DNA from: Litorilituus sp.
GTDB lineage: Bacteria > Pseudomonadota > Gammaproteobacteria > Enterobacterales > Alteromonadaceae
Length of the DNA: 64,000 nt
Reading direction: 5' to 3'
Assembly: GCA_030754235.1 (NCBI GenBank)
Contig: JASMAS010000024.1
Span: 19,398 to 83,397, forward strand
The notes beneath the pieces were generated by a model. That model ran no database searches. It was not told the origin of the DNA and saw nothing but the letters and a program-made list of their open reading frames with translations. Shown here in pieces: positions 1 to 64,000 of this stretch (position 1 is the stretch's first letter; each line of letters begins with the position of its first letter). Both the position numbers and the translations under genes were made by a program.

Positions 1-840
1 ATTGTCGTAATAGGCTGCTTCATTAATAAAGTGAGGGTAAGCTTGATAATCGCCAGTGTAAGATATTTCACTACCATCAAATAAGGTGAAAATAGGATCG
101 CCAAAATTAATGGGTTTAAAGTCATTATCTTGTACATTTTTGTGCACCATACCAATTCGTTCACCGTTCTCATCTAGGGGTAATGTCAGGCTTTCTATGT
201 AGTGATATGCATCGTAGGTTTTAGGTAATTCAGGTAAGTTATTTTTGTTATAAAGCTCAACAAAATCTATTATTGTATGCGTCATTGTTTCCATCCAATC
301 GAGTACATCTTGGCGGATAACTGATTGCGGCTGTGGTCCTATCTCTACGATGACACCTTGGTTTGCAATTGATGCGAGGAAGTAATGCTCTTGCATCGGT
401 ACTTGATCTTCAAACACAATCATAGCTTCTGGCATTTTTGAAAGTACATATGCGCCCATTTTTTTATTAAAATCGTCACACTTTAATAAAATTAGGGTAG
501 GTCCCATATTGCTGGTTGTGTTGTGCAAATCAATGATAAAGTCTGTTTTGGCGTTTCCCTTTGGGCCAAGCTGAGCATTGATAACTTTAGCTCGCGTTTG
601 TTCATAATTAGTAAGTTTAGTATTAACCAAATCATCCTGGCGAAACTGGCGGTTTAAATCGCAATCTAGGTAACGTTTGTTTTCCTGAAAACCTTTAGGG
701 TTGGCAAAAAGTGTCTCAATAACCAAGCTACTTCTATTAAGAAACGCATTGTTTTTATGCCATTTTTTTAATAAATAAATGCCGCTATATTCATTTCCAT
801 GAGTACCGCCTACAACGGCAATATTTTTAATTTTATTCAT
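1..840 (-). CDS. Aspartoacylase / succinylglutamate desuccinylase-family protein (3' end runs off the window)
   Basis: Minus-strand reading from ATG at 840: MNKIKNIAVVGGTHGNEYSGIYLLKKW...LDCDLNRQF...DFIIDLHNTTSNMG; GGTHGNE, DLNR and DLHNTT zinc-peptidase-like motifs typical of AspA/AstE. Confidence 0.85.
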   Translation of the reverse strand, partial: MNKIKNIAVVGGTHGNEYSGIYLLKKWHKNNAFLNRSSLVIETLFANPKGFQENKRYLDCDLNRQFRQDDLVNTKLTNYEQTRAKVINAQLGPKGNAKTDFIIDLHNTTSNMGPTLILLKCDDFNKKMGAYVLSKMPEAMIVFEDQVPMQEHYFLASIANQGVIVEIGPQPQSVIRQDVLDWMETMTHTIIDFVELYNKNNLPELPKTYDAYHYIESLTLPLDENGERIGMVHKNVQDNDFKPINFGDPIFTLFDGSEISYTGDYQAYPHFINEAAYYDN

Positions 841-974
841 TATTTTCTATCCCATTAACGTTATAAGATACTGAAAATTTAAAACATAGTTGTATTAAAG
901 TGTGGGAAATCGATGCTATTCTACCAACATGCTTTCAAGGGGGTTTTTATTTTCTAGCTTGTAATAGGTAAGTC

Positions 975-1472
975 TTAAAAGGTGGTAATCAGCCAATCTT
1001 TATTATCACTAAAATACAGTGTTTTTACCTTTCCTTTACCTTCTATGTTTACCATGTTTATTTGTGTTGGCCAAAGTCCTCTAAGTGAACCATTAAAAAG
1101 CTTAATGCCTTTTAGCTCGGTCGGCAATGAGGTAGCTTGATAAACCCAAAAGAATTTACCTTCTACTTCATGACCGATGGCCGCTAAAGTTAGTTTTTTG
1201 TCTGCTAAAGTTCGAATCAGAAATTGTTTGGCAATATAGTCTGCAAATTGTTGTTGTGTTTTTTTTGAATTAAGAATGTCCGCGTTTTTATCAAATAGTG
1301 ATTGCACACCATGCTCGGTGTCATGTAGGTAAAACCTATGCATGACTTCTAGCTGACCAGAATGCTTATTAAATAATACTGTGGTTTCAGCGGCTTTTTG
1401 TTGGTGGGCAAAAGTTGAATGTGAAAACACCAATAAAAAAGCCGAAAAAATAAGTAAAAAGCTTTTAGGCAT
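975..1472 (-). CDS. Secreted DUF6702-like protein
   Basis: Signal peptide, HRFYLHDTEHG region; stop/start overlap with the upstream M1 peptidase. Confidence 0.6.
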   Translation of the reverse strand: MPKSFLLIFSAFLLVFSHSTFAHQQKAAETTVLFNKHSGQLEVMHRFYLHDTEHGVQSLFDKNADILNSKKTQQQFADYIAKQFLIRTLADKKLTLAAIGHEVEGKFFWVYQATSLPTELKGIKLFNGSLRGLWPTQINMVNIEGKGKVKTLYFSDNKDWLITTF

Positions 1473-3928
1473 TAGTTATCCTTTTTCTTTTCTTCGTCAT
1501 CACTTTTGAGCTTGGTTTTAATGTCTTCCATGATATCGCGTTTAACCTTATCTATACTTTTCTTCGCTTTATATGCTTCAACACGCGAAGGGATAATTTG
1601 ACGGGGGTAATGATTATTTTGTACATCTACATCAGCTGTTTCCCAGCCTGGATCTACGGCGACACTGGTAAGTTCTTTATCTTTGTTAGTGACAATGAGT
1701 TTACGCACCGCTTTAGGCGTACGACGCCAAATTTCTGCAGGAATATATTGGCTTTCTTTACTGCCATCTGTGAAGGTCAACTCAAGTAGAATAGGCATAA
1801 TTAATCCGCCTATATTTGAAAATTCTAACACATAGTAGTTCTTATCTTCTTTGAGGGCACGTTGTAAAGTTTTTCGTTCCCAAGGTTTGAGACCCTTAAT
1901 AAATTTATTATATTGATTACGCTCTTTATTGGTTACTGTGAAACGATCATTTTCATCATAAAAATCTCTAATATCAGGATTACGATCGACCCACAGTTCT
2001 TTTCCTTCAGCCTTGTTGCGTTCAACAAAAAGTGAAGAAGGTTTATCTAGTTCAATTTGACGTAAGCGCCCATAATCAATATCAGGGTTTTTTGTATCTA
2101 AGCGCATTTTGTAAACTTTATCTATTGAAATGTCTACGTGATCGGTTGAGTAGAACCAACCGCGCCAAAACCAGTCGAGATCAACGCCCGAAGCTTCTTC
2201 TATTGTTCTGAAAAAATCTGACGGCGTAGGGCGTTTAAACTTCCAACGTTGAGCATACTCTTTAAAGGCAAAGTCAAATAACTCACGACCTAAAATCACT
2301 TCGCGTAAAATATTCAACGCAGCAGCAGGCTTAGTATAAGCATTTGGCCCTAAACGAAGTACGCTGTCTGACTGGGTCATAATAGGTACTTGGTTTTGTG
2401 ATTTCATGTAGCCGGTAATATCACGGGGTTCAACACCCCATGGAATAGTAGGATCCCACTCACGACCCGCCACACCGTCTAAAAAGCTATTTAAGCCTTC
2501 GTCCATCCAAGTCCACTGGCGCTCGTCTGAATTAACAACCATAGGGAAATAGATGTGCCCCACCTCATGAATAACAACTCCTATTAAGAAGCGTTTTTCA
2601 GCCTGAGAATAAGTACGAGAACCATCATCTTGTAATTCAGTACGCGGGCCATTAAATGTGATCATAGGGTACTCCATACCACCTACAGGGCCATTAACTG
2701 ATTGTGCCGTAGGGTAGGGGTAATCAAACGAGTAGCGTGAATACACTTCCATTGTATGTATAATTGACTCCGTTGAATATTTTTTCCAGAGGTCACCACC
2801 TTCTTTCGGGTAAAAAGACATTGCCATTACTTGTGGCATATCGTGACCACCTTGCTGATAGCCTTTAGCATCCCACATGAACTTTCGTGATGAAGCCCAA
2901 GCGAAATCACGCACTTTTTCCGCTTTAAATATCCAAGTCTTACGTTCCTTGGTACCCTCTTTTTCGTTTTCTAATGCCTCTTTTTCTGTCACTATAAATA
3001 CGGGACGTTTAGCCTTCTTTGCTTGTGCTAATCGTTTACGTTGCTTTTTGCTGAGGACCTCTTTAGGATTCGTCAATACGCCGGTAGAGCTGACAATATG
3101 ATCGGCAGGCACATTAATCTCTACTTCATAGTCACCAAACTCAAGTGTAAACTCACCTCTACCTAAAAATTCTTTATTGTTCCAACCTTCATAATCAGTA
3201 TAGGCATGTAAGCGGGGAAACCATTGCGCTAATAAGAAAATGTCGTTGCCACCTTGGCGGGCATCATCAGCAAAATGTTCATAGCCCGAGCGTGCAGATA
3301 CGGCATCTTCTTCAACAATGTTAAAAGCGAAATCAATTGAAAACTCAACATCGTCACCTGACTTCAATGGTTTAGGTAAATCAATTCGCATTTGTGTGCC
3401 AACCACGGTAAAGTCCATCGCTTGGTCACGGTGGTCTTTTACGGCATCGATTTGATAACCTAGCTCATTATCAGCCATAAATTGTTGGCGACGTAATTCA
3501 CCTAAGCTAATTTTAGCTGGCGTTTGGGTATCACCTGCTTTGGTGTATGGGCCTCTACGACCAATACCCGCAAAATTATTTGCGGCATTTGCTATTGAAT
3601 CATCTTTAAAAATGTTTTGGTCTAACTGTACCCATAAATACTTAAGTCTATAGGGTGAGTTGTTTTGATAAGTGATTTTTTCGCTACCTGTTAGACGACG
3701 CTTTTCTTCATCAAGTGAAACTTTAATTTTATAGTCTACTTGTTGTTGCCAATAGTTTTCACCGGGCTCACCTGCAGCGTTGCGATATACGTTAGGGGTT
3801 GGCAAAACCTCTTCAAGTTGTCTGAACTTGTCTTCAAAGTCACCCTTGCTCTGCTTAACGGCGGCGGCACTGGCGGTATAAGCTAAAGTCAATGACAAAA
3901 GCAGAGCGGTAATTATGGAATTTTTCAT
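1472..3928 (-). CDS. M1-family metallopeptidase (secreted)
   Basis: Signal peptide; VIHEVGHIYFP (HExxH-like HEVGH) and WMDEGLNSFLDG motifs, GGMEYPM exopeptidase-like motif. Confidence 0.85.
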   Translation of the reverse strand: MKNSIITALLLSLTLAYTASAAAVKQSKGDFEDKFRQLEEVLPTPNVYRNAAGEPGENYWQQQVDYKIKVSLDEEKRRLTGSEKITYQNNSPYRLKYLWVQLDQNIFKDDSIANAANNFAGIGRRGPYTKAGDTQTPAKISLGELRRQQFMADNELGYQIDAVKDHRDQAMDFTVVGTQMRIDLPKPLKSGDDVEFSIDFAFNIVEEDAVSARSGYEHFADDARQGGNDIFLLAQWFPRLHAYTDYEGWNNKEFLGRGEFTLEFGDYEVEINVPADHIVSSTGVLTNPKEVLSKKQRKRLAQAKKAKRPVFIVTEKEALENEKEGTKERKTWIFKAEKVRDFAWASSRKFMWDAKGYQQGGHDMPQVMAMSFYPKEGGDLWKKYSTESIIHTMEVYSRYSFDYPYPTAQSVNGPVGGMEYPMITFNGPRTELQDDGSRTYSQAEKRFLIGVVIHEVGHIYFPMVVNSDERQWTWMDEGLNSFLDGVAGREWDPTIPWGVEPRDITGYMKSQNQVPIMTQSDSVLRLGPNAYTKPAAALNILREVILGRELFDFAFKEYAQRWKFKRPTPSDFFRTIEEASGVDLDWFWRGWFYSTDHVDISIDKVYKMRLDTKNPDIDYGRLRQIELDKPSSLFVERNKAEGKELWVDRNPDIRDFYDENDRFTVTNKERNQYNKFIKGLKPWERKTLQRALKEDKNYYVLEFSNIGGLIMPILLELTFTDGSKESQYIPAEIWRRTPKAVRKLIVTNKDKELTSVAVDPGWETADVDVQNNHYPRQIIPSRVEAYKAKKSIDKVKRDIMEDIKTKLKSDDEEKKKDN

Positions 3929-4557
3929 ATTATTTACGTTATCGTTTTATTTATATTGCTTGTTTGGAGGAAGTCTTAGAGGTCATCTTATAAACTTATA
4001 CTCAGTTTTGGTAAGATAGGTTGAAATCACGACGTTTGTTCTATTGTATTTATTTTATTGCCAACAGTTTTATTAAATTGGCGCATCTTTGTTTTTCATG
4101 CAGTAGTGATTTATATTCCATCTTAATATTGTGATAATATAACATCGTTATTGTGGGTGCAATATTTTAGAAAAATTCAGGCGATTTTTGGGGTATTAAT
4201 CAGGAGAAGTATGGAAGGCTGTTACTTTCAGCAATCAATTGCTGGTATGTGAACATTTTTCAACTCTAATGGATACCTTACATTCATAAATCTGTCAGCT
4301 TAGCTTGACATTAGCGAGCTGAGAAAAAATAAAATGACTTAAACATAGTTATGCTATATTTCATTAATGTTGAGCGGTTATCAGTTCACTAATGAACTCC
4401 TAAAGGTCTAGCTTAAAGGACTTACATGCCTTACCTTTAAGCCTTTTAATTCTCGCTAAGTGCTCAATGAATTAATGGACTTGCTATAAACTTAATCGTT
4501 ATTGCTATTGGGCACTTTTATGAAAATACAAGGTTATCATTGACAGTTATGACACTG

Positions 4558-4923
4558 TTATTCTGGCATTTGAGAAGAGTGATGTTCGATAATCTTCCAT
4601 TCACCTTCTAGTAATTGATAGACATAACTAAAGCGCGCTTTAATGTGTGTACTGTCTTTTAATGAAAATGAATAAATACCTGAATTAATAACAAGTTCAT
4701 TAAATATTCGAATATTTTGTTCTATTAATTCCCCTTTGGGTTCATTAGCGAGGAATTGCACAAAGTAATCTTCGATTTCATCATGATTGTGGCGTATTTC
4801 ATTAGAAATGGTTGGCAATAAAATGGCATCGCTTGCATATAAAGCCGTAAGCGCTTTTGGATTTCCTGAGCTTAATGCTTCATTCCACAAGTTAAATAGT
4901 TTACTTACCTCTTGATTTGACAA
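4558..4923 (-). CDS. NTF2-like SgcJ/EcaC-family protein, iota-carbonic-anhydrase-like (HHSSxMP C-terminus)
   Basis: 121 aa; LYASDAILLPTISNEIR...SGIYSFSL...ARFSYVY...WKIIEHHSSQMPE matches the CaMKII-AD/iota-CA style fold and HHHSSxMP signature in all but the first His. Confidence 0.7.
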   Translation of the reverse strand: MSNQEVSKLFNLWNEALSSGNPKALTALYASDAILLPTISNEIRHNHDEIEDYFVQFLANEPKGELIEQNIRIFNELVINSGIYSFSLKDSTHIKARFSYVYQLLEGEWKIIEHHSSQMPE

Positions 4924-4945
4924 AATATTTATCCTCTTTAATTAC

Positions 4946-6184
4946 TTATTTTTTAAGGTTCGCCTCTTTAAAGGCGATCAATGAAGGGGGAAAGGCAGCC
5001 AACATCGTTAAAAACAATAATATACCAAGGGTATAAAGGGTCTTAATAGACAAAATGTTCACCCCAACTGACAGGCTGTATTGTGTTAATAAATAGGTTT
5101 TTGAAAAAACCAAGCCAAGTGTTAGAAATATGAGTGAAATTGCAGTGCTTATGGTGGTGATTAACAATGCTTCAGCTTCTATAATCCAGTAGATATAAAA
5201 TGGTGACGCACCCAGTATGCGCAGTAGTTGAATTTCTTGTCGACGTTCTCGAATTGATGCTATTAACATTGCGCTTAAACCAAAGAGCGTTGAGATGATC
5301 ACTAATGCGGAAACGAGTTGTAAGGTGTTTTCAGCAACGGTAAGTGTTTGCCAAAGCTGTGCAAGTGCTACACCGGGCAGAATTGCCATTAACGGTTCGT
5401 GGGGTGCAGTATTAATTTTTCGCTGAAATTGAAACGTTTTCATTCGAGATTTTAAACTCACCATGACTGCTGTGACGGATTTGGGCTGTAGCTCATGATA
5501 TTTAATGTGTTGAAGGGGAGTATTAGCGGAGAATTTATTACGAGCTAGTGTAGGTAAATGTAAAACTTCAAGCCCTTGCAAACTAACATGCAACGTCTGA
5601 TCAACAGGGGTTCCTGTTGCCTGTAATATCCCTACAATACGAAAGGGGTTATCTTTATGATTAGTAAAACTTGTGCGACCTATACCATGGGCTAAGATAA
5701 TTTGATCGCCGATTTGATAATTCAATTTTCTCGCTATTTCTGCACCAATAACTATATCAAATATTCCCGCAAATGGATTACCATGGGCAAAGCTAAGGGG
5801 CTGTTTTGTCCCATAACTAAAATGTTTAAAATATTCTGTAGTTGTCCCTAATACCTTATAGCCTTGATGTGAGTCGCCTAAAGAGATCGGAAATGACCAA
5901 CTCACTGAAGGGTCTTTGCTCAGCTCTAGATAAGATTGCCAACTCATATTGTTGGTGGGTTTGCCCATTCTAAACACGGAGTACAGTAATAAGTTTAGCT
6001 CTCCACTGCGAGCACCTACAATTAAATCAACACCAGAAACACTACTAGCAAAACTGGCTTTGGCTTGATCTCTAATATGTTCAACACCAAACATGACTAG
6101 CATACTGATGCTCAATGCAACGGTGGTTAACAGCACAGAGCCTTTACGATATAACAAGCTTTTTGACGTGAGTTGAAAAAACAT
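4946..6184 (-). CDS. ABC transporter permease, FtsX/MacB-like
   Basis: 412 aa, N-terminal TM, periplasmic domain, three C-terminal TMs with IRERRQEIQLLRILGAS motif. Confidence 0.85.
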   Translation of the reverse strand: MFFQLTSKSLLYRKGSVLLTTVALSISMLVMFGVEHIRDQAKASFASSVSGVDLIVGARSGELNLLLYSVFRMGKPTNNMSWQSYLELSKDPSVSWSFPISLGDSHQGYKVLGTTTEYFKHFSYGTKQPLSFAHGNPFAGIFDIVIGAEIARKLNYQIGDQIILAHGIGRTSFTNHKDNPFRIVGILQATGTPVDQTLHVSLQGLEVLHLPTLARNKFSANTPLQHIKYHELQPKSVTAVMVSLKSRMKTFQFQRKINTAPHEPLMAILPGVALAQLWQTLTVAENTLQLVSALVIISTLFGLSAMLIASIRERRQEIQLLRILGASPFYIYWIIEAEALLITTISTAISLIFLTLGLVFSKTYLLTQYSLSVGVNILSIKTLYTLGILLFLTMLAAFPPSLIAFKEANLKK

Positions 6185-6867
6185 TAGTTTATAACTTTTG
6201 CCGAATTTATTTGAGCCAGTGCTATGCTTATGTCAAAGTGCTGGCATAAGCTCATGTCATGGCTTACAAAAAGTAAAGTTGAACCATATTTTTTACATAA
6301 CGAGGTTAACAGTGAAATAAAATTATCCCTTGAAGCTTGATCAAGCGAGGAAGTTGGCTCATCTGCAATGATGAGTTTTGGTTTGTTTATCAAGGCTCGA
6401 GCGATACTTACTCGTTGTTGTTGTCCTACACTCAATTGATTAACTGGTCGATACCAGTCTTGTGATGTGAGATTTAGAGTAAGCAGAAGAGCGTGTACTT
6501 TTGGTAAAAAATCTGCCTCGTGAGCACTAGAGGAGAAATGCCTTGCTAATTTAATGTTATCAATAGCATTTAAATACTCTATTAAATTAAATTGCTGGAA
6601 AATATAACCGATATGCTCTGCTCGGTATTTGTCCTTTTGGCGAGTACTCATCATGTCAAATGACTTACCTAACACTCTAATATTACCTAAATTAGCTGTT
6701 TGTAAACCACAAATAAGGTTAAGCAAAGTTGATTTTCCACTGCCAGAAGGGCCATGAATAAATAACTGTTCACCTTGTTTTACATGCCAGTGAACTATTT
6801 TTAAAATGTTTTTTTTAGGACTGATTGAGTAAGAAAACTCAACATTTTTCATTTCGATGGCATTCAA
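6184..6867 (-). CDS. ABC transporter ATP-binding protein (LolD/MacB-like)
   Basis: Walker A GPSGSGKSTLLN, signature LSVGQQQRVSIARAL, Walker B LIIADEPTS. Confidence 0.92.
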   Translation of the reverse strand: MNAIEMKNVEFSYSISPKKNILKIVHWHVKQGEQLFIHGPSGSGKSTLLNLICGLQTANLGNIRVLGKSFDMMSTRQKDKYRAEHIGYIFQQFNLIEYLNAIDNIKLARHFSSSAHEADFLPKVHALLLTLNLTSQDWYRPVNQLSVGQQQRVSIARALINKPKLIIADEPTSSLDQASRDNFISLLTSLCKKYGSTLLFVSHDMSLCQHFDISIALAQINSAKVIN

Positions 6868-6901
6868 AGTATAGTTATTTAGAGTACTACTGTTTAAACT
6901 G

Positions 6902-6922
6902 TAGTGTTATAATATAACACTA
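6902..6922. promoter_or_regulatory. Zur-box-like palindrome TAGTGTTATAATATAACACTA
   Basis: 21-bp palindrome perfect around one central base; contains TGTTATAnTATAACA, the core of the gammaproteobacterial Zur consensus; lies 34 bp upstream of the ABC ATPase start and ~80 bp upstream of the divergent DUF3299 gene. Confidence 0.75.
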
Positions 6923-7001
6923 ATAAAGTGTTGTAAAATACACTTAATGTCTTTTTTCTAAACTTATTCGCGTAAGTTATTCATGGCTTTGTAGGTTATA
7001 G

Positions 7002-7670
7002 GTGTGTTCGATGAAGTTATTGGCTCTATGGTGTTGCTTATTTATTTTGTTGGGATGTGAAAAAACGAAATCACAAGATGGTATTCCTAGCATATCGGCA
7101 GGAGAAACCTCAATGACCTCTGAGCGTATGGGTAGCATGCTACCTAATAATCAACCAACAATCACATCAAATAAATTTATGACTATAGCGTGGGAAAACC
7201 TTATTCCAAAAGAAGATTTAGAGGCAATATTAAACCCTCCAGATTATATTGTTCAAGTGGTGGATGGCTCAGTTGAAGATCAAATTACTAATGCAGTTCA
7301 AAGTAGCATGAACAATGATCAAGTTGCTGGAGAAGTATACGAGCAAGCATTGAACTCAACCACCATAATTAAGGCTATGGATGGTAAGTACATACGTATT
7401 CCTGGTTTTGTTGTTCCCGTTGAGTTTACTAATGAAAAGCAAATTTCCAGTTTTTTTTTAGTCCCTTATTTTGGTGCGTGTTTGCATATGCCACCTCCTC
7501 CCCCTAATCAAATTATTTATATAGAGTCAGAGCAGGCTATTTCGCTGGAAAGTTTATACGATCCTGTTTGGGTATCGGGAAAGCTATCAGCGGAACTGTT
7601 TGAAGACCAAATTGCTACTTCAGCCTATACCATGCAACTTGAGAAGTTAGTTTTGTATTACCCGAAGTAA
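7002..7670 (+). CDS. DUF3299-domain lipoprotein
   Basis: Lipobox LLGCEK; YIRIPGFVVPVEF...FFLVPYFGACLHMPPPPPNQ typical of DUF3299; start may be ATG at 7011. Confidence 0.82.
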   Translation: MCSMKLLALWCCLFILLGCEKTKSQDGIPSISAGETSMTSERMGSMLPNNQPTITSNKFMTIAWENLIPKEDLEAILNPPDYIVQVVDGSVEDQITNAVQSSMNNDQVAGEVYEQALNSTTIIKAMDGKYIRIPGFVVPVEFTNEKQISSFFLVPYFGACLHMPPPPPNQIIYIESEQAISLESLYDPVWVSGKLSAELFEDQIATSAYTMQLEKLVLYYPK

Positions 7671-7756
7671 CAGCCTTAATGTTTCTTAAAACAACAGGTT
7701 AGCTTGTTTCTTAATAAAATGGATAGCTTCATCCAATGGTGGTAATGTTTGGCTTT

Positions 7757-9088
7757 TTACTGAAATATTAATCGTTTTGCAGCACCTGGAATATGGTGAA
7801 TATTTTCGCCATCAAAAACTTGATGGCCATTGACCCATGTTGATTTGATTGTTGATGAAAAGGTGTGACCATCAAATGGTGTCCAAGCACAATGATATCG
7901 ACTATTTTTATGTGTTTGCTGCGTTGTTTTTTGTGGGTCAACTAAGACGATATCTGCAAAGTAGCCTTCACGTAAAAAACCACGGTCAAGAATCTTGTAA
8001 CGTATTGCAGGATTATGGGCGACTTTTTCTACTACTTGATTTAGGCTGATTTTTCCTTGTGCCACATGATCGAGTAATGAGAGTAATGCACTTTCAACTA
8101 AAGGCAAGCCTGCGGGTGATTGAATATAATCTACTTGCTTTTCTGCCCATGTATGCGGCGCATGATCGGTGGCAATAATATCAATTTGACCTGTGTGTAG
8201 AGCATTCATCAGAGCATCTCTATCGGCGCGATTTTTAATGGCAGGATTACATTTAATCAAATTACCTTTTGCTTGGTAATCCTCTTCGCTAAACCATAGA
8301 TGATGAACACAAGCTTCTGCCGTGATATTTTTGCCAGTGATTGATCCAGGCTCAAATAGTGATAGCTCTTTTTCGCTAGTAATATGCAATACATGCAATT
8401 GAGAGCCAAATTTTTTTGCTAAATTTACTGCATAAGAAGATGAAGTATAACACGCCTGCTCATCTCGAATAAGAGGATGATCATGAATATCTAGAGTTGT
8501 TTTTAATTGCAGTAAGCGTTTTTGGTTCTCTGCAATAATAGGGCTACTTTCACAGTGGGTGACAATGATCGCAGGACTTTGTGCAAAGATATTGTCTAAC
8601 GCTTTGGGGTGCTCTACCAGTAAATCACCTGTTGATGCACCCATAAAAACTTTAACACCGCAGTGCTTTTTGGGGTCGAGTTTTTTAATTTCATCTAGGT
8701 TTGCCTCTGTTGCGCCAAGGTAAAAAGAATAGTTTGCCAATGACATTTGCTGAGCGATGGTAAATTTAGCTTCGAGTGCATTAATATCTGTTGTTGCTGG
8801 GCTTACATTTGGCATCTCCATAAAGCTTGTGATCCCGCCGGCAATTGCAGCGCTAGATTCGGATGCAATGGTACCTTTGTGGGTTAATCCCGGCTCCCTA
8901 AAGTGTACCTGATCATCAATCATTCCGGGCAACAACAAATTTCCAGATGCTTCAATCACTTTATCGTTAGCTGTCGCTGAAATCTGGGTAGCTATTTTAT
9001 CAATTCTTTCATTTTTAATACGGAGATCAGCAACATATTGCTCACCTTCATTTATCAGTTGTGCATTTTTGATCAAAGTAGTGTTCAC
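7757..9088 (-). CDS. Dihydroorotase, class I-like amidohydrolase with QxH instead of HxH
   Basis: LPGMIDDQVHFREPGLTHKGTI, GVKVFMGASTGD, VTHCESS, LHVLHITSEKE, ATDHAPHTW. Confidence 0.88.
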   Translation of the reverse strand: MNTTLIKNAQLINEGEQYVADLRIKNERIDKIATQISATANDKVIEASGNLLLPGMIDDQVHFREPGLTHKGTIASESSAAIAGGITSFMEMPNVSPATTDINALEAKFTIAQQMSLANYSFYLGATEANLDEIKKLDPKKHCGVKVFMGASTGDLLVEHPKALDNIFAQSPAIIVTHCESSPIIAENQKRLLQLKTTLDIHDHPLIRDEQACYTSSSYAVNLAKKFGSQLHVLHITSEKELSLFEPGSITGKNITAEACVHHLWFSEEDYQAKGNLIKCNPAIKNRADRDALMNALHTGQIDIIATDHAPHTWAEKQVDYIQSPAGLPLVESALLSLLDHVAQGKISLNQVVEKVAHNPAIRYKILDRGFLREGYFADIVLVDPQKTTQQTHKNSRYHCAWTPFDGHTFSSTIKSTWVNGHQVFDGENIHHIPGAAKRLIFQ

Positions 9089-9164
9089 TAGTTATTCTCC
9101 TTTATAGACGGCAAACCGGTCGCCAACGTACCGGTATTGTGTATTTTCTTGGTGATGAAATCAT

Positions 9165-9731
9165 TTATTGCCAAGACAAAACATTTTCTGTAGCTGTTAA
9201 GCTAACTGCACCTTGTTGTGAATCAGTAACCCATATTGCACTAATCTTTTTGATGTTTGGGTGGTACTCAAATATAGTGACCGCCGCAGAAGAAATGTCA
9301 GTTAATGAGAGGCAGTGTAATGTGTAATCGATGATAACTTCGGTGTGCTCTGTATGAAATGTATGGTTATTGTTAACATCGTTAGTTAAAGGTAACAATG
9401 CGTCCATATTAATGTGAGTATTAATTAATTTACACGACGCTTTAGATAAGGTGATTATGTTATTAATTTCAGTAAAAGTTTTTTTGATTTTATTAAGTTT
9501 AGCTATTTCTTCTGGTGTTTGAGCACGATGCTCAAAACCAACTAGACTATACGCGGGAGCCGTTAAGCTGATTAATAAGTAATTAGTTTCAATAGCTAAG
9601 GTTAATTGAGCCAAGCCATGGACATGTGCATTTTGACTATGATTTGAATGTTCATTTGCTATTGAGGGGCTCGTTATAATTAAATATATGAGTAAAGAAA
9701 TTTTACACATAATAGTAAGTAAAGCGTGCAT
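9165..9731 (-). CDS. DUF2796 / ZrgA-family zinc uptake-associated periplasmic protein
   Basis: Signal peptide then HSNHSQNAHVHGLAQLTLAIE, characteristic of DUF2796. Confidence 0.82.
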   Translation of the reverse strand: MHALLTIMCKISLLIYLIITSPSIANEHSNHSQNAHVHGLAQLTLAIETNYLLISLTAPAYSLVGFEHRAQTPEEIAKLNKIKKTFTEINNIITLSKASCKLINTHINMDALLPLTNDVNNNHTFHTEHTEVIIDYTLHCLSLTDISSAAVTIFEYHPNIKKISAIWVTDSQQGAVSLTATENVLSWQ

Positions 9732-10026
9732 AAATATAATGTCTCCTAATTCCTAATCATGCAGTCTTATGTAAGCAGTAATCATAAGTCATTGAGTGTT
9801 GTATCGAAGTGCTATGTACTAGATCTTTGTTTAGCTTATTTTGGGATATTATTTTTATTCGAATAACGACAGAGTCCTAATTAGACAGGCCTAGAATTTA
9901 TTTCCATAACTTGCACCATTTTATCCTTTCCATCAATATTCGTTTGTGTTGTATGAAAAAATAGCGACTAAAAGGCAAGATATGTGATCAATATTAAATT
10001 TGGACACACAGCAGGTCATCTCGTTT

Positions 10027-10046
10027 TGTTATGTTATAACATAACA
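10027..10046. promoter_or_regulatory. Zur-box-like palindrome TGTTATGTTATAACATAACA
   Basis: 20-bp perfect palindrome; close to the Zur core TGTTATAnTATAACA (one mismatch); located between the DUF2796 gene and fadH. Confidence 0.65.
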
Positions 10047-10183
10047 CTTATTTGATGAAGAAAAATTTTAAGGATTTTTACTTTTGGATAGAAATAGGAG
10101 GCTATAGTTGACAGTAGAGCCGCTATATTGGAAACAGGTAAAAGCATGGTATCTATCAAAGAGCTAAATCATCACTATAATGA

Positions 10184-12319
<2,136 letters not shown>

Positions 12320-12393
12320 TGCCACTATAGATAATTTATCCAAGCTTATGCATCGAAAAGAGCTGTAGACTTTTATATCTGCTTCAGTAGGTA

Positions 12394-12431
12394 AAAATTG
12401 ATGAATTAACTACTGTAAATTCATCAATTTT
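12394..12431. terminator. Probable bidirectional rho-independent terminator between convergent fadH and the envelope operon
   Basis: Perfect 14-bp inverted repeat AAAATTGATGAATT / AATTCATCAATTTT with 10-nt loop. Confidence 0.75.
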
Positions 12432-12461
12432 CATAAAGAGCCTGAATTTGAAAAAGAGAAA

Positions 12462-13046
12462 CTAACTCTGGCCGTTTAGTTTTTTTAGTTCTTTTTCAAG
12501 TTCTTGTGAGGCTTTCTTTGCTCTGAACTCTTCGTAAAGCGCAGCTTTTGAGGTTGGATCAATTTTAGCGCCTGACTTATTCACTAGTTGTTCAAATAAC
12601 TGATCGTTTTTCTTTTCAGATAAAGTGACTAAAGTACATAGCTGTTTTTGCCCATCTATCTTAGCAAACTCTACTTTATCGGCTTTGGAGTTTACCAATG
12701 TTTGCTCTGAAATTTGCTTAGATACTTGTTCAAAGGTACCACCAGTATTTAATTTACCATCTGCTTCAAGTTTACGTTGATACATTTTATCAAGCACACT
12801 GACTTTTAGCTTCAATTGTTGGGATATTTCAGCACGTGCCGTGGCTAAACTTTGCGCTTTGTCTATGGATAAATTACCTGACCATGGTACACAAGAAGCC
12901 GCAGCTAGCGCATTGTCTACATTGGGATTTAATACCCAGCTCGGTACCGAATCTGTTGTTTCAAGTAGGGTTGGCTTTGGTGTAGTTGTGCTGCCGCAGG
13001 CACTGAGTAATAAACAAGCCGTTGCAATGATGAGTTTTTTGTTCAT
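12462..13046 (-). CDS. LPP20-like lipoprotein
   Basis: Lipobox LLSACGS; VPSWVLNPNVDNALAAASCVPW...ARAEISQQLKLKVSV as in LPP20/FlgP-like proteins. Confidence 0.6.
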   Translation of the reverse strand: MNKKLIIATACLLLSACGSTTTPKPTLLETTDSVPSWVLNPNVDNALAAASCVPWSGNLSIDKAQSLATARAEISQQLKLKVSVLDKMYQRKLEADGKLNTGGTFEQVSKQISEQTLVNSKADKVEFAKIDGQKQLCTLVTLSEKKNDQLFEQLVNKSGAKIDPTSKAALYEEFRAKKASQELEKELKKLNGQS

Positions 13047-14191
13047 GTTGATTCCTTGGTAAGTAAATTATTGTAGTATGTTGTTCTTTTAAGTACTTTT
13101 TGTAAATAGTTAACTGTTTCTTGGTGTGGCAAGTTGTCTAGTAATTGAAAATATAGCTGTTGGGATGTTTGTTTGTTGGCAGCCTTCGTTGCCCTTGTTA
13201 ATGAAGTGCTATTGCTGATCGCTCTTGCCACATTGCCTGGGCCTGTATTGTAACCAGCAATAGCCATATACAGTTTATTTTTATTGTCGGTAACATGCTT
13301 AAAATAACGGGACATTAATAGGTGAAGATAGACACTACCCGCTTCGATATTTTGCTCTGCACTGTATAATTGGGTCGGGCTTAGTACTGACATTTTACCG
13401 GTTAAAAATTTTGTAACATCTTTGCCCGCACTGCTCGGTACTATTTGCATTAAACCAAAAGCTGGAATATGAGAACGTGCCAACGGGTTAAAGCTAGACT
13501 CGGTATGAATGATTGCTAGAATTAATGATGTCGGTATATTCCATTTTATTGCCTGTTTTTGTGCTAATGGATAATAACGCTGAGCGTTTTCACTTAATAA
13601 ACTTGGTCTTAAAGGGATGGTGATCACTGTTTTAGCTTGTTGACTTTGGCTAGTAATACGACTTAATTCACCAATATGTTTTTTAGCCAGTAATGGCGTC
13701 GAATTGCTGGTTATGGCTAACTGTTTGTCATTTTTTTCAAGTTGTTCATTTACTGATTGTACAATAGGGTCTTTAGCTAACGTGTCAGAAACTGAGGTAT
13801 TAGTGAGCTTAGAGATCGTTTTTTTTGCTAAGGCTGATACTTGTTCAGAGGTGAGTGATTGATGAACCTCTACCGTGATTGCGCCCGAATCAAAGTCAAC
13901 CGTGGTACGCTGGTTTAAATCATCCGAGTAGCCAACCCATTGCTTTTGACTTGGTAATTTAGGCTGTTGCCATTTTTGGGATATTTTGGCTTTATATTTA
14001 CCTTCAGCTTGTTTCCATGCTTGAACAAATTCAGCAAATTCTTTATCAATGTTTTGTTGATAAGTGGAGAATTCTTGTTGTTGTTGTTTTAGATACTGTT
14101 CAAATTCGACAGCATCCTCATTGTTATGTGCCATAGCGTATGGCGAGAACAAACTAAAAATAGCTAGACAAATTATCAGCTGTTTTTTCAT
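13043..14191 (-). CDS. MltC-like lytic transglycosylase, signal peptide without lipobox
   Basis: DUF3393-like N-domain (YSDDLNQRTTVDFDSGAITVEV) and SLT domain (AIIHTESSFNPLARSHIPAFGLMQIVPSSAG, AGYNTGPGNVARAI). Confidence 0.85.
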   Translation of the reverse strand: MKKQLIICLAIFSLFSPYAMAHNNEDAVEFEQYLKQQQQEFSTYQQNIDKEFAEFVQAWKQAEGKYKAKISQKWQQPKLPSQKQWVGYSDDLNQRTTVDFDSGAITVEVHQSLTSEQVSALAKKTISKLTNTSVSDTLAKDPIVQSVNEQLEKNDKQLAITSNSTPLLAKKHIGELSRITSQSQQAKTVITIPLRPSLLSENAQRYYPLAQKQAIKWNIPTSLILAIIHTESSFNPLARSHIPAFGLMQIVPSSAGKDVTKFLTGKMSVLSPTQLYSAEQNIEAGSVYLHLLMSRYFKHVTDNKNKLYMAIAGYNTGPGNVARAISNSTSLTRATKAANKQTSQQLYFQLLDNLPHQETVNYLQKVLKRTTYYNNLLTKEST

Positions 14192-14873
14192 CCTGTAATT
14201 CCTTTTGTTTATTCGCAGTATGCTTTAATTGATAACAGCGTTGACTGTCGCACTGCGCTAATATACTGCTTGCCGTTTGATGTTTGCCTTGTTCAAGCCA
14301 AAATTTAGCGACGGTAGCTTTGCTTTCATTTAACAATAAATGATGATTGTTAACTTGCTGCTTGAAAATTTTTTCACCTTTTTGTCCACCTGTTTGGCTG
14401 GCAATGAGTACGATAGCATCATTTTTTGTTGCAGGTATTGACATTGAAATACGCAGCAATGGCTTTAAAAAACTTTTCTTATTTTGAGTTATAGCCCACC
14501 ATGCATTCATCAATGCTAACCTTGCTTTTCCAAGTTCAGCCTGTGTTTCTACAATTTTTCCGGTGCAGCGTAAACTACCTTCTATCTTTTCTTCTTGATA
14601 ATCTGTCAGCTCAGTTGTGGCATAGTTGATGGTATCAGGCAAGGCTAAGTTTAATTCTTTGGCCAGTTGCTGTTGTTTTTGAACTCTAAGTGGGTATGAC
14701 AAGGCTTTTCGACAAGCCTTTGTCCAAAGCTTGGTAGGCAATTGTGCTTTTAAAGGGAATACCTGAGCGGCATTTCCCTTGTTTATCACTTTAAAGTAGG
14801 GCGAATGGTACTCAGTTTCAGCATGTGCTGGTACGGTTATGAGCATCATAGCGATAGCTACTCTTTTGAACAT
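14154..14873 (-). CDS. Secreted hypothetical protein of the envelope operon
   Basis: Signal peptide; overlaps both neighbouring genes. Confidence 0.5.
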   Translation of the reverse strand: MFKRVAIAMMLITVPAHAETEYHSPYFKVINKGNAAQVFPLKAQLPTKLWTKACRKALSYPLRVQKQQQLAKELNLALPDTINYATTELTDYQEEKIEGSLRCTGKIVETQAELGKARLALMNAWWAITQNKKSFLKPLLRISMSIPATKNDAIVLIASQTGGQKGEKIFKQQVNNHHLLLNESKATVAKFWLEQGKHQTASSILAQCDSQRCYQLKHTANKQKELQDEKTADNLSSYF

Positions 14874-16153
14874 TATAAATCGCCTGACTTACTTACTTGA
14901 CCTGATGCGGCTCGAGTGTTTTTTCCCTTTTCGCTTTGGCCACTATGAGCATTTATTTTATGCGTAGTTTTTGCTCGGCTTGTGCTTGAAGAGTTCATTT
15001 GCTTGTTTGATTTTTGCGCGGTTTTTTCAAGGCTAGGAGCATAAACGGCTACAGTATATTGCCAGTTACCATCATTTGACACGAAGCTTTTTGTTGAAAC
15101 GCCCGGCGGTAATTTTCCTTGGGTTAGTGTTGAATAGTCATCGGTGGTTTTGAGTTGATTGATAAAGGTAGATTGCTCCTCATCTAAGACGGCTACTTGT
15201 GTTGGGTCTAATGTCTCTGGAGCGTAGTTAAACTGAGTGTTTTTATCCATTTGTTTCTCATCGAAGCTGCCATCCCAATAAACTTTTTCACCTTTTAGCG
15301 TACCTAATAAAGCAGAACGAGCGCGCGTTTCAGATTGGCGTTTAGCGACTGTTTTAAGTTTTCTGGATAGGGTTTTGTTTTTGTTGGTTCTAACAATTGC
15401 TGAGCCAAACCCCATCACGTAATTTTCGCCGGTTTCTGGGTTGGTCAGTACCTTGGCGCCCACTGGCGGTAAAATACCACTTTTCAAGTCACTAACAATG
15501 TGTTTAAAAATTTGGTTTGGCGCTGTTGTTACTGCTACGGCACCTGCTTGTTGTCTTATTTGTGCTCGAGTTTTGGGTGTTGAAATTAAGCTTACACGAA
15601 CCAGCTTTTCATCAATGTCATCATCAACATCAAAAGTGACATAACCAGCTAAAGACCCTGAGACACTCTCTACACAAGATTCTGTTTGTCTATCACCTGT
15701 ATTGGCAACACTTTCATTGCCACTATCAATAACATCCATACTTGCAGAAGCCACATTGCTACAAATTAAAGAAACCCCTTTCATGTTGGCAACGAACTGT
15801 TTTTTGGCGATAAGGAAGGCTTTGTTATAAGCGCCACGCTTTGATAATAGGCTGGCATTGTAGTTGTTAAAATTTTGATAACTGGCACTACCAACGGACA
15901 GAATGCCCATACCAGAGCCAACTTTGATCATTTTGATGCCGTCTTCTTCCTCTTCAATGAGTGTTTGATGGGCAACAGCGACGGTAGTGACATCATCTGT
16001 GCCAATTACTACATCGCCTTTTACGGTTACTTTATCGGCATTAGGAATGCTTTGCCCGGGTTCAGCTGGAATAAGATCGCTTAAATCAAAACTTTCACTG
16101 GCATAAGTGGGTAGCGATATGGCTAGGGCTAAAGTAAGTATTTTAAATTTCAT
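14873..16153 (-). CDS. Secreted hypothetical protein with Ser/Thr/Lys-rich C-terminal tail
   Basis: Signal peptide; 426 aa; low-complexity tail SSSTSRAKTTHKINAHSGQSEKGKNTRAASGQ. Confidence 0.5.
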   Translation of the reverse strand: MKFKILTLALAISLPTYASESFDLSDLIPAEPGQSIPNADKVTVKGDVVIGTDDVTTVAVAHQTLIEEEEDGIKMIKVGSGMGILSVGSASYQNFNNYNASLLSKRGAYNKAFLIAKKQFVANMKGVSLICSNVASASMDVIDSGNESVANTGDRQTESCVESVSGSLAGYVTFDVDDDIDEKLVRVSLISTPKTRAQIRQQAGAVAVTTAPNQIFKHIVSDLKSGILPPVGAKVLTNPETGENYVMGFGSAIVRTNKNKTLSRKLKTVAKRQSETRARSALLGTLKGEKVYWDGSFDEKQMDKNTQFNYAPETLDPTQVAVLDEEQSTFINQLKTTDDYSTLTQGKLPPGVSTKSFVSNDGNWQYTVAVYAPSLEKTAQKSNKQMNSSSTSRAKTTHKINAHSGQSEKGKNTRAASGQVSKSGDL

Positions 16154-16161
16154 TATAATCC

Positions 16162-17529
16162 TTAATTAAATATTATTGTTTGGTCATCAATTACCTGTCC
16201 ATTTGGTAATGAAGATTTGCTAATGGCAGCTAAGGAGTTTTGCAGTATTGAAACTAACTCGCCTGTGTCTCCGGCATAACGAACACTTGCCACTAGGTAT
16301 TGATTTTTAGTGAATATTGCCACATCTTTTATCCCCCCTATGGTTGAGATAACCGAATGTATCATTTCAGGCTGTTCTAAATGATTTGAGTGTATTTTTA
16401 TTTCTCGCACTAAACCGCCTTGGCTGACAATATTAATAAAGGCTTTGCTCAAAACTTTTTGTAAATCTTGTAATTGCTTTGGCATTTCAAAAGCGACTCG
16501 TGTTAAATCATCTAACACATGGTTGGAGTAGGGGAGCGCTGCTAAACTAGGGTCGTTTTGCCACCGCCCATAAAGGTTATCAGCTAAATCTCTCACTTCA
16601 ACCGTCAATGACAAACGTTTACTATTAGCAGAGCCCGTTAACTTATGCTTAGCAATCACTTGTAGGCTAGCGCCTGCACCTGACTCAATACCTTGTTCAG
16701 ACAACCAAGTTTTTAAAATAGGCTCTAGAGTATCAGGAGCTAACACTTTCACTCTAGGTGAACCTATTTGGGTAAGGAAATCGGATGACTGAGCAATGAA
16801 TGGTGACTTTTCAACAACCACTTGCAAGGTGACCTGCAAACCACCATTGTCAAGATTTTTTGAGGCCAATGGCTGCCAGGATTTTACCAAACCTGCACTT
16901 CGACTAGATAATTGCTGGCTCATTAAATCCTTAATGGCATTATATTCATCACCATTGCTAATTTGCATTATGTTTTGTGATGATTGCATAGCGTTTTGAT
17001 TAAGGTAGACACCAACCACGCGAGAAATAGCACGTCTAAGAGCGTCCTGTTCAGCATGTTGTCGGGCTGAACTACCGGATTTAGACCATCCTTCGCCAAT
17101 AACGGTTACTGTGACTGTTGGGTTATCGTCATCCCATTCTAATGAGTCATTATCACCATTCTCTTGTGGAAAGTGATGAATGTTAAGGGCAACTTCTATA
17201 CAGGTGTCATTGCCTTGGATATAAGGTTGGCCAAGGTCAAGTTGCATTCTGCCGTTACTCAACCCCTCTAATATATTGCTGCGATAAGTGCTGTAAACCT
17301 GATTAAGATTTACATCAATACTTTCCTTATTATCACCAAAGTCGAGTAGTTTATTGCCTTTAATAAAACGGCCTAACTCAGCCGCTGCATTGTCACTTGC
17401 TTGTGTGATAGCTCCTTGTCCTCTACCGTAAGCACAAGCGCTAGTGCTAATGTTGCCGTCTTTTAAAACAGCAACTTCACTAAAACTTGCAAAACTAATT
17501 AGCAAACATGGAAAAATGAATTTCCTCAT
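16162..17529 (-). CDS. Secreted protein with FlgT N-domain / LPP20-like repeat
   Basis: SSARQHAEQDALRRAISRVVGVYLNQNAMQ...SRSAGLVKSWQPLASKNLDNGGLQVTLQVVVEK. Confidence 0.5.
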   Translation of the reverse strand: MRKFIFPCLLISFASFSEVAVLKDGNISTSACAYGRGQGAITQASDNAAAELGRFIKGNKLLDFGDNKESIDVNLNQVYSTYRSNILEGLSNGRMQLDLGQPYIQGNDTCIEVALNIHHFPQENGDNDSLEWDDDNPTVTVTVIGEGWSKSGSSARQHAEQDALRRAISRVVGVYLNQNAMQSSQNIMQISNGDEYNAIKDLMSQQLSSRSAGLVKSWQPLASKNLDNGGLQVTLQVVVEKSPFIAQSSDFLTQIGSPRVKVLAPDTLEPILKTWLSEQGIESGAGASLQVIAKHKLTGSANSKRLSLTVEVRDLADNLYGRWQNDPSLAALPYSNHVLDDLTRVAFEMPKQLQDLQKVLSKAFINIVSQGGLVREIKIHSNHLEQPEMIHSVISTIGGIKDVAIFTKNQYLVASVRYAGDTGELVSILQNSLAAISKSSLPNGQVIDDQTIIFN

Positions 17530-18689
17530 GTTCTATTCTCTAAAAAGCTAGCGGGTGTGCCAACAGATACCGCGAAAATTTTAGCACCATTGTGAGGGCG
17601 GAAAATACCAGAACCTGCTTGCTGTTTAATTGATTTTGCTAAGTTACTGTTTTTCCACTTTACAATTTTACCGCTAGCACTTTGCTTTGATGGCGTTACT
17701 TTGGCGACGCCAATAGGTTCAACAAAGCCAGCTTCATATTGGAATATCACCATAGTTTCATCGACTAAAACACCGGCATTTTGACCTCGATCTAAACTCA
17801 GTTGATCGCCTTTAATACCTAAAACCTGAGCAGTTGAAGGCATTTCGCTCAACATTCGCGTTAAGAAAATATCAAAACCACGGCTGGCCATATCAGAAAT
17901 CATCGCTTGTACTACTAATGGATCCGAGAAGTTAAAACCGCTGTAGTAACGACCGTTTACAATAACTACATTCAATTCATCTCTACTGTTAACCACATCC
18001 GCAGACTTGACGCGAATTTTACCAATGTTTGGGTGTGACATTTTCTCTTTAGTAAAAGGGTCTATAACGGCTGAAGTCATTTCTAAGGTATAGTCCATCA
18101 CGCCAGAAGTCTGCGCATAGAAGGTGTCAACAGTTTTTGTGGTATCAATTTTTACAATAAAATCAGGCGCTAATATTTTTTGCTGAGCAGCTCGTTTGGC
18201 ATATGCTGATGCACCTTGCTCTGCTAAATAGGTGGCTTGTTCTTGCCCTATTGCTTGATCATCACGAGTGATAATTCTAAAGCGACTTAATCCTGCCAGT
18301 TGGTTTTCAAGCATTTTAACAAGCTCTAAATTGTTTACCTGCTTAACATGCTCTAAACCTTTACCTTTGCCGGCAGTGCTGTTGTTATCAAAATAGATTC
18401 TGACGATAGGTTTTTTTAATGGGCAGCCTTCATTTTCTTTTTGTCGGTCAAAAGTACAGCGCTCTAAGCCTTGAGTGTCAAAATAGGCCGGAACGGTAAT
18501 ATCATCATCAGAAAAGTTATAGGCATTTTTTGCGATTGAAGCACTTGATGCTTTATTTTTTACGATAATTTTTTGTGTTTGACTACTTGGACCTGTGCTT
18601 TGACAGCCGGTTACTAAGGTGGCAAGAATGGCGCTCACTAGGATTTTTTTTAACATATGACTAATATTCCTCGAGATGGTGTTGGTCAT
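17526..18689 (-). CDS. CsgG/LpoB-like lipoprotein with FlgT C-domain-like end
   Basis: Lipobox LVTGCQS; IVRIYFDNNSTAGKGKGLEHVKQVNNLELVKMLENQLAGLSRFRIITRDD; C-terminal LSLDRGQNAGVLVDETMVIFQ...GVAKVTPSKQSASGKIV; start may be at 18656. Confidence 0.55.
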   Translation of the reverse strand: MTNTISRNISHMLKKILVSAILATLVTGCQSTGPSSQTQKIIVKNKASSASIAKNAYNFSDDDITVPAYFDTQGLERCTFDRQKENEGCPLKKPIVRIYFDNNSTAGKGKGLEHVKQVNNLELVKMLENQLAGLSRFRIITRDDQAIGQEQATYLAEQGASAYAKRAAQQKILAPDFIVKIDTTKTVDTFYAQTSGVMDYTLEMTSAVIDPFTKEKMSHPNIGKIRVKSADVVNSRDELNVVIVNGRYYSGFNFSDPLVVQAMISDMASRGFDIFLTRMLSEMPSTAQVLGIKGDQLSLDRGQNAGVLVDETMVIFQYEAGFVEPIGVAKVTPSKQSASGKIVKWKNSNLAKSIKQQAGSGIFRPHNGAKIFAVSVGTPASFLENRT

Positions 18690-19614
18690 TTTTGCTGAAC
18701 AAAATATGACCTTTTGAAGTTTTAATTAAGTGGGCAATAGCCTCAATGGCTTTTTGTTTTGCCGCGCTAAACGAAGGTGCACTTCGTTGTGCTTTAAGGC
18801 TATTGCTAAATAAAATACGGTAAGGTGGTTTACTCTCAAGTAGCTCTAACGATAGCAAAGCTTTAACAGTGTACTTACCTGCCTTTTTAGCTGACTTGGT
18901 TTTTATTGATGGTTGTAACCAATAAATCTTTCCTGCACCGCCAACTAGATGTTGGTTAATGCTCGTCGCGATTGTTTGCAGCTCATGGGAGGCTTGTACT
19001 TCAATAATGGCTTTATTGTTTAGGGCTACAGTTAATTGTTGCCATTGCTTAAATTTTTGCCACAATCCAGAATTAAGTGTCTTCTGCTCATTTAGCGCGG
19101 TTAATAAACTAAGCTGATTTTCAATTTTAGCTTGTTTTGCTTGTTGTTTTATCGCCCAAACCCGTTGTTGCCATAATGGCTGATGAAACAATTGTTTTGA
19201 GCTTGATATGTTATTGAAAAATGTTGTCAGGCGTGTGCTTAAATTATTAGTAAACTGCTGCCTAGGTAGTTTTAGTAATACGGCTACTTGGTTATTTTCA
19301 AATGCTTTGTCAGTAACGGAAACCAAGTTTAATGGAATTGATTCAGTGTTTAATTCAATTTTTTGTGATAAAGAAGAGTTGCTTTTATTATCTTTTTTTG
19401 AGATAGAGACAAGAGAGTGAGAATTAACGCTAGCTTGAAGCTGTTGGCTTAAATCATCAAAAGCCATTTTTTTAGCTAACGTTTCACTATGTGCTACGCC
19501 CACAGCGCAAAAGTTTTTGTCAGCACAGTTTGCATGATAGACCCAATTCGGCCAAGCAAAAGCTTTAGCCGACATTGAGCATATTAATAGTAGTAATAGA
19601 CTAACCGCGCGCAT
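18661..19614 (-). CDS. LPP20-like secreted protein
   Basis: Signal peptide then WPNWVYHANCADKNFCAVGVAHSETLAKKMAFDDLSQQLQASVNS. Confidence 0.55.
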   Translation of the reverse strand: MRAVSLLLLLICSMSAKAFAWPNWVYHANCADKNFCAVGVAHSETLAKKMAFDDLSQQLQASVNSHSLVSISKKDNKSNSSLSQKIELNTESIPLNLVSVTDKAFENNQVAVLLKLPRQQFTNNLSTRLTTFFNNISSSKQLFHQPLWQQRVWAIKQQAKQAKIENQLSLLTALNEQKTLNSGLWQKFKQWQQLTVALNNKAIIEVQASHELQTIATSINQHLVGGAGKIYWLQPSIKTKSAKKAGKYTVKALLSLELLESKPPYRILFSNSLKAQRSAPSFSAAKQKAIEAIAHLIKTSKGHILFSKNDQHHLEEY

Positions 19615-20305
19615 TTAACTGCTCTTGTAGTTTAGCTAAACTACCAGCAACTTCTTGGTCGGCCTCAATAATACCATTAATTTCATTAAGCAATGATAGT
19701 TGGTCTTGAGCGCGCATTACCGCACTAGCAACGGTTGGTTTTGCATTTGGATCTTCATCTTTAAAAAAACTTAATGCGGTATTAATTGCGGCAGCTTTAG
19801 CAATTTCAGTTCCATATTGAGTCACTAAAATACCTAATTCAATACCTTGCTGAGCAAGAGCAATGGTTAATTTAGAGTTCTCATCAGAGATTGTTTGAGT
19901 TGCTTTACGGTATGCCGTTAATTTATTTGCAATTTTGTCATCTTCTGTTTTAGCGCCAAGGTCAAACCTATTCGCTTCAGCCAATAATTCTGGTTCTGTT
20001 TTTCCTTTATTTGCCGCTAAAAAACTTGAAACATCACGAAATTTTTTTACCACATCACGATATTGCACAGCCACATTTTTTTGTTGCTCTACATATGCAG
20101 ATAAACCATTAAGGAATTGGTCAACACCCGGTGAGACTTCAACAGCTTCATAGCCTACAGTATCCATTTCGGCAATGATGCGATCTACTTCAACATCACG
20201 ATCGACATTAGCTTTTTGTTCGTTGGATAAGCTGCTACAGCCAGCAAGCAAAGACAGGGCCATTACAGCCGCAGTGAGGTTTTTCTTTAACATTCTATAC
20301 TCCAT
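19601..20305 (-). CDS. Coiled/helical lipoprotein, first gene of the envelope operon
   Basis: Lipobox LLAGCSS; start may be at internal Met (MLKKNLTAAV). Confidence 0.6.
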   Translation of the reverse strand: MEYRMLKKNLTAAVMALSLLAGCSSLSNEQKANVDRDVEVDRIIAEMDTVGYEAVEVSPGVDQFLNGLSAYVEQQKNVAVQYRDVVKKFRDVSSFLAANKGKTEPELLAEANRFDLGAKTEDDKIANKLTAYRKATQTISDENSKLTIALAQQGIELGILVTQYGTEIAKAAAINTALSFFKDEDPNAKPTVASAVMRAQDQLSLLNEINGIIEADQEVAGSLAKLQEQLNARG

Positions 20306-20708
20306 GAAATTTATAATTATATAACAGGGCTAACTTGTTAACTCTATTAAATTTTACTCCCTGTAGCCTGAATCATACATCATTTTTTCAGTTGTTCAAC
20401 ACGTAGTAGTATAAATTTTATATTTATTATTTCATTCATTAAGGAGTGAAATATTTTAAAAAACAACAGACAGTTGATGGTTGTCTATATTGAAGTAAGG
20501 CGTTTGTTTTTTTATGGTATATAGCTTATTTTACTTGTTTAGTAATACTATATAGAGTCTCTTGTGATTAGAATATCCATAGGTGAAATAACGCCTATTA
20601 TTACCTTTATATCAGGAGACAAAGTTGATAAACATCCTAGTTTCCCTGAGCTTGGTTTGCTAGAGCATCATCAATATTCATTAGCACAATCACATTAAGG
20701 AGCTAATC

Positions 20709-22058
20709 ATGGCTGATACTTATTTAAAATATAGCCAAACTTCAGTTGGAAAAAATCTATGTCGTCTTTTGGCATTGCCTGTGCCGCCAGTACTCAAAAG
20801 AGCAAAAGAAGCACCTTGGACACTAGTTGTTGATGTGCTGTTAGGGAGCGTTGACTCCACTGTCGTTAGCGAGCCGATAAAGCGCATATTAAAAGGGCAA
20901 ATGTTCAGGCTACAAACAACAGATTGTGAACACTTTGATGGCTTAGTTTTTGATGCGACACAAATAAAAAATGGTGATGACAGTAAAGCGCTTTATCAGT
21001 TTTTCCATCTGCACCTTAAAAAAATCAGAACCAGCGGCAAAATTGTCATTATTGGCTTAGATCCTAAACAATGCCAAACCAGTCAACAAGCAACGATACA
21101 ACGAGGGTTGGTTGGTTTTATTAAAGCGCTAGCTAAAGAAGTTGGGCGTAAGGGCGTGACGGCTAATTTAATTTTTTCAGCAACAACCTTAGCCGTGAAT
21201 ATTTCTGCGCCAGTGCATTTTTTACTTTCTTATCGCTCTGCTTACGTCAATGGACAAGTCTTCACTCTCAATCATAATAAATCTCTCCCAGAAACCCCAG
21301 AAAAAGAAGTGAACTGGAAACAACCATTAACAGGTAAAGTCGCCCTAGTTACAGGTGCTTCAAGAGGTATAGGTGCCTCCATTGCGCAAGTACTTGCTCG
21401 TGATGGTGCAACCGTTATTGGTCTAGATATGGAGCAAGCTGAAAATGAATTAACTCATGTGATGGGCCAAATAGGTGGTCGAACCATTATTACTAATATT
21501 ACGGATAACAACGCAGCTCAAATTATTGCTAATGAAATTGCCAAGCTAGAAAATTCCGTTGATATTGTTGTGCATAATGCAGGCATTACCCGTGATAAAA
21601 TGATCGCTACTATGTCTTTGTCACACTGGGAGGAAGTGATGGCGGTTAATTTAACTAGTATTGAACGTATTAACGCATACTTATTAAAAAATAATCATAT
21701 TAACGCTGGAGGTCGTATAATTTGTGTCTCATCTATCAGTGGTATTGCTGGCAATGTTGGACAAAGCAATTACGCCATGTCTAAAGCAAGCATTGTTGGT
21801 ATGATTGACAGTATGGCAGAGCAATTAAATGAAAAAAATATTACTATTAATGCGGTAGCGCCTGGCTTTATTGAAACTCAAATGACAGCTTCTATTCCTG
21901 TTTTAACCCGATTTGTTGGGCGAAGAATGTGTGCTTTATATCAAGGTGGTTTACCTGTGGATGTGGCTGAAACAATCGCTTTTTTCGCTGCTCCTCAATC
22001 ACAGGGGCTTTCTGCTAACTTAGTGCGTGTTTGCGGTTTAAATATGATGGGGGCGTAA
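20709..22058 (+). CDS. High-molecular-weight FabG-like 3-oxoacyl-ACP reductase
   Basis: SDR motifs GASRGIGA, NAGITRD, YAMSKASIVG in the C-terminal domain; degenerate N-terminal Rossmann domain. Confidence 0.88.
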   Translation: MADTYLKYSQTSVGKNLCRLLALPVPPVLKRAKEAPWTLVVDVLLGSVDSTVVSEPIKRILKGQMFRLQTTDCEHFDGLVFDATQIKNGDDSKALYQFFHLHLKKIRTSGKIVIIGLDPKQCQTSQQATIQRGLVGFIKALAKEVGRKGVTANLIFSATTLAVNISAPVHFLLSYRSAYVNGQVFTLNHNKSLPETPEKEVNWKQPLTGKVALVTGASRGIGASIAQVLARDGATVIGLDMEQAENELTHVMGQIGGRTIITNITDNNAAQIIANEIAKLENSVDIVVHNAGITRDKMIATMSLSHWEEVMAVNLTSIERINAYLLKNNHINAGGRIICVSSISGIAGNVGQSNYAMSKASIVGMIDSMAEQLNEKNITINAVAPGFIETQMTASIPVLTRFVGRRMCALYQGGLPVDVAETIAFFAAPQSQGLSANLVRVCGLNMMGA

Positions 22059-22353
22059 TTTAACCATTATAGGTCAGCAGGTAGTCTAGTGTTTAGTGTA
22101 TAGTACGTTATTTACTCAAGTTGAAAAATAAGACAGTTGATAGTTGCCTATTTTTTATATAGGATTACTCACCATAGTTAAGGGATAATCTTACAAAACC
22201 TTTTAATTAAGTTTTAGGATTAAGTTCATACCACTGGGAAGGTAGCCAAATTATTTTTATATTAAATGAAAATTTAGTATCAGCATAAATTGGCTTGTCC
22301 ATTGATGAATTAATCTGAATGCTAGGCGAGCCATAAATTACGAGGCTTTCGTC

Positions 22354-23499
22354 ATGACAGTAACTTTTATTTCAGACTTAACAAGATTAGATTTGGATGC
22401 TTCAATTGATTATACATGGCTCCAAGGACCTCTAGAAAACTCAATACCAACTATTACTCATTATAGAAATAAACTCGCCAAAAAGTGGTTGAAAGGCGAA
22501 GATTTCCCCCCTAAAAAGCGTATAGCATTATTTTCTTTTTGGGATAAAACCTATTCAACAAATGACTCTTTTCATACAGTAATGAAAAACTTTACTCAAT
22601 TGAGCCAAAGTATTGATGATTTGTATTGCAATATACTTGCCGGGGAAAAACTTTCTTTGTCTGAGGTTTTTGCTGTTAGTGAAAGAATCATTAATTACTT
22701 TAGTGAAGAAACGGTTAAATATGCCTATTTTGTTAAACACCCGTCAACAGATGCCTTACAAACATTACGTCAAGCTTTCGTGTTCTTAACATTTGCTGAT
22801 AAAGTAAACCTTAGGCGTGATTTTTGGGTAGATATGCTATGTGGAATAGTGATTACTGATTTAGCTATGACATCCATTTTAGATGATTTATCTACTCGTT
22901 ATACTCAGAAAAAAACTGATTCAGCTGACATGCATACATTAATTGACATTAAAGAATTGATTTGCTTTGACAGAGAAGTCTCTTCATTAACAATGAGTTT
23001 ACTTGAAAGGTATTGTCAGCAAAGACAGCAAAGTCATTTAGCCGGCGGTATTAAAGGTGAGTTGTCAGCCTTATATCTAAAAATGTATGATATGGTGAGA
23101 TTATATTGCACACTTACAAAATCAAGAAAGATACAGACGTCTGTTTGCCCGTTGAGTTCTATGGATGTTATTCTAAGGCAAGAGTGTAATAGGGGGCAGT
23201 CAAAAATAGTCTTTAGCTTTGCCGAAGCTTTGGCTTTATATCCTAAAGGAATGATGGTTGAGTTAACAAGTGGTGAAGTCGTACAAATTGGTTTATATAC
23301 TAAAGATGGTTTGTACCAAGTAAAAGAAACTGTTGCTAAATCAAAAGTTAAAGCTCAAAGTGTTCGATTGATTTCTCCTGTTCAAGTGAAGAAAATTATA
23401 ACGGCCTTTTTTTGCAATGGTGATTCGTTTGAGGATTTTTCTCTGCTCTCTAGTCATTTAGAGATAGATGCAAAAAATGGGCACTATGAAAAGTTGTAA
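22354..23499 (+). CDS. Degenerate HD-GYP-like protein lacking HD and GYP motifs
   Basis: C-terminal FAEALALYPKGMMVELTSGEVVQIGLYTKDG parallels FIEALGIYPLGSVVTLKNGKMFTVISFDKKCG of the next gene; no HD or HHE..GYP. Confidence 0.55.
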   Translation: MTVTFISDLTRLDLDASIDYTWLQGPLENSIPTITHYRNKLAKKWLKGEDFPPKKRIALFSFWDKTYSTNDSFHTVMKNFTQLSQSIDDLYCNILAGEKLSLSEVFAVSERIINYFSEETVKYAYFVKHPSTDALQTLRQAFVFLTFADKVNLRRDFWVDMLCGIVITDLAMTSILDDLSTRYTQKKTDSADMHTLIDIKELICFDREVSSLTMSLLERYCQQRQQSHLAGGIKGELSALYLKMYDMVRLYCTLTKSRKIQTSVCPLSSMDVILRQECNRGQSKIVFSFAEALALYPKGMMVELTSGEVVQIGLYTKDGLYQVKETVAKSKVKAQSVRLISPVQVKKIITAFFCNGDSFEDFSLLSSHLEIDAKNGHYEKL

Positions 23500-23532
23500 C
23501 TATACTTGATAAAAGTTGTAACTATACTTGAT
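23489..23532. repeat. Exact 22-bp tandem duplication (AAAAGTTGTAACTATACTTGAT x2)
   Basis: Two contiguous identical copies read directly; the first contains the stop codon of the preceding ORF. Confidence 0.95.
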
Positions 23533-23766
23533 AAAGGTAATTGCAAATTATAATTTAATTATGTATTATGCCGTCCCGCGCACTAGGAGCTATTTCGAAA
23601 GTAATCTGTTTTCTTAAAGCGCATAAGGATGATTAAATATACCAATGGGATGGTGGCCTTACTTTACAGCTTTGAAAATTACAAATATCATGGCTAAAGC
23701 TTAGGCTTGCTATTTGGTGTTTTATTTTCTTTATTTGTATGGCAAGTCTGAATTATTGGAATTCAT

Positions 23767-24849
23767 ATGATTAAGATTAGCGTATACAATTTAGCCATAG
23801 GGATGCACGTTTCAAAACTGGACCGTAGTTGGCTATCCACATCTTTTTTTCGTCACTCTTTTAAAATTAAAACACAAAAACAACTGAATAGACTAAAAGC
23901 CGAGTGCGATTTTGTCTTTGTTGACCCTGATAAAAGTGTTGTTAGTAACGCAATAAAACTGCCAAGCAAGGCTGAAGCTATTAAAGAGGCTTCTAATGAA
24001 GTAAACAAAACTAAAAAGTTACTTGTAAATCATTTCAAAAATATTCAAAAGGGCGTCAATATTAAGGTGAGAACATTGATCCCTGTTATTGGAGCACTGA
24101 CTAAAGGAGTGCTTGATGATACCGAAGTCTATTTATATATCACTATGCTTAGAGATAAACATAACTCTTTGGAAGCAAAATCAATCAGGGTATTTATTTT
24201 TTTCTTGGCGTTTGCTAAACATATTGGCGTTAAAAAAAATTTATTGGAAGAGCTTGGAGTAGCAGCCATCTTGCATGATATTGGTATGCTCTCAGCACCT
24301 CAAGAGCTACTTCAGTCTGCTTTTATCAGTAAGGAGGAACGAAAGTTTATTGAAAACCATCCTCAAATAGGGGTTGAACTATTAGCTAGAGAGAATACTT
24401 TTTCGGAGTTAACGTTAACCACAATAAAGCATCACCATGAGAATTTTGATGGTTCTGGATATCCTGATGGTTTAGCTGGACGAGATATAGGCTTATATTC
24501 ACGTATGTTAAATATTACCTGTATGTATGAAGCATTGACGCGAAATAGAGTGTATAGAAAAGCAGTGTATCCTACTGAAGCCGCAAGTATATTAGCTTTT
24601 AACGCAGGTTCTAAATTAGATAAAAGACTCACCCTTAAATTTATTGAAGCACTTGGCATTTATCCTTTAGGTTCTGTTGTCACGTTGAAAAACGGAAAGA
24701 TGTTTACCGTAATCTCTTTTGATAAAAAGTGCGGGTACAGTGTCGTTCCAAGTGAATTAAATGATAGTGATGAAGTTAAACCTGAGCCTATTGTTATTAA
24801 GCCTAAAGATGTTACACAACTCATTAACGTTAATTCTGTTGCCACCTAA
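23767..24849 (+). CDS. HD-GYP domain phosphodiesterase (c-di-GMP)
   Basis: AAILHDIGMLS (HD) and IKHHHENFDGSGYPDGLAG (HHE..GYP). Confidence 0.92.
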   Translation: MIKISVYNLAIGMHVSKLDRSWLSTSFFRHSFKIKTQKQLNRLKAECDFVFVDPDKSVVSNAIKLPSKAEAIKEASNEVNKTKKLLVNHFKNIQKGVNIKVRTLIPVIGALTKGVLDDTEVYLYITMLRDKHNSLEAKSIRVFIFFLAFAKHIGVKKNLLEELGVAAILHDIGMLSAPQELLQSAFISKEERKFIENHPQIGVELLARENTFSELTLTTIKHHHENFDGSGYPDGLAGRDIGLYSRMLNITCMYEALTRNRVYRKAVYPTEAASILAFNAGSKLDKRLTLKFIEALGIYPLGSVVTLKNGKMFTVISFDKKCGYSVVPSELNDSDEVKPEPIVIKPKDVTQLINVNSVAT

Positions 24850-24969
24850 ACAGAAGTTTTTATTAACACCGACGTGATTTGATTTTTTGGCCAGACATTG
24901 AGTTTACGTGCAAGGCAGAGATCGAAAAGTTAGCCGAAAATAATTGCTGTAATAATTTGGCTGGCTTAT

Positions 24970-26838
24970 TTATAACGTATAAATCATTGATAACTGTACA
25001 TGCCGACCAGGCATAAAATTGGCCAACTCATCAGCAGTCGTTAGATAGTTTTCGTTAAATAAATTTTCAATGGTTAAGCTAAATTGCAAATTATTTGCTA
25101 AAGAATAATCCCCTCTCAAGCTAAAAACGTGTGATTTGGATAATTCTTGCTCAGATACGGTAATATCTGACTTATCTAAACGATATCGATACTGTAGTGA
25201 CACTTTATAATTGTTTTCTTGTTGTGACAGTGTCAACCCATGCTCTGCTGGGCTAATATCAGCTAAATTAAGGTCATTTTGAGTACGCCCTTGTTGCCAC
25301 TGATATTGCCAACTTAGCGTTAATGATTGACTTAATTGCAACGTCAATTGTTGTTCAAGACCATAAATAGTTCCTTGGGTTATATTTTGATAACTTAATA
25401 TGCCATCTCCTACAGTTACCCGCTCTATGTAGTCATCTATTGTGCTATTAAATATTGAAAAATCCCAGCTAAGATTAGAAAATTTAGCCTGTATATTTAT
25501 TTCACTATTTAACACTTTTTCGCTGACTAAATTTGAGTTTCCTATGATTTTTCCACGCCCGGTAGTGCCATTGAAATAGCTTTCAGTTAAAGAGGGAAAG
25601 CGAAACCCAGAGGCCATTTTAGCACTAAAGAAGTAAGTCTGGTTGATGGTTTTATGAGCACTGATAAAACCTGTTACTTTGTGTGCAGATCTCGAGCCGT
25701 GTTGGGCCGATTGATGGTAATAATCAAGTCGAGTTCCCATATTTAGCACGATAGAATCAAACATTAAGTTGGCATCAATATAAGCGGCATAAGCATTTTG
25801 CTGAGCAGATAAGTTGATTTTTTTCCAGTCTAATTCATTCGCTAGGTTATATTGCATTTCCTCAACTTTTACATTATCACGTTGCTCTATCTCTATGCCT
25901 AGTCGACCGTTTAACCTAGACAATTGCCAGTTCTTTTGCCCAATAAATCCAAAGTCATGACTTTGATAATCAACCACATTATAACGTTTATTCACTCGAG
26001 TTATTTTACTTTGCCATTTTTGATAATGACTATAACTGGCTACAGACCAGTTATCATAATCAGATAATTCCACTTTGTTTATAATGTGTAATGCATTAGG
26101 GTATAAAGTTATCTTTTTATCTGGATATTGATTATTTGATTTACCTATATTGCTGGCATCACTTGATATAAAGGAATAATTAATAGCCAAATTATTTGAT
26201 AGTGGATGCTGCCAATGAACAAAGTTTGAAAGTTGCTCAAATTGAGACAATAAAGGATTATTTTTAATGTCTTGCTCATTTTTTGCGTGTCGATAAGCAA
26301 CACCGTAAGATAACTGCTCATTAGAGCCTGTTATGCTGATAGCTTGCTCATTTGCAAAGCTTGACTGATATAGAGACAAGCTAGTAGGTTCGTCGATTTT
26401 AACATTTAAATCCACCACACCACCAAGTGCACCAGAGCCATAAAACATGGAGCTAGCACCTTTATTTACGGTGATGTTGTCAAGTAAGTTTGGGTCAATG
26501 AATGATAAGGCACTGCCAGCCCTTCGCTCTGTATTTATAGGAACACCTGCAACCTTACTTAAAACTCGCCAACGAGAAAAACCTCTAATAGCATACGTTT
26601 GCCACATCCCGCCTTGCCCATTGAGCGAAACACCGGGTAACTGAGCTACAGCATCGGCTATTTTACTGGGGCTACTATGTAATTCATCTAAGTTAATATG
26701 AACAATGTCGTTTTTATCTGCCGTTGTAAGGTTTCGTTCAACAGTTACTGTGATGTGTTCAATAGGTGAGGATAATTGAGCGTGAGATTTAATCAGGGTT
26801 AGGGATGCACAGATCCCCAAAAAAACTTTACAATCCAT
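24970..26838 (-). CDS. TonB-dependent receptor
   Basis: Plug domain (IADAVAQLPGVSLNGQGGMWQTYAIRGFSRWRV, INTERRAGSALSFIDPNLLDNITVNKGASSMFYGSGALGG) and C-terminal barrel (LSMIYTL). Confidence 0.92.
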   Translation of the reverse strand: MDCKVFLGICASLTLIKSHAQLSSPIEHITVTVERNLTTADKNDIVHINLDELHSSPSKIADAVAQLPGVSLNGQGGMWQTYAIRGFSRWRVLSKVAGVPINTERRAGSALSFIDPNLLDNITVNKGASSMFYGSGALGGVVDLNVKIDEPTSLSLYQSSFANEQAISITGSNEQLSYGVAYRHAKNEQDIKNNPLLSQFEQLSNFVHWQHPLSNNLAINYSFISSDASNIGKSNNQYPDKKITLYPNALHIINKVELSDYDNWSVASYSHYQKWQSKITRVNKRYNVVDYQSHDFGFIGQKNWQLSRLNGRLGIEIEQRDNVKVEEMQYNLANELDWKKINLSAQQNAYAAYIDANLMFDSIVLNMGTRLDYYHQSAQHGSRSAHKVTGFISAHKTINQTYFFSAKMASGFRFPSLTESYFNGTTGRGKIIGNSNLVSEKVLNSEINIQAKFSNLSWDFSIFNSTIDDYIERVTVGDGILSYQNITQGTIYGLEQQLTLQLSQSLTLSWQYQWQQGRTQNDLNLADISPAEHGLTLSQQENNYKVSLQYRYRLDKSDITVSEQELSKSHVFSLRGDYSLANNLQFSLTIENLFNENYLTTADELANFMPGRHVQLSMIYTL

Positions 26839-26840
26839 TT

Positions 26841-27080
26841 TTACTTATTATTTCCATCTTTTTCGAGTTCTTTTTTGGGCTTAGGTAACTTACCATCTTC
26901 AAGTGGAAATTGATTTGGTATTAACACCACATCTTTATCTGCAACTTTCTTTTTAGTAACACTGGGTAATTTACTGACAGGCTTTGATATTCTAACTTCA
27001 CTTTGTTCTACTTGTTGTTCATTATCACCACATGCCATCAGAGGTACCAAGGTCATTAATATCACTAATTTTCTGTCCAT
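26841..27080 (-). CDS. Small lipoprotein
   Basis: Lipobox LMACGDN; 79 aa; DVVLIPNQFPLEDGK. Confidence 0.7.
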   Translation of the reverse strand: MDRKLVILMTLVPLMACGDNEQQVEQSEVRISKPVSKLPSVTKKKVADKDVVLIPNQFPLEDGKLPKPKKELEKDGNNK

Positions 27081-27136
27081 AATTTTTCCTTAAAAAAGGA
27101 GGGTTTCCCCTCCTTTGGATGAGTCAATGCATTTAT

Positions 27137-30100
27137 CTAAAATACACGGCGACGTAAGCCTAGAAGAATTAAGCCTAAGAAAGATAAGAAGCCAATGCTA
27201 CCGCCACTGCTTTCATTATCTTTAATATTCACTAAGGTGACATTATCACCCATTTGAACATGCTTATTATCTGTGCTTAATACTACGTTAAAGCTTTCAA
27301 GATCTTGTTCATTATATTTATCATCAGTGATGTTAACGCTAATGGTTTTAGTTGCCGTATCACCATCTTCCCAAGTCACTTTAGCAGAAGCAAAAGTAAA
27401 ATCTGCAGTCGTAGCGGTGCCTGCTACAGTTGTATAGTTAACTGAAATAGCACGGTCAGAACCATCCGTTCTATTCACTTTAATACTAACGTTTCTAGCT
27501 TGTTCATCAACAGTTACCGAACTTGTAGCCATGCTAACTTTACCTAAATTATCAGGTGTTAATATAATAACCGCATTTTGATTATCGCCGATTACCGCTT
27601 GGCTAGGATTACTTAGCACTAGGTTGAAATTTGCTGGAATGTCAAGATCTGTATCTAAGGTTTCAATGGTAATCACTTTATCACTAGTATCTTTATCATC
27701 CCAAGTGAGCGTACCTGACTTAGCTGTAAAATGCTCACCCGCAACGGCAATGCCATCAGTTAAAGTATAATCAACGGTCACAGCAAAATCATCACCGTTT
27801 GTGCGTGATACTGTAAATTCTACCGCTTCACCATTTTTAACTTCTACAGAGGTTTCGGTTAACGCAAGCTCACCATAATTTGGTGCTGTTACAGTTAAGT
27901 TTACAGGTAAGGTTACGGTTCCATAAGGTGAATCATTGGCAACAGAAAGCATCGCTTTCGCTGTACTACCTATTTCTAACGAATTAGTATCAAGGTTTAG
28001 TTTGGCTGTATGGGATGATTCCGCTGCAATACTAATACCACCAGCTGCAGTCGTTATCCAAGGAATATTATTCCAATCACATACGCCTTCACCACCACCA
28101 CTAAAACTAATAACTTGGTTGGCCACTTGGTCTACAGCCCATAAGTTACCAGCACAATCGATATCTAATCCTGCTTGTCCACTAAGCTCAAGGTCATCCT
28201 CACCATCATCATTAGAGTCTAGGTTAACATTAAAACCACCTATCATAGCTAAGTTTGGAGTATTAGCATCTAAAACATAGATATCATAAATACCAAGCTC
28301 TTCGCCACCATTATGAGTAACAAATAAATGTCCTGAAATAGGGTTATATGCTAGCCCTGCAATAGCCAAGTTAACGTTAATTGTTCTTAAAACAGTGCCT
28401 GTCGTATCAAATTGATGAATAACACCATCATTCCAAGAGCCACTAAAGAAAGTGTTTGAAATAGGATCAAATGCTAAACCTCGTTGTGATGTACCTAGCT
28501 CTGGGCATATGGTGTTACCAGTAACAATGCCTGATTGTGGATTGATTTCAAATATACATTCTTGACTTGATGATACATTCACTTGCCAAAACATATTGGT
28601 TCGGCTGTTATACGCTATATCTGCTGCAAAAACATCGACAATATCTGCAGTATCAATAACTTCACCTGTAGCTTCCCCTTCAGCAGTATATTGAACAAGT
28701 TGATCTTGCGCTGCCCCCAAAAGTTCTGGCTCACTAATCCAAACATTACCTGAGCTTCTATCTATGCCTAAACTCCACCCATTACCGTTCAATGCAAAGT
28801 GTGAATTATATACGGGAGCTAACATTTCATAAGCATGTATTTCAGGGAAATGACGAATATCTTTAGTATCTAGTTTTTGTAAATGCTTAGGACCGAAATG
28901 GCGAGCACTCGCATCAAACTGACCATACATTGACTGCATATCAACGTATGGTAACGTAAGTATCGATACCTCAACACCCGCCTTACCTATATTTTTTACC
29001 AGCAAGTCTTCCTCAATTTGACGCCCTTTTGTAACAGAAAATGAAACTGAATCTTCTAGTTCAAGTAAACCTGCATCTAACATAATAGGCGAGGCTAAAC
29101 TTAAGTCACCAACTGAAACATCTTTCGTTGCATAGCCATAAGCTGATATTTCAACATTATCGACCTCACTTGGAACAAATGCATGCAACAAGCCACTAGA
29201 TAAATGACTGTCTTCTGGCATCGTTTGTGACATATAAAGTTTATCATTAACTTTTAGGTTAGCATGCATTAAAGGTGTATTATAATTACCATCTTCAGCA
29301 TATACGTAGACATGTTTACCTGGGATTGCTTCACATGAAGGGCTTCCTACCACGACATCATCTATCGCAACAAAATACTCCCAATTTGCATCAAAATGAT
29401 GCCATCTTAATTGAAAATTGGTTGCGCCAACTAAGTTGTCAGCTAAATCAATAGTATATTCACTAAGACCGTCTTCAAGGTTACCAAATCCCTGGAAAAG
29501 CTTTTCAAGCGTTTCCCACTCACCACCATCGACTTTAATATCAACAGTGGTACTATCGTTACCAGAATAAGTAACATGATTACCAACAAATGTTAATTGT
29601 GTTGTATTTAAATCAGCTACTGAAATAACGGGTGTAATTAGCGATGTATCTGCTTCTATACCAGAACCTGCAGCATCGGTATCAACAAAAGCGGTATCAC
29701 CTTCTGTTTTGGTTATATTACCCCAAGTGCTATTTTTACTGCTTTGCCAAACAACCCCTTGCCCATAATCATCAACAACAGACCAGCCCTGAGGAGCAAA
29801 CTCACCGTCAAATTTCTCTGAAAGACCTCCACTCAACTCATAGCCTATAGCGGTACAGTTTTCATCGACGGGCAAAGAAAGTTCAAGCGCAGTTTCTTCA
29901 CTAGGAATGATATCTTTTTCAACAGGAATATAACCTGGTAGGTTAATAGCTTCGGCAATAATTTTAACATTAATACCTTTAACTAAAGGAACGGTGTACT
30001 CACCTGTTTCAGGGTGGGTATAAAGTACATAGGTGTCCCCTGGTACTTCAACATTTAGTTTAGCATATAATGGCCACTCTCCAGTGCCACCATCGGTAAT

Positions 30101-32044
30101 AGTTCCTTTTACATCAACAAACTCGGCGGGTTCTAATGAAAAATCCACCGTGATAACTTTATCTTCTTCAACAGAGTAAGAGCTCGTTTGTGGCGATGTC
30201 CATCCATACCTTGTAACCGTTAAATCATAATCACCAACAAGTGCTAATAATGAATACTCACCATGCTCATTTGTATATGCAGTCATATTACCGGCAGAGA
30301 CAACGGCCTTAGCAACAGGTTCACCTGTTGTATTATCGACAATCTTACCGCTAATAGTACCTGAAGGCCCAGCTATACAAGTTGGAATTTTGAAGCTAGA
30401 AATATTAGTTGACCAACCTAAAGTATTATCATTTTCGGCTTTGTAATACTCTGTGGTATACCAAAAAGTACACTCATCAGCAGGATCTATACTCATACTT
30501 GAGTAATCCCCCCAACGGTTACGATTGATATTCGTTTGCGAACCTTCACCTGCTTTTAAGAGAATTTCATCGGTTAACGTATTTAAAGGATCATCAACTA
30601 AGCGAGTTGCGGCATATACTGAGGGATAGGTATCGGCACTAGATAAACTATAACCAAATGCTATGTTACCTTGTGTATCCATAGCACCGCTTCCCATCCA
30701 GCGGGCTTGTTCGTCAGGAGCAAAAGTGCCCTGCTGACGAATGCTAATATCACCATTGGCTTCATTTAAGTCAATTTCATACCAGCGCAGTGCAGGGGTT
30801 GAACCATCAGGAGCGGCAACATTATGAGTAAAGGTAATAGCACTTCTATCACCTAAATTACGATATGCTGCTCTAAACATTGAACGAATAGCCATACCAT
30901 CTAATTCAACACCATTTGGTTGCATAGCATTACTAGGCGCATTCCATGTCGCTACATCGATTGTCGCGCTTTCAGTAAATGTTGAATTTTCTGGAGTATT
31001 CCAATCGACATCAAATTCCCAAAAGTGAAGTCGGCTCTCTCCATTACCGTCGGCCCACATAAAAATTTGGTTTTGATTTGCATTAGGTGCTAATTGCCCG
31101 TCTATATCCAAAGGCATGGGCGTAAAGACTTCAGGATTATTACCTTGCATGCTCATAATTACTTGTTTGGCAGGAGAACCAATAAGCATTTTTTCTCTTT
31201 CATAAACGGCAACGCCGCCGCCGGCCCATGCGTAACCGTTAGCCGCATCAAATTGGTTTACCCCCATATAATAACCATCAGACCAAACACCAAAATGCGG
31301 GTAATCATTCATTAAGCTACCATAAGGGAAGTCATACAAGTAATAACTTCCTGTCGGATCCGAGCTAGTAGATACTGCGATACATTCGTGATTGTCTGTT
31401 CCATTTAAAGCAAATTGACTTATCATCCAACGATCAGCCATGCTATCGTACAATACGATAGGGTCACCATCATTATTACTCTCGCAAATCCCACCAAAAC
31501 CTTGCCATAGCTGGTTAATTGCAAATGGTGCAACTAAAGTATTACCCTCCTTATCAAAAACGGCCATCGCTACATTAACTGTTTGTACATAATGGTTTGG
31601 ACCTACATCACCGTTAGTATCAGGTGGTGCTACGCCTAAAACATTGCCCACACCGTCAAAAGATACACCGGTGGTTGGCGTGGCAATGCTATAACGTTTT
31701 GTATCTAACTGTGTTTGTATAGCAGGATCTACTTTTTTTTCTGCATTTTGCAATGACTCTTTAAAAGGAAAGCGATTTGGTACCGTTTTCACGTCAAGGT
31801 TCTTTGCAAAAGAGCCTGTAGATAATTTACGTTTACGCTGAGGCGTAAGGTTCGGTAGAGGTTTAGCTATAGCAGATAAAGGTTTTGAAACTGCTACATT
31901 AGCTGATTCTATTACTCTTTTTTCTATTTTATGATTAGGTTGCAAAAGCGGTTTTGTTTTAGGTAAAGCTTGGTTCACCGCTATGGCTGTTGTACTAAAA
32001 GCTCCCAGTGTTACTAGCGATACGATTTTTATTATATGTTGCAT
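27137..32044 (-). CDS. Large secreted multidomain protein with carboxypeptidase-regulatory-like and Calx-beta domains and GlyGly-CTERM
   Basis: Signal peptide; SGTISGKIVDNTTGEPVAKAVV; Calx-beta repeats (AVAGEHFTAKSGTLTWDDKDTSDKVITIE); C-terminus SSGGSIGFLSFLGLILLGLRRRVF. Confidence 0.85.
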   Translation of the reverse strand: MQHIIKIVSLVTLGAFSTTAIAVNQALPKTKPLLQPNHKIEKRVIESANVAVSKPLSAIAKPLPNLTPQRKRKLSTGSFAKNLDVKTVPNRFPFKESLQNAEKKVDPAIQTQLDTKRYSIATPTTGVSFDGVGNVLGVAPPDTNGDVGPNHYVQTVNVAMAVFDKEGNTLVAPFAINQLWQGFGGICESNNDGDPIVLYDSMADRWMISQFALNGTDNHECIAVSTSSDPTGSYYLYDFPYGSLMNDYPHFGVWSDGYYMGVNQFDAANGYAWAGGGVAVYEREKMLIGSPAKQVIMSMQGNNPEVFTPMPLDIDGQLAPNANQNQIFMWADGNGESRLHFWEFDVDWNTPENSTFTESATIDVATWNAPSNAMQPNGVELDGMAIRSMFRAAYRNLGDRSAITFTHNVAAPDGSTPALRWYEIDLNEANGDISIRQQGTFAPDEQARWMGSGAMDTQGNIAFGYSLSSADTYPSVYAATRLVDDPLNTLTDEILLKAGEGSQTNINRNRWGDYSSMSIDPADECTFWYTTEYYKAENDNTLGWSTNISSFKIPTCIAGPSGTISGKIVDNTTGEPVAKAVVSAGNMTAYTNEHGEYSLLALVGDYDLTVTRYGWTSPQTSSYSVEEDKVITVDFSLEPAEFVDVKGTITDGGTGEWPLYAKLNVEVPGDTYVLYTHPETGEYTVPLVKGINVKIIAEAINLPGYIPVEKDIIPSEETALELSLPVDENCTAIGYELSGGLSEKFDGEFAPQGWSVVDDYGQGVVWQSSKNSTWGNITKTEGDTAFVDTDAAGSGIEADTSLITPVISVADLNTTQLTFVGNHVTYSGNDSTTVDIKVDGGEWETLEKLFQGFGNLEDGLSEYTIDLADNLVGATNFQLRWHHFDANWEYFVAIDDVVVGSPSCEAIPGKHVYVYAEDGNYNTPLMHANLKVNDKLYMSQTMPEDSHLSSGLLHAFVPSEVDNVEISAYGYATKDVSVGDLSLASPIMLDAGLLELEDSVSFSVTKGRQIEEDLLVKNIGKAGVEVSILTLPYVDMQSMYGQFDASARHFGPKHLQKLDTKDIRHFPEIHAYEMLAPVYNSHFALNGNGWSLGIDRSSGNVWISEPELLGAAQDQLVQYTAEGEATGEVIDTADIVDVFAADIAYNSRTNMFWQVNVSSSQECIFEINPQSGIVTGNTICPELGTSQRGLAFDPISNTFFSGSWNDGVIHQFDTTGTVLRTINVNLAIAGLAYNPISGHLFVTHNGGEELGIYDIYVLDANTPNLAMIGGFNVNLDSNDDGEDDLELSGQAGLDIDCAGNLWAVDQVANQVISFSGGGEGVCDWNNIPWITTAAGGISIAAESSHTAKLNLDTNSLEIGSTAKAMLSVANDSPYGTVTLPVNLTVTAPNYGELALTETSVEVKNGEAVEFTVSRTNGDDFAVTVDYTLTDGIAVAGEHFTAKSGTLTWDDKDTSDKVITIETLDTDLDIPANFNLVLSNPSQAVIGDNQNAVIILTPDNLGKVSMATSSVTVDEQARNVSIKVNRTDGSDRAISVNYTTVAGTATTADFTFASAKVTWEDGDTATKTISVNITDDKYNEQDLESFNVVLSTDNKHVQMGDNVTLVNIKDNESSGGSIGFLSFLGLILLGLRRRVF

Positions 32045-32726
32045 AAAAACAATAAATCCTTCTTGGTTTTTGTTAATGATATGTTAAGGCTACGTGTATT
32101 ACTTGTGGTTAAATTATGAACAAGTTGTTAAGTGTTGTTCGATATTTTTTATACTATCTTATATTTACTGATTGTCAAAGTATGATTTTACCCAAATAAA
32201 TATCGGTATGATTAAGAAAATATCCTGCCTATTTTTTAATTATACCTAGAAAATCCCTCTTGGAAGCCACTATCTATAAGGCCTGTGTAAATTTCTTCAT
32301 AGATGATTTATAGTCCTAATTAATAGATTGAACGAAAGTTGTGCGTGCGATGAACTTCAAAGGAATAAGAAATAAACTCAAACGATTTAAAGCTATCTTT
32401 AGTGACCACTGGTCAGCTTTTGTGGCTAAACATGCTCGTTACAATTGTGCGTATTATCAACGTGAAATAACAAAGATGCTTGTACTGTATGCCTGTTTTA
32501 TGTGCAAAATATGTGCTGTGTGTGAAGTGAGATATTATTTTTAACACAAACTTTTTGATAGATGCTGACTATACAATTAATAATGGTTACGTTCCCATAA
32601 ATTATTGTTGGCTTTAAATAGTGGTAGGGCCAAAGCATTAAAAACATATCATCAAGAACTGTTAATAATTATCGGTAAACAATACCTGAGTTTTGTGTTA
32701 CTGGTTGGAAACAGTCAACAGAGTCA

Positions 32727-33314
32727 TTGGGTACTTTTTCAATCAAATATGTAAAGCGCAATAAGCATAAACAACTAGCGAGGGAAAAAGAGACTGTGCT
32801 AGGTCATGATGGTTTCAATTATATCCAAGTAAATAATGCTGGTTTTGGTCATAGTGAACGATATACCTTTGCTTGGAATGCGCAATACCTCAATCATTCT
32901 TTTTGGTTTAATACCTCACACACTAACAACTATTCTAGTGTTGAAAATTACGACCAATCAGCTGACGAAGTGCCAATTGACGAGATAGTTATGTATGAAG
33001 GTGAGTTAATGTCAAAAGCAGATCTTAAGTTAATCAATGATAATTTTGCACGGCCTTTAAAAGCAAGCTTTGGGTGGTCTACACAATGGCGAGACAGCTT
33101 AACTACAACAGTTACCGGTAGCTACAGTCAAGGCTATAACACTGCTCAAGCAACAGATAGTTATAGTCAAACCGATGAAATAGAAAGCGCTTGCCCTGAA
33201 TGTGAATCAAAAGACGTGTTAGTACCTACTTATAGAAAGTATCATGTTAAATCACGAATATTGGTTAGTCTGGGCATAAACTGGCAGCCGGCGACAGTAT
33301 TGATGCACGTTTAA
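32727..33314 (+). pseudogene. Probable remnant of a TonB-dependent receptor C-terminal barrel
   Basis: Amphipathic barrel-strand pattern (YTFAWNAQYLNHSFWFNTSHTNNY...LKASFGWSTQWRDSLTTTVTGSYSQGYN) with no plug domain or signal peptide upstream. Confidence 0.45.
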
Positions 33315-33373
33315 GTTCGATAGATATTGCTTTTTTACAAGTCGATGAGTCTCATCGCGGGCAGGTAAGAGCA

Positions 33374-33859
33374 TTGATCATCGATAAGAGTAATCAGATT
33401 TATTTACTTAAAAATAATGGGTATCAATTGTTACAACTACCCATAGGTGGGTTTGATTATACTCGTGATCGCTTCAAGCTGACTTTTAATCCAGTGTATA
33501 TGGATTTAACCATCTATCGAGAGGAGGAACGGGACAAATATATTATTAATCATCAAGGTAAATTACTGAACCAGTACGCGCAGATATTACACGATCAGTC
33601 AAAACATTGGAGCCAACAGTTAAAATCATACATATTACCATTTAAACTGAGTTTAACTGATAGTAAGCATGTACTTGCTAACCCCGCACTGACAGACTTT
33701 TCAGCACAAGTATTATATTTCATTTATTATTATTAATTTTTTTAACCATATGGCGAATATTAAAAAAACAATCACCTTTAGATGGTGATCTACTGTGGGT
33801 GGCCATGACTGGTGTTTTCGGTGTAATTGCGATGTTGTTATTGCCAAAAGACAGGTGAA
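33374..33859 (+). pseudogene. Probable remnant of a membrane protein, frameshifted near its C-terminus
   Basis: ORF 33374-33736 stops, but another frame continues with ...KKQSPLDGDLLWVAMTGVFGVIAMLLLPKDR* (TM-like); the upstream frame also extends without Met (AAGDSIDARLSSIDIAFLQVDESHRGQVRAL). Confidence 0.4.
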
Positions 33860-34008
33860 ATGATTAATATTGAAGAAATGAAACTAAAGACAAAACATTA
33901 CAGAAGTGAGTTGTGAAAACTACAACCGCCATTAACTGTGCTTCACTCATTATGCTTTATGATGATTTTAACATTATATTCACTCAAACTATCAAGTAGA
34001 CTAGGCCT

Positions 34009-34425
34009 ATGACCGAATCATTACCCATTACAATATTACTGGACGATGAATTAGCATTGCGCTTTGATAAAATCAGGAGTGCCGTTAATAAGCTTGAAGC
34101 ACAATTTAATTTTCAAGCCATGACTGCAAATTGGTATGGTGATGAAAATGATATTACTTTAATTCAGTTATGTTTATTCACACCTGAAAGCTTTAGTAAA
34201 GCGCATAAAACTCAACGAGAACAAAATTTAGAGCAGATTTCTGATGATGTGTTTACGGTGACTCAATATCATAATAAGTTGCTAATTTGCAATGTCGCTA
34301 TTACAACTGCCGAACTCACCTTATTAACTCAACAAAAAAAAATATTAGCGGCTTTTGTTGAAACTAAATTGAGGAAAGTGCTAAACCTTATAGCTAAGCA
34401 ACTTGCATTGCAGCCTATTAAATAA
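34009..34425 (+). CDS. Hypothetical protein
   Basis: 138 aa ORF, plausible coding context, no recognised family. Confidence 0.5.
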   Translation: MTESLPITILLDDELALRFDKIRSAVNKLEAQFNFQAMTANWYGDENDITLIQLCLFTPESFSKAHKTQREQNLEQISDDVFTVTQYHNKLLICNVAITTAELTLLTQQKKILAAFVETKLRKVLNLIAKQLALQPIK

Positions 34426-34514
34426 ATGAGTGAACACCTTCAAGTTGAGGGTATCTATATCATTAATCTAGATTCGGTATATAATTGGTTTAATAATAAT
34501 TTTTAATAAATGAA

Positions 34515-34829
34515 GTGACATTAAACATGAAATATTTATCATTCTTGCCTTTATTTAGTGTATTTACTCTTGTTGGTTGTTCTAGTAGCAATAATACTTG
34601 TGAAGACATTACGTTAGCATCAGAGCAAATTCAACAGTGCCAAGCATTGCATCGCCAAATTGTAAAGACCAAAGAAACACCTCTTATTCGTACTGAGCTT
34701 GAGCGAAGATACCAGCAAGACTGTATTGATATCAGGTATTATCGAGATGAAAAACAAGTCGCAATTTGTGGAAATAAACAAAGATATGAACAAATTCGAG
34801 CAACTGCACAGCAAGAAGCAAAGCAATAA
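34515..34829 (+). CDS. Small lipoprotein
   Basis: Signal peptide and lipobox TLVGCSS; likely start MKYLSFLPLF a few codons in. Confidence 0.6.
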   Translation: MTLNMKYLSFLPLFSVFTLVGCSSSNNTCEDITLASEQIQQCQALHRQIVKTKETPLIRTELERRYQQDCIDIRYYRDEKQVAICGNKQRYEQIRATAQQEAKQ

Positions 34830-34981
34830 TATTTATAGCACTATTTTGTGATACATGACACAGCTTAATGTGTAATAGAGTTATAGTAGATCTTTTGAGC
34901 ATAACAGTTCATTATATTGTGCAGCTATATTAATCTTTTTGCAGTACATGCGTAACATTCAACAGCGGTATCGTTATCTAT

Positions 34982-37603
34982 ATGGGCAACTCTAGTTCAC
35001 TTAAGCACACAAAAGGTGTTGATGAAAAACAGAGCAAAGTTATGCCAGTTGATGAAAAAGATATAACTGACCATGTCGCTCTTGATAAACAACTCCAGTT
35101 ATTGCAAGAGCAATATAAAGAGTTACAGTTTCGCTATAAGGCATTATTTCATCTAAATCAACTTTCTCAAGAATGCGATGAATTAAATCATTTTTATCCG
35201 CAAGTTCATCGCACTATTGCCTCACTCATGACGGCTGAAAATTTTTATATTGTCACTTATGAGCAAACTTTATCAACCTTAGAATTTGTTTATTTTGTTG
35301 ATGAAAAAGACGATTGGCCAAAAGGCGCATTAGATTCTGAAACATTTTCAGGCTCTTTTACTAATTTAGTGATTGAATCTAGACAAGCTTTGTTGGTTAC
35401 TCCTGCAATCCTAAAACAGTTAAGGGATAATAATAAAATTCAACAATACGGTACATTAGGCACAGACTGGCTAGGTGTTCCTCTGTTGCATAATGAATTA
35501 GTGATTGGTGTTATGGTCGTGCAAAGTTATAGCAAAAAAGTTCGCTATACTGACCAAGATTTAAATTTGTTAACTTTTGCAGCCCGACATGTCGTTGGTG
35601 CAATGTTGCGCTTACAAGACAAAGAGCGATTAACAAGTGCTGTGAGTGCCAGAACACATGAATTGATGGCACAGATAAGAGAGCGAGAAAAAGCAGAATT
35701 ATTACAAGCGTCTTTATATCGTATTTCTGAATTGACCACTGATACCCAAATAAATATCAATGACTTTTATAGCAAAGTACACGATATAGTAGGCCAATTA
35801 ATTAATGCCACTAACTTTTTTATCGCAAAATATGACCAAGAAACCTCAAGCTTAAATTTTTGCTATGTTGTCGATGAAATAGAAGGCAGTAACTCAGCTA
35901 GCTACAAACCGCGAAAGTTATCTAATCATTTTTCTGAGCTTGTCATAGAAAGGCGAGATACGGTGCTATTAACTTATCAGGATATGATCGACTTGTACCA
36001 TCAAGGTAAAACTATAAAGCCAAAAGCAAGTACATATTCTTGGTTAGGGGTGCCTTTAATTTACTCTGAGCACTTGCTTGGTATTATGGTTATTCAAAGT
36101 TACTCGCCCAATACCACGTATACTCAACAAGATGCTGATTTATTAAAATTTGTTTCTACGCATGTTTCTAGTGCAATAAACCGCCGGCAAGTATCAGATA
36201 TAAAAAGACAAAGTCATGAGTTATTAGAGCAACAGGTAAAACTAAGAACGTTAGCGTTAGAAGAAGAAATTATTCAACGCAAACAAGCCGAGAAAAAATT
36301 AAAACACACAGCAACACATGACAATTTAACAGGGTTGCCTAATCGTGCTATTTTCATCGACCTACTCAACCATGCTATTTCTCGCAAAAAGCGTAAGCCT
36401 GAATTAGCTTTTGCTATATTGTTTCTAGATTTAGATCGTTTTAAAGTGGTCAATGATAGCTTAGGCCATCATGCTGGAGATCTGCTATTAAAGTTTATTG
36501 CGCGAGAATTAAAGGCTATTGTGCGTTCAAAAGATACTGTTGCGAGGCTAGGGGGAGATGAGTTTGTTATTTTGATTGAAGACCTTGAGTCTGAAAATGA
36601 AGCTTACGAAATAGCACAACGCATTACTGACTTTTTACAGCAACCCTTTACCATTGAAAATCAGCTGGTTTTTACCGGCACCAGTATTGGTATTTTGTTC
36701 AGTGACAAACGCTATAATAATGCTAATACCATGTTACGTGATGCTGACACGGCAATGTATCATGCCAAGGATAGTGGTAAAGGTCGTTATGAAGTATTTG
36801 ATGCTAGCATGCATCGCAGAGTCGAAAATGCCTTGAAGCTCGAAGCAGATATTCGAGAAGCCATTGTCTGGCAAGAATTTATACCATATTTTCAACCAAT
36901 CATTAAGTTAGGTACTGAAGAGTTAAAGGGGGTTGAGGCATTAGCACGTTGGCAAAGCTCTAAACGCGGTTTTGTTTTTCCAGATGATTTTATTCAACTT
37001 GCTGAAGAAACTCATTTAATATTATCAATTGATTTACAAATTTTGCACAAGGCATGTCAACAGCTAAAAAGCTGGCAAGCGCAACTATCCCGTCATGATC
37101 TTTATGTCAGTTGTAATTTATCTTGTCAGCAGTTTTTTAGCCCAACACTACCGGATGAAATAGCTAAAATCCTGTTTGAAACGGGCTTAAAAGCAGAACA
37201 TTTAAGGGTTGAATTGACTGAGCGGGCTTTATTAGAAAATACCAGTATTGTCTTAGAGAACATGAATAAGATTAAACGATTGGGAGTGAAGATATTACTC
37301 GACGACTTTGGTACGGGTTACTCAAGTCTGAGTTATCTACATCGTTTTCCTATTGATGTGTTAAAGATAGATCGTGCATTTATTAATAATGTTCATGAGC
37401 ATGAAAAGCACCGAGCTATAATTAAGACAATCATTGATTTAGCGACTAATTTGAACATGGAAACGGTGGGGGAAGGAATAGAGAATTTAGCTGATGCTCA
37501 GTTGTTAAAACAAATGGGCTGTCTATACGGGCAAGGTTTTTACTATTCTAAACCAATACCCGCGATAGAAATGGAACAATATCTTATTGATAAAGCGCCT
37601 TAA
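34982..37603 (+). CDS. Tandem GAF-GGDEF-EAL c-di-GMP turnover protein
   Basis: Two similar GAF domains; RLGGDEFVI with upstream RSKD I-site-like motif; GVEALARW and DDFGTGYSSLSYL. Confidence 0.93.
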   Translation: MGNSSSLKHTKGVDEKQSKVMPVDEKDITDHVALDKQLQLLQEQYKELQFRYKALFHLNQLSQECDELNHFYPQVHRTIASLMTAENFYIVTYEQTLSTLEFVYFVDEKDDWPKGALDSETFSGSFTNLVIESRQALLVTPAILKQLRDNNKIQQYGTLGTDWLGVPLLHNELVIGVMVVQSYSKKVRYTDQDLNLLTFAARHVVGAMLRLQDKERLTSAVSARTHELMAQIREREKAELLQASLYRISELTTDTQININDFYSKVHDIVGQLINATNFFIAKYDQETSSLNFCYVVDEIEGSNSASYKPRKLSNHFSELVIERRDTVLLTYQDMIDLYHQGKTIKPKASTYSWLGVPLIYSEHLLGIMVIQSYSPNTTYTQQDADLLKFVSTHVSSAINRRQVSDIKRQSHELLEQQVKLRTLALEEEIIQRKQAEKKLKHTATHDNLTGLPNRAIFIDLLNHAISRKKRKPELAFAILFLDLDRFKVVNDSLGHHAGDLLLKFIARELKAIVRSKDTVARLGGDEFVILIEDLESENEAYEIAQRITDFLQQPFTIENQLVFTGTSIGILFSDKRYNNANTMLRDADTAMYHAKDSGKGRYEVFDASMHRRVENALKLEADIREAIVWQEFIPYFQPIIKLGTEELKGVEALARWQSSKRGFVFPDDFIQLAEETHLILSIDLQILHKACQQLKSWQAQLSRHDLYVSCNLSCQQFFSPTLPDEIAKILFETGLKAEHLRVELTERALLENTSIVLENMNKIKRLGVKILLDDFGTGYSSLSYLHRFPIDVLKIDRAFINNVHEHEKHRAIIKTIIDLATNLNMETVGEGIENLADAQLLKQMGCLYGQGFYYSKPIPAIEMEQYLIDKAP

Positions 37604-37645
37604 TACAGTGCTTATTAAGGCTTAAACTCTTGAATAAGCACTGTA
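37604..37645. terminator. Inverted repeat at convergent gene ends, possible bidirectional terminator
   Basis: Perfect 13-bp arms TACAGTGCTTATT / AATAAGCACTGTA, 16-nt spacer; overlaps the degS 3' end; no clear T-tract. Confidence 0.5.
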
Positions 37646-38673
37646 GTTTCAATGCTTTTTCCTTGTCGGTAGAATTTTAATGTTAAAGAGGTATTTGGCT
37701 TAGTTTCAGCCACTATATCTAATGCTTGAGTGATACTATTAATAGTTAATCCCCCTATTTGATAAACAACATCGCCAGCTTGAACACCGCCAATATGCGC
37801 AGGGCTGTTTACTGTTACCGCAGAAACAATAAAGCCTTTTACATCATTTAAATAGCGCTCTGCTGAAACACCAAGCCAACCACGAACTACGCGGCCATTT
37901 TCGATAATTTCACGCATTACCTTATCGGCTAGCTTATAAGGAACCGCAAAGAAAATTCCCTGGATATTTCGCTGAGGGTTTGACTGGGTAAACTTATGTG
38001 AGTTTATACCCACTAACACGCCATTACTGTTAATGAGTGCGCCACCTGAGTTACCATTATTGATAGCGGCATCCATTTGTAAAAAGTCTAAGTAACTGGT
38101 ATTGCTCAAGCCATTACGTCCTGTGGCACTGATAATACCTTGTGTTACGGTTTGACCTAAATTTAACGGGTTGCCAATAGCTAATACTATATCGCCAGCC
38201 AAGGGGTGTTGATCAGATTTTTGGGGGATAACAGGCAAGTTAGTGGCGTTAACTTTTAACACGGCTAGATCCGTTATTTGATCAAAACCAATTAACTCTG
38301 CTGGAAATAACTGTCCACTTTGCAATAATACCTGAATTAAATCAGCATTTTCAATAACATGAAGGCTGGTTAAAATGTAGCCAGTACTGTCCATGACAAC
38401 CCCTGATCCCAAGCGAGTTGATTTACTCGATTTCTTTCCATACCTTGGGTTAGATTGGATTTCTTCGGAGTAAATATTAACAACAGCAGGGCTTGCTAAA
38501 CTGACGGCTCTAGCAAAGGACATTGGAGCAGGTGCGCTTGATTGCTGATTAAATAATTGTTTTAACAAATGATTAGAATTTGAGTTAGGCATCAACAATA
38601 AAAAAGCAATACCAAAAAGTATTCCATAGCTAATTGAGTTTAACATGTATTTACATAGTGAACTAAGCTTCAA
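37615..38673 (-). CDS. degS: DegS-like periplasmic serine endoprotease
   Basis: N-terminal TM anchor, GNSGGALIN active site, one PDZ domain. Confidence 0.9.
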   Translation of the reverse strand: MKLSSLCKYMLNSISYGILFGIAFLLLMPNSNSNHLLKQLFNQQSSAPAPMSFARAVSLASPAVVNIYSEEIQSNPRYGKKSSKSTRLGSGVVMDSTGYILTSLHVIENADLIQVLLQSGQLFPAELIGFDQITDLAVLKVNATNLPVIPQKSDQHPLAGDIVLAIGNPLNLGQTVTQGIISATGRNGLSNTSYLDFLQMDAAINNGNSGGALINSNGVLVGINSHKFTQSNPQRNIQGIFFAVPYKLADKVMREIIENGRVVRGWLGVSAERYLNDVKGFIVSAVTVNSPAHIGGVQAGDVVYQIGGLTINSITQALDIVAETKPNTSLTLKFYRQGKSIETTVLIQEFKP

Positions 38674-38830
38674 GGGGAGAACTCTCTAATGGGGGAAGTT
38701 TATTATTATTTAGTCAGTTTAACACAAAATTTTGACAATACTTGAAATAATAAAGGCCAGTTCTCACTAGCCTTTTTGTGATGTCATCCGCTTTTATATA
38801 CGGTAATATCTTCTATTTTTTTAGAATATC

Positions 38831-40186
38831 TTATCTAATCATCAAGTATTGTGTGTAGCCATCACGTATGATATTTAATGCAAATACCCCTTTCTTGTCT
38901 TTTAAATACTTACGTAAACTAGCAATATTCTTGATCGGTGTGCGATTAATTGCGGTAATTAAATCCCCTTGTTGTAAGCCAACCATTTGTGCGGGTGAGG
39001 CCTCTGCAACATCGCCGACTTTTACGCCTTTATTCTTACCATTATTTTCTAATTTAGCCCCTTCAAACATGCGATGAATACTTGCTGCAGCAACGTTGCT
39101 CGCTTTTGATTGCTGTAACTTCACGGTAAAATCTTCTTCATCACCATGACGAATAATGGTTAATGTTACTTTTTTACCGGCACCAATCGAGCCAATTTTT
39201 CCACGTAGCTCATGAAATGATTTTACCTTTTTACCATTCACTTTAGTGATAACATCACCCGGCTTGATACCGGCTTTATCGGCTGCAGAATCGGGTAAAA
39301 CTTGTTCAATAAAGCCACCTTGATTAGTTTCAAGCTCCATTGCTTTCGCTATTTCACTGTTGACACTTCGCCCTAATACACCTAAAACACCGCGATGTAT
39401 TTCACCAAATTCAATAAGCTGTTTAGCTAAGTTGTTCATCATATTGCTCGGGATGGCAAAGCCAATACCAATATTGCCACCATTGGGTCCTAATATAGCT
39501 GTATTAATGCCAATTAATTCCCCTTTTAAGTTGACTAGCGCTCCCCCCGAATTACCACTATTTATAGCTGCATCAGTTTGGATAAAGTCTTCATAATTTT
39601 CTATGTCTAGACCACTTCTGCCTAGTGCACTGACGATACCAGAAGTCACTGTTTGTCCTAAACCGAAAGGGCTACCAATAGCAACAGCAAAATCCCCTAC
39701 ACGAAGTTTATCTGAGTCTGAGATGGTGATAGCGGTTAAGTTATCCGCATCTATTTGTAATAAGGCAATATCACTATCGGCATCTGAGCCAATTTTCTTC
39801 GCCTCTAGTTGACGCCCATCCTTAAGTGTAATGATTATTTCATCAGCTTTATCAATGACATGATTATTGGTAACAACATAGCCTTCATCAGCATCAATGA
39901 TAACCCCTGAGCCTAAGCCTCTAAATGGCCGCTGTTGAGCGTGTCGTTGTTGTTGATTTGGATTACCAAAAAAACGGAAAATATTAGGAACATTCTGTTG
40001 TACTTCATGGGTTCCTTTTACGGCAATACTCACTACGGCTGGCGTTGCTTTTTCAAGCATAGGAGCAAGGCTAGGCATTGTTTGATTATTGACACTGCTC
40101 GGCCATGCGGCAAAAGTTGGTGGGCTTGCTATAGCGAGAGAACCGGAAATAATTGCGGCGCTGATGACAAGGGATAATTTTTTCAT
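38831..40186 (-). CDS. degQ: Do-family serine endopeptidase (DegQ/DegP)
   Basis: Signal peptide, TNNHVID, GNSGGALVNL, two PDZ domains. Confidence 0.9.
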   Translation of the reverse strand: MKKLSLVISAAIISGSLAIASPPTFAAWPSSVNNQTMPSLAPMLEKATPAVVSIAVKGTHEVQQNVPNIFRFFGNPNQQQRHAQQRPFRGLGSGVIIDADEGYVVTNNHVIDKADEIIITLKDGRQLEAKKIGSDADSDIALLQIDADNLTAITISDSDKLRVGDFAVAIGSPFGLGQTVTSGIVSALGRSGLDIENYEDFIQTDAAINSGNSGGALVNLKGELIGINTAILGPNGGNIGIGFAIPSNMMNNLAKQLIEFGEIHRGVLGVLGRSVNSEIAKAMELETNQGGFIEQVLPDSAADKAGIKPGDVITKVNGKKVKSFHELRGKIGSIGAGKKVTLTIIRHGDEEDFTVKLQQSKASNVAAASIHRMFEGAKLENNGKNKGVKVGDVAEASPAQMVGLQQGDLITAINRTPIKNIASLRKYLKDKKGVFALNIIRDGYTQYLMIR

Positions 40187-40358
40187 AAGAAAGGATACTC
40201 CTGAAATTTAAACTATTATAGCAGCACCTTAACTAAGCTATTTATTAAGGTGCTAGTATTATTACAAAATATACCCCAAAATAGACACAAGCAGGTAAAC
40301 TTAGTTCACCATTACTTACCTGCTATTTGTAACACTTTATTTCTTAATGGAATCAGTA

Positions 40359-40817
40359 CTAGTCAGAGCTAGTGGCATTGGTAGGTTTTTTATCAACGAA
40401 TAAACCACTTGCTTGACTTGAATAATCAAGAGGGGCTTCTGTTGATGGTTCAACATTGTCGCTAGTGCGTTTAGGGTGTCTTAAACTTGCTGTTTGGGCG
40501 AGTTGTTGCTGTGTTTCTTGCGAGAAAAACGGCATACCTTCAACATCCGCCGTGGTTACTCTTTGCAACAAATGTGTACTCTCTTCCATTTGTTTCATAG
40601 CCGTCTGGCAAGTTGAGTTCATTTGCTCTAATAATTTTGCGGAACTATCTAAATGATCAGCAACATCAAGTTTATATTGGGCTAATGCAGTTTCACTTTT
40701 ATTCACTTGCTCGGCGAGTTTACGTTGCTCTTGACTTGATGAAGATAGAAAGTGGTTTACAAAGAAGCCAATAATACTGCCGACAATGAAAATAATTAAT
40801 GCGGTTACTACAGTCAT
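40359..40817 (-). CDS. zapG: YhcB/ZapG family DUF1043 protein
   Basis: N-terminal TM IIFIVGSIIGFFVNHFLSSS followed by coiled coil; typical degQ neighbour. Confidence 0.82.
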   Translation of the reverse strand: MTVVTALIIFIVGSIIGFFVNHFLSSSSQEQRKLAEQVNKSETALAQYKLDVADHLDSSAKLLEQMNSTCQTAMKQMEESTHLLQRVTTADVEGMPFFSQETQQQLAQTASLRHPKRTSDNVEPSTEAPLDYSSQASGLFVDKKPTNATSSD

Positions 40818-41248
40818 GGATTTTCCTCAGATTATATTGGAAATAGAATAATGAATTTATTAAATATAGGACACTTATAGTTTACAATAATATTGTTTAA
40901 CTTGCTTATATAAAGCATATGTTAGCAAAACTTTCTTTTCAAGCGAATAGGGTCTGTTGATCTTTCACGGTTAAATGTTGTTCGAGATAAAAGCGTTTTA
41001 ATTGAGCTGAGTAATGTATGTAGTTTAGTCACTCTAAGCATATACTATTCAAGATAGCGTAAAACGCTTTTAGCCGAATCCTTCGGACAGCGTTTGTTGG
41101 TCATTTTTACGGCGTTATCGCCTTTTTATGTGGAATAACCACATAATAAAAGTTCCGTCTTGTATAAATGCCCAATAAACTGCAGCAACACAATCTTGAA
41201 AGATCAACAGAGCCTAATAAAACACTTAATTTAATTTACGGTTCTGTC

Positions 41249-42364
41249 ATGATTAAACTTTCCCCTATTGATAAGTATAAACAAGATCTAGCACAAGATG
41301 ACTTTCTTTTTGATGCTGCACAAGAGGATGCTGTGAAGCATTTACAACGTTTATACGAAGACTTGCAAGTAAAGCCTGTAGCTGTGTCAGGTTTTAAAAA
41401 AGTATTAAATCGCTGGAAAAAGGTGTATGCAAAGCCTGAAATGAACCCAGTTAAAGGCTTATATTTTTGGGGAGGTGTTGGTCGTGGCAAAACCTACTTA
41501 GTCGATACATTTTATGATTGCTTGCCCTTTGAGAATAAAATGCGTGTTCATTTTCACCGTTTTATGCACAGAGTGCATCAAGAGTTAAAAGGACTCACGG
41601 GGCAATCAGATCCGCTTAAAATAATTGCTAAAAAGTTCGCACAAGAAACATGTATTATTTGTTTTGATGAATTTTTTGTTTCAGACATTACTGACGCGAT
41701 GATTTTAGGGACTTTATTTGAAGAGTTATTTGCCCATCATGTTACTTTGGTGGCGACCTCAAATATAATTCCTGATCAACTTTATCGTAATGGTTTACAA
41801 CGGGCGCGATTTTTACCTGCAATCAAGCTCATTAATAAGCACACAGAAATCGTCAATGTCGATAGTGGTGTTGATTATCGCTTACGTACTTTAGAGCAAG
41901 CAGAGATATATCATTACCCACTTGATAAGCAAGCTAATGAAAACTTGCATCACTATTTTAGGCAACTTTCCGGTGAAGAAGGTGATGTGGGAGCTGAGAT
42001 TGAAATTAACAACCGTCAGTTAGCTACAGTAGTCGTATCTGATGGTGTGGTGTATTTTGATTTTTCTGTCTTGTGTGAAAGTGCTCGTAGCCAAAGTGAT
42101 TACATGGAAATTAGCCAACTGTATCAAACGGTATTACTGGCCAATGTAAAACAAATGGATAAAGACAGCGATGATAGTACAAGGCGATTTATAGCTATGG
42201 TTGATGAGTTTTATGAGCGTCATGTTAAGCTTATTATTTCAGCTGAAACACCGTTAGCAGATTTATATCGTGGGGGTAACCTTGCCTTTGAATTTAAGCG
42301 TTGTTTAAGTCGGTTACAGGAAATGCAGTCTCACGATTATTTGGCAAGTGAACATTTGCCTTAA
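41249..42364 (+). CDS. zapE: Cell division ATPase ZapE (AFG1 family)
   Basis: GLYFWGGVGRGKTYLVDTFYD Walker A, HRFMHRVHQEL, CFDEFFVSDI; ATG at 41249 preferred to 41168. Confidence 0.92.
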   Translation: MIKLSPIDKYKQDLAQDDFLFDAAQEDAVKHLQRLYEDLQVKPVAVSGFKKVLNRWKKVYAKPEMNPVKGLYFWGGVGRGKTYLVDTFYDCLPFENKMRVHFHRFMHRVHQELKGLTGQSDPLKIIAKKFAQETCIICFDEFFVSDITDAMILGTLFEELFAHHVTLVATSNIIPDQLYRNGLQRARFLPAIKLINKHTEIVNVDSGVDYRLRTLEQAEIYHYPLDKQANENLHHYFRQLSGEEGDVGAEIEINNRQLATVVVSDGVVYFDFSVLCESARSQSDYMEISQLYQTVLLANVKQMDKDSDDSTRRFIAMVDEFYERHVKLIISAETPLADLYRGGNLAFEFKRCLSRLQEMQSHDYLASEHLP

Positions 42365-42522
42365 TTCTTAACCGTTTTATTGCACATGGCAAGTTTCTTT
42401 TTGAACAAGCTTAGCGCTAAGGTGAGCACAGTGACTTAAAACGCTGGGGTGTCATGGTTAGAAATAGCCCAAAATAAACGCGGAAAAATAATGGGTTACT
42501 TTGGGCTTGGGCAATCGTAGTG

Positions 42523-43371
42523 CTAGTACATTAACGTATAGAGTTTACGACGATATTTTGTCGCTAGCGCATCACCATCAGGCAAAGCTTTGAGCACATC
42601 TAAAAACAGTTCTTTACTCTTATCTTTGCTGTCACTATCTCCTGCCTGTACTAATCTAAATAATAATTTTAAGGCATCTTCATGGCGATTGACTTGGCTG
42701 TATTGTGCTGCAAGTTGGTGTTGAACCTCTATATCCTTAGGGGTGGCAGACAGTTTTTCTTCTAACGCCTGTATCTCAGGAGAGTTAGCCGCTTGGCTTG
42801 CTAACTCTAATTTTGCCAATAGAGCTTGGTAGTAACTGTCTTGATCAACCATTAAAATACTATCGAGCAATACTTGTGCATCATCAGTTTTTCCTAATTG
42901 AATAGTCACATCAGCTAATAGTAATTTGATGTCGGCTCGTTCATTATTGGCTTGATAAGCCTGAGTGATGGTGCTAAACGCTTCATTTAACTTGTTATCG
43001 GCGAACAAAGTCTGTGCTTGTGCTAAGAGTAAATCTTCTGGTTGAGGCAAATGCTTTTCTAAAAATGTAGCAACAGTCTCATCGCTTTGTGGCCCAGAAA
43101 TACCGTCAATGGGTTGTCCATCTTTTACCAGTATTGCTGTAGGTAAACCTTGAATACCAAACTGCTGGGCTATTTGTTGTTCAGTTTGGCAATCGACAGT
43201 TGCCATAAGTACTTGCTCTGTAAAAGGTGAAACTTTGGTGGTTAGCTTATCTCTTAGTTCGACACTTTCAGGAATTTGCTGCGCCCAAAACGCTACGAGT
43301 ACTAATTTATGTTTTGATTCATCTAAAATTACTTGTTGAAAGTTTTCTAAGGTTATTGCGATTGATGCCAT
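42523..43371 (-). CDS. Thioredoxin-TPR chaperedoxin-like protein (CnoX/YbbN)
   Basis: Thioredoxin-like N-domain without CxxC, TPR-like C-domain. Confidence 0.82.
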   Translation of the reverse strand: MASIAITLENFQQVILDESKHKLVLVAFWAQQIPESVELRDKLTTKVSPFTEQVLMATVDCQTEQQIAQQFGIQGLPTAILVKDGQPIDGISGPQSDETVATFLEKHLPQPEDLLLAQAQTLFADNKLNEAFSTITQAYQANNERADIKLLLADVTIQLGKTDDAQVLLDSILMVDQDSYYQALLAKLELASQAANSPEIQALEEKLSATPKDIEVQHQLAAQYSQVNRHEDALKLLFRLVQAGDSDSKDKSKELFLDVLKALPDGDALATKYRRKLYTLMY

Positions 43372-43470
43372 GTTAATAATTTTCCCAGTGTTTTAAAGGA
43401 AATGAGTCTACTCTTTATTTGGGGGCTATTATCAGATAAACAAGCGAATAATAAATTAAATCAATAGACC

Positions 43471-44520
43471 TTAATTACCATTGGCAATTTGTTGCAACAA
43501 CTCTAGCCTCTGTATTTCTTGATCTGTTGGTTGATATGGCGTTTCGTCTAAGCTAGACACAGCAAAGTCATTAATTTCAAATTTACTAATAAGAGAGTGG
43601 CCAAAGCGTTTTTTAACACCTGGAGAAGGTGACATTAGTTCAACCATAATGGTAGATAAGTAAAAGGGAGACTCTCTTCCTTTTAATACCGAATGGTGGG
43701 CTTTTAAGGTTATTTGCTTATTTCCTTTTGTTAGCTTCTTTCTTTGAACTAAGTGCGCTACAGGTTGATCATTCGCATCGAATAAGTTTGCACTTACCCG
43801 GTACAAACCTGATTTTTCTGTGGTGATATTAGCGTTTATGGCCATATCCTTCCCTTTAGCTAAAGGGGTTTCAAAATCAGTAATCGTGGCAATTGGTATC
43901 ATATATCTTAAGGCTAAAATTATTGGAATTTCATACCCATCAACATTTACTATAACCTTTGCCTCTGGCTCCACTGGAAAATTTTTCTTTCCTTTCACTT
44001 CTAAAAACCACTTGTCACCGTTTTTATTCATCTTGCTTCTTACTAAGTATTGTTCACTCTCTTTATTAAATAAGCTGAAATGAACATTCTCAATGTTAGC
44101 GCCCTCAACAGTTATTTTTATTGGCTCTGGATATATATATCTATAATGAGATAAATAAGCACTAACACTATCTCCCTCATCATTAATTATCATTTTTTGA
44201 GGGTTAAAATAGTTAGGGTGTAATCTATCCATATTATTCACTTTTAATGGTTGTGAGTATGGTGGATATACTAATTGTGCAGCGTATGCTTTTGATATTA
44301 ATGCAGCAGATTCATTGCTCGTTAAAAAATCTATTTGTTGTTTCTTTTTTACTGTTTGAGAGAGGGAGGTGGGTCGGGGTAAGTTGCTGTCACGTTGTTG
44401 TTGCTTGTCCGCTAAAATGACAGGCGTATTTACTGGCTCTTTAGGTAACCAAAAAAGCCCAACCATACTCATCAATATGATGAGTATGGTTACTGACTTG
44501 ATTCTTTTTTTAGTAGTCAT
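43471..44520 (-). CDS. Membrane-anchored periplasmic hypothetical protein
   Basis: Single N-terminal TM then large periplasmic domain; immediately downstream of a secreted lipase-like gene. Confidence 0.5.
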   Translation of the reverse strand: MTTKKRIKSVTILIILMSMVGLFWLPKEPVNTPVILADKQQQRDSNLPRPTSLSQTVKKKQQIDFLTSNESAALISKAYAAQLVYPPYSQPLKVNNMDRLHPNYFNPQKMIINDEGDSVSAYLSHYRYIYPEPIKITVEGANIENVHFSLFNKESEQYLVRSKMNKNGDKWFLEVKGKKNFPVEPEAKVIVNVDGYEIPIILALRYMIPIATITDFETPLAKGKDMAINANITTEKSGLYRVSANLFDANDQPVAHLVQRKKLTKGNKQITLKAHHSVLKGRESPFYLSTIMVELMSPSPGVKKRFGHSLISKFEINDFAVSSLDETPYQPTDQEIQRLELLQQIANGN

Positions 44521-44531
44521 TTGTCGTCTAG

Positions 44532-45578
44532 CTAATTAGGAATGGCGGAATAAATTAATGCTGACAAACTGTCATTTTTCGAGTTTTTCACGTAAAGGTA
44601 GTCGCTTTTCCAAAACCACCAACCCTTTGTTTGCTGATAGGTATCAAATACTATGCTTTCACCACTTTGAAATTGCTCGACACTGCTGGCTGTTGTGACT
44701 TTGCCTTGCTGTTCTTGCTCTAAAAGTGAGCCATGACTATAAGCGTCACTCATAAGCATAGGGTAGTGATAAGGCATAAAACCAGCAACCGCATTTGATT
44801 GGTAATTTAGCTTGCCGCTAATACTAACTGCAGAGCTACAACTGCCATAATGCCCTTGTCTATTTCCGCCACAAGATGAATGCGTTCCTACAACCCCATC
44901 ATCGTTGCCTTGAATAAAAGGGCTTGTCACTCCTAGGTATTCAGTGGCATCACCAATAAAGCGTAGACGCGGTATTCTAGCATCAGGGAAAGGAGCTAAT
45001 TGCCTAGCATTATTAACTTTAAGATCGTGCAGAACTCCCATTTCATCTGTTAAATCACCACCAAGCCAAGCTTCAAGTGCTGCTTCAATTAAAAATGTCC
45101 AATTTTCGGTTGCTTGCGCAACACTAACTGCAAGATCTGCCAGTTCGCTTCCGCCACCAGCACCTGCAATATCGAAGGTTGCAACTATATTAAGAGGAGT
45201 TAAGCCTGCATTTTCTAGCCATGTTTCTTGATTTTCAATGATATACCTAGCCACAAGATCCCCGGTTGAGTGGGTAACAAAAATACAACCCGGCGAGCAA
45301 AAATTGCTTTGTGAGAAACTTTTTAGTTTAGGCCAAACATAATCGGTTGAAATTTTTTCTTCAACTCGTTCGTAAGATGGCCAGTCAATTCTTGCATCTG
45401 CAAGGTTGTCCCAATAGCCACTCCAATAATCCTGCCCATTAGCGGTGACATCACCATCGTTGAGCAGCTGTTGCGGTTGAAAGCCGTGAATAAGTACTAT
45501 TTTGTGTTTTTTTGCATAGGTGCTGCCTGAAAAGAGAGCTAGAATGAGGCCAGCAAGAACAATTGTTTTTTTTATCAT
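44532..45578 (-). CDS. Secreted lipase-like alpha/beta hydrolase
   Basis: Signal peptide from internal Met at 45578 (MIKKTIVLAGLILALFSGSTYA); IVLIHGF oxyanion region and FVTHSTGDLVARYI nucleophile elbow. Confidence 0.75.
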   Translation of the reverse strand: MIKKTIVLAGLILALFSGSTYAKKHKIVLIHGFQPQQLLNDGDVTANGQDYWSGYWDNLADARIDWPSYERVEEKISTDYVWPKLKSFSQSNFCSPGCIFVTHSTGDLVARYIIENQETWLENAGLTPLNIVATFDIAGAGGGSELADLAVSVAQATENWTFLIEAALEAWLGGDLTDEMGVLHDLKVNNARQLAPFPDARIPRLRFIGDATEYLGVTSPFIQGNDDGVVGTHSSCGGNRQGHYGSCSSAVSISGKLNYQSNAVAGFMPYHYPMLMSDAYSHGSLLEQEQQGKVTTASSVEQFQSGESIVFDTYQQTKGWWFWKSDYLYVKNSKNDSLSALIYSAIPN

Positions 45579-45714
45579 TTTATTGCCTTGAATATTGTAA
45601 TTAATTTTTATTATATAGTGGTCAGATGTTAGACCACTTAACAAATAGCATAAAGTATTCATAAATTTTTAGCAATAGTCCGTTTTTCGTACAAATATTT
45701 ACCTTTAATGGGGT

Positions 45715-46542
45715 TTATAGTACAAACCATAATAGGCCTGCGCCCAATATAAGCCGATATAGTACAAAGGGCATCATACCGAGTTTATTTAATAAAATTA
45801 GAAAATAATGAATGCAGGTATAAGCACTCACAAAAGCGATTAGGCTACCTAAACCTATTGCCTGCCAGTTTACCGCCTCAGTAGATAACATTAATTTTAA
45901 GGTTAAATAACTGCCCGCCATGGCTATGGCAGGTATCGATAGTAAAAATGAGAAGCGAGCCGCGTTATCACGAGATAACCCTAACATTAGGCCTATTGTC
46001 ATGGTAATACCTGAGCGAGAAGTACCTGGAATAAGCGCTATGGCTTGAGCTACACCAATTAGCATAGCCCCTTTAAATCCTAATTTTTCCATTGGCTTAT
46101 GGTTGTTTCTATTACCGGCTTTGATATCAGCAAAGCCAAGTAAAAAACCAAAAAGTAAGGTTGTCGTGGCAATCACTAGCGCAGAGCGTAAATGTTCTTC
46201 GATGAAATCTTTTCCAAATAGACCAAATAGCCCAGCCGGGATTGTGGCAAAAATAATCCACCATGCCAGTTTGCCGTCAAAACTATCCTGCGCATGCATG
46301 TTTTTAGCTGGGCCAATGTTGAGTGTGCCAAGCCAATCAATAGCCATAGCGCGTAATGTTTGACGAAAATAAAACATCACGGCTAATAAAGTACCGACAT
46401 GTACAGCAACATCAAAACCTAGTCCTTGATCTTGCCAACCTAAAAGTTGTGAAGGTAAAATTAAATGGGCTGAGCTTGAAATAGGTAAAAACTCGGTTAA
46501 GCCTTGTAATAACGCCAAAATGATAATTTCTAATGTACTCAT
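45715..46542 (-). CDS. uppP: Undecaprenyl-diphosphatase
   Basis: [19 protein letters not shown] and [11 protein letters not shown] motifs. Confidence 0.95.
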
Positions 46543-46601
46543 AACTTCCTTCGGTATTGTTAAAAACGGTATTAATTCACTTTAAAAATGCGTGTTATTT
46601 C

Positions 46602-47099
46602 TTACCAGCACTTATTAATCATTACTAATGCTTGGCTTGATTTGTCGTAATTTTGCCATAAATTTTCGTAGCTATTATGGCATATGGGGTGTGTTAATTT
46701 TGCTGCTATTTCACTGAGAGGCCATAAAACAAAAGCATTTTTGATTATTTCATCACGAGGCAACTGTGCAGGTGAATTAGTGATCAGCGTGTCATATAGC
46801 AGTAAATCAAGGTCTAAAGTACGAGGACTAAATTTTTTTGCTTGAGGGCTGCGACCAAAACGTACCTCAATATCACGTAAAATGGTGGTCACTTTTACAA
46901 CGCTAAAGGGTGTTTTAATACCAATAACCATGTTATAAAAAGCGACACCATCAAAGCCGACGGCTTCACTTTTAAATAAAGAAGAAAGTGATAATGCATC
47001 AAAAGGCAGTTCAAATGCTTCAGCAAGTGCTTTAAGACCATGTTTAACATGGTACTCACGTTCAATATTACTGCCTAAAGAAATATAAATTTGAGCCAT
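46602..47099 (-). CDS. folK: 2-amino-4-hydroxy-6-hydroxymethyldihydropteridine diphosphokinase
   Basis: ISLGSNIE, RDIEVRFGRSPQAKKFSPRTLDLDLLLY. Confidence 0.93.
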   Translation of the reverse strand: MAQIYISLGSNIEREYHVKHGLKALAEAFELPFDALSLSSLFKSEAVGFDGVAFYNMVIGIKTPFSVVKVTTILRDIEVRFGRSPQAKKFSPRTLDLDLLLYDTLITNSPAQLPRDEIIKNAFVLWPLSEIAAKLTHPICHNSYENLWQNYDKSSQALVMINKCW

Positions 47100-47470
47100 T
47101 ATCTTAACGCGTCTCGCTTAAAAGCCCCACGTTCTATACTGACACCAACGGTATCGGCATTGTGCACAGCGCCAGGTTTGCCAATGGTGAGTTTTAGCCA
47201 AGGAATGTGGTATTGAGTCATTAAAAATTCAGCCAATCTTTCCGCTAATGTTTCTAATAAATCAACAGGATTATGGTTGGCAAATTTTTCAATTGCGATG
47301 GAAATTTCTGCATAGTCTACCGTTTTTGACAGTTCATCATTAGCTGCGGCTTTCGCTGTGTCCCAAGCCATTTCTACATCAATGACCAGAGTTTGCTTTA
47401 TTTCTTTTTCCCATTGAAAAAAACCAATGGTGGTTTGAATATGCAAACCTCTAATAAAAACTTTGTCCAT
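47099..47470 (-). CDS. folB: Dihydroneopterin aldolase
   Basis: VFIRGLHIQTTIGFFQWEK, TVDYAEI, TLAERLAEF; 1-nt overlap with folK. Confidence 0.93.
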   Translation of the reverse strand: MDKVFIRGLHIQTTIGFFQWEKEIKQTLVIDVEMAWDTAKAAANDELSKTVDYAEISIAIEKFANHNPVDLLETLAERLAEFLMTQYHIPWLKLTIGKPGAVHNADTVGVSIERGAFKRDALR

Positions 47471-47601
47471 GTGACTTCCGTTATGTTACTTAATTAAGGT
47501 AATTGTTACAAAATAAATGCGAGTTTACCTGTGTGACAGTAGAAAAACTAGCGGATATCGAGATAGAATAATAAAATAATATTAATTTTTACTAATTTGT
47601 T

Positions 47602-48225
47602 ATGGTCATGTTGCTATTAACCCTTGCTATGATAATTGCTGCTTATTTAATAGGTTCAATTTCTAGTGCCATTTTGATATGCAAAATGCTGGGATTACCT
47701 GATCCTCGTACTACAGGCTCTCATAATCCTGGGGCGACTAATGTGTTAAGAATAAGCAATAAATTGACCGCTGGAACGGTATTGTTTCTTGATATTTTAA
47801 AAGGGACTATTCCAGTGTGGGGGGCTTATTTTTTATATGCTTTTTTGGGACAAAAAGAGCCTTTATATTTAGGTTTTATTGGTGTTGCCGCTTGTTTAGG
47901 GCACATGTATCCAATTTTTTTTGGCTTTCAAGGCGGAAAAGCCGTTGCCACAGCATTAGGGACTTTATTACCTATCGGCTTAGGGTTAGGGGTATTATTG
48001 ATGATTACTTGGGGCATTGTGGCTAAGGTAAGTCGTTACTCAAGCTTGGCCGCTATTGTTACGGTATCAATAGCACCACTTTTTGTTTTATTACTTAAAC
48101 CGCTTTATGTCTATCCTACCCTGATGTTAAGCGGTCTCATCATCTTTCGCCATAAAGATAATATAGTGCGCCTACTTAAGGGCACTGAAAGTAAAATTTC
48201 TACTAAAAATAATGTCAAAGCATAG
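47602..48225 (+). CDS. plsY: Glycerol-3-phosphate acyltransferase PlsY
   Basis: [36 protein letters not shown]. Confidence 0.94.
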
Positions 48226-48246
48226 TGTGTCGACTTTAGGAGCTTT

Positions 48247-49362
48247 ATGAAAAAAATAACATTCATTACTTGGTTCATGCTTTTCTCTGTTGGGGTCACA
48301 TCACAAGCCATTTTTGCTCAGCAATTTCCAGCTGCTCACGTGAATGTTATTCGTATAAAACAGACTGAACTTGCACCTGTTGTTTGGGTGTCTGGTACCG
48401 TTGTTAGCCAAAATGATGCTGAAATTTCTGCTGAAATATCGTCTCGGCTAATTAGTTTATCAGCCGTTGGAACACAGGTTGATAAAGGCGATATCATTGC
48501 CCAACTTGATGATAAGCAATTACAAATAAAGTTCACAGAAGCACAAGCTAAGGTATCAAATAGTCAAGTACATTTGCGTTTCCTTGAACATGAAGTGCTC
48601 AGAGAACAACAGTTGGTGAAAAAGAAGTTGTCTGCACCAAGCCAATTAGATAGAACAATTTCGGAACGCGATATTGCTAAAGGGGAGGTCATTGCAGCCA
48701 AGGCAAGGCTTGTTAACGTAGAGCAAGATCTTTCTTATACCCAAGTAAAAGCTCCTTTTGCAGGTGTTATTGCCCAGCGTATTGCTAGTTTGGGTGAATA
48801 TGTTACTCATGGTAGTGCTATGGTACGCCTGGTTGAAACAACCAATGCTCAGGCAAGCGTTTATGTCCCTATTGCTGCTTACCCGTTTTTGCAACAAGCC
48901 AAACACCTTAGAGTTGAATCAGCTTTAGGTCAGGGTACTGCTAAGATTAAAACTTTAGTACCTGTGGCCAATCCCCGTTCTCATTTAATGGAAGTACGTT
49001 TAGATATGTCAACATTTGCTTGGCCTATTGGTTTAAGTATTAAAGCCCAAGTGGCTAATGGCTTAAGTGCTTTAGCGCTAGCTGTACCAAGAGATGCTCT
49101 TGTTCTTCGTCGTGGTGGAGCAAGTGTTTTTCGCATTAATGTTATCGGTAAAGAACAGAAAGCGGAGCAAATCCCTGTCGACGTTGGCATTGGTATGGAT
49201 GAGTTAGTGTCTATTTCTAGTACTAAATCAGGCACAATACTTCAATCAGGTGATTTGATTGTTATTCGCGGTGCTGAACGTCTACAAGATGGACAGAATG
49301 TAGCTATTAAAAAAAATAATGACGCCCTTGTTTCTGGTTATAATTCAGACAAGAAAGAGTAG
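48247..49362 (+). CDS. RND efflux periplasmic adaptor (membrane fusion protein)
   Basis: Biotinyl-lipoyl-like VWVSGTVVSQNDAEISAEISSRL...VKAPFAGVIAQRIASLGEYV. Confidence 0.92.
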   Translation: MKKITFITWFMLFSVGVTSQAIFAQQFPAAHVNVIRIKQTELAPVVWVSGTVVSQNDAEISAEISSRLISLSAVGTQVDKGDIIAQLDDKQLQIKFTEAQAKVSNSQVHLRFLEHEVLREQQLVKKKLSAPSQLDRTISERDIAKGEVIAAKARLVNVEQDLSYTQVKAPFAGVIAQRIASLGEYVTHGSAMVRLVETTNAQASVYVPIAAYPFLQQAKHLRVESALGQGTAKIKTLVPVANPRSHLMEVRLDMSTFAWPIGLSIKAQVANGLSALALAVPRDALVLRRGGASVFRINVIGKEQKAEQIPVDVGIGMDELVSISSTKSGTILQSGDLIVIRGAERLQDGQNVAIKKNNDALVSGYNSDKKE

Positions 49363-49373
49363 GGCAATATAAT

Positions 49374-52300
49374 ATGAATTTAACCTCTTCTGCGCTAAAA
49401 AATCCTACCGCGGTTATTGTAGCTGTCTTATTGGTGGCACTTTTTGGCGGAATAAGCCTATTTAAATTGCCCGTGCAATTAACCCCTGATATCAGCAAAC
49501 CTGAAATCAGTATTTCGACAGGTTGGCGCTCAGCCGCTCCTGAAGAAATGGAAGCAGAAATTATTGAGCGCCAAGAAGATGTGCTTAAAGGGCTGCAAGG
49601 TCTAGATTTATTAACCTCAACATCTAGCCAAGGTAGTGGCAATATCACTTTGCGCTATAAATCAGATATTAACCTTGAACGTGCTCTTATTGATGTGATG
49701 AGTGCTCTTAACCAAGTGGCTAATTATCCCGCTGATGCAACTGAACCTGTTATTTCTGTCGGGGGAGATAGAACCTTTGATGCTATTGCCTGGTTTGCCC
49801 TAAAGCCACTCGCTGAAAACAATCGCGATATTGTAAGCTATCAAGACTATGTTGAAGAGGTGATTCAAACGCGCATCGAGCGTGTTGCCGGTATTTCAAA
49901 AACCAATGCTTTTGGGGGGTTATTATCAGAGCTGAGAATAACTTTTGATCCTTATAAAGCGGCAGCTTTAGGATTAAATATTCCCCAGCTTGCCGAAAAG
50001 CTAGCCAATAATAATGATAGTTCAGGTGGCTTTAATGAAGTTGGTCGCCGAAAATACACCTTGCGTTTTTCAGGAAAGTATGACGCTAAGCAGTTAGGCG
50101 AAATGGTGTTAAGCTGGCGAGATGGCCAACCTATCTTATTGCGTGATGTCGCTATAGTAGAACAAACGCTTCAAGACAGAACGGGCATCTTAACGCTTGA
50201 TGGCGAACCTGCCATTGCTATGAACGCTCAAGCAGAGCAAGGAGTCAATGTTATTGAAGTCATGGTTGGTTTAAAAGCGGCTATGAAGGAGCTCAATAAC
50301 GGTCCATTAAAGCGTGTTGGTTTGCAAATGATCCAAATGTCGGATCAAACCATTTATATTAATCGTTCAATGGAGCTAGTACGTAACAACTTATTGATGG
50401 GTGTTGCTTTGGCTATCATTGTTTTATGGTGGTTTTTGCGAAAATTTAGAGCGACTTTAATTGTAGCATTAGCGATTCCTATTTCGCTGATTGTGACCTT
50501 GGTGGTCATGTATATTAGCGGTAGAACATTAAATATTATTTCTATGGCGGGTTTGGCTTTTGCTGTTGGTATGGTATTAGACGCGGCAATCGTGGTCTTG
50601 GAAAATATTGTTCGTTTGCGTGAAAAAGGTGAAGCTCCAGACAATGCATCGTTACAAGGTGCTACGCAAGTGTGGGGGGCATTAATTGCTTCGACGGCGA
50701 CAACCGTTGCTATTTTCTTACCCATTGCTTTTTTAGATGCCGTATCAGGGCAGTTGTTCGCAGATTTAGCCATCACTATTGCCGTGGCTATTGTTGCTTC
50801 ATTGGTGATTGCAGTAACCGTTTTACCTACGGCGGCAAGAAACTTATTGACTCAAGTGAAAGAGAAAGATCCCCATGCGCATTGGTGGCGAAATATCACT
50901 AAAGGTATCATGCGTATAACCAGTACGCCCCTTAAACGCTATACTTGGATTTTTGGTTTGATTTTCATTTCTTTTGTTGGTAGTTGGTTATTGTTTCCTA
51001 AAATAGACTATTTACCCAAAGGAAATCAAAACCAATTTCGCGCCTTTGTATTACCACCACCAGGATTAAGTTATCCCGCCGCTCGTTTTGAAATGAGTGA
51101 TGAAATTAACCGAAGAATAATGCCATATTTAACCGGCGAGAAAGCCCCTAAAATAGCGCATACTTGGATGGGTTTTTTTGGCTCTTTTGGTTTTATGGGG
51201 GGGCGCGCTGAAAATGCAGATGATATTAATGAAATCATACAGATTATTAATACTGAGTTCTTGCAAGGCTTTCCTGACACTATCGCCTTTGCTTCACAAG
51301 CTCAAATTTTTCAAAATCTTGGCGGTGGTAGGCGCATTGATGTTGATATTCAAGGTAATGATGTTGACACCTTATTAAAAGCCGCCCAAACAGGTTATGG
51401 TGCAATTAGTCAGGCAATTGCAGGGGCACAAATCCAACCTTCACCGGGCTTAACTTTCGCAGAACCTGAATTACGTATGTTGCCCAATGAAAGGCGCATG
51501 GCTGAAGCAGGATGGAATCGCTCACAAGTGGCGGCAATTTCACGTTCATTAGGCACAGGCTTGTATGTGGGTGATTTTTTTAATGGTCAAAAACGTTTAA
51601 ATGTTTTGTTACGCGCTACAGACTGGCAATCACCAGAAGAATTAGCTGCTATTCCTTTGTATACTCCAAGTGCAGGTATTCAAGCTGTAGGCGAACTGGT
51701 TGATATTGTTCGTACTGCTGGGCCTAGCTCTATTAGGCGTGTAAATAGGCAGCGAACCATTACTTTGCAAGTTACCCCCCCTGCCGATTTAAGTTTAGAA
51801 GAGGCGATCGCTCAAATAAAATTGCAAGCAGAACCAGCTATTATGGCTGAGTTATCAAAAGATGTTGCTGGAGAAAGCGGCGGCCTAGCGAGTGTAAATT
51901 ATCGAGGCAGCGCGGAGGCGTTAACCGAAGCGCTAACCAGTATGAGTCAAAGTTTTGTGTTAGCATTGATTATTTTATATTTATTGATGTCTGCATTATT
52001 TCAGTCATTTAAAGATAGTGTACTCGTGCTGTTAACCATTCCACTTGCTACTATTGGTGGTATTGGCTTTTTGCAATTAACGAATTTAGTGATATTTCAA
52101 CCGCTAGATTTGCTTACCATGATAGGGTTCATTATTTTGCTAGGTCTTGTGGTTAACAATGCTATTTTATTGGTGTATCAAACAAGACAAGGTGAAAAAG
52201 AGGGCTTATCACGCCATGATGCGGTAGAGCTAGCGGTCAGGCTTCGACTTAGGCCTATTTTAATGAGTACATTAACCAGTATCTGTGGCATGTTACCTTT

Positions 52301-52469
52301 ATTATTAGTCCCGGGAGCCGGTGCTGAACTTTACCGTGGTATTGCTGCGGTAATTGTAGGTGGCATGAGTGTGAGTACGGTATTTACGTTGATCTTCTTG
52401 CCTAGCTTATTGCAGTTGGGGCAGAAAAGGGCTTCCTTTTCTGCCCGCGTCAAGTCGTCAAAAGGGTAA
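49374..52469 (+). CDS. RND efflux inner-membrane transporter
   Basis: 1031 aa, two sets of TM helices; GMVLDAAIVVLENIVRLRE and typical AcrB-type topology. Confidence 0.94.
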   Translation: MNLTSSALKNPTAVIVAVLLVALFGGISLFKLPVQLTPDISKPEISISTGWRSAAPEEMEAEIIERQEDVLKGLQGLDLLTSTSSQGSGNITLRYKSDINLERALIDVMSALNQVANYPADATEPVISVGGDRTFDAIAWFALKPLAENNRDIVSYQDYVEEVIQTRIERVAGISKTNAFGGLLSELRITFDPYKAAALGLNIPQLAEKLANNNDSSGGFNEVGRRKYTLRFSGKYDAKQLGEMVLSWRDGQPILLRDVAIVEQTLQDRTGILTLDGEPAIAMNAQAEQGVNVIEVMVGLKAAMKELNNGPLKRVGLQMIQMSDQTIYINRSMELVRNNLLMGVALAIIVLWWFLRKFRATLIVALAIPISLIVTLVVMYISGRTLNIISMAGLAFAVGMVLDAAIVVLENIVRLREKGEAPDNASLQGATQVWGALIASTATTVAIFLPIAFLDAVSGQLFADLAITIAVAIVASLVIAVTVLPTAARNLLTQVKEKDPHAHWWRNITKGIMRITSTPLKRYTWIFGLIFISFVGSWLLFPKIDYLPKGNQNQFRAFVLPPPGLSYPAARFEMSDEINRRIMPYLTGEKAPKIAHTWMGFFGSFGFMGGRAENADDINEIIQIINTEFLQGFPDTIAFASQAQIFQNLGGGRRIDVDIQGNDVDTLLKAAQTGYGAISQAIAGAQIQPSPGLTFAEPELRMLPNERRMAEAGWNRSQVAAISRSLGTGLYVGDFFNGQKRLNVLLRATDWQSPEELAAIPLYTPSAGIQAVGELVDIVRTAGPSSIRRVNRQRTITLQVTPPADLSLEEAIAQIKLQAEPAIMAELSKDVAGESGGLASVNYRGSAEALTEALTSMSQSFVLALIILYLLMSALFQSFKDSVLVLLTIPLATIGGIGFLQLTNLVIFQPLDLLTMIGFIILLGLVVNNAILLVYQTRQGEKEGLSRHDAVELAVRLRLRPILMSTLTSICGMLPLLLVPGAGAELYRGIAAVIVGGMSVSTVFTLIFLPSLLQLGQKRASFSARVKSSKG

Positions 52470-52516
52470 ACCTTTCGACAAACTTAGCGTAATGAAATTG
52501 ATAATGTCATCAACAG

Positions 52517-53548
52517 TTAAACCGCGGGTAAAGTATCTAGCGACCAACGCGGATTCGCCTTAAAGGTTAAATCAGCATTGGTGCCTGCTTTAAGTCGCTG
52601 TAATCCTGCATAGGCAATCATAGCACCATTGTCGGTACAAAATTCAGGACGAGGATAAAATACACTACCACCAAGTTTTTTGGTGGTTATTGCCAATTTT
52701 TCACGTAATGCTGTATTGGCGCTGACTCCACCGGCAATTACTAAACGGTTTAAATTTTCTTGTTTTAAGGCACGCTTACATTTAATCGCTAAAGTATCCA
52801 CTACAGCTTGTTGAAAAGCACAGGCAATATCTGCGTGAGTTTGCTTAAGTGCTGCTTCGTCTAAGTTGACGCATTCCTTTCTAACCAGTGTGCTAGCTGC
52901 TGTTTTTAAACCGCTAAAACTAAAATCAAGCCCTGGTCTGTCCGTCATTGGACGTGGTAACTGAAAACGATTGATGATACCACTTGTGGCCATTTTTGAT
53001 AAAGCAGGTCCTCCGGGGTAATCTAATCCTAACAGTTTTGCTGTTTTATCAAAGGCTTCACCTGCAGCATCATCAACAGATTCGCCTAGCAGCTTGTAAT
53101 GACCTATACCATCTACTCTGACAAGCATGGTGTGACCGCCAGAAACTAATAAGGCAACAAATGGAAACTCTGGCACGTTATCTTCAAGCATAGGTGCTAA
53201 TAAATGTCCTTCCATATGATGTACTGGTACTGCGGGCAACTCCCAACCATAAGCTAAACTTCTGCCTATAGAGCAACCCACTAATAATGCACCAACTAAG
53301 CCGGGGCCAGCGGTATAAGCAACGCCATCAAGTTCTTTGGGGGTTAACTTTGCATCGGCAAGCACTGCTTTTATTAACGGAATAGTTTTACGAACATGGT
53401 CGCGAGAGGCAAGCTCAGGAACCACACCACCATAATCTGCATGTACAGCAATTTGGCTATATAATCGATGTGACATAATGCCTTGCTGATCATCATAAAT
53501 AGCAATACCCGTTTCATCACAAGAAGTTTCGATACCTAAAATTCGCAT
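52517..53548 (-). CDS. tsaD: tRNA N6-adenosine threonylcarbamoyltransferase
   Basis: [40 protein letters not shown]; internal Met chosen as start. Confidence 0.95.
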
Positions 53549-53782
53549 ATCATTAATATCAGTTAACCAAAAGAGGGGCGATTTTACCTTCACTTATGCT
53601 ATTTCGCTAGTTAATTTACACTGATTATGAAATTAGCCTTTACATGACTTCGTACTTGGCATTAGAATACGTCACCCATTTTTGATAGAGCGGGTGTAGA
53701 CAAGGTTTTTTAACGCTAAAGTGGCGCTAAAATCGAAGTCAAACGCCGATTTATATAGATATACACTAAGGTAATAAAGTAC

Positions 53783-53998
53783 ATGCCAGTAATTAAAGTA
53801 AGAGAGAACGAACCATTTGACGTAGCATTACGTCGTTTTAAGCGTTCATGTGAAAAAGCAGGTATCCTTTCAGAAGTTCGTCGTCGCGAATGTTATGAAA
53901 AGCCAACTTGGGAGCGTAAGCGTAAAAAAGCGGCTGCAGTAAAACGCGCTGCGAAAAAAGTTTCTCGTGAGAATGCTCGTCGCATTCGCATGTACTAG
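53783..53998 (+). CDS. rpsU: 30S ribosomal protein S21
   Basis: [28 protein letters not shown]. Confidence 0.97.
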
Positions 53999-54060
53999 AA
54001 TTTTCTTTGATATTTTAAAGAAAATACTTTAGTAACTTTTAATCTACGAGATCCTATTAG

Positions 54061-54507
54061 ATGTCACTTCTAGTTCAACTCAAAGATGAAATGAAAAATG
54101 CCATGCGCGCCAAAGACAAATTACGTCTTGGTGTCATACGTATGGCCTTGTCTGCAATTAAGCAAGCTGAAATTGACAACAACACCGAAGCAACTGATGA
54201 GAATATTATTGCTATATTAACCAAAATGGTTAAACAGCGTAAAGAGTCCATCAAGATGTTTACTGAAGGTGGTCGTGATGAATTAGCAGCCAAAGAAGCA
54301 GAAGAAGTAAGCGCTTTAGAGTTCTTTCTTCCTCAACCTTTAACTAATGCAGAAATAGACGAATTAATTAACAAGGCAATTAGTGATACCAGTGCTGCTT
54401 CAATGGCAGATATGGGTAAAGTAATGGCGGTATTAAAACCGCGAATGCAAGGCAAAGCAGATATGGGCGCGGTAAGCGGTCAAGTCAGAGCAGCCTTAAA
54501 CGCTTAG
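54061..54507 (+). CDS. yqeY: GatB/YqeY domain protein
   Basis: Length, RLGVIRMALSAIKQAEID, FLPQPLTNAEID, MGKVMAVLKPRMQGKADM. Confidence 0.93.
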   Translation: MSLLVQLKDEMKNAMRAKDKLRLGVIRMALSAIKQAEIDNNTEATDENIIAILTKMVKQRKESIKMFTEGGRDELAAKEAEEVSALEFFLPQPLTNAEIDELINKAISDTSAASMADMGKVMAVLKPRMQGKADMGAVSGQVRAALNA

Positions 54508-54529
54508 TGTTGTTAATAATAATTTTGCT

Positions 54530-54564
54530 AAAGCCGTAATAACCTAAGTTATTACGGCTTTTTT
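54530..54564 (+). terminator. Rho-independent terminator between yqeY and dnaG
   Basis: 14-bp perfect stem AAAGCCGTAATAAC-CTAA-GTTATTACGGCTTT followed by T-run. Confidence 0.9.
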
Positions 54565-54623
54565 GTTTAATACTCTTGGTATAAACTACTTCAACCTTAT
54601 TCAGTTGGTGAATTTAACGTATT

Positions 54624-56384
54624 ATGGCTGGACGCATTTCTCGACAATTTATTGATGATTTATTAGCTCGCGCAGATATTGTTGAGCTAGTCGATGCCCG
54701 TGTACCCCTGAAAAAAGCCGGTAAAAATTATCAAGCCTGCTGCCCATTTCATAATGAAAAGTCACCCTCTTTTACTGTCAGTCAAGAAAAACAGTTTTAC
54801 CACTGTTTTGGCTGTGGTGTGCACGGTAATGCCATTTCATTTTTAATGGAGTTTGACCGTCTTGATTTTGTTGACGCCATTGAAGAGCTTGCTGCACATT
54901 GTGCAATGGAAGTAGTACGTGAAGAAAATAATGCCAGTCCAGCAGAGCAACGTCGTCAACAGCAAATTTATCAGCAAAAACAAGATGATTATGAGCTAAT
55001 GAATCAAGTCAGTCGTTTTTATCAACAGCAATTAAAAATAGCTAATGATAAAGAAACAGCGATCAACTACCTCAAAGGTAGAGGGTTAAGTGGCGAAATG
55101 GTGAAACGTTTTGGTATAGGTTATATCAGCGATGCTTGGGATGGCATGATGAAACTGTTCTCTGCCAATGGTCAGGCAAATCAGCAATTGGTTGACTTGG
55201 GGATGGCAATACAGAGTGATAAAAACCGACCTTACGACAGATTTCGCGGTCGGATTATGTTTCCTATTAGAGACAAACGCGGCCGTGTGATTGGTTTTGG
55301 TGGCCGAGTTTTAGGAGATGAAAAACCTAAATATTTAAACTCACCAGAAACACGCATTTATCATAAAGGCCACGAATTATATGGTCTTTATGAAGCTAAA
55401 CAAGCCAATAAAAATCTTGAACGGTTAGTGGTTGTTGAAGGTTATATGGATGTGGTGGCCTTAGCGCAACATGGTATTGACTACGCTGTTGCTTCATTGG
55501 GGACATCAACGACCGCTGAACAATTACAGACTCTATTTAGAACCGTTAAAGAAGTGATTTGTTGTTATGATGGTGATAGAGCTGGCCGCGATGCTGCATG
55601 GCGAGCGATGGAAAATGCTTTACCGCTTATTCGAGATGGTTTTTCGCTAAAATTCGTTTTTGTGCCCGATGGCGAAGACCCTGACTCCCTTATTCGCTCA
55701 CAAGGGCAACAAGCTTTTGAGCATATTCTAGATCAGGCAATGCCGCTGTCGAAATTTCTATTTGAGCACCTGATGAGCCAAGTAGATATGAGCTCGATAG
55801 AAGGGCGCTCAGCTTTGGTCGAGTCATTTCAGCCCTATTTAGCTAAACTGCCCGATAGCGTTTTAAAAGACGCTATTATTAATGATATTGCGAATAACTT
55901 TGGTACGGGTAGCGAGCAATTTTTAGCTAAAATAAATAAAATGGCCAGCCCTGAAAAAAACAGGAAAAAAACCAAGCCCAATACTAAAGTAACACCGGTA
56001 AGATTAGCAATTGCCTTATTACTTGAACACCCTCATCTAGTGAAATCGCTTGAAGATATAACTATTTTGCAATCAATAACGGTGCCCGGTGTCGCTTTGT
56101 TGAACCAGATTTTACTACTGTGTGAGCAAAATCCAGAGAGTAAAACATCACAATTACTCGAATATTTTAGAGATACAGAGCACGGTAAGCAGTTGTCAAA
56201 ATTAATGTGTTGGCAACACCATATTGAAGCAGATGCCGCAGAGGATGTTTTTCTCGATAGTATTGAAAAACTACTTAATAATTTTGTGGAGCAAAGAGCT
56301 GAAATATTATTGCAAAAAGCGCGTACAGGGAAAATGACTCAACAAGAAAAACAAGAGCTACAAGCAATACTTAATGCATCGTAG
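54624..56384 (+). CDS. dnaG: DNA primase
   Basis: CPFHNEKSPSFTVS zinc-finger region, VVEGYMDVVAL TOPRIM. Confidence 0.96.
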   Translation: MAGRISRQFIDDLLARADIVELVDARVPLKKAGKNYQACCPFHNEKSPSFTVSQEKQFYHCFGCGVHGNAISFLMEFDRLDFVDAIEELAAHCAMEVVREENNASPAEQRRQQQIYQQKQDDYELMNQVSRFYQQQLKIANDKETAINYLKGRGLSGEMVKRFGIGYISDAWDGMMKLFSANGQANQQLVDLGMAIQSDKNRPYDRFRGRIMFPIRDKRGRVIGFGGRVLGDEKPKYLNSPETRIYHKGHELYGLYEAKQANKNLERLVVVEGYMDVVALAQHGIDYAVASLGTSTTAEQLQTLFRTVKEVICCYDGDRAGRDAAWRAMENALPLIRDGFSLKFVFVPDGEDPDSLIRSQGQQAFEHILDQAMPLSKFLFEHLMSQVDMSSIEGRSALVESFQPYLAKLPDSVLKDAIINDIANNFGTGSEQFLAKINKMASPEKNRKKTKPNTKVTPVRLAIALLLEHPHLVKSLEDITILQSITVPGVALLNQILLLCEQNPESKTSQLLEYFRDTEHGKQLSKLMCWQHHIEADAAEDVFLDSIEKLLNNFVEQRAEILLQKARTGKMTQQEKQELQAILNAS

Positions 56385-56540
56385 CAACCAACAGCTATAC
56401 TCATTAAAAGTCTTTTAAAAGCTAGGGTTTTAATTACTGGATAAAGTTCGAGAAACTCGCTATAATTCGCGGCTTTGTTATGCGGCACTAGTGCGCGGCA
56501 TTGCTACCCTTATTTACTATACATAGGTGGACACTCGTCA

Positions 56541-58385
56541 ATGGAACAAGCCCCTCAATCAAGACTTAAAGAGTTAATAACCAAAGGCAAAGAGCAAGGT
56601 TATTTAACGTTTGCAGAAGTTAACGATCATCTTCCTCAAGATATTATCGATTCAGATCAAGTAGAAGATATTGTTCGCATGATCAATGATATGGGTATTC
56701 AGGTGTTTGAAAACGCCCCCGATGCCGACACCTTGATGATGAGTGAGGCAAATACCGATGAAGATGCCGCGGAAGCTGCAGCTCAAGCACTTGCAACCGT
56801 TGAAAGTGAAATTGGCCGAACAACAGATCCAGTACGTATGTATATGCGTGAAATGGGTACTGTAGAATTATTAACGCGCAAAGGCGAAATTGTAATCGCT
56901 AAGCGTATTGAAGAAGGCATTAAAGAAGTACAGCGCAGTGTTTCTGAATACCCACCAGCGATAAATTTCTTACTTGAAATGTGGGATAATTACGAAGCTG
57001 AAGAAGTTCGTCTGTCTGATATTGTGGTTGGCTTTTTAGATCCAGAAGCAGAAGAAGAAGATGTTGCTGCCGCCGCGACACATGTTGGCTCTGAATTATC
57101 AAAAGAAGATCTTGATGATGAAGATAAAGATAATGCTGATGATAGTGAAGAAGAGGAAGAAGAAGATACTGGTGTTGACCCAGAATTAGCGCGAGAAAAA
57201 TTTAGTGCACTCAGAGAAGCACATGAGCAGGCTACTAACATTATCAAAGCAAAAGGGCGTGGTCATAAAGACGCACAAGCTGCAATTGATGATGTTGCTG
57301 AAGTGTTTAAAGAGTTTCGATTAATTCCTAAATTATTCGACAAGCTAGTTAAAAATATGCGCAATGTCATGGACAGATTACGAGTGCAAGAGCGCTTAAT
57401 CATGAAGCACTGTGTTATGGGTGCTGGCATGCCTAAAACGACCTTTATAAAGATATTCCCGGGTAACGAAACATCAAAAGATTGGTTTGAAGCTGAGCAA
57501 GCTGCAGGACATACGCATTCAGCACGATTGGCTGATATAGAACTTGATGTTGAACGCTGTATTCTTAAATTAAACCACATTGAAGAAGAAACTCATTTAA
57601 ATATTCACGGTATTAAAGATATCAACCGTCGAATGTCAATCGGTGAGGCTAAAGCTCGTCGTGCTAAGAAAGAAATGGTTGAAGCTAACTTACGTTTAGT
57701 TATTTCAATAGCTAAAAAATACACCAACCGTGGTTTACAATTCTTAGATTTAATTCAAGAAGGTAATATTGGCTTGATGAAAGCCGTTGATAAATTTGAA
57801 TATCGCCGTGGTTATAAGTTTTCAACATATGCAACATGGTGGATTCGTCAGGCTATCACGCGCTCAATTGCTGACCAAGCGCGTACTATCCGTATTCCGG
57901 TACATATGATTGAAACCATCAATAAGTTAAACCGTGTTTCTCGTCAAATGTTACAAGAAATGGGGCGTGAACCAACGCCAGAAGAACTTGCTGAGCGTAT
58001 GATCATGCCTGAAGATAAAATTCGTAAGGTATTGAAAATAGCTAAAGAGCCAATTTCAATGGAAACACCTATTGGTGATGATGAAGATTCGCACTTAGGT
58101 GATTTTATTGAAGATGGCAGCGGTGAATTACCCGTTGACTCTGCGACTTCTGAAAACTTGAAAGGGGCAACCCATGAGGTACTTGCCGGCTTAACAGCTC
58201 GTGAAGCTAAAGTACTAAGAATGCGCTTTGGTATTGATATGAATACCGACCACACCTTAGAAGAGGTAGGTAAGCAGTTTGACGTAACTCGTGAACGTAT
58301 TCGTCAAATTGAAGCGAAAGCATTACGTAAATTACGTCATCCATCGCGCTCTGAGCAACTGAAAAGCTTCTTAGACGGTGAATAA
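56541..58385 (+). CDS. rpoD: RNA polymerase sigma factor RpoD (sigma-70)
   Basis: [60 protein letters not shown] at 56541. Confidence 0.97.
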
Positions 58386-58481
58386 GTTAACACTTTTTAC
58401 TCACTAAAAAGACATAAAGGCCGTTTTGAAATATAGATTAGCTACCAACAGTTAATCAGTACCTTATTGATCTATTTAATG

Positions 58482-58522
58482 AAATAAAGGCTCCTGAATT
58501 TATTCAGGAGCCTTTATTTTTT
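58482..58522 (+). terminator. Rho-independent terminator of rpoD operon
   Basis: 17-bp perfect stem AAATAAAGGCTCCTGAA / TTCAGGAGCCTTTATTT with 4-nt loop and T-tract. Confidence 0.93.
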
Positions 58523-58602
58523 CACTTAACTACACATTTTTTCTTGATACTATCGACTAAATCCTGGAGGAGAAAGTCGCTGTATAACTTAATGATTTCT
58601 GA

Positions 58603-59724
58603 TTAAGGTTGGGCATATTCAGTGTTATTTAAAAAAGATTCATCGGTTAGTGTGCTAAGAAAGTTGAGTAAATCATGCTTATCTTGTTCGCTCATTTTAA
58701 ATCCTTTAACAAAAGGAGATTTTAAAGGGTTTAGTCGGCCATCACCTTTGTAAACACCTGAGTTAATTACTCTACCGCCAGCGGCATAAAAGTCTAATAC
58801 TTCTTCGAGTGTGTTTATACTCCCGTCATGCATATATGGTGCAGACACCGCTACATTTCGCAAAGTTGGAGCCCTAAAGCGCCCATTATCCCTAGCTAAC
58901 GTTGAAATTTCTGCTAAACCAATATCATTTTTTGGATAACCGTTAGTATTTAGATCTTTAAGGTTATAAAGCCCGGTGTTATGAAATGGTCTTCGGTCAA
59001 TAACTTGCTTTTCGTGACTTGTAGACTGAGTAAAATTAAAGCCACCGTGACAATGATGGCACTCAAGCTTCTCAGAAAAGAATAAATTCATTCCTCTTAA
59101 TGCCGAGGCGGAAATGGCTGAATCGTCTCCTTGGTATGCATACAGATCAAAAGAAGAGTTCAACGAAATTAAACTACGAACAAAACTTGACAGGGCTTTA
59201 ACCACTAAATCAAAACTAATGGTTTCGCCAGGAAAAGCAAGTTCGAACAACTGTAGATATTTTTCATTTTTAAATCGCTGTAATACCTGTGTTTCATGAC
59301 CCGTTATCCCTAGTTCGACGGGAGACTCACCAAACATAGGTAACAATATTTGGCGCTCTAAAGAGGTTAGTCCGTCATGAGCCCATGTAAGTGTTTTGTT
59401 GTATGCAATGTTAACTAGAGCAGGAGCATTACGTCGGTGCTTATCTCCTGTAGTTCCGATTGATGTTGTCAAATTTTCGGCAAAGGCAAACTGCTGTTGG
59501 TGACAAGTTTCGCATGACTGTTGTTGGTTAAAAGAAAGGTTTTTGTCATAAAAAATAGCTCTACCTAATGCGACTTTCGCCAGCGACATGGGGTTATCTG
59601 CTGGCGTTTGTGGTTTCGGGAAACCATTGGGTATAGGCCATTGATAAGATTTTTTTGGCTGCTTAGCTTTATCACAGCTTAGGAGTAGTAACCCAAGCAA
59701 CAAAGCAAAGATAACTCTACTCAT
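58603..59724 (-). CDS. MbnH-like di-heme enzyme (cytochrome c peroxidase/MauG superfamily)
   Basis: Lipobox LLLSCDK; two heme motifs CETCH and CHHCH; GRFRAPTLRNVAVSAPYMHDGSINTLEEVLDFYAAGG. Confidence 0.85.
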   Translation of the reverse strand: MSRVIFALLLGLLLLSCDKAKQPKKSYQWPIPNGFPKPQTPADNPMSLAKVALGRAIFYDKNLSFNQQQSCETCHQQQFAFAENLTTSIGTTGDKHRRNAPALVNIAYNKTLTWAHDGLTSLERQILLPMFGESPVELGITGHETQVLQRFKNEKYLQLFELAFPGETISFDLVVKALSSFVRSLISLNSSFDLYAYQGDDSAISASALRGMNLFFSEKLECHHCHGGFNFTQSTSHEKQVIDRRPFHNTGLYNLKDLNTNGYPKNDIGLAEISTLARDNGRFRAPTLRNVAVSAPYMHDGSINTLEEVLDFYAAGGRVINSGVYKGDGRLNPLKSPFVKGFKMSEQDKHDLLNFLSTLTDESFLNNTEYAQP

Positions 59725-60484
59725 GAGATTTTTCCCTAAAGATCGCGTGTTTTCCAGAGGCGGTTAAATTAGAAAATAATTGCTGACAATATTTATTTGT
59801 ATGTTTGGATTGGCAGCTTGATTCCATAGTTAAAGTCAACTTTGCAATGAGCGATGATAAGTCGAAAATGATCGTTTTAGAAGTTCCAATACTTATCTCT
59901 TGAGTAAATAAATTCGGGTATAGACATGCTTGATGAGGTGTCCTCATCACGCTGGGTGATTTACACCCAGTTGAACCGAGATGGAATAACCAATTATCAG
60001 AATTACTTTGCATTTCAATACGCGCAAATTTGTGACCCGTTTGCCAAACCCAAAACATTGAAGAGTCGTTTAAAGGGCTTTTTTGAGTTAACGGATTTAG
60101 GTGATTCACCTCAAAAGGAAGGCCAACAGCAAAACGTATTTTTTTCATTTCAGAGACATTGATATTATCACTAAATGTTAACTGCCAATTTGGTTGTGCC
60201 TTACTAAGGCAATTAACACCTAACAATGCTGCAGTGCTAGTTTGCTCGGGGGTGACCATTAAAGGGATTGAATTCCACTTGCCAACCTTATTTAGCATCT
60301 CAACATTACTGATGAAAAATTGCAATTGTGTGATTAACCACTCACCCTCTTGAAACATAATAGCCTTATTACACTTGATAATATTATGTTCAAGTACAGG
60401 GACAAAAACTAATGATGTTGGTTGTTTATTTTCACTGCAGGCATTTAACAAAAAAGCTAACAGAAGCCAAACTGTTTTATTCAT
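59717..60484 (-). CDS. MbnP-like (metallo-mystery pair) Cys-containing lipoprotein
   Basis: Lipobox LLNACSE; FFISNVEML, IRFAVGLPFEVNHLNPLTQKSPLNDSSMFWVWQTGHKFARIE, GSTGC...CLYPN; 8-nt overlap with the MbnH-like gene. Confidence 0.82.
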   Translation of the reverse strand: MNKTVWLLLAFLLNACSENKQPTSLVFVPVLEHNIIKCNKAIMFQEGEWLITQLQFFISNVEMLNKVGKWNSIPLMVTPEQTSTAALLGVNCLSKAQPNWQLTFSDNINVSEMKKIRFAVGLPFEVNHLNPLTQKSPLNDSSMFWVWQTGHKFARIEMQSNSDNWLFHLGSTGCKSPSVMRTPHQACLYPNLFTQEISIGTSKTIIFDLSSLIAKLTLTMESSCQSKHTNKYCQQLFSNLTASGKHAIFREKSHE

Positions 60485-60654
60485 GTTTACTAATCACGTC
60501 TAAAATAAAAATTACTGTAATTTTTATTTTACAATAATTTAACCTTTTTAACAGGTCAAAGATTCAAACTAGCCATAGATATTGCTATCTTATCAATATA
60601 CTTATTTAACCTTTTGTCAGAGGAATTTTGTCATAGACAAGAAAAAGGATTGAT

Positions 60655-63402
60655 ATGAATAAATTTTTAACATCGTTATCACTATTATTTTTATTATCGT
60701 TAAGTTTTAATAGTTACGGTCATTCAGAGCATGACAAATCACGCTTTGTATCGCCTAATGGACATGATACAGGCCGTTGTAATAATGTCTTAAGACCTTG
60801 TAGGACAATCGCCTATGCGGTGAGTCAAGCAAATAAAGGTGATAAAGTACTTGTTTCTGCAGGTCGATTTGCTATTGCTTCATCAGATGAATTGTTTTAT
60901 TTGAAAAGTGCTTTAGTACCAGTATATGGTGGCTTTAATCGCTATGATCATTTTCAATCCCAAAGCCCACAAAGTAATATCACAACACTAACCAATATTC
61001 CAACGGATATGGTAGAACCATTAAGAGAAAAAGGTTTTAACGTGCTCGCTGATGGTAAAGCATTTGCTAACGATAAAATATTACAGCAAAAACTCGCTGA
61101 CTATGTTGAATTAAGTAATAGCCAACAAGATGAATTGTGCGTCAATGGTAAAGCTGGGATTTTTGACTGTGAAAATGTCGATTTAATGGCTCATTTACCT
61201 TTAACGAAAATGTCGAGCAAACCTAGTGCCGGTAGCGATATATGGGGGCATGTTGATTTAAATACAGGCAATGAGTATGCCATTATGGGCTTGTATGATG
61301 GCGTGATTATTGTTGATGTAACCGATCCATCTAATCCGTTAGAAGTGGGCACCATTGATGGCGTGAATTCAAGTTGGCGCGATGTAAAAGTTTATCAGTA
61401 TTACGATGAAACGATTAATCTTTGGCAAGCATATGCATATGCTACGACAGAAGGTTCAAACACCGGGGCAACTGATTACGTTGCTATTATTGATTTAAAT
61501 AATTTACCTAACAACGTGAGTTTGGTAAAAAAGAGTAAAATTGTTACCACCGCACATAATGTTTATATTTCCAATGTTGATCATTCATTAAACATAAAAC
61601 TACCCAACCAAACTCCGACCTTACAATTGGTAGGAGCAAATAGTCGAAGTGGCGCTTTTCAGAGCTTTGCATTAGATGATCCGACAAGCTTAACTCAAAA
61701 TTCATCAACAAGTTATGGTAGTGGCTACACCCATGATGGTGCTTCTTTAGTAATAGATGACCAACGGGCATCAACTGATTGTGGTGTATCTTATGGTAGC
61801 TGCACAATTTTTATTGATTTTAATGAAAAAGAAATGAAATTATGGAACATCACCGAACCGGGTAATGCTAACCAACTTAGTAGTATTGGTTACGATGATG
61901 TAGAAAAAGTTAATCAATATGTTCACTCTGGCTGGGGTACTGAAGACAAACAGTTTGTTTTTTTACATGATGAATTTGACGAATATCGAGGTGGTCTTAA
62001 TACCACTGTACGCATTTTCTCTATTGAAGATCTTAATACTCCTATACAAATAGGGCAGTGGACGGGGCCAACACAAGCAATAGATCATAACGGTTTTGTT
62101 AGAGGTAATCGATATTATATGTCGAATTATGAACGTGGTTTAACCATTTTAGATATTACAGACCCTGCAACCCCTACAGAAGTTGGTTTTTTTGATACCT
62201 ATACACCTGCAAACAGCCCAAGCTTCAACGGTGCATGGGGCGTATACCCATTTTTACCTTCTGGCAATATTTTGGTCAGTGATATTAACAGTGGACTTTA
62301 TATCTTAAAAGATAACGCTAAAGTTTCAGCAAAAGGACAGTTCGCCTTCGCAAGTAAAGAAATATCAACAGAGCAGGGGGTAAACTTGACTGTAGAGGTG
62401 CAGCGAAATGGCGCGCAAATAAGTGAAGCAGTTGCTGTAAGTTATCAGGTAATTCAAGGTAGTGCAGAATCAGGTTCAGATTTTACCTTAGAAAGCGGTA
62501 CGCTCAATTGGGCTGCAGGCGATAATTCAGCCAAGAGCCTTTTAATCGAAATAAATGAAGACCTCACTAATAAAGAATACCCAGAGACATTTTTTATCCG
62601 TTTATATAACCCTCAAAATGGCGCCACATTAGGCAAAAATAGTTATACTACCATTAATATTGCCGGAGTTCCTGACGCTGGGACAGGTAGTTTTAGCACT
62701 GCACAAGCTACAGTGAGTGAAGGTTCCGGTCAATATATTGTTGAAGTTAATCGCATTGGCAGTACAGCTGGAGAGCTTAGCTTCAATTACCAACTTTTGG
62801 TAACTGATGCAACGCTTGGGAGTGATGTTGAAGACAGTTCTGGTCAACTATCGTGGTCAGATGGTCAAAATGACACTAAGCAAATCTTATTAACCATTAT
62901 TGATGACGACATAGAAGAAGATAATGAATCATTTTCCTTGTCGCTCATCCCAGTCAACAATGCGCGTTTAGGCACAAATGGTAACATAATGATTACAATC
63001 GCTGATGACGACAAAAATGAAGCCCCCGTTGTCAGATTAAGTGAAAATTTTCAGGCGAATACTGGGCAAATGACAAACCTAACTGCTACTGCATCTGATA
63101 GTGATAATGATGAGATGACCTACCTATGGGAACAAACATCTGGTACTACTGTTTCATTGTCAAATGCACAGTCTTTATCAGCAAGCTTTACTGCACCAAG
63201 TTCAGCAGGCTCTCTTACCTTTCGATTTACGGCAACAGACTTTAGAAATGCATCAAGCAGTGAATCAGTCACTGTCTCAGTAGTCGCGCCTTCAAATGTA
63301 GTCACTGTAACACCGAAACCAAGTGGAAGTGGTGGTGCTACGGCATGGTTAATAGTGCTGCTTTTGGGTTTGCAAATGAGAAAAAGAAATTTTACTAGTT
63401 AA
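60655..63402 (+). CDS. Choice-of-anchor B family protein with Calx-beta domains and GlyGly-CTERM-like C-terminus
   Basis: Signal peptide; SDIWGHVDLNTGNEYAIMGLYDGVIIVDVTDPSNPLEVG; Calx-beta repeats; C-terminus GSGGATAWLIVLLLGLQMRKRNFTS. Confidence 0.85.
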   Translation: MNKFLTSLSLLFLLSLSFNSYGHSEHDKSRFVSPNGHDTGRCNNVLRPCRTIAYAVSQANKGDKVLVSAGRFAIASSDELFYLKSALVPVYGGFNRYDHFQSQSPQSNITTLTNIPTDMVEPLREKGFNVLADGKAFANDKILQQKLADYVELSNSQQDELCVNGKAGIFDCENVDLMAHLPLTKMSSKPSAGSDIWGHVDLNTGNEYAIMGLYDGVIIVDVTDPSNPLEVGTIDGVNSSWRDVKVYQYYDETINLWQAYAYATTEGSNTGATDYVAIIDLNNLPNNVSLVKKSKIVTTAHNVYISNVDHSLNIKLPNQTPTLQLVGANSRSGAFQSFALDDPTSLTQNSSTSYGSGYTHDGASLVIDDQRASTDCGVSYGSCTIFIDFNEKEMKLWNITEPGNANQLSSIGYDDVEKVNQYVHSGWGTEDKQFVFLHDEFDEYRGGLNTTVRIFSIEDLNTPIQIGQWTGPTQAIDHNGFVRGNRYYMSNYERGLTILDITDPATPTEVGFFDTYTPANSPSFNGAWGVYPFLPSGNILVSDINSGLYILKDNAKVSAKGQFAFASKEISTEQGVNLTVEVQRNGAQISEAVAVSYQVIQGSAESGSDFTLESGTLNWAAGDNSAKSLLIEINEDLTNKEYPETFFIRLYNPQNGATLGKNSYTTINIAGVPDAGTGSFSTAQATVSEGSGQYIVEVNRIGSTAGELSFNYQLLVTDATLGSDVEDSSGQLSWSDGQNDTKQILLTIIDDDIEEDNESFSLSLIPVNNARLGTNGNIMITIADDDKNEAPVVRLSENFQANTGQMTNLTATASDSDNDEMTYLWEQTSGTTVSLSNAQSLSASFTAPSSAGSLTFRFTATDFRNASSSESVTVSVVAPSNVVTVTPKPSGSGGATAWLIVLLLGLQMRKRNFTS

Positions 63403-63580
63403 AGTGACAGTAGCTATGGTTAAATAACTGGCAAAAAAACTGCCAGTTGTTTAACATTTGAGCTAACGGTACTGTATTTAGTATTTTTTTGAACAAGTGA
63501 TAGTGACAATAAAATAAAAAATGCTTATACTTCATGCCGCTTTGTAATGGCAGCTCTGCTAAAACAAAGACAAACCTTAT

Positions 63581-63657
63581 GGCCCCTTAGCTCAGCTGGT
63601 TAGAGCGCCCGACTCATAATCGGTAGGTCCAGTGTTCAAGTCACTGAGGGGCCACCA
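63581..63657 (+). tRNA. ileX: tRNA-Ile2 (anticodon CAT, lysidine-type)
   Basis: 77-nt cloverleaf GGCCCCTTAGCTCAG...ACTCATAATC...GGTTC-like T-arm...AGGGGCCACCA with encoded CCA; acceptor stem GGCCCCT matches tRNA-Ile(CAU) rather than elongator tRNA-Met. Confidence 0.9.
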
Positions 63658-63719
63658 CTTTCTTCCATTTTTTCAATGCTTTATGCGTCCCTAGTTAAAT
63701 TCTAATTTATTCAGAATAT

Positions 63720-63740
63720 CTGGTGCTATGCTGGTGCTAT
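63720..63740. repeat. Short tandem direct repeat CTGGTGCTATG-CTGGTGCTAT
   Basis: Two 10-bp identical copies at 11-bp spacing, 62 bp after the tRNA. Confidence 0.8.
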
Positions 63741-63894
63741 AGTTGAACAGCATTAGAATAAATCATGTGAATATTTGCTAATATAACTTTAGAACCTATT
63801 AATTTATAAATAGCTCAAGCCTATCTATTGCTTCCCCTTTTTTTAAATGCAATATTACTGAAGTCATTCTTTATTATTAATCAAGGAAGAAGCT

Positions 63895-64000
63895 ATGACC
63901 GAAGAAGAAGTCCTAAGTGAAATTGAAATAGAGTTCAAAGATCAGTTTCCTGACTTATCCATTTCAGAAAACCAAGAAAAGTTTGATGCCTTTCAGCAGG
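63895..64000 (+). CDS. N-terminus of an uncharacterised ORF running off the window
   Basis: RBS-like AAGGAAGAAGCT then ATG; MTEEEVLSEIEIEFKDQFPDLSISENQEKFDAFQQ. Confidence 0.5.
   Translation, partial: MTEEEVLSEIEIEFKDQFPDLSISENQEKFDAFQQ

Follow-up and report, generated by a model that had tools for sequence, protein, structure and literature searches.

A putative Zur-controlled second dihydroorotase of the QxH family in a zinc uptake gene cluster of Litorilituus sp.

The window analysed here, the whole stretch of 64,000 nucleotides from Litorilituus sp., carries at positions 7757..9088 of the minus strand a gene, pyrC2, for a QxH-family dihydroorotase of the putative Zur-linked PyrC2 type. 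The open reading frame has a GTG start preceded by AAAGGAG and encodes 443 amino acids. The protein reaches 678.8 bits with the NCBIfam dihydroorotase model NF006688 (PRK09236), and since this exceeds the cut-off of 535 bits, we regard 7757-9088 as a real gene. All other dihydroorotase, allantoinase and hydantoinase models score below NF006688 for this protein.

The gene is surrounded by components of a zinc uptake system. As the sequence-only reading had noted, it lies on the same strand as a DUF2796/ZrgA gene and 76 bp downstream of it, measured from the zrgA stop. This zrgA gene (9165..9731, minus strand) encodes a putative periplasmic zinc-binding protein and is the first gene of a putative zrgA-pyrC2 operon; it matches Pfam ZrgA (PF10986) with 125.1 bits at a cut-off of 27.4, and the NCBIfam model ZrgA_Zn_trans with 102.8 bits, which is under the cut-off of 185 bits. 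On the other side of pyrC2 there is a DUF3299 lipoprotein-like gene (7002..7670, plus strand; PF11736, 155.1 bits), probably of the ZrgE/PA4066 type, an equation that we infer. It is followed by genes for a ZrgC/LolD-like ABC transporter ATPase (6184..6867, minus strand; PF00005), found at the same position in the related loci L128, L129 and L142, and for a ZrgB-like ABC permease of the MacB/FtsX type (4946..6184, minus strand; PF02687, PF12704). Judged by their Pfam matches, zrgA, the ATPase and the permease together constitute a zrg zinc uptake cluster, and the same set in the same order is present in Colwellia psychrerythraea ND2E (L128), whose protein is 76% identical and whose boxes are comparable. 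A small SnoaL-like protein (4558..4923, minus strand; PF13474/PF08332) travels with the cluster and has homologues in L128, L138, L140 and L142. Its recurrence in zrg/PyrC2 clusters of marine gammaproteobacteria suggests a role in zinc limitation.

The link to zinc turned out to be stronger than originally claimed, as exact Zur-box-like palindromes are present on both sides of pyrC2. One exact copy of the palindrome TGTTATRNTATAACA is located at 6905-6919 (TGTTATAATATAACA), in the intergenic region from which the ABC ATPase and DUF3299 genes diverge; two further exact copies, which overlap, lie at 10027-10046 (TGTTATGTTATAACATAACA), some 300 bp ahead of the start of zrgA. Hence pyrC2 is flanked by two near-perfect predicted Zur operators, and both the zrgA-pyrC2 unit and the divergent ABC/DUF3299 units are predicted to be Zur-controlled. 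A genome of 3.3 Mb with this base composition would be expected to contain about 0.3 exact sites. The double box also precedes zrgA-pyrC2 in C. psychrerythraea ND2E and the dihydroorotase gene at L068. The genome-wide scan was restricted to sites with no more than one mismatch, because control matches outnumbered true ones once two mismatches were allowed. A Fur-family protein is encoded in the source genome at G000:C59:88427 and looks, by eye, like a Zur rather than a Fur.

The scan also revealed some further candidate sites. The only exact box outside the window (G000:C94:23340-23354, L082) is located before a gene that reads as a MerC-like membrane protein, and tandem near-match boxes at G000:C109:4294-4334 (L087) precede a small gene and a gene read as TonB-dependent-receptor-like. 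Within the window, a one-mismatch box at 4130-4144 precedes an M1-type peptidase gene (1472-3928, minus strand) with an intact HEXXH-18-E motif, which is followed by a DUF6702 gene (975-1472, minus strand). A second M1 paralog with HEXXH-18-E adjoins the Zur-like gene and has a two-mismatch box (G000:C59:86500-91000, L244). The regulon may include a Zur-linked pair of M1 peptidases not described so far.

The dihydroorotase of the zinc cluster is not the only one in the genome. A search for a second, canonical pyrC, proposed together with the sequence-only reading, was successful: a class II pyrC with the motif DWHVHLRDG is located at G000:C55:5800-6816 (TIGR00856, 459.9 bits). Because of this separate canonical gene, 7757-9088 is the second dihydroorotase of the organism, and the alternative that it is the only one, which would have spoken against a backup role, is ruled out. 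C. psychrerythraea ND2E (G025) even possesses two QxH dihydroorotases of the same clade, L128/L067 and L066, which are 76% and 67% identical to the one in the window; of the two, only L128/L067 belongs to a zrg cluster in which Zur boxes are evident.

The feature that had drawn attention to the protein, a glutamine in place of the first histidine of the HxH motif, was read again in the motif GMIDDQVHFREPG. Gln60-Val-His62 stands here in the position of the canonical HxH pair of the alpha site, with the Gln60 codon at 8909..8911 of the minus strand (coordinates computed from residue 60 and the ORF start at 9088). The statement that the lysine, histidine, histidine and aspartate motifs remain was equally correct: His62, Lys146, His178, His235 and Asp308 are all kept. 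The loss thus concerns one of six ligands, and the protein does not show the loss of zinc-binding residues by which a zinc-independent enzyme would be recognized.

Comparison with relatives makes clear that Gln60 is no local peculiarity. Of 121 relatives gathered in three samplings, 120 retain the glutamine and 119 the full set Q-H-K-H-H-D. One of the two exceptions is an HxH relative with 43% identity (L007); the other (L076, G134:C21:43628-44962) is a degenerate copy that keeps the glutamine, with the bridging lysine changed to asparagine and the aspartate to alanine. Its genome also has a class II pyrC, and L076 is likely a decaying or repurposed copy. A local mutation, chance or a sequencing error can be ruled out as the origin of Gln60, the glutamine being the fixed state family-wide. 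The presumption that DDQVH-type sequences form a known subfamily was right, this subfamily being NF006688. The QxH motif even reaches beyond it, as a protein with 34% identity (L078, G189:C58) has DSQVH and all other ligands. On the basis of these alignments, Gln60 is an ordinary trait of a whole enzyme family.

Members of this family often occur without a second dihydroorotase. NF006688 exceeds its cut-off in 35 of the 274 gammaproteobacterial genomes surveyed. Among the 33 family-carrying genomes outside the clade with Zur boxes described below, three also have a class II pyrC and one (L104) has another complete class I enzyme. Accordingly, at least 29 of the 33 have no recognisable dihydroorotase besides the QxH enzyme, hydantoinase-like proteins at 22-25% identity (in a few genomes) being left out of this count. 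Stenotrophomonas maltophilia D457 and Aeromonas species are examples. Other class I paralogs can be dismissed as hidden housekeeping dihydroorotases, since 25 of the 26 examined lack the ligand set; the second complete class I enzyme among them was found in G231 only. Most of the class I paralogs in the comparison genomes lie beside an ATCase-like ORF, i.e. they are of the inactive PyrC' type.

One might nevertheless ask whether 7757-9088 encodes a related cyclic amidohydrolase, for example a catabolic enzyme for pyrimidines or hydantoins, that came to lie in a zinc operon by chance. Two Pseudomonas loci (L166 and L178) point in this direction, where the QxH gene is located beside genes that look, by eye, dihydroorotate-dehydrogenase-like and N-carbamoyl amidase-like. 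Both genomes also have a class II pyrC, no Zur box was seen at either locus, and this context is perhaps that of a catabolic role. For the protein from Litorilituus, however, such an explanation is highly improbable. Its NF006688 score is far over the cut-off and above those of the allantoinase and hydantoinase models, many genomes have no recognisable dihydroorotase other than a family member, and dihydroorotase activity has been shown for the Zur-linked Pseudomonas PyrC paralog, as Haas 2009 states with reference to Brichta 2004 (PMC2770081).

The trait that sets the gene in the window apart from the bulk of its family is not the glutamine but its association with Zur boxes. Among 80 named loci, the 3.5 kb upstream contain a Zur-like box with at most one mismatch in 16 of the 20 relatives with at least 62% identity, versus one of the 60 with at most 58%; four of the 20 have no box at this threshold in their upstream regions. 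Most of the named loci came with 6 kb of upstream sequence. For the loci of the class survey, a flank of 1.5 kb was scanned, and the contrast therefore rests on the named loci. The relatives with at least 62% identity form one clade (support 99-100) that includes the 7757-9088 protein and is called the Zur clade in the following. A class II pyrC co-occurs in all 11 sampled genomes of this clade versus two of 18 others, both Pseudomonas. The clade also has its own residues: Leu156 is present in 25 of 25 members versus 6 of 94 other proteins, Glu159 in 25 of 25 versus 1 of 94. Both fall in the stretch matching the flexible catalytic loop named for the Porphyromonas gingivalis enzyme (LGSSTGNMLVD). 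Neighbouring genes within the clade resemble, by reading, zur, those for gamma-carbonic anhydrase (gamma-CA), COG0523 and threonyl-tRNA synthetase, folE2 and hisI2. It is thus well supported by these comparisons that predicted Zur control and co-occurrence with a class II pyrC mark one clade with its own loop signature, and that the glutamine is not this mark.

Two Vibrio species of this comparison deserve a remark. In V. mexicanus (L284, G338:C3) and V. aestivus (L285, G341:C77) the class II pyrC has the same frame break near codon 60-70, which we considered as natural proof that PyrC2 suffices. We rejected this, since the rest of the gene is under strong purifying selection (64 synonymous versus 3 nonsynonymous codon changes). 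The break may be a shared sequencing artefact, or the gene may be frame-shifted and read across the break.

Taken together, the family score, the second pyrC, the near-perfect operators, the encoded Zur-like regulator and the associations at the level of the clade support the reading of 7757-9088 as a Zur-linked backup PyrC. We consider it probable that 7757-9088 codes for a catalytically active QxH-family (NF006688) dihydroorotase, induced as a second copy during zinc starvation, in addition to the class II PyrC that serves as housekeeping enzyme. That the product is active, that Zur represses the gene and which metal the enzyme uses are what we infer here from sequence. As long as zinc is plentiful, zinc-loaded Zur would bind at 10027-10046 and 6905-6919 and keep zrgA-pyrC2 and the divergent ABC/DUF3299 genes off. 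When zinc falls, ZrgA and the ABC pair would import zinc, and PyrC2 would sustain de novo pyrimidine synthesis. The chemistry would be that of other dihydroorotases, with a carboxylated Lys146 bridging the metal site, His62 and Asp308 on the alpha side and His178 and His235 on the beta side, and Gln60 would replace one histidine of the alpha site without abolishing metal binding.

In reviews on zinc, PyrC2 figures as a backup enzyme independent of zinc, a view that originated from the absence of zinc-binding residues. For the enzyme in the window, the corresponding proposal had been that the metal site on the alpha side is weakened or lost through Gln60, leaving one zinc or another metal, and that the enzyme is kept for this reason. 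A conserved ligand of the alpha site is indeed replaced, and the Zur-linked copies were recruited from the QxH family and not from class II. Moreover, Haas 2009 proposed zinc independence of the Zur-linked PyrC paralogs (PMC2770081), and the mononuclear type I dihydroorotase of Aquifex aeolicus is kinetically competent (PMC3880350), although its single zinc sits in the very alpha site that is altered here. Against this, the same glutamine is equally fixed in sole dihydroorotases without Zur boxes, and the DDQVH member from P. gingivalis (PDB 2GWN), which is 50% identical, is given as Zn(alpha,beta) in a 2025 table of all dihydroorotase structures (PMC12524618). The table marks single-site occupancy, the A. 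aeolicus entries being denoted as Zn(alpha), and according to the same source there is no peer-reviewed description of the P. gingivalis structure (PMC12524618). Because of the homologous two-zinc structure and the genomes with a sole QxH enzyme, the glutamine alone is disfavoured as a means of zinc sparing. The claim that it marks a low zinc requirement or a different metal found no support, we judge the proposal built on it to be rather unlikely, and the assumed zinc independence of the family looks doubtful.

A second possibility is that the cell gains more enzyme and not a different one, i.e. that a zinc-dependent paralog is induced solely in order to raise the total dihydroorotase capacity or to compete better for scarce zinc. 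Five of the six ligands are kept and 2GWN was obtained with two zincs, which agrees with this view, and Haas 2009 considers it, too, for further Zur-linked paralogs whose sites are intact (PMC2770081). However, the choice of the QxH family over a second class II gene suggests an intrinsic difference, and the fixed loop changes of the Zur clade (Leu156, Glu159) likewise speak for more than a mere increase in dosage. This explanation is conceivable, but we would not expect it to prove right. Even a little less probable than the proposal based on Gln60, and offered tentatively, is the idea that QxH dihydroorotases are metal-frugal by nature: the glutamine would weaken the alpha site so that one metal or non-zinc metals suffice, the family would hence be the preferred source of Zur-controlled backups, and the marine clade would then have tuned the catalytic loop by Leu156 and Glu159. 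The advantage of the backup PyrC under zinc starvation may lie in higher zinc affinity, in metal promiscuity or simply in more enzyme. The zinc-sparing claim for PyrC2 is now directly testable, since Zur-clade and Zur-free members of one family provide a clean comparison set.

Backup PyrC paralogs in Zur regulons were already known, as the sequence-only reading had noted: Haas 2009 described Zur-regulated PyrC paralogs (PyrC2) in gamma- and betaproteobacteria (PMC2770081). The novelty that it had seen in the combination of a zinc cluster with a PyrC paralog is thereby lost, this combination having been described for other members of these classes (PMC2770081). In P. aeruginosa, PyrC2 can substitute for its lost paralog and is induced 37.9-fold when zinc is depleted (PMC10393844; PMC4542158), whereas a proteome study found the PyrC2 protein little changed under zinc depletion (PMC11761036). 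NF006688 exceeds its cut-off in 33 of 80 Pseudomonas genomes, a gamma-CA gene lies directly upstream in 27 of 30 Pseudomonas loci, and a Zur box is present in all eight extended loci; in seven of these it immediately precedes a folE2-like gene that is located upstream of pyrC2. These PyrC2 proteins, linked to folE2 and gamma-CA, belong to the same family and have the same Q-H-K-H-H-D set as the protein in the window. Like Pseudomonas PyrC2 (PA5541 type; Haas 2009, Pederick 2015), the latter is a second dihydroorotase beside a class II PyrC in a Zur-linked operon, PA5541 itself being likened by family and gene order. The differences are that the Pseudomonas proteins are only about 50% identical, are encoded behind folE2 and gamma-CA and not behind zrgA, and mostly have Met/Asp at positions 156/159. 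The marine clade and Pseudomonas come out as separate clades in the free tree, but the AU test does not reject a tree that joins them (p-AU 0.49), so that Zur control may have originated either twice independently or within one joint clade.

More closely related are the Zur-linked PyrC paralogs of Vibrio, Marinomonas, Pseudoalteromonas and Amphritea, which belong to the same clade (62-76% identity) and likewise have Zur boxes and a class II pyrC in the genome. Their neighbours, in contrast, are zur, gamma-CA, COG0523, folE2 or hisI2 and not zrgA. The P. gingivalis dihydroorotase shares the QxH motif, with 49.5% identity over 420 residues, and differs in being a Bacteroidota protein for which, to our knowledge, no link to a zinc cluster is known. 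Its crystal form (2GWN) contains two Zn (PMC12524618). V. alginolyticus is among the species with Zur-linked PyrC paralogs listed by Haas 2009 (PMC2770081). The surrounding genes resemble the zrgABCDE operon of V. cholerae and V. parahaemolyticus and PA4063-PA4066 of P. aeruginosa, with ZrgA, an ATPase and permease of the MacB/LolD type, a DUF3299 protein and Zur boxes. The paper on V. cholerae ZrgA mentions no dihydroorotase. The Litorilituus cluster differs in that zrgA is followed by a dihydroorotase gene, that it is divided into two units and that it contains an additional SnoaL-like gene. The direct linkage of zrgA and pyrC2 is thus a local arrangement of two known parts of the Zur regulon.
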